From: Acidimicrobiaceae bacterium
GTDB lineage: Bacteria > Actinomycetota > Acidimicrobiia > Acidimicrobiales > UBA8592
Assembly (NCBI GenBank): GCA_002724825.1
Contig: PBPU01000034.1
Coordinates: forward strand, 26,734-58,884
Reading direction: 5' to 3'
Length of the DNA stretch: 32,151 nt
Numbering within the stretch: the first letter of the stretch is position 1; the number at the start of each line of letters is the position of its first letter. The translations under genes were made by a program, and so were the position numbers. Positions 1 to 32,151 of the stretch are shown one piece after another. The notes under the pieces are model-generated. The model was given only the letters and a program-made list of their open reading frames with translations, did no database searches and was not told the origin of the DNA.

Positions 1-968
1 TTACCCGCCTTGTGGATGGGTACACGAACAAGAGCAGATCGATTATTTCTGGCCCAACTTACATAAACCGGAGATTCATACCCCGACACCATTCTTTTAT
101 AGCTGTTAATAAGTTGATTTGTTACAGCCGTAAATTCTGGAGCGTGATGAAGAATGCCAGCCACAAATTTTCTAGCTATATCAGATAATCCAAGAACATC
201 TCCTGGATCATGGAACACATTAACATCCCCTTCAAACAAAGACATATGAGTATGCATGCCTGACCCCTGCCCCTCATCTATCGGTTTAGGCATAAATGTT
301 GCATGGATACCTTCGTCTAAAGCAATCTTCTTGACAACTAGGCGCAAGGTCATAATATTGTCGGCCATATCCAAAGTTTCGGTATAACGAAGGTCAATTT
401 CGTGTTGGCTAGCATTATCTTCATGAAACGAATATTCAATAGGAATTCCCATTGCTTCCAACATATGGAGGGTGCGGCGCCTCAACCCACTACCTAAATC
501 GAGCGTTGTTAAATCAAAGTATCCCGCATTATCCAATGGTTTTCGCTCACTTGCGTTATTGAAATAGAAAAATTCGATCTCTGGTGCAGTAAAGAACGTA
601 AATCCTTTGTCATGGGCAGCTTGTAAGTTTCGTCGAAGAACTTGACGGGGATCTCCTTGAAACGGTGAACCATCAAGATTTTTGATATCGCAAAAGATGC
701 GACCTGTTGGTTCGGAAGGATCTACCCATGGGAGTAGTTCAAAACTATTTGCATCAGGTACAGCTAAAACATCGCTTTCTTGCACCCTGCTGTATCCATC
801 TATTGCAGATCCGTCGAATTGGAGGCCTTCTTCGAAAGCGCCCTCAAGTTCAGCCGGAGAAATAGCAACAGATTTAAGTTTTCCCAAGACATCCGTAAAC
901 CAAAGACGGATAAGGCGGACTCCTCGTTCCTCCACAGTTCGTAGTACGTATTCTTTTTGTGGTTCCAT
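1..968 (-). CDS. glnA: Glutamine synthetase type I, partial (C-terminus beyond window start)
   Basis: Reverse-strand reading from ATG at 966-968 gives MEPQKEYVLRTVEERGVRLIRLWFTDVLGKLKSVAISPAELEGAFEEGLQFDGSAIDGYSRVQESDVLAVPD... and ...MPKPIDEGQGSGMHTHMSL..., typical GS-I motifs. The ORF runs off the window edge, so it is absent from the ORF track. Confidence 0.95.
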   Translation of the reverse strand, partial: MEPQKEYVLRTVEERGVRLIRLWFTDVLGKLKSVAISPAELEGAFEEGLQFDGSAIDGYSRVQESDVLAVPDANSFELLPWVDPSEPTGRIFCDIKNLDGSPFQGDPRQVLRRNLQAAHDKGFTFFTAPEIEFFYFNNASERKPLDNAGYFDLTTLDLGSGLRRRTLHMLEAMGIPIEYSFHEDNASQHEIDLRYTETLDMADNIMTLRLVVKKIALDEGIHATFMPKPIDEGQGSGMHTHMSLFEGDVNVFHDPGDVLGLSDIARKFVAGILHHAPEFTAVTNQLINSYKRMVSGYESPVYVSWARNNRSALVRVPIHKAG

Positions 969-1019
969 ATCCTATTTCTAACGACTAATTTCAGAAATAC
1001 TTTCTATTTGGGTAGCGAA

Positions 1020-1034
1020 TTAACACTCTGTTAA
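1020..1034. promoter_or_regulatory. Inverted repeat TTAACA-CTC-TGTTAA in the glnA/glnII divergent intergenic region; candidate operator
   Basis: Perfect 6-bp arms with 3-nt spacer between two divergent glutamine synthetase genes. Confidence 0.4.
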
Positions 1035-1134
1035 CATATCTCCGCAAAGCTGCAACTAGAGTTCAAAATGCACTAATGAAGTTAATGAGAGAAAAGACAC
1101 AGTAAAAATCTGTTTCTAGACTCTCCCAAAGACA

Positions 1135-2160
1135 ATGGAGAATATTGTGACATATCGGGCAGAGTATTTGTGGATTGATGGTACCGAACCAACAGCCGAA
1201 ATTAGATCCAAGACGAAAATACTAGCTGATGGAGACGAACCAGGCATCTGGGGTTATGACGGATCTTCTACCAATCAGGCTACAGGCGACAATTCTGATG
1301 TTGTTCTAAAACCCGTTTTTCAATGCCCCGACCCAATTCGCGGCGGTGACAACATACTTGTGATGTGTGAAACATTTCTAACTGATCAGGAAACTCCTCA
1401 CCCGACCAATACAAGAGCACTTGCACGGGCAGCTGAAGAAAAATACGGAGATCAAGATCCTTGGTTCGGGCTCGAGCAAGAATACACAATGATTGATCCA
1501 GACACCGGATGGCCTGCAGGATTTCCACCAAACGGCTTCCCAGCCCCGCAAGGGCCATACTATTGCGGAGTTGGCGCTCTAAAAATACATGGCCGTGCAG
1601 CTGTCGAACAACATACCACTTTGTGTATCGAAGCTGGTCTTAAAATTTCAGGAACAAATGCAGAAGTTATGCCTGGTCAATGGGAATTCCAGATCGGCCC
1701 TGCAGGAACTGTAGAAGTAGGAGATCATCTATGGATAGCTCGCTATTTGCTCTATCGGGTGGGTGAGGAGCATAACGTTGAAATCAGCATAGAAGCCAAG
1801 CCCATGAAAGGGGATTGGAATGGCGCTGGTATGCATACCAACTTCTCAACATCAGCTATGAGGGAAGGTTTCGAAGCGATCACAGCAGCATGTGAATCCC
1901 TAGGAGCTCCTGGAGTTCCTGAAAAACATCTCGCTGGATATGGAGTAGGTATCGAAGATCGCCTAACAGGAGAACACGAAACTCAGCGATATGACCAGTT
2001 CAGTTACGGCGTATCAGATCGTGGAGCTTCTATCCGTATACCCTGGCAGGTTTCACAAGCTCAAAAAGGTTACATAGAGGACCGTCGGCCTAATGCCAAC
2101 GCTGACCCTTACGTTGTTGCTGCCCTCATGACTGAAACAGTAGGCGCTGCATTAGCCTAA
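1135..2160 (+). CDS. glnII: Glutamine synthetase type II (eukaryotic-like, GlnII family)
   Basis: 341 aa; WGYDGSSTNQATGDNSDVVLKP, WFGLEQEYTM, NAEVMPGQWEFQIGP, GDWNGAGMHTNFST and NANADPYVVAALM are GS-II signatures. Confidence 0.93.
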   Translation: MENIVTYRAEYLWIDGTEPTAEIRSKTKILADGDEPGIWGYDGSSTNQATGDNSDVVLKPVFQCPDPIRGGDNILVMCETFLTDQETPHPTNTRALARAAEEKYGDQDPWFGLEQEYTMIDPDTGWPAGFPPNGFPAPQGPYYCGVGALKIHGRAAVEQHTTLCIEAGLKISGTNAEVMPGQWEFQIGPAGTVEVGDHLWIARYLLYRVGEEHNVEISIEAKPMKGDWNGAGMHTNFSTSAMREGFEAITAACESLGAPGVPEKHLAGYGVGIEDRLTGEHETQRYDQFSYGVSDRGASIRIPWQVSQAQKGYIEDRRPNANADPYVVAALMTETVGAALA

Positions 2161-2186
2161 GCTTCTTTTGTTAAGCAGAAACTCCG

Positions 2187-2600
2187 TCAGATAAAACGAA
2201 GATCACTCTCTGAATCAATGCTGCGATAGTAGCAGCTAGATCGGGCAACCCCATCCTCGTTTTTTGTATGGCATGCTCCTTCGCCTTGAGGACGAACAAG
2301 ATATAGAAGAGAGTTTTGCTCACAATTCACTCGGACCTCAACAAGAGATAGTGTGTCCCCTGAAGTAGCCCCTTTATGCCATATCTCATTTCTAGAGGTA
2401 CTAAAAAAAACGGCTTCTTTCCGCTTTAAGGTTTCACGTAATGCTTCTTCATTTGCATACGCAACAATAAGTACTTCACCTGAATCGCTATCTTGAACCA
2501 CAACTGGAAGAACAGGATGTCCTGCACTCCCTATTTGGTTAAGTTTAGAAAAATCAAGAGAGAGTACGGTTCCCTTTTCAAGGTCTTCATGGTTATCCAC
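2187..2600 (-). CDS. hisI: Phosphoribosyl-AMP cyclohydrolase
   Basis: 137 aa; VLIVAYANEEALRETL, AVFFSTSRNEIWHKGATSGDTL, GEGACHT match the HisI core. Confidence 0.92.
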   Translation of the reverse strand: MDNHEDLEKGTVLSLDFSKLNQIGSAGHPVLPVVVQDSDSGEVLIVAYANEEALRETLKRKEAVFFSTSRNEIWHKGATSGDTLSLVEVRVNCEQNSLLYLVRPQGEGACHTKNEDGVARSSCYYRSIDSESDLRFI

Positions 2601-2749
2601 TTCTTAAGATTACCTAAATAAGAAACCATAGTGAGAAAATTAATCCGAATTCACCCAAAACTGATCTCAAACCATCTTTATTTCACCGTTTTTATAACTT
2701 CTCTGCATCTAAATTCTCAGGAGACCCACAATCGTCCTAACCTGCAGAT

Positions 2750-4456
2750 ATGGACTCTTTACGGATAGCTGTATGTCAATTGAATTTACATGTGGGTGAT
2801 TTAGATGGGAACAAAGAAAAGATCATCACTGCATACAAGCAAGCAGAGTCAGCAACAGCAGATATTGCGATATTCCCAGAGCTAGCAGTCTGCGGATATC
2901 CACATGAAGATCTTCTATTAAAATCTGCTTTTGTCGAAGAAGTGCAAAAAACCCTCGAAACAATCTCTAGAGAAATTAACTCATGTGTCGCAGTTATCGG
3001 ATTTGTCTCCGGCGAGGAGGCAGCTGCCGATCCGGTTAGAAGGACATCTAACTCCGCTGCAATATGCGCGAATGGGCAAATCTATGGAATTTATAACAAA
3101 AGAGCGCTTCCAGATTATGGGGTATTTGATGAAGAACGATATTTCTCTCCTGGGAAAGGGAAAGCCCCAATATTTGAGATCAATGGAGTAAACGTCGGAG
3201 TAACTATCTGTGAGGACCTATGGCTTCCGAATGGTGTAATTGATGAACTAGCTACGAATGGAGCTCAAATAGTTCTCAATCTAAATGCATCACCTTATGA
3301 GCTGGGAAAAATACAAACTCGGTTAAAAGTCCTTCAACAACGCATACAGGAAGCAAAAATTCCAATCGTGTATGTAAATCAGGTGGGTGGCCAAGATGAA
3401 CTCATTTTCGACGGTGGATCAATGGTGATAGCAGCAGATGGCAACGTACTCAGCAACGCACCTCAATTTGAAGAAACCGTCATCATTGCTGATATTGAAC
3501 CCACAACAAAAACTTCGGACGAAGCTGATATCAAAATACCCCTAGATTCTAAAGAATACGATCCTCCTCAAAGTCAGCTAAAACATGCTCTCTTTCAACC
3601 TCTCGAACCATTGTCTGAAATATGGAAAGCTTTGTGTCTCGCTACCAGTGACTACCTCAGAAAGAATAACTTTACTGACGTTGTTATTGGACTGTCAGGA
3701 GGAATAGATTCAGCAATCGTCGCTACAATCGCCGCTGATGCATTAGGACCTGAACATGTCCACACGGTCGCGCTTCCATCACGTTTTTCCAGCACACACT
3801 CCATCGAGGACGCTGCCTCATTAGCAGCAAATTTAGGGTGTGACCACAGAGTCATTCCAATTGAACAAACCCACGAAGCCTTTCTACGTACTCTCTCAGA
3901 ATCTTTCACTGGCATTTCTGAAGATACAACTGAAGAGAATCTACAGTCTCGGATACGCGGCACTCTTCTCATGGCATTATCAAACAAATTTTCATGGCTA
4001 GTACTAACTACAGGAAATAAAAGCGAACTCGCCGTAGGATACTCAACACTCTATGGTGATACAGCAGGAGCCTTCGCAGTGATTAAGGACTTGTGGAAAA
4101 CACAAGTATACGACCTTGCCAAATGGAAAAACTTCACAGCTGGGAAAGAAGTCATCCCAAATTCAATTATCGAAAAACCCCCTTCCGCTGAGTTACGGCC
4201 AGATCAACTCGATGAAGATTCACTTCCCCCATATGAAATCTTAGATAAATTACTCCGAGACATTATTGAGAAAGATAAGGTCATCAATCAACTGATCCAA
4301 GAAGGCTATGACCCCAACATGGTAAAACATGTCGCCAGTTTAGTTGACTTAGCAGAGTATAAAAGAAGGCAAAGTCCAGTAGGGCCAAAAATCTCTCCAA
4401 AAGCATTCGGTCGAGATAGAAGAATCCCAATCATCAATGCATACAACCGAAACTAA
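2750..4456 (+). CDS. nadE: Glutamine-dependent NAD+ synthetase
   Basis: 568 aa; N-terminal carbon-nitrogen hydrolase (FPELAVCGYPHEDLL, CEDLW) plus C-terminal NAD synthase (GLSGGIDSAIVA, TTGNKSELAVGYSTLYGD). Confidence 0.95.
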   Translation: MDSLRIAVCQLNLHVGDLDGNKEKIITAYKQAESATADIAIFPELAVCGYPHEDLLLKSAFVEEVQKTLETISREINSCVAVIGFVSGEEAAADPVRRTSNSAAICANGQIYGIYNKRALPDYGVFDEERYFSPGKGKAPIFEINGVNVGVTICEDLWLPNGVIDELATNGAQIVLNLNASPYELGKIQTRLKVLQQRIQEAKIPIVYVNQVGGQDELIFDGGSMVIAADGNVLSNAPQFEETVIIADIEPTTKTSDEADIKIPLDSKEYDPPQSQLKHALFQPLEPLSEIWKALCLATSDYLRKNNFTDVVIGLSGGIDSAIVATIAADALGPEHVHTVALPSRFSSTHSIEDAASLAANLGCDHRVIPIEQTHEAFLRTLSESFTGISEDTTEENLQSRIRGTLLMALSNKFSWLVLTTGNKSELAVGYSTLYGDTAGAFAVIKDLWKTQVYDLAKWKNFTAGKEVIPNSIIEKPPSAELRPDQLDEDSLPPYEILDKLLRDIIEKDKVINQLIQEGYDPNMVKHVASLVDLAEYKRRQSPVGPKISPKAFGRDRRIPIINAYNRN

Positions 4457-4645
4457 TGCAAAATAGATATTCGATTCAAACGATTAGCACTTAGATAGAA
4501 CTTCAAGCAGTTAATAAAAAAATTTTTTATAAACAATAAAGATATCGTCAAAATTTGGTAGGCACGGTGCGATCATCTCGGTAGGGTAAAGCTTGCGGAG
4601 CGTGGTGCATTAAAGAAGTACCACATGTATTGAAAAGAGCGTACC

Positions 4646-5581
4646 TTGCCTAAAGAGCGAGTCGAGCGAGATGAAGAAGACCTCGTAAGGTTATATCTCA
4701 CCGATATTGGACAATATCCGCTTTTGACAAAGGACGACGAAGTCCGGCTGGCCCAAGCTATTGAAAAGGGAGTTGAAGCCAGACAGAAACTTGAATCATC
4801 AGAAGAAGTTTCCGCAGTTGAAAAACGGGACCTTAAACGAAACGCACGCAACGGTGAAAAAGCTGAACGTCAATTCGTTCAATCAAATCTTCGACTGGTC
4901 GTTTCTATAGCAAAGAAATATCAAGCTTCAGGTCTCCCTCTTCTTGACTTGATCCAAGAAGGAAACCTCGGACTCATGCACGCAGTCGAGAAATTCGACT
5001 GGCGTAAAGGTTTCAAATTCTCTACATACGCGACTTGGTGGATACGACAAGCCATAACCCGTGGAATAGCTAACACTGGACGGACTATCAGGCTTCCAGT
5101 CCATGCCGGAGATACCCTTGCTAGATTACAAAAAGCCCGATCAAGGCTTGAACTCAAATATGGACGACCTGCAACGCTGACTGAATTAGCTGCTGATGTC
5201 GAAATGCCGGAGGATAAAGTAATCGAAGCGTTGCGCTTTGCAAGTGAACCAATGAGCCTCTCTGAACCACTCCGCGAAGATGGCGATGCTGAATTAGGGG
5301 ATGTTGTAGAAGATCGCGGAGCTGCGTCTCCATTCGAAGTGGCCGCCACCTCGTTACTTCCAGACGAAATTGCACGCCTGTTGGCTCCGCTGGATGAACG
5401 CGAACGTGAAATTCTCAAACTACGTTTCGGGCTTGACCGAGGAGAACCAAGAACCCTCGAAGAGGTAGGTGAATATTTCAACCTAACTCGTGAACGTATA
5501 CGTCAGATTGAAGCTCGTGCAATGTCAAAACTTCGTCATCCAAGTAGCGACACAGGAGCACGTGACCTCCTAGCTGTCTAG
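4646..5581 (+). CDS. RNA polymerase sigma-70 family factor (RpoD/SigA- or SigB-like)
   Basis: 311 aa with a TTG start; DLVRLYLTDIGQYPLLT (1.2), FVQSNLRLVVSIAKKY...GLPLLDLIQEGNLGLMHAVEKFDWRKGFKFSTYATWWIRQAI (2.x), region 4 LTRERIRQIEARAMSKLRHP. Confidence 0.93.
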   Translation: MPKERVERDEEDLVRLYLTDIGQYPLLTKDDEVRLAQAIEKGVEARQKLESSEEVSAVEKRDLKRNARNGEKAERQFVQSNLRLVVSIAKKYQASGLPLLDLIQEGNLGLMHAVEKFDWRKGFKFSTYATWWIRQAITRGIANTGRTIRLPVHAGDTLARLQKARSRLELKYGRPATLTELAADVEMPEDKVIEALRFASEPMSLSEPLREDGDAELGDVVEDRGAASPFEVAATSLLPDEIARLLAPLDEREREILKLRFGLDRGEPRTLEEVGEYFNLTRERIRQIEARAMSKLRHPSSDTGARDLLAV

Positions 5582-5595
5582 ATCACTAGACATTG

Positions 5596-5688
5596 CGGAG
5601 GTGGACGGGAATCGAACCCGCCGGACGAGGATCACTCGTCCCACCCGCTTTGAAGGCGGGGGAGCCCACCAGGTACTCGGACACCTCC
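5596..5688 (-). tRNA. selC: tRNA-Sec (anticodon UCA)
   Basis: Reverse strand: GGAGGTGT CC GAGTAC CTGGT GGGCTC C CCCGC CTTCAAA GCGGG T GGACGAG TGATC CTCGTCC G GCGGG TTCGATT CCCGT CCACCTCC G. Loop CTTCAAA gives UCA; 6-bp-type D stem, perfect 7-bp variable arm, 8+5 acceptor/T layout (one mismatch at acceptor pair 8), discriminator G. Confidence 0.93.
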
Positions 5689-5805
5689 TTGGATATCTCA
5701 CCAGTAGTCATTATTACCAAACTTTTCTAAGAAAGCGATTCCCAGCAACTTTCCAAACAAACCACTTTTCCGGGACAGTCAGTCACTGGAGGCTCTAGGG
5801 AAGAA

Positions 5806-5892
5806 TTAATCGTGGTTACTTTTTTTGTCCGTAACTTTTTTAACAATGAGATATGTGACCACAGCTGCAACGAGAAAAACAACGATAACCAT
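5806..5892 (-). CDS. Possible 28-aa single-TM micropeptide
   Basis: ATG at 5890-5892 to TAA: MVIVVFLVAAVVTYLIVKKVTDKKSNHD; hydrophobic helix plus basic tail. No clear Shine-Dalgarno. Confidence 0.3.
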   Translation of the reverse strand: MVIVVFLVAAVVTYLIVKKVTDKKSNHD

Positions 5893-5918
5893 TTAAAGAA
5901 CTATAGCTTGTTAAATTC

Positions 5919-6494
5919 TTAAGGGAATTTAATCGCCACTTGCAAAGAAACTATCGCCGGTTTTTCTGGGGGTTCAGAAAAACCAACATTAATCGGTTGA
6001 GAGAATCTCTGAGGAGGACCTAAAGAAATTCCATCTACATTGGCATGCCCATCTTTAACCCAACGCCACTGTCTTGCCTGATACCACTCAGAAACACCTC
6101 GAGAGCTGGTACCAAAAGTTTCCACCCCCATCAGAGTTTTAGCCAACGGTCTCTCAATAAACTTAGTAAACAAAAGAGGGCGTGAAAATGGAATAACGCG
6201 GGCCATTCCGCCCGACAAGTAAAGATCCAAACCTAATCCCTCAACAGTAGTCTCTCGGCCATCAGACTCTGTTTGGAGATTCCCTACTCGGATGTCATCA
6301 AAGTTGTAAATAGAAGTAACAAAATCAGCTATTTCTTGACTACCAGCTAATAGAACTCTTTGCCCATCTGGGGTGCCCCACATAACATCACCAAACGGGC
6401 CGATAGGTGATCGCTCCCAATGACCAACTACAAACCTATTACCATCGGCAAAACCTGCCGAACTAATCGACCCTCTAATCCGAATGAGCTCCAC
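5919..6494 (-). CDS. Hypothetical protein
   Basis: 191-aa ORF filling the gap, ATG start, no competing ORF; no family confidently recognised. Confidence 0.7.
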   Translation of the reverse strand: MELIRIRGSISSAGFADGNRFVVGHWERSPIGPFGDVMWGTPDGQRVLLAGSQEIADFVTSIYNFDDIRVGNLQTESDGRETTVEGLGLDLYLSGGMARVIPFSRPLLFTKFIERPLAKTLMGVETFGTSSRGVSEWYQARQWRWVKDGHANVDGISLGPPQRFSQPINVGFSEPPEKPAIVSLQVAIKFP

Positions 6495-6557
6495 GTACTA
6501 TAAAGTAGAGGCCAATCAATATCCGCGCCCACTTACTTGCTGGTATTCTCAAAACCG

Positions 6558-7658
6558 ATGTCTGATCAACTAGAACCAAAGCGCACTTCACGAGACCTTA
6601 ACGAGATACAAGAGTTATTGGAACAATGGATAAAGGAGAGGATTGGTGACTCAGAAGCTACAATCTCCGACCTCCGAAGACCATCAGGATCAGGGATGTC
6701 TAGCGAGACTCTGCTTTTCAATGCAAAAGCAAAGAACACAAATCACAATACTGAATACTCCCTAGTAGCTCGCCTCGCACCAACTCCAGCAGATATTCCT
6801 GTTTTCCAAAAATATGACCTTGATCTTCAAGTCCGCATAATGAAAATTGTTCAAGAAAGAACTTCAATCCCGATCCCAAATGTTCTCTGGTTGGAAATTG
6901 ACCCTACTGTGCTTGGGGTTCCATTCTTTGTTATGGAACACGTGGATGGAAGAGTCCCACCTGACATTCCCCCATATGTATTTGGAGGGTGGATTTTAGA
7001 AACTTCTCTAGAAAACCAGAAAATCTTAGAGCATCAATCGGTCGGAATAATTAGTCAACTTTCCAAAATAGACCTTAAGGATATTGACACTAACTTTCTC
7101 GAATTCGAAGACGAAGGCAATAGTCACCTACGAAGACATTTTTCGGCCCAACGAAATTATTACCAGTGGGTTATCGGCGATAAGAGAAAACATCCCGTAA
7201 TCGAACATGCTTTTACATGGCTTGAACAGAATTGGCCTGAAGAAAGCGCAACAGTTCTCAGTTGGGGCGATGCAAGAATAGGAAATATCATGTTCAATAA
7301 TGACTCCTTTGTCCCAGCCGCCGTTCTTGACTGGGAAATGGCGGGCCTTGCACCAGTAGAAGTAGATCTAGGCTGGCTTGTCTTCCTTCATAGTTTTTTT
7401 CAAGATATCGCTCAAACGTATGAATTTCCTGGCTTACCTGACTTTATGCTGCCTGAAACAGTTAGAGAAATTTTCCGAGACCAAACCGGCCACTTGCCGC
7501 AAGACCTCCACTGGTTCATGGTTTATGCGGGGTTACGCCACGCAATAATTATGAGCAGGATCAATGACAGATCTGTACATTTTGAACAAGCAGCTTGGAC
7601 AAAAGACGTTGATGAAGTAATCCCTCATCGCAATCTCCTATGGACTTTGATGGAGTAA
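6558..7658 (+). CDS. Phosphotransferase family protein (APH/choline kinase-like fold)
   Basis: VPFFVMEHVDGRVPPDIPP; LSWGDARIGNIMFNN (catalytic loop); AAVLDWEMAGLAPVEVDLGWLVF (Mg-binding D). Internal ATG 6558 preferred to the TTG at 6537. Confidence 0.88.
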   Translation: MSDQLEPKRTSRDLNEIQELLEQWIKERIGDSEATISDLRRPSGSGMSSETLLFNAKAKNTNHNTEYSLVARLAPTPADIPVFQKYDLDLQVRIMKIVQERTSIPIPNVLWLEIDPTVLGVPFFVMEHVDGRVPPDIPPYVFGGWILETSLENQKILEHQSVGIISQLSKIDLKDIDTNFLEFEDEGNSHLRRHFSAQRNYYQWVIGDKRKHPVIEHAFTWLEQNWPEESATVLSWGDARIGNIMFNNDSFVPAAVLDWEMAGLAPVEVDLGWLVFLHSFFQDIAQTYEFPGLPDFMLPETVREIFRDQTGHLPQDLHWFMVYAGLRHAIIMSRINDRSVHFEQAAWTKDVDEVIPHRNLLWTLME

Positions 7659-7753
7659 TTCAAATTAAGGATACAAAGAACGAGTTACTAGCAGAAATGA
7701 GTCTTCTTTTCGCTCAACAAGCGGCTGGGTTCACAATCCCATAACCTATACAT

Positions 7754-8104
7754 ATGATGTTAACGCTGTCCCACTCAACCATAGGAAACTGGACAATCAT
7801 CCATGTCGCAGGTGAAGTTGATATGGCGACAGGCCCTCAACTACGGCAGGAAATTGTTCGTCACGTCAGCGAAGGAAATATCCACATAGTTATTGATTTA
7901 CAAAATGTCGACTTTATAGATTCGACCGGCCTGGGAATACTAGTAGGAGGAGTAAAAAGAGCGAGAAGCAATGGTGGTGATTTTAGGTGTTCAGGACTAT
8001 CGGGCAGCCTTCAGGAAGTTTTTTCCTTAACTGGATTAGATAGCGTCCTATTAAGCGTCGACCTGAATCAAGATCCAAGCACATGGGAACCGCTGAATGA
8101 ATAA
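7754..8104 (+). CDS. STAS-domain anti-sigma factor antagonist (RsbV/SpoIIAA-like)
   Basis: 116 aa; GEVDMATGPQLRQEI and VDFIDSTGLGILVGGVKRAR, with the phosphorylatable Ser in DSTGLG. Confidence 0.9.
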   Translation: MMLTLSHSTIGNWTIIHVAGEVDMATGPQLRQEIVRHVSEGNIHIVIDLQNVDFIDSTGLGILVGGVKRARSNGGDFRCSGLSGSLQEVFSLTGLDSVLLSVDLNQDPSTWEPLNE

Positions 8105-8543
8105 AGCAATAACTCTAGAAATTCCCTCACAAGTTGAGTATCTTTCACTAGTCCGAGCTGTTGTAGCCTCAGCTGCAAGTCTCGATCAGTCATTGGGCGA
8201 CCAACGAATTGATGACCTTCGACTTGCAGTCTCTGAAGCTACAACAAATGCGATCCGAGCACATGCAAGACTCGACTCAAATGAACGAATAACTATCCGA
8301 TTCGGAATAGATGGTGATCGCATAGAAGTAGAGGTTCAAGACCGCGGACCGGGGTTTGACCCGGAAACATTGGACCCAGCTGGACCGCTTACCGACACGG
8401 GCCGACTCGAGTACGAGGGAGGATTTGGCATCCCTCTGATGAAAATCCTCGCAGATGAAATAACAATTGAATCGGCAGATGAAGGAACAACCGTTAACCT
8501 AGTCGTCTACGTTTCCCCACCCTCAGAAAAATCAAATAATTAA
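8097..8543 (+). CDS. Anti-sigma regulatory factor, HATPase fold (RsbW/SpoIIAB-like)
   Basis: 148 aa; overlaps the STAS gene by 8 nt; N-box EATTNAIRAHA, G1 box QDRGPGFDP, GGFGIPLMKILADE. Confidence 0.88.
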   Translation: MNKAITLEIPSQVEYLSLVRAVVASAASLDQSLGDQRIDDLRLAVSEATTNAIRAHARLDSNERITIRFGIDGDRIEVEVQDRGPGFDPETLDPAGPLTDTGRLEYEGGFGIPLMKILADEITIESADEGTTVNLVVYVSPPSEKSNN

Positions 8544-8586
8544 ACCTAGACAACTTTTCTCTACACGGCTTTATTACCATCTAAGA

Positions 8587-9105
8587 ATGGAAAACCCTGA
8601 AAACGGTCCTGAAATGCTTCCAAAGCCAGATGAGTTACTAGCCCTTCATTCGATAGCGAAAAGACTGTTTGATACCCTTCAAAATTGGTTCGAAATCGAA
8701 CCAAAAGTAACCATCGACTTAACAGAAGTTGATTCGGCAGTTATTGAGCTGAGCTCACCTCACATGATAATCGCAATGGCAATGAGAAAACTTCAAGCGT
8801 TACATCTTATCTCTACACCTGGAGTCCTTACATCCACAGACATCGTTATAGCAATTGTAAATGATATAGACAGAGCTCTTCTACAGGCTCCAAGCATGTA
8901 CCTCGAACGTGAAGTTGATATGACCAATTGGGATGCAGCATTTGCAAAGATGGAAAAAGATGAAACCCATCCAGAAGATATCCCCACAGTTGCTTCAGAA
9001 CCTGACCCGGAAATAGAAGAATTCCAAGTACATCATGAAGCGCTTCACCACGCTGTTCATGCAGTGGTTGAAGCATCGAATGGAGAAATAAAATACTTCC
9101 AATAG
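8587..9105 (+). CDS. Hypothetical protein
   Basis: 172-aa acidic ORF, ATG start, co-directional with the RsbV/RsbW-like pair. Confidence 0.7.
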   Translation: MENPENGPEMLPKPDELLALHSIAKRLFDTLQNWFEIEPKVTIDLTEVDSAVIELSSPHMIIAMAMRKLQALHLISTPGVLTSTDIVIAIVNDIDRALLQAPSMYLEREVDMTNWDAAFAKMEKDETHPEDIPTVASEPDPEIEEFQVHHEALHHAVHAVVEASNGEIKYFQ

Positions 9106-9207
9106 CTAGAAGAGAGTTCCCTATTTCTTTTGACTTCGGATGAAGAAGTATTTTTATGCAAGCTCCCTCTAAAATAAGAAATTGAGCTCTATAGATTGAC
9201 TGGAGAA

Positions 9208-10587
9208 ATGGCAGACAAAACGCCTTTACCTGATTTACCAAACTGGACTTGGCTTGGTGGAGATAGCGGGCTAGCGAGGCGCGTCGGCAAACCAGTTCGA
9301 AATTTTCTAAACATAGAAGCAGCTGGAGGGATATTACTCCTTATTGCAACAGCCGTTGCCCTTATTTGGGCCAATTCGCCATGGGCGGGAAGCTATGAAA
9401 ATCTTTGGAATACCCACTTTGAACTGGCAGTCGGTAGTTACCACATGGGGGGATCTGGACATCACCTCACCTTGGGCTACCTAGTGAATGATGCGTTGAT
9501 GGCTATTTTCTTCTTTGTGGTCGGTCTTGAGATCAAAAGAGAGCTGGTAACAGGACATCTAAAAGACCCAAAGGCAGCAGCTCTTCCGGTAATAGCGGCA
9601 ATAGGAGGAATGCTCTTTCCGGCACTTATTTTCTTCGCTTTCAATCCTTCAGGTGATCCCGCCTCCGGCTGGGGGATTCCAATGGCAACAGATATTGCAT
9701 TTGCGGTCGGTGTTGTTTCACTTCTAGGCGATCGGGTCGGACGTCCTCTAAAAGTATTTCTACTAAGTCTCGCCATAGTTGATGACATTGGTGCGATTTT
9801 AGTAATAGCTATTTTCTATACTTCCAGCATCTCAGTGTCTTGGTCCATAGCGGCCATAGGTATCCTTGCTGTAATCGTGATACTCAAATTCATAAAAATT
9901 TGGTACATTCCGATTTATATTCTTTTAGGCTTCGCCTTCTGGTTAGCAACATTTGAGTCCGGAATTCACGCTACAATTGCCGGTGTTATTCTCGGCCTAA
10001 TTACTCCTGCCAAACCCCAGCAATCTAAAGAAGAAGGTATTAAGGCACTTGAGTGGCTGCGCGAAAAGGGAGAAAACATTTACCCTGTAGATGTACGTAT
10101 CACCGCAATGGAACTGAACGAGTCATCTTCTTCGATAGCGGAACGAATAGGGACAGTACTTCATCCAATTTCAAGTTTTATCATTATCCCTATCTTTGCT
10201 TTAGCAAACGCTGGAGTTGATTTAGGGGGAGGAGTCTTAGGAGACGCTGCAGGAAGTGCTATTACATGGGGAGTCGCCCTCGGTCTCGTAATAGGAAAGA
10301 CAGGAGGTATTTTCTTAATGACTTGGATAGCTGTAAGACTGCCCTTTACTACCCGTCCGAAAGAACTTAATAACATGTCTCTTCTCGGCTTATCGGCTGC
10401 AGCAGGGATTGGCTTTACGGTTGCACTCTTTATCACCAATCTTGCCTATAAAGATAATTTACTTTTCGCAGATGAATCAAAGATAGGAATCCTATTTGCA
10501 TCGTTGGTAGCAGGAATAATAGGGGTCTTATTCTTACATTACGGAACAAAAAAACATAGAAATGTTAAGCAAGAAAGCTATAGATAA
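9208..10587 (+). CDS. nhaA: Na+/H+ antiporter NhaA
   Basis: FLNIEAAGGILLLIATAVALIWANSPW; LVNDALMAIFFFVVGLEIKREL; GIPMATDIAFAVGVVSLLG; LAIVDDIGAILVIAIFYT. ORF track starts at TTG 9196; ATG 9208 is the more likely start, unresolved. Confidence 0.95.
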   Translation: MADKTPLPDLPNWTWLGGDSGLARRVGKPVRNFLNIEAAGGILLLIATAVALIWANSPWAGSYENLWNTHFELAVGSYHMGGSGHHLTLGYLVNDALMAIFFFVVGLEIKRELVTGHLKDPKAAALPVIAAIGGMLFPALIFFAFNPSGDPASGWGIPMATDIAFAVGVVSLLGDRVGRPLKVFLLSLAIVDDIGAILVIAIFYTSSISVSWSIAAIGILAVIVILKFIKIWYIPIYILLGFAFWLATFESGIHATIAGVILGLITPAKPQQSKEEGIKALEWLREKGENIYPVDVRITAMELNESSSSIAERIGTVLHPISSFIIIPIFALANAGVDLGGGVLGDAAGSAITWGVALGLVIGKTGGIFLMTWIAVRLPFTTRPKELNNMSLLGLSAAAGIGFTVALFITNLAYKDNLLFADESKIGILFASLVAGIIGVLFLHYGTKKHRNVKQESYR

Positions 10588-10650
10588 ACGCTCCCTATGC
10601 GCCGAGAAGTTACAAAATTTAACGACCAACAGCAGAACTGACAACAAACG

Positions 10651-10666
10651 TATTTGTAAACAAATA
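10651..10666. promoter_or_regulatory. Palindrome TATTTGT-AA-ACAAATA upstream of topA; candidate operator
   Basis: Perfect 7-bp arms, 2-nt spacer, about 110 bp before the topA start. Confidence 0.3.
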
Positions 10667-10775
10667 AATCATTTTTTCGTAGAATGCGTTGCAAACGCGA
10701 AATTTTAGGTTACTCTCACGCCCCGAAAGCAAACACAGTTTTTTGTTGCTTCTTTGAAATAGAAATGGATGGATT

Positions 10776-13700
10776 GTGCCTAAAGCACTTGTCATAGTTG
10801 AATCACCAGCGAAAGCTAAAACAATTAAACGCTACCTTGGGTCTGATTACTCAGTTGAAGCTTCAGTTGGTCATATCAGGGACATCATCCAACCAAAAAA
10901 TGTCAAAACTGATAAACGGTACGATCTGACAATTCATGAAGATAACTCGGAACTTCATAAGTACGGTATTGATGTATCTGGAGAGAGTCCTTCAGAAAAT
11001 ATCTGGGAACCGTGGTACGTTGTCAGTGAAAATAGTAAAAAAACGATTACCCAATTACGTAAAGCGTTGAAGAGCGTTGATCTTTTATACCTTGCTACTG
11101 ATGAAGACCGTGAGGGAGAGGCAATAGCCTGGCACCTAGTTGAAGTCCTCAAACCAAAAGTTCCGTTTTACAGAATGGTTTTTCATGAAATAACAGAAAA
11201 GGCCATTGTTGGAGCCCTCGAACAAACCAGAGATATCGATATGAACCTTGTGGCCGCCCAAGAAGCGCGAAGAATCATGGATCGAATGTCAGGTTTTGGT
11301 TGGTCTGGCGTGATGAGACAAGTCATAGGAGGCGGGGCTTCTGGGGGGCCAGTTCAAAGTCCAACGACTCGACGACTAGTTGAACGTGAACGAGAACGTA
11401 TCAGGTTTATAAGCGCTGACTATTGCAGCTTATCTGCAAGTGTTCGCCACAAAAATGCAGGTGTTGTGTTCAATACAAAACTTATAGAAATTAATAACCA
11501 GAAAGTTGTTTCCGGGAAAAATGATTTCGATGAGAATGGAGAGCTTAAAAAAAGCAACGAAGTGGTCGTGCTAGATGAGAACCGTTCGAACTCGTTGAGA
11601 GAAGCATTAAAATCTGGAACTCTTTCTGTGAGTTCGATTGAGCGTTCTCCGTATCAAAGAAAACCAAAACCTCCTTTCACCACGTCTACCTTCCAGCAGG
11701 AAGTTATTAACAAGCTTGGAGGGTCAGCCAGCGCAGCCATGGGTATAGCGCAGAGCTTGTACCAAAATGGGTATATTACCTATCACCGAACGGACAGTAC
11801 GGCTTTATCTGATCAAGCTATTGAAGCGGCCCGAGCAAGTATAGAAACCGAATGCGGAATAGAATATCTACCTCGGGAAGTTCGAACATATGAGAATAAA
11901 ACATCTAGTGCCCAATTAGCGCATGAAGCGATACGCCCAGCTGGCGAAACGTTCCGACACCCTGACGAGCTCAAAGGAGACCTAAATAAAGATCAGCTTC
12001 GGGTCTACGAAATTATTTGGAAAAGAACACTCGCATCCCAAATGACAGACGAAAGGGGGGAAACAGCTCGGATGCTGCTTAGCGGGGCGGTTTCTTTCGA
12101 CGATAGTTCTGAATCCCAAACTCTGACATTTAGTGCAAGCGGCCGAGTTATTACACATCCAGGATTCCGGTACATATATGAAGAAACACCGGAAAATGAC
12201 GAAGAGGTAGAAGGTGAAGAAATACTCCCCGACCTTCCTGAAGGAGAAACCGTAACCATTGAGGGAATCGAAGTGAAGAATCACTCCACGAAACCTCCAG
12301 CAAGATTTACAGAATCATCAATTGTCAAATGGATGGAAGAAGTAGGTATCGGACGACCTTCAACCTTTTCTGCAACAATAGGGAAAATTCGCGCACGAGA
12401 ATATACCTACAAAGAAGGCCGTTCATTGGTTCCGACAGTGAAGGGAATCGTAGGAACTAATTTCCTCGAATTAGAATTTAACGAAGAAGTCCAATATCAC
12501 AATAGAGCTAACTTAGAACAAAGCCTCGATAAAATTGCTAATGGGGATAAGAACAGAGTTGAAACTTTAGACAAATGGTGGTTTGAACCAGCAATAGGCT
12601 TTAAACACAAACTTGTTGATGTGGAGGACAAGATCCAACTAGGTGAGCTACCAAAACTTCGTCATGAGATAGCCCACCAAGTTGGATTTGATCCTGAGTC
12701 GAACCAAAACATTTACGCGCGTTTTGCCAACCAGAAGCCATATGTCCAATACGACATCGACGGCGAAACTGCATCAATCCCCGAAAGTCTTCCCCCAGAC
12801 CAACTTACAGTTCCAAAGGCGAAAGAATACCTAAATGCAGCAGCGGAACCGGATCAGGTACTATGTGAGGATCCCGAAACTGGTCTTGATGTAGTTCTAA
12901 GGCAAGGAAGCTACGGATGGTACGTCTCTCTAGGGCATTTCCCCAAATGGCCTAGATCCTCTTCACCAGAAGGCGAGCTAATGCGACTCCCACACCACCT
13001 AAAACCACTAAAGGTGGCTGCTGCCTATCTTCGCTCTGCTATAGATCCTACGGATGATGAAGCTATCCTCTACCTACTCAACTCCCCCAAACGTGGAATT
13101 GGAAAAAGATCAATAGAACACTTTCAAAAAATTGCAGAAGATAACCAGTGCAGTTTACTTGAAGCTTTCCAGACAGGGAGCGTGCTTAAATCAGGAAGCA
13201 GTCAAGAATCAGCACTAGAAAAGCTAATCCAGTTGATTACGCAGTATCAGAAAAAACAGGAAAGTGAAAGACCGAGCTCCCTAATTCGTGAACTACTGCA
13301 TGATTCCGGGTACTGGGAAGAAGTTCTAGCGCTGAAGGATCCCGAATCAAAAATCAAAAATATTGAATTATTCATATCCGCATTGTCCAAATTCGATAAT
13401 TGCCAAGTTGCCGTTGATGTACTTTTTGAGAGAGAAAGACTTAAAAATACCCCAAGGCCCAAAACGGCTTCATTGATAGATGGAATGGATCCTGAAACCT
13501 TAACCAAAGAAGAAGCCCTACAGCTTCTGAGCCTCCCCAAGGTTCTAGAGCCAGATGGTGATTCGCAAATTACTCCTACAAACCCTGATCCAGAAACCGA
13601 AACATCAGAAGAAGAAATACCTGAAATTACTGTTCATAACGGACCCTACGGACCATATCTACGTTTTGGAGATGACACCAGAAGTCTTGGAGATGATGAT

Positions 13701-13979
13701 GACCCATTCACAATTACATATAGCCGTGCCCGTGAAATACTCTCACAGCCGAAACAGTTTCGCCGACGCCAATCAAAAGAAATTACATTGAAAAACGATG
13801 ACGGGAGCCCATGTACTGATCCGGTATCAGAAAAACCTATCGTCCTCAAAGAAGGACGATTTGGTCCATACGTTACCGATGGCGATACAAACGCAAGTCT
13901 TCAACTTGGCGACTCCGTCGAACAAATGAACGGTGAACGAGCGAAAGAGCTTCTAGCAGAACGTCGAGCCCAACAGTAG
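10776..13979 (+). CDS. topA: DNA topoisomerase I (type IA) with a UvrD/PcrA 2B-like insertion in the C-terminal repeats
   Basis: 1067 aa, GTG start; VIVESPAKAKTIKRYLG, TDEDREGEAIAWH (TOPRIM), GYITYHRTDST (catalytic Tyr), RFTESSIVKWMEEVGIGRPSTFSATIGKI, C-terminal repeats (YGPYLRFGDDTRSL, GRFGPYVTDG). Confidence 0.95.
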   Translation: MPKALVIVESPAKAKTIKRYLGSDYSVEASVGHIRDIIQPKNVKTDKRYDLTIHEDNSELHKYGIDVSGESPSENIWEPWYVVSENSKKTITQLRKALKSVDLLYLATDEDREGEAIAWHLVEVLKPKVPFYRMVFHEITEKAIVGALEQTRDIDMNLVAAQEARRIMDRMSGFGWSGVMRQVIGGGASGGPVQSPTTRRLVERERERIRFISADYCSLSASVRHKNAGVVFNTKLIEINNQKVVSGKNDFDENGELKKSNEVVVLDENRSNSLREALKSGTLSVSSIERSPYQRKPKPPFTTSTFQQEVINKLGGSASAAMGIAQSLYQNGYITYHRTDSTALSDQAIEAARASIETECGIEYLPREVRTYENKTSSAQLAHEAIRPAGETFRHPDELKGDLNKDQLRVYEIIWKRTLASQMTDERGETARMLLSGAVSFDDSSESQTLTFSASGRVITHPGFRYIYEETPENDEEVEGEEILPDLPEGETVTIEGIEVKNHSTKPPARFTESSIVKWMEEVGIGRPSTFSATIGKIRAREYTYKEGRSLVPTVKGIVGTNFLELEFNEEVQYHNRANLEQSLDKIANGDKNRVETLDKWWFEPAIGFKHKLVDVEDKIQLGELPKLRHEIAHQVGFDPESNQNIYARFANQKPYVQYDIDGETASIPESLPPDQLTVPKAKEYLNAAAEPDQVLCEDPETGLDVVLRQGSYGWYVSLGHFPKWPRSSSPEGELMRLPHHLKPLKVAAAYLRSAIDPTDDEAILYLLNSPKRGIGKRSIEHFQKIAEDNQCSLLEAFQTGSVLKSGSSQESALEKLIQLITQYQKKQESERPSSLIRELLHDSGYWEEVLALKDPESKIKNIELFISALSKFDNCQVAVDVLFERERLKNTPRPKTASLIDGMDPETLTKEEALQLLSLPKVLEPDGDSQITPTNPDPETETSEEEIPEITVHNGPYGPYLRFGDDTRSLGDDDDPFTITYSRAREILSQPKQFRRRQSKEITLKNDDGSPCTDPVSEKPIVLKEGRFGPYVTDGDTNASLQLGDSVEQMNGERAKELLAERRAQQ
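12987..13448 (+). other. Inserted UvrD/PcrA 2B-subdomain-like segment inside topA (approx. codons 738-891)
   Basis: LKVAAAYLRSAIDPTDDEAILYLLNSPKRGIGKRSIEHFQKIAEDNQCSLLEAF...ALEKLIQLITQY...SSLIRELLHDSGYWEEVLALKDPESKIKNIELFISALSKFD parallels UvrD-type EIKDxLAYLRxxxNPxDDxxLxRxxNxPKRGIGxxSxxxxxxxAxxxxxSLxEAL...LxxLLxxxGYxxxL...xxxENxxELxSxAxxFE. Flanks are TopA repeat (LRQGSYGWYVSLG and PRPKTASLIDGMDPETLTKEEALQLLSLPKVL). Confidence 0.8.
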
Positions 13980-14033
13980 AAAGCGACTGGATCCTCTGAT
14001 TATCTCTCTCAAATTTTTTGTTGTGTTTATGCC

Positions 14034-15503
14034 TTGCTTAAGACTTCAAACTACTCTGATCGCGTGACTTCAGAACAATCTTCAACTTCTCATCATGGGG
14101 ACCTTGTTGCAGGCCATCAGAGCCTTGCTGGAAATCTTTGGGTCGAGAAAATATTTGGAAGTTTTCAATATTTCCGTTTGTGGATCGTGCAAGCAGTTGG
14201 ATCTACTGGTGATTGGCTTGGTTTTCTAGCTATCGCCGCTGCGGCCACTGAACTGGGAGGAGGAACACCTGAAACAGCTGTAGGGTTTGTCTTTTCTGTT
14301 CGGATAATTCCAGGCCTCTTCCTAGCTCCTCTTGCGGGTGTGCTTGTAGATCGCTGGGACCGTAAGAAAGTTATGATTTACTGTGACCTCGCTCGAGTGC
14401 TTATTCTACTTCTTCTTCCATTTGCCTCAGCTGTATGGCATTTAGTGCTGGCATCCCTTGCTCTAGAAATCTTTACCCTGTTGTGGATTCCAGCAAAAGA
14501 CTCTGTAGTTCCAAGTATCGTCCCAAAAGAAAGCCTGACGACCGTAAATTCCCTCCAAATGGCAGCAACCTACGGAACTGTTCCAATAGCTGCAGCCATC
14601 TTTATCTTTCTCGGCCGCTTGGCCGACAAAATTTCATCATGGCCCGGAGCTTCGTCGTTTAATGCTGATCAAATTGGATTAGGTTTTTTTGCTGATTCAC
14701 TCACATTTCTATTTTCAGCATTGATGATTCTGTTTATTGCTATACCTCAACGCTCGATCTCTGAAACTTCACCCAAACAGAAACCGCGCCTTGATTTATC
14801 ATCAACAATTAAGGAATTGCGCGAAGGTTGGGAATTTATCTTCGTGAACCCAGTCGTCCGAGCTGTTTGTGCCGCTTTGGGTGCCGGTTTAATTGGTGGA
14901 GGTATGTTGATCCCCCTAGGTCCAATTTTCGCAAAGGATGTCTTGGGAGAGAATCCAGCTGATGGTATGTCCGTCCTTCAGACAGCATTAGGTATAGGTG
15001 TTGCAGTTGGGGTTGCATCTCTTGCAATGTCAAAAAATAAAGTTGGACAATTGAAGCTATTTGTCTTTTCAGTCTTTGCTGCAGGTGCCAGTCTTCTCGT
15101 TGCTGCATCGATGTCTGGTTTATGGCCTGCGGCAGCTCTTATAGGTTTATTAGGAGTCTTTGCTGGGGCAATTTATGTCTTGGGATTCACCCTTCTGCAG
15201 ATCAGTGTTGCTGAGGAACTTCGCGGAAGAATTTTTTCAGCCGTCTACACCATTGTCAGACTATCTCTAATCATTGCAATGTCTATAGGTCCATTCGTCG
15301 CCGCTACCCTCAACGGACTTTCTGAAGAAATCTTCGATAAGCGGCTCAGCATTTTTGGTTGGACCGTATTTATTCCAGGTGTTCGAATTACATTATGGAT
15401 GGCAGCCCTGATCATTCTTGGAGCTGGTTTCCTTGCCTTCACTTCGGTGAGAAATTTTCTAGAGGATGATCTAGCCTTAGATAGGGAGGAAAAAACTAAG
15501 TGA
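14034..15503 (+). CDS. MFS transporter
   Basis: 489 aa; multiple TM segments and PGLFLAPLAGVLVDRWDRKKVMIYCDLAR (MFS motif A). Confidence 0.88.
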   Translation: MLKTSNYSDRVTSEQSSTSHHGDLVAGHQSLAGNLWVEKIFGSFQYFRLWIVQAVGSTGDWLGFLAIAAAATELGGGTPETAVGFVFSVRIIPGLFLAPLAGVLVDRWDRKKVMIYCDLARVLILLLLPFASAVWHLVLASLALEIFTLLWIPAKDSVVPSIVPKESLTTVNSLQMAATYGTVPIAAAIFIFLGRLADKISSWPGASSFNADQIGLGFFADSLTFLFSALMILFIAIPQRSISETSPKQKPRLDLSSTIKELREGWEFIFVNPVVRAVCAALGAGLIGGGMLIPLGPIFAKDVLGENPADGMSVLQTALGIGVAVGVASLAMSKNKVGQLKLFVFSVFAAGASLLVAASMSGLWPAAALIGLLGVFAGAIYVLGFTLLQISVAEELRGRIFSAVYTIVRLSLIIAMSIGPFVAATLNGLSEEIFDKRLSIFGWTVFIPGVRITLWMAALIILGAGFLAFTSVRNFLEDDLALDREEKTK

Positions 15504-16120
15504 CTGGATTACTTATAGCTTTTGAAGGTGGAGATGCCAGTGGGAAAACCACTCAAGCGCGCCGTATATCCGACCTTATCGGAGCTTTTTTTACTCGCGA
15601 ACCTGGAGGGACGGAAGTTGGAGAGTCACTTCGCGACCTTCTTCTTGATGCTCAAACCCCACTTGCATTTCGAACGGAAGCGCTTCTTATGGCCGCATCA
15701 AGAGCCCAGTTAGTCGAGGAAGTCATACGACCTAATCTTGAAAACGGAATACATGTAGTCTCAGATCGATTCTTAGCTTCATCTCTCGTCTACCAAGGAT
15801 ACGCAACGAGTCTTCCTGTAAACGATGTGAGAGAATTGTCGATCTTTGCGACAAATGGGCTTCTCCCAGACTTAACAGTACTCATAGACGTTCCTGTGGA
15901 GTTATCTATGCAACGAAGAACAGATATGCCTGACAGGTTTGAAAGTGAGACAACTGAATTTCACGAAAAAGTTCGTAGAGGTTATTTGGCATTAGCTGAA
16001 AGCGATCTTGAAAAGTGGGTAGTTATTGATGGCTCAGGTTCTCTAGAGCAGGTTAGCAGCCTTGTTGACCAAGCAATAACCGGGCACTTAGGTCTTTCCT
16101 TAACTAGTTCGAGTTCGTGA
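15500..16120 (+). CDS. tmk: Thymidylate kinase
   Basis: FEGGDASGKTTQARRI, FTREPGGTEVGESLRDLLLD, VVSDRFLASSLVYQGY. Overlaps the MFS stop. Confidence 0.95.
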   Translation: MTGLLIAFEGGDASGKTTQARRISDLIGAFFTREPGGTEVGESLRDLLLDAQTPLAFRTEALLMAASRAQLVEEVIRPNLENGIHVVSDRFLASSLVYQGYATSLPVNDVRELSIFATNGLLPDLTVLIDVPVELSMQRRTDMPDRFESETTEFHEKVRRGYLALAESDLEKWVVIDGSGSLEQVSSLVDQAITGHLGLSLTSSSS

Positions 16121-16121
16121 T

Positions 16122-17177
16122 ATGGGAATGCAATCTTCAGTATTTGATCGTGTGGTTGAACAAGAGAAAGTTATCCAGCAACTAAAAATTTCTGCTGCAA
16201 ATCCTCTTCATGCCTATTTTTTTGTAGGTCCGAGGGGTTCGTGCCGATGGGAAGCAGCGAAGGGGTTTGCCGCTCTAATTCTAAGTGATGGCTTAGGTCG
16301 TGCTGAAGCTGAAAGAGTAAAACGGCTGATACTTCGTGGAGAACATCCAGACTTAGTTCGGGTTTCACCACAAGGAAACCAGTATCGAGACGAAGAAGTT
16401 CAGATAGTTATAAATCAAGCGAGTCGAACCCCAGTAGAGAGCCCTAAAAAGATTATTGTTGCTGACAGATTTCATACTGCCAATGCCACTGCTGTGGGTC
16501 GTCTTCTAAAAACTCTTGAAGAGCCCGCACCCTCTACGATCATCGTACTTATGGGAGAAAATATTCCTGAGGAGCAAATTACTATTTCCTCGCGATGTAT
16601 GACATTAGAGTTTCATCCAATTTCTGCATCTGGAATCTGTAATTGGCTTGTTGAACAAAATTTTGAGGCCGAAACAGCCAAAACGGTGGCTCGTGCGTCA
16701 CGAGGGGACCTTCATAGGGCTTCTGACCTGATCAATGACCAAAAAATCACTTCTCGATTAAACATGTGGGAATCCATTCCTGAACGGTTAAATAAAGATG
16801 GGCATGTGATCGCTGAGATCGTTGAAGAAATTCGAAATAGTCTTGATGAAGCTCAGACCGTAATTGATAAGAGACATGTTCAGGAAATCGAAGAATTAAC
16901 AGAGCGCGAAGAGGCTATAGGTGCTAGGGGGTCCGGAAGAAAAGAACTTGAGTCTAATCACAAAAGAGAGATTCGGCGTTTACGAATCGATGAACTTCGC
17001 TTCGGTTTTGCCACCCTAGCAAATGTTCTTCGGGACAAGCTTCATCAAGATCCTTCTGAGTCACTCGCGCGTTCAATTGAGCATATCCGAAGAGCAAATG
17101 GAGCCCTTAACAGAAATCCTAATGAAAGCCTTCTGCTTCAAGGACTTCTCGTTTCACTTTCCGATGAAGAAACATAA
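16122..17177 (+). CDS. holB: DNA polymerase III delta-prime subunit
   Basis: FFVGPRGSCRWEAAKGFAA (degenerate P-loop), GEHPDLVRV, ATAVGRLLKTLEEPAPSTIIVLMGE, ISSRCMTLEFHP; follows tmk. Confidence 0.9.
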   Translation: MGMQSSVFDRVVEQEKVIQQLKISAANPLHAYFFVGPRGSCRWEAAKGFAALILSDGLGRAEAERVKRLILRGEHPDLVRVSPQGNQYRDEEVQIVINQASRTPVESPKKIIVADRFHTANATAVGRLLKTLEEPAPSTIIVLMGENIPEEQITISSRCMTLEFHPISASGICNWLVEQNFEAETAKTVARASRGDLHRASDLINDQKITSRLNMWESIPERLNKDGHVIAEIVEEIRNSLDEAQTVIDKRHVQEIEELTEREEAIGARGSGRKELESNHKREIRRLRIDELRFGFATLANVLRDKLHQDPSESLARSIEHIRRANGALNRNPNESLLLQGLLVSLSDEET

Positions 17178-17222
17178 TCTAAGTCGTCAACCTGAATATG
17201 TGTTGCTACGGTATGAATTCTC

Positions 17223-17295
17223 GCCCGGGTAGCTCAGTTGGTAGAGCGATTCACTCGTAATGAATAGGTCAGGGGTTCAATTCCCCTCTCGGGCT
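17223..17295 (+). tRNA. tRNA-Thr (anticodon CGU)
   Basis: GCCCGGG TA GCTCAGTTGGTAGAGC G ATTCA CTCGTAA TGAAT AGGTC AGGGG TTCAATT CCCCT CTCGGGC T; full cloverleaf, loop CTCGTAA. Confidence 0.95.
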
Positions 17296-17369
17296 CAAAA
17301 TTTTTACCATCGTCGATCTAAAAAGCAAACGCATGGGAGTTCCTATTTTTTAGTCGGTAGACTATAGCT

Positions 17370-17996
17370 ATGGCTGATCAAGCTGAATTTGAAACGATGG
17401 CGATGCCCTTTATGGATCAGCTCTACTCGCATGCCCTCAGACTTACAAAGAATTCGTCAGATGCGGAAGATCTTGTGCAAGAGACGTATCTAAAAGGCTA
17501 TAGGGCATTTTCTAGTTTTAAAGAAGGCACAAACCTTCGCGCTTGGTTATTCCGAATCCTCACGAATAGCTTTATCAATAATTACCGAAAGAAGCAACGA
17601 GGTTTTGAGGAGGAAGATTTTGATGAAGTTGATGACTTGTACCTTCACCGACGTTTAGGCAGCATACAAAATAGTACGTTAGGGATGAGCGCAGAGGATA
17701 TGTTATTTGAACGATTGACTGAAGACGAGATTAAAGATGCTGTGGAGAACCTTCCTACCCAGTACCGAGAAGTAGTTCTACTTGCAGATGTACAGGGTTT
17801 CTCCTACAAGGAAATAGCTGAGATACTTGAGGTTCCTGACGGTACTGTGATGTCGCGTCTCCATCGTGGAAGAGCAAAACTTCAAAAAGATCTTTTGGAA
17901 TTTGCAAGTAAACGTGGACTACTCGTGGGATCTTCCCAGATGAATTCATCTGAAGAGCTGCTACCGGAAGTAGTAGGAGTAGGAAGCAGATCATGA
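17370..17996 (+). CDS. ECF RNA polymerase sigma factor (SigR/SigH-like)
   Basis: [93 protein letters not shown]. Confidence 0.93.
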
Positions 17997-18322
17997 TCAA
18001 TCCTTCCGATAAGAACGACGCGTTAGAGCAGCAATCTTCCGAATCACTTTACAGCGCTGCAACAGATGCCCATAAGTGTGAAGATTCTAAAATGCTTATT
18101 ACTCAAGCTCTTGAAGGCGTCCCAAATCCTCGATTGATTCAAGCAGTGAGGGGCCATTTTGGTGGATGCATCCAGTGTCTCAGCGCACTCGATCTCGAAA
18201 TACGTTTCAAATTAGCTATGGCACAGAGAGCGACTGATAAAGCGCCACCTTCCCTTCAGCTTCGGATAAGTGAATCGCTGCAAAGAATTGATCTTAAAGA
18301 TATTACGATCTCCGACCTTTAG
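17993..18322 (+). CDS. Zinc-binding anti-sigma factor (RsrA-like)
   Basis: Overlaps the ECF sigma stop by 4 nt; HX3CX2C motif HFGGCIQC with an upstream H-K-C. Confidence 0.8.
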
Positions 18323-18415
18323 GCAGCGTGTCGCGTATCTCGGACCGAAGCAATAGCGCATTGAAATAGGTATGGTATTTTACGAATTTTGTAATTCCCC
18401 TCTTTAAGGTGTCAG

Positions 18416-18604
18416 ATGCCCCTATTTCGCGTCTACGATCAAAATATGGATATTCTTGCAGCAAACGAATGGCATTGGTGGATTGCCGTTATCCTCACCC
18501 CAGCCACCATACTTACGGTTCTTGCTATATTAGGCGGTTACTTGTTTAAGGTAGTCAGGCCGAAATATCCTCCCCGTTACAAAAAACAGACACCGGATAT
18601 TTAA
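18416..18604 (+). CDS. Small single-pass membrane protein, hypothetical
   Basis: 62 aa with one hydrophobic segment (WWIAVILTPATILTVLAILGGYLF), 3 nt before the next CDS. Confidence 0.6.
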   Translation: MPLFRVYDQNMDILAANEWHWWIAVILTPATILTVLAILGGYLFKVVRPKYPPRYKKQTPDI

Positions 18605-18606
18605 CG

Positions 18607-19692
18607 GTGCAAGACAATTCGGTTGATTGGGATCTGGCTCGCCGAGTTGCAATCCGAATAAGCGAGCGAAGGCCTTCTAGTTCTTCGTATCATTACGCAA
18701 CTCTCGCTCCGGATTTCGAACGTTTCACGGCGCAGGCAGAGCAGTTAGTTGCAGAAGAAACGGGTCTTCATTCACATATGGGTGCGGCCAGAGGAAGAGT
18801 TGCCGACCGACCGATGTGGATTGAAGCGAACATTGACTCTTTTCAAAGACTTCTTCGGCCGCTAGCCGGGAAGCTGGCCAGTAAAGAAAAGTCATTTCTA
18901 GGTGAGTTCGGCATTAAAGCTAGCGGCGCTGAAATGGGTATGCTCCTCGGGTGGATGTCAGGTCGCGTCTTAGGTCAGTATGACCTCCTCATAGTCGAAG
19001 ATGAAAATCCAGAAGATCAGGACATGGTTTATTACGTCGGGCCAAACGTTCTTGCTTTGGAAAGCAAGTACGGGTTTCCCCCTGAAGAATTCCGCCTGTG
19101 GCTAGCTCTTCATGAATGTACTCATCGGGCACAGTTCACTGGAGTTCCTTGGCTCCGAGATCATTTTCTAGGACTAGTAAACCAAACCCTTGACACAGTT
19201 GACCCTGACCCGGAAATTCTCAAAGAGGCCGTCAGTCGCATTATAGAAGCTAAAAAAAACGGAGAGGACCCATTTGCAGAAGGTGGAATCCCAAATCTTC
19301 TTACAACCCCAAAGCAGCGAGAAACAATCAATCAAATTTCAGGAATGATGAGCCTTCTAGAAGGACATGGAGATGTCACTATGGATCGTGCAGGAGTAGA
19401 TCACATCCCGAGTGCCAGTTACTTTGCGAAAACGCTTCGGGATCGTCGAAACTCTGCAAAGGGGCTTAGCAGAATTTTCCAAAAAATTATCGGTTTAGAA
19501 GCAAAACTAAACCAGTATCAAGCTGGAGAGGCCTTTATTTCAGCAGTTGAGAGTGTGGGGGGTCAACAGCTTTTAAATCGGGCATGGGAAAAGCCAGAAA
19601 ATCTTCCATCCATGGAAGAAATCCAACTTCCAGATCTTTGGATAAGCAGGATAAAAGATGAACCAGAAAAAACTAGCTCCATTGGAGCTTAA
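18607..19692 (+). CDS. Zinc-dependent metalloprotease-like protein (DUF2342 / F420-biosynthesis-associated family)
   Basis: FRLWLALHECTHRAQFTGVPWLRDHF; SLLEGHGDVTMDRAG; GTG start. Confidence 0.88.
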   Translation: MQDNSVDWDLARRVAIRISERRPSSSSYHYATLAPDFERFTAQAEQLVAEETGLHSHMGAARGRVADRPMWIEANIDSFQRLLRPLAGKLASKEKSFLGEFGIKASGAEMGMLLGWMSGRVLGQYDLLIVEDENPEDQDMVYYVGPNVLALESKYGFPPEEFRLWLALHECTHRAQFTGVPWLRDHFLGLVNQTLDTVDPDPEILKEAVSRIIEAKKNGEDPFAEGGIPNLLTTPKQRETINQISGMMSLLEGHGDVTMDRAGVDHIPSASYFAKTLRDRRNSAKGLSRIFQKIIGLEAKLNQYQAGEAFISAVESVGGQQLLNRAWEKPENLPSMEEIQLPDLWISRIKDEPEKTSSIGA

Positions 19693-19726
19693 TCTGGAGG
19701 CCAAGTGAAGCTGAGAAAAAATTGAA

Positions 19727-20605
19727 GTGAAAAATATGATTCAACCCCTGTTGGAACGTTGTTCCTTTCCTGATGGACCGGTTAATTGTGCTGTTTCAGG
19801 TGGGGCTGATTCTATGGCATTACTAGCGTTAGCTTCTTCAGCGGGACTAGAAGTTACTGCTATTCATGTTGATCATGGGATACGACCAGGCTCTAGCGAG
19901 GAAGCGGATATTGTTGCCGCCACCGCAGAGCGCTTTGGTGCTCAATTTGAATCACGATCGGTTACTGTCGATGCTGGGCCGAATCTTGAGGAACGGGCGC
20001 GCCAAGCGAGATACAGTGTTCTACCTGAAAAGGTCTTAACTGGGCATACGGCAGACGACCAAGCAGAAACGATTCTGCTAGCTTTACTTCGAGGAAGCGC
20101 TTGGCAAGGTATGGGTGGCATCGAACCAACAACCAGCCGTCCTATATTGCAATTGCGTCGCTCAGAGACGGAAGACTTGTGCTCCTCTCTTGGGATTACT
20201 ACATTTTCTGACCCAAGTAATAGAGATCCGCAATTTCGCCGTAATCGAATTCGTCATGAACTCCTACCGCTGCTTTGCGATATAGCTGATCGGGATCTTG
20301 TGCCTGTACTTGTAAGGCAATCAGAACTATTTCGAGATGGAAGTAAATTTATTTCTGAAGGAGCAAAACAGATCGACCCTACCGATACGAAAGCTCTAGA
20401 AAATGCCCCAAGGATCATTTCCAGAGAAGCTATCCGAAATTGGATTTGGGAGACACGCGGTGATGATCACCCACCTGATTTAGCGACTATAAATCGTGTA
20501 CTTGATGTTGCTTTTCTTGAATCACTAGCAACAGATATTGGAAAAGGATGGAGAGTTGCTCGAACAGATAGAGTGCTACGAATTGAGAAACCTGATTCAA
20601 TATGA
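19727..20605 (+). CDS. tilS: tRNA(Ile)-lysidine synthase
   Basis: NCAVSGGADSMALLALA, HVDHGIRPGSSEEA, LTGHTADDQAETILLALLRG, FRRNRIRHELLPLL. Confidence 0.94.
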   Translation: MKNMIQPLLERCSFPDGPVNCAVSGGADSMALLALASSAGLEVTAIHVDHGIRPGSSEEADIVAATAERFGAQFESRSVTVDAGPNLEERARQARYSVLPEKVLTGHTADDQAETILLALLRGSAWQGMGGIEPTTSRPILQLRRSETEDLCSSLGITTFSDPSNRDPQFRRNRIRHELLPLLCDIADRDLVPVLVRQSELFRDGSKFISEGAKQIDPTDTKALENAPRIISREAIRNWIWETRGDDHPPDLATINRVLDVAFLESLATDIGKGWRVARTDRVLRIEKPDSI

Positions 20606-20649
20606 AACTATTCACTCATGATGTTCTTACATAGATTAGTTACGCCGTT

Positions 20650-21186
20650 ATGACCGAAGAGTTAAAGCCATCCGGAAATGTGCTTCTTACTAGAGAAGAA
20701 ATCCATAACCGTATCCAAGAACTTGGTCGACAAATCACAGAAGACTACCAAGGTAGATTTCCATTACTTATCTGTGTCCTTAAAGGAGCATTTATATATA
20801 TGGCAGATTTAGCCAGAGCGATAGATCTTCCAGTCGAGTTCGATTTCATGGCTGTCTCTTCATATGGAAATGCGACTAAAACAAGCGGAGTAGTTCGAAT
20901 AGTTAAGGATCTTGACATAGAGCTAACTGGTCGAGACGTGATTATTGTCGAGGATATTATTGATAGCGGGCTTACCTTAAATTATCTCCGTAAGATACTA
21001 AACTCTCGAAATCCTGATTCACTCGAGGTATGCGCTCTTCTTGTTCGCTCCGGAAGGCAAGAAGAGGATTTGGGACTCAGATATATTGGTTTTGAAATTC
21101 CTCCAGATTTTGTTGTTGGTTATGGTCTTGATGTAGCTCAGCGTTACAGGAATCTATCTGATCTATGGAGTTACGACGAAGGTTAG
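20650..21186 (+). CDS. hpt: Hypoxanthine phosphoribosyltransferase
   Basis: LLICVLKGAFIYMADLARAI, DFMAVSSYG, VIIVEDIIDSGLTLNYL, VGYGLDVAQRYRNL. Confidence 0.95.
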   Translation: MTEELKPSGNVLLTREEIHNRIQELGRQITEDYQGRFPLLICVLKGAFIYMADLARAIDLPVEFDFMAVSSYGNATKTSGVVRIVKDLDIELTGRDVIIVEDIIDSGLTLNYLRKILNSRNPDSLEVCALLVRSGRQEEDLGLRYIGFEIPPDFVVGYGLDVAQRYRNLSDLWSYDEG

Positions 21187-21338
21187 ATCCTTAATGAGAA
21201 ACTGAATTCAAAAAATCTTTCGTAAACCTTCACATTGGAGCAAGGAACAACACTAAGCTCCGGCTAGTTACATTTTTATTCTTATTTGGAGTTCTTTTGG
21301 CATTAATGAATATGAGAGGTAAATGGGCAGAAGGGATT

Positions 21339-21911
21339 ATGCCCAGAAATCTCATCTGGATCGTAAAAGACCGACTCGCTGTTTGCGAACGCCCTGGAGG
21401 TTATGGGCCTCAGCATCGGAAAGTGAGGCGTATCGAGGAATTAATTTGGATTCGAAGGAATGACTTCAAACGCGTCATCTCTATCATTCCCGCTGCACAT
21501 AACCTTCATAATTACGAGGAGTTTGACATTGACTATGTCCATCGCCCGATTGCTATCGGCGATCACCTACATGAAGTCCTCGGAGTTTTATATGTAGACC
21601 TGAACAAACTCATCGCCCATGGTGAACGACTTCTAATGCACCATGAAGATGTTGGAGATGATATCGGGGGGACTATGGCTGGGTATCTTGTCTGGAATGG
21701 ATTCGTTGACACCCCTCACAAAGCAATAACAGTCATTGAACGAATGATCAATCGTGTCATCGGTTCACATGGGAGAGAAATTGTTTCGGCAGCAATGGAA
21801 CTTCCATCACCTGAGGAGCTTACTCCCCAGGGAGATGAAGAATCGACGATGGAAGATGAGAGCCTCCAATTTCAGGAGAGCTCGAACTTCGAAGAGATCG
21901 CCACTGAATAG
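21339..21911 (+). CDS. Dual-specificity/tyrosine phosphatase-like protein with degenerate active-site loop
   Basis: ATG 21339 with AGAAGGG upstream preferred to TTG 21297. LLMHHEDVGDDIGGTMAGYLVWNGF sits where DSPs have HCxxGxxRSG. C-terminal tail is acidic. Confidence 0.55.
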   Translation: MPRNLIWIVKDRLAVCERPGGYGPQHRKVRRIEELIWIRRNDFKRVISIIPAAHNLHNYEEFDIDYVHRPIAIGDHLHEVLGVLYVDLNKLIAHGERLLMHHEDVGDDIGGTMAGYLVWNGFVDTPHKAITVIERMINRVIGSHGREIVSAAMELPSPEELTPQGDEESTMEDESLQFQESSNFEEIATE

Positions 21912-21921
21912 AGGTCGTACT

Positions 21922-22368
21922 ATGCCTCAAGCATTTCTCGGACTTGGATCTAACCTTGGAGACCGAATGCAGTTTCTTCAAGATGCTGTGGAAGAGATCC
22001 CTGATCTCGTTGGTGTTTCCGGGGTATACGAAACCGATCCGATTGGCGGTCCTGACCAAAGTAAATTTTTAAACATCGTAGTTGAACTTGAAACAGATCT
22101 TAGCCCTAGAGATCTCCTCAATCTCGCACAAGCATTAGAGAAAAAAGCAGATAGACGAAGAGAAGTCCACTGGGGTCCTCGTACTTTAGATGTAGACGTT
22201 CTATGGGTTGAAGGACATAAGGTTAATGATCATGATCTTGAAGTTCCGCACCCACGGATGAGAGAAAGAGCATTTGTAATGGTTCCTTTAGGAGAATTAT
22301 CTCCAGATTTTCTAAGTGGCTGGGTTGACTCGGAAGAGGGCCAAGTTAGCCGGATTTCAGATTGGTGA
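21922..22368 (+). CDS. folK: 2-amino-4-hydroxy-6-hydroxymethyldihydropteridine pyrophosphokinase
   Basis: ATG 21922 (MPQAFLGLGSNLGDRMQFLQDAV); GVYETDPIGGPDQSKFLNIVVELETDL; RRREVHWGPRTLDVDVLW; PHPRMRERAFVMVPL. Confidence 0.95.
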   Translation: MPQAFLGLGSNLGDRMQFLQDAVEEIPDLVGVSGVYETDPIGGPDQSKFLNIVVELETDLSPRDLLNLAQALEKKADRRREVHWGPRTLDVDVLWVEGHKVNDHDLEVPHPRMRERAFVMVPLGELSPDFLSGWVDSEEGQVSRISDW

Positions 22369-22371
22369 TAC

Positions 22372-23106
22372 GTGCGTGTACGAATCGTAGGACCTGGCAG
22401 GGCGGGCTTAAGTTTTTCAAGAGCTTTCACGAAAGTCGGGTGGGAAGTTCTTGAGCATTTAGGGAGAAATGATGATCTTTCAAACGCTGCTGAAGGAGTT
22501 GATATCGTTCTACTGTCAGTCCCAGATCAGCATATAAATGAAGTCGCCCAGAAAATTACCGTTACTAACTCTGCAGCGATTGTCCACATATCTGGATCGC
22601 TTACGCTAGATCCGATAAGCCAACACACAAGGATAGCATCCTGTCACCCTCTTCTTTCTTTACCTGATCCTTCACTAGGAGCGAAACGTCTTCTTGATAA
22701 AGCATGGTTCGCTGTTGCTGGGGATCCCATTTCCATCGAGATCGCTCGAGCTTTTGACGGTGAATATTTTCATATACCTGACGAAAAAAGGGTCCTCTAT
22801 CATGCCGGAGCCTGTATTGCGGCAAATCATTTAGTTGTTCTTCTCTCACAAGTCGAACGTATCTGCGAAATGGTTGACATTCCCTTTGAAGCTTATCTAA
22901 ACCTAATTCAAGGTACTTTAGATTCAGTTACAACAATAGGGTCAAAGAAGTCGTTAACAGGCCCCGCCGTTCGAGGAGATCTATCAACAATTCAATCGCA
23001 TCTAGATGCACTTCCCCAAACGGAAAAGGTCCTTTACAGCTGCCTTTCTGAAGCAGCTCAAGAATTTGCAACGAAAGAAACCAAATCCCAGAATATGAAA
23101 GCATGA
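22372..23106 (+). CDS. Rossmann-like / DUF2520 domain protein
   Basis: VRIVGPGRAGLSFSRAFTKVGWEV; VDIVLLSVPDQHINEVA; VHISGS; adjacent to panC. Confidence 0.85.
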   Translation: MRVRIVGPGRAGLSFSRAFTKVGWEVLEHLGRNDDLSNAAEGVDIVLLSVPDQHINEVAQKITVTNSAAIVHISGSLTLDPISQHTRIASCHPLLSLPDPSLGAKRLLDKAWFAVAGDPISIEIARAFDGEYFHIPDEKRVLYHAGACIAANHLVVLLSQVERICEMVDIPFEAYLNLIQGTLDSVTTIGSKKSLTGPAVRGDLSTIQSHLDALPQTEKVLYSCLSEAAQEFATKETKSQNMKA

Positions 23107-23957
23107 AATTAATTTCACAAGTATCTGAAGTGCATGAATTCATCGATGAATACAGAGCACAAAAAAACACTATTGGCTTAGTTCCAACTATGGGCTTTCT
23201 CCATGAAGGCCACATTTCTCTCATGCAACGTGCAGCTAATGAAAATGATAAAACAATTGTGACTATCTTCGTTAATCCTCTCCAATTTGCTGAAGGAGAG
23301 GATCTTTCTAGCTACCCTCAAAATCTCGACAAGGACATAAACGAATGTGAAGCTATCGGCGTTGACCTACTTTTCATTCCATCTTCTGAAGAAATGTACT
23401 CGCAGCCGATTCTTACTTCAGTCCAAGTTGACCAATTGATGAGCACCATTGAAGGCGCATCCCGCCCCACTCATTTCTCTGGAGTAGCAACGGTTGTAGC
23501 AAAGCTCTTCAATATCGTTGGGCCATGTAACGCATACTTTGGTGAGAAAGACTGGCAACAATTACAGGTAATCTCAACAATGGCTAGAGACCTTTCATTT
23601 CGCGTTAAGGTGCTTGGATGCCCGACAGTGCGACAATCTGATGGTCTAGCACTTTCGAGCAGAAACGCATATTTAACTCCAGAAGAACGCGAAGCAGCGA
23701 CAGTTATATCACGTTCCCTGCAAGTTGCGTCAGAAAATGTCCAAGCCGGTGAAACATCAGCTTCAGTAATTAAGAGCCAAATCGTTGATGAAATGACTGC
23801 CGAAACACTCGCTACCCTTGATTATGTTGAAATAGTAGAGGGAAGTTCCCTACAAACTATTGATCAAATTACGGAAGGCGCTCGAATCCTTATAGCTGCA
23901 AAAGTTGGAAAGGCGAGACTGATTGACAATGTCAATCCATATTTTGGGATTAAATGA
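23103..23957 (+). CDS. panC: Pantoate-beta-alanine ligase
   Basis: GLVPTMGFLHEGHISLMQRA, TIFVNPLQFAEGEDL, FNIVGPCNAYFGEKDWQQLQVI, SDGLALSSRNAYL. Confidence 0.96.
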   Translation: MKLISQVSEVHEFIDEYRAQKNTIGLVPTMGFLHEGHISLMQRAANENDKTIVTIFVNPLQFAEGEDLSSYPQNLDKDINECEAIGVDLLFIPSSEEMYSQPILTSVQVDQLMSTIEGASRPTHFSGVATVVAKLFNIVGPCNAYFGEKDWQQLQVISTMARDLSFRVKVLGCPTVRQSDGLALSSRNAYLTPEEREAATVISRSLQVASENVQAGETSASVIKSQIVDEMTAETLATLDYVEIVEGSSLQTIDQITEGARILIAAKVGKARLIDNVNPYFGIK

Positions 23958-24052
23958 ACTCGCGGGCCAAAATCACGAAAATGCATCTATTAGTAAAGAG
24001 AATTGATCAATTCCCAGCAATACACCTCAACGCCTGCGACACTTAATCTCAT

Positions 24053-25492
24053 ATGGAACTTCCGTATCAATTCACCGTTACTGCAACAACAAAGGAAATT
24101 CGCGCAGACTACGCCTCGCTAGACGAGGGTACTGGGTCAGGTAAGAGCGCGACTATTGCCGGAAGACTTATGTTAAGGCGAGTTCAGGGCAAGGTAGCTT
24201 TTGGTGACCTACAGGATATGAGCGGACGCATACAACTCTTTGCTCCTGCAAAGGCAACTCCTGAATTCGATTCTTTCACGAGTCTCAATATTGGCGATTG
24301 GATCGGCGTTACAGGTGAGATCATGAAAACAAAGAGAGGAGAACTGTCAGTAAAAGTTGAACAATGGGTAATCCTTGCTTCAGCGGATAGGCCTTTCCCC
24401 GATAAGTGGCATGGTATCACCGACCCAGATTTACGCTATCGGCAAAGATATGTAGATCTATGGGTGACTGAAGAGGCGCGTGAGAACTTCCTAATGCGGA
24501 GTAAAATGCTTTCGCTTACTCGCCGCTGGCTCGAAGCTAAGAATTTTCTAGAGGTAGAAACTCCCGTCTTTCACCCAATTCCCGGAGGTGCTTTAGCTCG
24601 ACCATTTTCGACACATCATAATGCGCTCGATACCGAACTGTATCTGCGCATTGCCCCCGAACTGTATCTAAAGAGATTGATCGTTGGAGGCTTTGAGAGA
24701 GTTTTTGAAATCGCCCGAGTGTTCAGAAACGAAGGTATATCTACCAGACATAATCCCGAGTTTACAATGCTTGAACTTTACCAAGCATACGCTGATTGGA
24801 ACGATATTATGGAATTGGCGGAAAGCCTCATAGAACATCTTGCTATTGAGCTCACAGGTTCAGCCCTTATCTCATACGATGGAAAAGAAATCGACCTGAC
24901 TACTCCTTGGAGGAGGGCGACTCTAAATGACTTGATAGAAGAACATTCTGGGTTAGATGTCTCTCTTGATACCCCAGTAGATGAGCTTCGTAGTATCTGT
25001 AAGAAGCTAGATCTAGAAATTTTACCCGCTTGGGGAGCCGGAAAATTACTTCTTGAAATATATGAGAAGACGGTTGAACCGAATCTATGGGGCCCTTGCT
25101 TTGTCACGGAATACCCTAGTGAAGTTTCACCTCTTTCAAGAGAGCACCGTCAGAAACCAGGCTATACCGAAAGGTTCGAAGCAATTATTGCAGGTAGGGA
25201 GATCTTAAATGGGTTCTCTGAGCTTGTGGATGCTCAGGAGCAGCAGAAACGGTTTGAGGAACAACTAGCCCAAAATAAAGCTGGAGATGAGGAGGCGATG
25301 GTTGTCGACTCAGACTATGTCCGTGCATTGGAGTACGGGCTTCCTCCTACAGGCGGTATTGGTATAGGAATTGATCGATTGGTGATGTTGCTAGCCGACG
25401 TTCAAACGATCCGTGATGTCATACTTTTCCCAACTCTTCGACCCGAGCAACAAACCAACTCACGGACCGAACTAGACTTACCTCGAGACTAG
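24053..25492 (+). CDS. lysS: Lysyl-tRNA synthetase, class II
   Basis: DPDLRYRQRYVDLW, FLEVETPVFHPIPGGALARPF, RVFEIARVFRNEGISTRHNPEFTMLELYQAYAD, GIGIGIDRLVMLLADVQTIRDVILFPTLRPE. Confidence 0.96.
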   Translation: MELPYQFTVTATTKEIRADYASLDEGTGSGKSATIAGRLMLRRVQGKVAFGDLQDMSGRIQLFAPAKATPEFDSFTSLNIGDWIGVTGEIMKTKRGELSVKVEQWVILASADRPFPDKWHGITDPDLRYRQRYVDLWVTEEARENFLMRSKMLSLTRRWLEAKNFLEVETPVFHPIPGGALARPFSTHHNALDTELYLRIAPELYLKRLIVGGFERVFEIARVFRNEGISTRHNPEFTMLELYQAYADWNDIMELAESLIEHLAIELTGSALISYDGKEIDLTTPWRRATLNDLIEEHSGLDVSLDTPVDELRSICKKLDLEILPAWGAGKLLLEIYEKTVEPNLWGPCFVTEYPSEVSPLSREHRQKPGYTERFEAIIAGREILNGFSELVDAQEQQKRFEEQLAQNKAGDEEAMVVDSDYVRALEYGLPPTGGIGIGIDRLVMLLADVQTIRDVILFPTLRPEQQTNSRTELDLPRD

Positions 25493-25500
25493 GCTCCTAT

Positions 25501-26490
25501 CTAACTAGCTGATTGAGCTCGGTCGAGTAGATGGTTTGTAGCAGCAGAGAGGGCATTTGTTGCTGGAGAAGAAGGAAGTGACTCCAACTCTAACTTAGCT
25601 TTCTGCGCCCAAAACTGTGCTCGAGTGAAAGCTTCTTCGACAGCACCTGTTGAACGAATCAGGCTCAGAGCTCGATCTCTTTCATCTGTACTCAGTTCTT
25701 TCCCGAGGAGCTCTTGGAGCTGTTCTCCTACATCTGACTCCAACGCGAGAAGAACTGGCAGCGTGTACACCCCTTCGATAAGGTCGTTACCTGCCGGTTT
25801 CCCTAACTGATCTTCAGAAGCAATAACATCAAGAATGTCGTCAACAATTTGGAAAGCCATCCCATACGTATGACCAAAAGTGGTTAATTGGTCAACCGTA
25901 TGTCTTTCGAGTCCTCCAGTTAATCCTCCTATTCTGCATGCTGTAGAGAGAAGAGAAGCGGTCTTTCCAGCGATAGACTGCTCGTAACTTTCCTGAGTTC
26001 TCGAAGGTTTATAAGTCGACTGGAGTTCTAGGATTTGTCCTTCACATAGTTCTCCAATTGTTCTTGCTAATAAACCCGCTATTTCTGTTCCTAACGAGGC
26101 GGCGATTTCTGAAGCTCGGGCAAGAAGAAAGTCTCCAGCTAAAATCGCCGTATGATTTCCCCATACAGCGTTTACTGATGGAACGTTCCTTCTCATCTCA
26201 GCTTCATCCATAACATCGTCGTGGTACAAAGATCCAAGGTGAACTAGTTCAACTGCAACACCACCCATCAGAACCTCGTCACTTACAGGAACAGCATTTG
26301 ACTGTTCAACAGCAGATGATGCGATAGTAAAACCTGGTCGGACTCTCTTTCCTCCAGCAGTAATTAAGTGTTTTGCTATTTCAGTTAGATATGGGTCTTT
26401 AGCGACGACTGAATTTTCTAGTTTTGTTTCAACGAGTGCCAGGTCATTTTTGAGAGTCGGAAGAGCTGACAAATGAGATAAAAGAGCCAT
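25501..26490 (-). CDS. Polyprenyl (hepta/octaprenyl-type) diphosphate synthase
   Basis: GGKRVRPGF, ELVHLGSLYHDDVMDEAEMRR (first DDxxD), FQIVDDILDV (second). Confidence 0.93.
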   Translation of the reverse strand: MALLSHLSALPTLKNDLALVETKLENSVVAKDPYLTEIAKHLITAGGKRVRPGFTIASSAVEQSNAVPVSDEVLMGGVAVELVHLGSLYHDDVMDEAEMRRNVPSVNAVWGNHTAILAGDFLLARASEIAASLGTEIAGLLARTIGELCEGQILELQSTYKPSRTQESYEQSIAGKTASLLSTACRIGGLTGGLERHTVDQLTTFGHTYGMAFQIVDDILDVIASEDQLGKPAGNDLIEGVYTLPVLLALESDVGEQLQELLGKELSTDERDRALSLIRSTGAVEEAFTRAQFWAQKAKLELESLPSSPATNALSAATNHLLDRAQSAS

Positions 26491-26721
26491 ATGTGGGAAG
26501 TTTATGACCCCAAAACGTAGACCACACCATCGTAGAGAAATTGTTCTTGCATGAAATCAAGTGGCCTTAAAATGGTTGTAATCACCTTGGTAATTTACGG
26601 GTTGAGATTTAATTCTTAATTAAAGATAAAGATTTTTTAGATTTCGGGAAGAAAAGCTGCTGTTTTTGCGTTGTATGTATATAACAAGAATAAGTATTGT
26701 CTTTAATGTACGTTTATCGTA

Positions 26722-26740
26722 TTAGTGCTCTAAGTACTAA
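26722..26740. promoter_or_regulatory. Imperfect palindrome TTAGTGCT-CTA-AGTACTAA upstream of clpC; candidate operator
   Basis: 8-bp arms with one mismatch, about 36 nt upstream of the proposed clpC start. Confidence 0.3.
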
Positions 26741-26776
26741 GATAAAAATTAACTGTAGTGGTTGAAAGGTTACGCT

Positions 26777-29308
26777 TTGTTTGAAAGGTTTACGGATAGG
26801 GCCCGAAGGGTTGTGGTTCTAGCTCAAGAGGAAGCACGGCTTCTCAATCATAATTACATCGGAACTGAGCATATTCTGCTTGGCCTTATTCACGAGGGTG
26901 AAGGAGTCGCTGCAAAGGCACTTGAATCTTTGGGAATTTCACTTCAAGCTGTTCGAGATCAAGTTGAAGAAATCATTGGGCAAGGTGGATCCTCTCCAAG
27001 CGGTCACATTCCCTTTACTCCTCGTGCCAAAAAAGTTTTAGAATTAAGTCTTCGCGAAGCTTTACAACTTGGTCATAATTACATCGGAACTGAGCATATT
27101 CTGCTAGGTCTAATTCGTGAGGGTGAAGGTGTCGCTGCCCAAGTGCTAACAAAGCTAGGGGCAGATTTATCTCGGGTGCGTCAACAAGTGATTCAACTTT
27201 TATCCGGGTATTCCGGTTCAGGAGCAGATGGCCCAGAAGGTAGTCGTAAAGAAAGAGCATCGGCGACCACTGGAGGCGGCAGCGGAGATGCTGCCTCAGG
27301 TTCACTTGTTCTTGATCAATTTGGCAGAAATCTTACTCAGCTTGCACGAGAAAAGAAACTCGATCCAGTCATCGGAAGGTTGCGAGAAGCTGAGCGGGTT
27401 ATGCAGGTTTTAAGTAGGCGGACAAAAAATAACCCTGTTCTAGTCGGTGAACCAGGAGTAGGAAAAACAGCTATTGTTGAAGGATTAGCAAGATCAATTG
27501 CTGCTAATGAAGTTCCTGAACCACTAAGAGATAAGCAACTCTACACGCTGGACCTTGGTGCTTTGGTGGCGGGATCCCGATATCGCGGAGATTTTGAAGA
27601 ACGTCTTAAAAAAGTACTTAAAGAGATAAAAACCCGTGGAGATATCATCCTGTTTATTGATGAACTCCACACGCTTGTTGGAGCAGGAGCTGCAGAAGGA
27701 GCTATAGACGCTGCTTCAATACTCAAACCTATGCTTGCTCGAGGAGAACTCCAAACGATTGGGGCTACGACATTAGACGAATACCGAAAGCATTTAGAAA
27801 AAGATGCTGCCTTAGAGCGCCGCTTTCAAAAAATCATAGTGGACGAACCTGCTGTGCCTTTAACAATTGAAATTCTCAAAGGCTTGCGTGAACGTTACGA
27901 AGATCACCACAAGGTAACAATTACTGACCAAGCCTTAGTTGCTGCAGCTAACTTGGCAGATAGGTATATCTCCGACAGGCATCTTCCCGACAAGGCTATA
28001 GATCTCATAGATGAAGCAGGATCAAGACTCCGCCTTAGAAGAATGGAAACCCCGCCAGATTTCAAAGAAATTGAGAATGAGCTCGCACAAGTCACAGAGG
28101 AAAAGAAAGCAGCTGTGGAAGCTCAAGATTTCGAAGAGGCAGGGCGGCTTCGCGACAAAGAAAAAGATCTTCTCCAGAGAAAAGAAAACATGGAAACGGA
28201 TATGAAAGATTCTGGCGTTGACCTTTTTGACGAAGTTGATGAGGAAGCTATCGCCGAAGTTCTTTCTGTATGGACCGGAATTCCTGTCTATAAATTAACC
28301 GAAGAAGAAACTGCTAAGTTACTCCGAATGGAAACTGAGCTTCATAAGCGGGTAATTGGTCAAGAGGATAGTATCAAGGCAGTAAGCCAGGCAATACGTC
28401 GAACTCGAGCTGGATTAAAGGACCCCAAACGCCCTTCAGGCTCATTCATTTTCCTTGGGCCTTCCGGTGTTGGAAAAACTGAGTTAGCAAAAACGCTTGC
28501 GGAGTTTCTATTTGGAGACGAACAGGCCTTAATTAGTCTAGACATGTCGGAGTACATGGAAAAGCACACAGTTAGTCGTCTAGTTGGTTCACCGCCAGGA
28601 TACGTCGGGTATGAAGAAGGTGGACAATTGACTGAGGCTGTTCGGAGAAAACCTTTCTCAGTCGTCCTTTTCGACGAGATTGAAAAAGCACATCCTGACG
28701 TTTTCAACACTCTTCTACAAATACTCGAAGAAGGACGACTAACCGACAGCCAAGGTCGCTCCGTTGACTTCCGTAACACGGTGCTTATCATGACTTCAAA
28801 TTTAGGGACTCGTGATCTTCGTAAGGCCAACCTAGGGTTTACCAAAAACGATGAAGCGCTCTCTTATGAACGTATGAAAGAAAAAGTCACCGAATCTCTT
28901 AAAGAACATTTCCGCCCAGAGTTTCTAAATAGGGTTGATGAGGTTATTGTTTTCCATGAACTATCCAAAGACGAAGTAACCGAGATTGTAGATTTAATGG
29001 TTGCACGCGTAGCTGTTCAGCTCGAATCACAAGGGATGGGGCTTGAAGTCACAGTTGATGCTAAACATCACCTAGCGGATAAAGGCTATGACCCAGAACT
29101 TGGCGCACGACCTCTACGTAGAGCAATTCAACGTCTTGTAGAAGATCCGCTTTCAGAGAGACTCCTTCTCAAAGAATTTAAAGCTGGACAAATCGTTGTT
29201 GTAGACGTCGAAGACGACGAAGAAAATCCAAACCAAAAGTCGATTGTATTTAAAGCTGTAGAAGGATTTGAGCCCCCATCTGTCGAAGAATTTGTCGTAG
29301 CTGAATAA
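26777..29308 (+). CDS. clpC: ATP-dependent Clp protease ATP-binding subunit ClpC
   Basis: [36 protein letters not shown]; two Walker A ([31 protein letters not shown]); UVR motif. TTG 26777 (AAAGG at 26765) gives the canonical [11 protein letters not shown]-terminus and is preferred over the track start 26762. Confidence 0.96.
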
Positions 29309-29378
29309 AATTCTCAACTTTTCAACCAAGTTTCAATAAACATTCGGAGTATTTAGCTGTTCGGGTTACCATGCAAAG

Positions 29379-30818
29379 GTGGCTTTGAGAAAAATTCGAT
29401 TACTGTTTCTATCCATAGGGATAGCTCTTATCGCTGCAGCGTGCAATATCCAACTTCAAGTAACTATTGATATCCAGGAGGATGGGGCTGGAAAAGTCAT
29501 AGCTGGAGTTGGGCTAGATGCTATGGCCCAAGATAAAGAAGTATTTGCAGATCTTGAATCGATACTTCGGACCTCAGATCTTTCTACAAGCGGCTGGGAT
29601 TTTGAAGTTGTAGGAAAATCAGCTGATGGTTATATGTGGTACGAAGCATCTAAGGCATTTTTAAGCCCTGAAGATATTCAAGGAATTCTCGAAGAGCTAA
29701 CCAGTTCCCCTAATGTTTTCACAGGGTGGGAACTTTCTATTGACTCCACTCAAGGAAAACGTGTCTATGGCATTACAGGAGAAGTAGACCTTCGTGAGGG
29801 CTTTAGTATTTTTACTGATACCGAACTTTCAACTCTTCTGGAGGAACCTCCTCTAGGAATTTCGTTAGAAAGTATTGAAGCCGATCTCGGACAGAAGCCC
29901 GAAGACGCCGTAACTATGCAGGTGACAGTGAATCTTCCCAGCTCAGGGGAACAGTCATATGACATTCCCCTCGGGCAGCGGCGATCGATTGATGTTACGG
30001 GCGAGAGAATACACAGGGGAAACCAAATACTTGGCTGGGTGATCTGGGCACTGATGGCCCTACTCGCCTTAGCTTTGCTAATGACTGCTCTAAATTGGTT
30101 TCTTGATATTCGACATGCAAAAAAGCAACCACCACGCAGGCCATCACCAGTTACAAGTGGGGTTCCTGGGAGCAGTCAATCATCATTATCTCCTAACCCT
30201 CAGCAGCCATCTTCTGTTCGCCTTTTGGTTATTGATATGTACAAGATCATCTTTTCTGAAGGTAATGATTCGATGGAACATCTCGCCGGCCATATTCGTT
30301 CAAAGGGCGGAGATATTCGAGAAGAAGACTTACGAGAACTTCATCGCCAAGGAACTTTAGGTCGCCTCTCGTCACTAGACTTCTGGACTCAAGTTGGGGT
30401 AGAAGGAGATTCCCACGAACTTGATAAGGAATATGTGAAAAGCTTGACCTTAAGATCTGGGGCGAAAGATTTTCTCTTAGCTATGCATAAAAGAGGGATT
30501 CAAATAGGAGTCGTAACAAATGATTTCGCTGAATGGTCTCGAGCCCTTCAAGACCTATATGGACTTCAAGGTATGAAACCGTGGATAGTAAGCGCTGAGT
30601 CTGGAGTTCGTAAACCTGATCCTGCAGCTTTTGAGGTATTTCGGAAAGCTGCTGAAGTCCCCTTTCACGCATGTCTAGTAATTGATGGATCAGAGAATGT
30701 TCTAGATTCTGCGTCAAATCTTGGAATGAAAACCGTATTACTAGCAGGCAAGGAGACCGATGTGTCTTCTTCGGACCACCCAGTTATACAAAAACTGTCA
30801 GAATTTACACGCAGATAG
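29379..30818 (+). CDS. Lipoprotein/LppM-like (DUF3153) domain + TM helix + HAD-like hydrolase domain fusion
   Basis: MALRKIRLLFLSIGIALIAAAC lipobox; beta-rich N-half (QVTIDIQEDGAGKVIAGVGLD); TM ILGWVIWALMALLALALLMTALNWFL; Pro/Ser linker; HAD-like VIDMYKIIFSEGND, VVTNDF, SGVRKPDPAAFEVF, VIDGSENVLDSASNLGMKTVLL. Confidence 0.8.
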   Translation: MALRKIRLLFLSIGIALIAAACNIQLQVTIDIQEDGAGKVIAGVGLDAMAQDKEVFADLESILRTSDLSTSGWDFEVVGKSADGYMWYEASKAFLSPEDIQGILEELTSSPNVFTGWELSIDSTQGKRVYGITGEVDLREGFSIFTDTELSTLLEEPPLGISLESIEADLGQKPEDAVTMQVTVNLPSSGEQSYDIPLGQRRSIDVTGERIHRGNQILGWVIWALMALLALALLMTALNWFLDIRHAKKQPPRRPSPVTSGVPGSSQSSLSPNPQQPSSVRLLVIDMYKIIFSEGNDSMEHLAGHIRSKGGDIREEDLRELHRQGTLGRLSSLDFWTQVGVEGDSHELDKEYVKSLTLRSGAKDFLLAMHKRGIQIGVVTNDFAEWSRALQDLYGLQGMKPWIVSAESGVRKPDPAAFEVFRKAAEVPFHACLVIDGSENVLDSASNLGMKTVLLAGKETDVSSSDHPVIQKLSEFTRR

Positions 30819-30819
30819 G

Positions 30820-31479
30820 TTAAGTCGACCGGATTTCTAATTGTTTCCGGTCGAGAATAACGTACTTTTCACCTTTTTGAGTAAGCCATCCAAGTTTAAT
30901 AAATGAAGCAAGGGACTTATTTACCCGTTCTCTGGAAGCACCGATCATTCCTGCAAGCTCTTCTTGTGTTACTGGAAGCTCAAATTCTTCGTCAGTTCCA
31001 GCAAGCTCCAAAAGACGTTTAGCTGTTCTGCCTGTAACATCAAGAAACATTGAGTCAGCTAATGCTACGTCCATAACCTTTAGACGCTCAGCAAGCATGT
31101 CGACGATTTTCCATAACATTTCTGGATGCTCTTGATATAAAGATTTTACCGGTACATAAGGAATCACTACAACGGAAGAATTTTCAAGCACTCGAGCATC
31201 AGCTGATCGCCCATCAGGTCTGAAAAGTGGCATCTCGCCAAATAGATCACCAGACTCCATAAGTGCTACTACTGACTCTCGACCATCAAATGATCTATTC
31301 GCTATTGCAACTCGACCTTCAAGAACAATGTATAGGTCGTTTGCTTCGTCACCTTCGCTGAATAACATATCTCCACGTTGAAGTGACTGAACGCTGGATT
31401 GGTCGACTATGGGTTCGAGAAGCTCTTGCTGAACCCCAGAGAATAAATCCATTGAAGAAAGAAAAGTAACATCAATCAT
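30820..31479 (-). CDS. Crp/Fnr family transcriptional regulator
   Basis: Cyclic-nucleotide-binding domain (GDMLFSEGDEANDLYIVLEGRVAI, GDLFGEMPLF) and HTH (VTQEELAGMIGASRERVNKSLASFIKLGWL). Confidence 0.94.
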   Translation of the reverse strand: MIDVTFLSSMDLFSGVQQELLEPIVDQSSVQSLQRGDMLFSEGDEANDLYIVLEGRVAIANRSFDGRESVVALMESGDLFGEMPLFRPDGRSADARVLENSSVVVIPYVPVKSLYQEHPEMLWKIVDMLAERLKVMDVALADSMFLDVTGRTAKRLLELAGTDEEFELPVTQEELAGMIGASRERVNKSLASFIKLGWLTQKGEKYVILDRKQLEIRST

Positions 31480-31642
31480 TATGCTTGTAGCCTAATACGT
31501 TCTGACATTTCAATCACATTGACAAGACTTTGTTGATTAGAAAGAAAACAATCCTTAAATTTCATCAGGTACCATCTCAAAATGAATAGCGTGCTTTTTC
31601 AATGATCTTGATAAAGTTTCACTCAAAGAGGAAGGCGAAGAT

Positions 31643-32113
31643 ATGATGCGAGTCGGCCACGGATTCGATTCCCACGCCTATATAACCGATCAAGAACGTC
31701 CCTTGATTCTTGGTGGGGTTACTTTTGAATCTGACTTAGCACTTCAAGGGCATTCAGACTCTGATGTTGTTACCCATGCATGCATCGATTCAATTCTTAG
31801 CCCAGTCGGATTGGGTGATATAGGAACTCTATTCCCCGATAACGATCCAAAATATCTAAACGCCAACAGTCTGGAATTACTTCAACATAGTGTTGAGCTC
31901 ATTAACGATGCCGGATGGGACATTGTTAATATAGACTGCTCAATTATCGCAGATATTCCAAAAATTCAGCCGAGCAGGTCATTGATTGAAACAACACTCT
32001 CAAAGATTGTTCAAGCTCCAGTAACAGTAAAAGGTAAAACTCCAGAAGGTCTTTTGAACTTCAATGGGGTTGCGTGCTTTGCTGTCTGTCTACTGAAAAA
32101 TTCAAATGCCTAA
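31643..32113 (+). CDS. ispF: 2-C-methyl-D-erythritol 2,4-cyclodiphosphate synthase
   Basis: RVGHGFDSHAY, LILGGV, LQGHSDSDVVTHACIDSIL, GLGDIGTLFPDNDP. Confidence 0.92.
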   Translation: MMRVGHGFDSHAYITDQERPLILGGVTFESDLALQGHSDSDVVTHACIDSILSPVGLGDIGTLFPDNDPKYLNANSLELLQHSVELINDAGWDIVNIDCSIIADIPKIQPSRSLIETTLSKIVQAPVTVKGKTPEGLLNFNGVACFAVCLLKNSNA

Positions 32114-32151
32114 GAAACAAAATCGCCGAAAGTCTCATGGGCACAGTTCAA
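32106..32151 (+). CDS. N-terminus of next CDS, truncated by window end (MPKKQNRRKSHGHSS...)
   Basis: ATG 32106 overlaps the ispF stop; open and strongly basic. Could be the start of an RlmB/TrmH-type methyltransferase, but too short to assign. Confidence 0.35.
   Translation, partial: MPKKQNRRKSHGHSS

Follow-up and report, generated by a model that had tools for sequence, protein, structure and literature searches.

A UvrD/PcrA-type 2B domain inserted in a C-terminal repeat of DNA topoisomerase I from Acidimicrobiales

The topoisomerases I of Mycobacterium smegmatis and M. tuberculosis and the TopA of Streptomyces have the same catalytic part and the same kind of repeat C-terminal domain (CTD) as the enzyme described here. 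Actinobacterial TopAs characteristically end in lysine repeats, which in Streptomyces stabilise the TopA-DNA complex and make the enzyme processive (PMC7398561). In M. smegmatis TopoI, the D6 repeat carries a positively charged, disordered insertion of about 20 residues between strands beta3 and beta4 (PMC7192597; PMC10969213). Chlamydial TopA-SWIB and other TopAs with variable C-termini combine TopA with an extra C-terminal module (PMC12445093, PMC9369019), and in reverse gyrase and RecQ/Sgs1-Topo III a type IA topoisomerase is joined to helicase-derived parts. The 2B domain of the helicases UvrD, PcrA and Rep contains the GIG motif, which is the duplex-binding motif of UvrD; in Deinococcus UvrD, substitution of the first glycine by threonine impairs binding, while a threonine mutant at the second glycine still bound duplex (PMC3797037).

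The window, that is, the whole stretch of 32,151 nucleotides analysed, comes from an Acidimicrobiaceae bacterium and contains a topA gene whose parts are collected in Table 1. By its sequence the product is a bacterial type IA topoisomerase with a repeat CTD of the actinobacterial type: the ORF matches TIGR01051 topA_bact at 2.4e-185 (618 bits, cut-off 456), Pfam finds Toprim, Topoisom_bac and five stretches of Topo_C_Rpt (PF13368), and M. smegmatis TopoI (6pcm) aligns at 5e-174. The motifs VIVESP (aa 6), ATDEDREGE (aa 107) and YITYHRTDS (aa 333) are present, and we take them, from the residue roles in E. coli TopA, to supply the catalytic Glu of Toprim, the DxDxE and the active-site Tyr. When the genome was searched with the TopA core, the window's topA was the sole match, so it is apparently the housekeeping enzyme.

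Table 1. Parts of the topA gene, in window coordinates
Feature	Position	Strand	Basis
topA, DNA topoisomerase I with inserted UvrD-type 2B domain	10776..13979	+	single unbroken ORF, GTG start, 1067 aa
Catalytic part: Toprim (aa 5-139) and Topoisom_bac (aa 154-598)	10788..12569	+	Pfam, catalytic motifs
Interrupted Topo_C_Rpt repeat, first half (D6-like), beta2-beta3, signature LRQGSYGWYVSLG	12897..12938	+	non-carrier alignments, 6pcm (to residue 733), AF2 strand in both models
Conserved linker FPKWPRSSSPEGELMRLPHHL, unlike TopA and unlike UvrD	12939..13001	+	insert alignment, UvrD comparison
Predicted UvrD/PcrA-type 2B domain (aa 743-889)	13002..13442	+	phmmer, NCBIfam, UvrD comparison, AF2, Foldseek
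GIG motif PKRGIGK (aa 771-777)	13086..13106	+	carrier alignment; duplex-contact role from PMC3797037
Interrupted repeat, second half (KTASLIDGMDPETLTKEEALQLLSLPK): beta4 and helix	13461..13541	+	6pcm residues 759 onward, alignment, AF2
Remaining Topo_C_Rpt repeats, ending AERRAQQ without Lys-rich tail	13638..13976	+	Pfam, tail comparison

Other TopAs lack the roughly 174 residues that separate the repeat signature LRQGSYGWYVSLG from KTASLIDGM. A first-pass annotation of this DNA had described a non-TopA segment splitting the CTD repeats within one unbroken topA frame, and this is what the ORF contains, with Topo_C_Rpt sequence on both flanks. The boundaries given then, 12987-13448, are good: the 2B core is at ~13002-13442, and the non-TopA segment, which includes a conserved linker of 21 aa in front of the core, starts slightly earlier, at ~12939, and ends at ~13460. 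The alignment to 6pcm runs over aa 4-718, breaks at chain residue 733 and comes back at residue 759 (aa 891). The insertion site is thus the beta3-beta4 loop of the Topo_C_Rpt repeat that matches M. smegmatis TopoI D6, the loops being equated by alignment, and, together with the insertion published for D6, the gap indicates that the 2B domain occupies a loop already variable in this class of TopA. In helicases, 2B is itself an insertion within domain 2A, with its ends near each other, and is for that reason suited to insertion into a loop.

Sequence searches and structure prediction agree on the identity of the insert that the first-pass annotation had proposed from motif order. With phmmer it matches PcrA (2pjr, 3.4e-15), UvrD (2is1, 5e-8) and Rep (1uaa, 2e-7); the NCBIfam models for pcrA (TIGR01073, 1.8e-19), uvrD (9e-16) and rep (9e-16) match it over the 2B stretch only, and in a Pfam scan of the segment by itself UvrD_C (1.3e-6) exceeds its cut-off. 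In an AF2 model of aa 680-960, built from a 14-row alignment (mean pLDDT 78, 2B blocks mostly 85-94), the 2B stretch is all-helical and located between the beta-strands of a single repeat. The Foldseek comparison of this model with UvrD/PcrA/Rep, a check recommended at the outset, gave a probability of 1.00, with an rmsd of ~2.3-3 Å over ~153 columns in the best rows. The model of full-length TopA was poor (mean pLDDT 63, pTM 0.35) and was used for the order of secondary structure only; for the same scores, the placement of 2B against the TopA core that it offers was dropped. The phmmer and NCBIfam matches span only helicase residues ~383-525, so the motor is absent from the insert: it contains neither domains 1A and 2A nor motifs V/VI, it is cut at the helicase 2A/2B boundaries, and TopA sequence restarts directly after it. 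The segment, aa ~743-889, is thus by sequence and model a complete UvrD/PcrA 2B domain, and, as had been claimed, a domain-precise graft, its identity as a helicase being excluded. It shares with the 2B of UvrD, PcrA and Rep the fold, the helix order, the GIG motif and SGY, but it is detached from the motor, has no ATPase, is less acidic and has Val in place of an invariant Asp. Compared with the actinobacterial TopoI, the D6 loop of the window's TopA holds a folded 147-aa 2B domain plus linker, and the Lys tail is missing.

The insert is present, at the identical site, in 40 TopAs, which belong to three families of a single order (the window's family, f55 and f60). First searches had placed it in a single genus, a limit overturned by the order-wide search from which f55 and f60 were recognised as carriers. 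In the window's genus, 17/17 TopAs reaching the C-terminus have it, the TopA of G006 being cut at a contig end and the genome of G012 giving no TopA match. None of the remaining TopAs compared contains a 2B insert; these non-carriers include five f60 genomes of genus g62 as well as G019 and G020, from the remaining two genera of the window's family. The insert is 169-174 residues long in 39/40 carriers and 185 in G312, against 7-16 residues at this position in the aligned non-carriers, and it is intact in every carrier with an assembled C-terminus, streamlined genomes included. Among the matches listed from sampled searches of class and phylum, none ran across insert and TopA linker beyond f1 and f55. 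Spread by phage was also considered and set aside, as a scan of viral contigs gave one partial match and, as far as tested, no TopA insert. The related genome records are mostly marine Acidimicrobiales MAGs, a circumstance in favour of an assembly or binning artefact, and a chimeric contig absent from all relatives had been named at first as what would overturn the finding. Forty independent assemblies from three families that share one insertion site rule out such a chimera, and one carrier, AG-410-G14 (isolate, L062), bears no MAG label and is taken as a single-cell genome; the probability left to an artefact is negligible.

Some other topA genes deserve mention. The topA of G016 (L035/L063) has one in-frame TAA stop 5′ of the insert, which may reflect a pseudogene, a frameshift or an assembly error, and a small f7 genome has a second TopA-like gene (G282:C4:1428-2969, L204). 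The TopAs of family f66 (L199-L202; genomes of 1.0-1.1 Mb) have a different C-terminus with two paired cysteines that recall a zinc ribbon, in which neither a Topo_C_Rpt signature nor a Lys tail was seen.

Residues P771, R773, G774, G845, Y846 and F873 are invariant in 40/40 inserts, and G776 is Gly in 37/40; three inserts have Ser at the second GIG glycine. The motif is altered in part of genus g141, with Ser for the second Gly, KRDGLG in G312 and GVS in G296. The residue following GIG is Asp in 18/26 UvrDs and Lys in 29/40 inserts, and the median net charge of the 2B core is −9 in UvrD versus −2 in the inserts, a comparison of phylogenetically related sequences for which no P value was used. 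Judged by dN/dS, 0.06-0.27 where computable (14 close pairs), the insert is under purifying selection; these ratios range from values like those elsewhere in TopA to roughly two to three times as high. That it is a near-neutral passenger, tolerated in a loop and only rarely deleted, would fit with the variable length of that loop and with a divergence faster than that of the catalytic core in several comparisons, as in the G173-G197 pair (38% identity in the insert vs 73% in the core). Nevertheless, the low dN/dS throughout, the nearly constant length, the conservation of GIG, SGY and F873 in three families and the integrity of the insert in streamlined genomes make a mere passenger very unlikely.

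Several features support a single insertion of 2B into TopA. The inserts share the linker F/P-x-K/x-x-P..SS..G.L...P, found in neither TopA nor UvrD, their boundaries are identical among carriers, and the position equivalent to Asp747 is Asp in 26/26 UvrDs and Val in 39/40 inserts, a change expected for a 2B domain separated from its helicase. In a tree with 26 UvrD 2B domains, a single branch separates all 40 inserts from the helicase sequences (support 98/89). With regard to the donor, the loop before the last helix is short in the inserts and in the UvrD 2Bs of the order and longer in the UvrDs of other groups, which makes a native UvrD the likely source; at their 3′ end, the order's UvrD 2Bs also follow the profile of the inserts for longer. 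A foreign donor such as a Firmicutes PcrA, the top PDB match, was rejected on these two features. The most likely origin is therefore a duplication of 2B from the order's own UvrD/PcrA, although the 2B tree leaves the exact donor undecided.

For the later history, several long branches make the deep order unsure. A tree of the TopA N-terminal part joins the f60 carrier genera to g62, a genus of non-carriers (99). Their inserts, in contrast, group with the f55 genus g88 (99/98), and in the CTD repeats the two groups of f60 do not come together. This conflict could reflect segmental transfer or a loss in g62. The g62 non-carriers (L144, L149-L153) have the repeat PYVSVGR, near the PYVSLGR of the carriers, where other non-carriers have PYVQLGE, which may hint at an ancestral insert that was lost. 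The TopA of G150 (L112, f60 genus g107) groups with the window's genus and outside f60, perhaps through long-branch attraction, and that of G312 (L136, f55 genus g141) forms a long branch with divergent flanks of the insert. Once in place, the insert was inherited and probably also passed between lineages.

The C-terminal tail also differs between carriers and non-carriers. The medians are 8.5 aa with 2 K+R in carriers and 56 aa with 22 K+R in non-carriers, and in f60 the tails have 5 aa with the insert vs 56-62 aa without it; as only 2-3 independent contrasts are contained in these numbers, the association of insert and tail is unable to reach significance. The tail of the window's TopA, seven residues with 2 K+R, does not count as Lys-rich. 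The f55 carriers have short basic tails (7-11 K+R), and G150 has the insert together with a 33-residue basic tail. That most carriers are without the Lys-rich tail is suggestive of insert and tail being counterparts, but a strict replacement of one by the other was discarded in view of the few contrasts and of G150. Small-genome non-carriers in f7 and f23 keep the basic tail, so a small genome is not in itself enough to account for losing it, and plain streamlining was rejected as the cause, even though f66, with its different CTD, is also tailless. A further arrangement is seen in genome G068 (L189, family f49), whose TopA has neither 2B nor Lys tail and contains instead a Lys/Arg-rich insertion of ~60 residues in the D6 beta3-beta4 loop, possibly a third form of one auxiliary DNA-binding element.

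The reduced tails of the carriers and the basic D6 insertion of G068 make a role as a DNA tether acting on processivity the first candidate, and we give an even chance to 2B being a duplex-DNA tether that replaces or modulates the Lys-rich tail. In the model, the Topo_C_Rpt repeats would hold the single strand of an underwound region, while the adjacent 2B would use its GIG helix-loop-helix to grip the duplex alongside. This grip would retain TopA on the DNA between cycles of strand passage, at or near the single-strand/double-strand junction, so that 2B would act as a tether or as a junction sensor and would take over, or add control to, the job done by the Lys tail in other actinobacterial TopAs. 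Duplex binding by the inserted copy, the effect on processivity and the replacement of the tail are all things that we infer, and the presence of both features in G150, the f55 tails, the altered GIGs of g141 and the near-neutral charge of the insert count against them. The duplex-binding or regulatory module suggested in the first-pass annotation is consistent with purifying selection and with the retention of GIG in nearly all carriers; for the coupling to repair or fork processing suggested along with it, anatomy and gene neighbourhood give no specific pointer.

The main reservation about the tether is that in UvrD 2B is now regarded as autoinhibitory when on duplex and as the dimer interface when the enzyme is active (PMC13238157), so the same conserved surface could pair with UvrD. 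The insert would then be a docking site for the cell's UvrD/PcrA, relieving its autoinhibition through 2B-2B pairing. Helicases of the UvrD family become active when two 2B domains pair, in an arrangement that brings GIG close to the interface, or when a partner such as MutL binds 2B (PMC13238157); moreover, most carrier genomes have UvrD genes with their own 2B, so that a partner is available. However, identity between the inserts and UvrD 2Bs reaches only 21-46% and the surface helices have diverged strongly, which leaves little sign of a conserved hetero-interface; nor were topA and uvrD seen to lie together. Docking of UvrD is unlikely, and with it a TopA-UvrD complex that would couple unwinding to the passage of a single strand and be functionally comparable to RecQ-Topo III or reverse gyrase.

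The partner might also be another protein, such as RNA polymerase, a MutL-like protein, Ku or a replication protein, to which 2B would target TopA. The domain is a known site of protein contacts (MutL, possibly RepD; PMC13238157), and RNA polymerase is already a partner of the TopA CTD in E. coli and M. smegmatis (PMC10969213). We regard this as somewhat less likely still, since conservation outside the GIG and SGY core suggests no partner and neither does the gene context, with an NhaA-type Na+/H+ antiporter upstream of topA (window 9196-10587) and an MFS protein, thymidylate kinase (tmk) and DNA polymerase III delta′ (holB) downstream (window 14034-17177).

A TopA-2B fusion was not found in the open-access papers searched, and a survey of type IA C-terminal motifs makes no mention of UvrD or of a helicase (PMC9369019). 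The architecture is thus an apparently undescribed one for a core enzyme. In chlamydial TopA, SWIB is a terminal domain, whereas here a helicase accessory domain is located within a repeat; reverse gyrase and RecQ/Sgs1-Topo III employ an ATP-driven SF2 motor, whereas here a non-catalytic SF1A accessory domain is used alone. It adds a C-terminal solution missing from that survey (PMC9369019), placed at the loop that mycobacteria and G068 use for basic insertions and found in lineages that are mostly without the usual processivity tail. 2B is the debated regulatory part of the UvrD family, regarded either as a helper that grips duplex or as an inhibitor, and a 2B with its GIG kept in a motorless enzyme constitutes a natural test of 2B acting alone. 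Its retention in TopA suggests a new way for the topoisomerase to hold DNA or to cooperate with a helicase.
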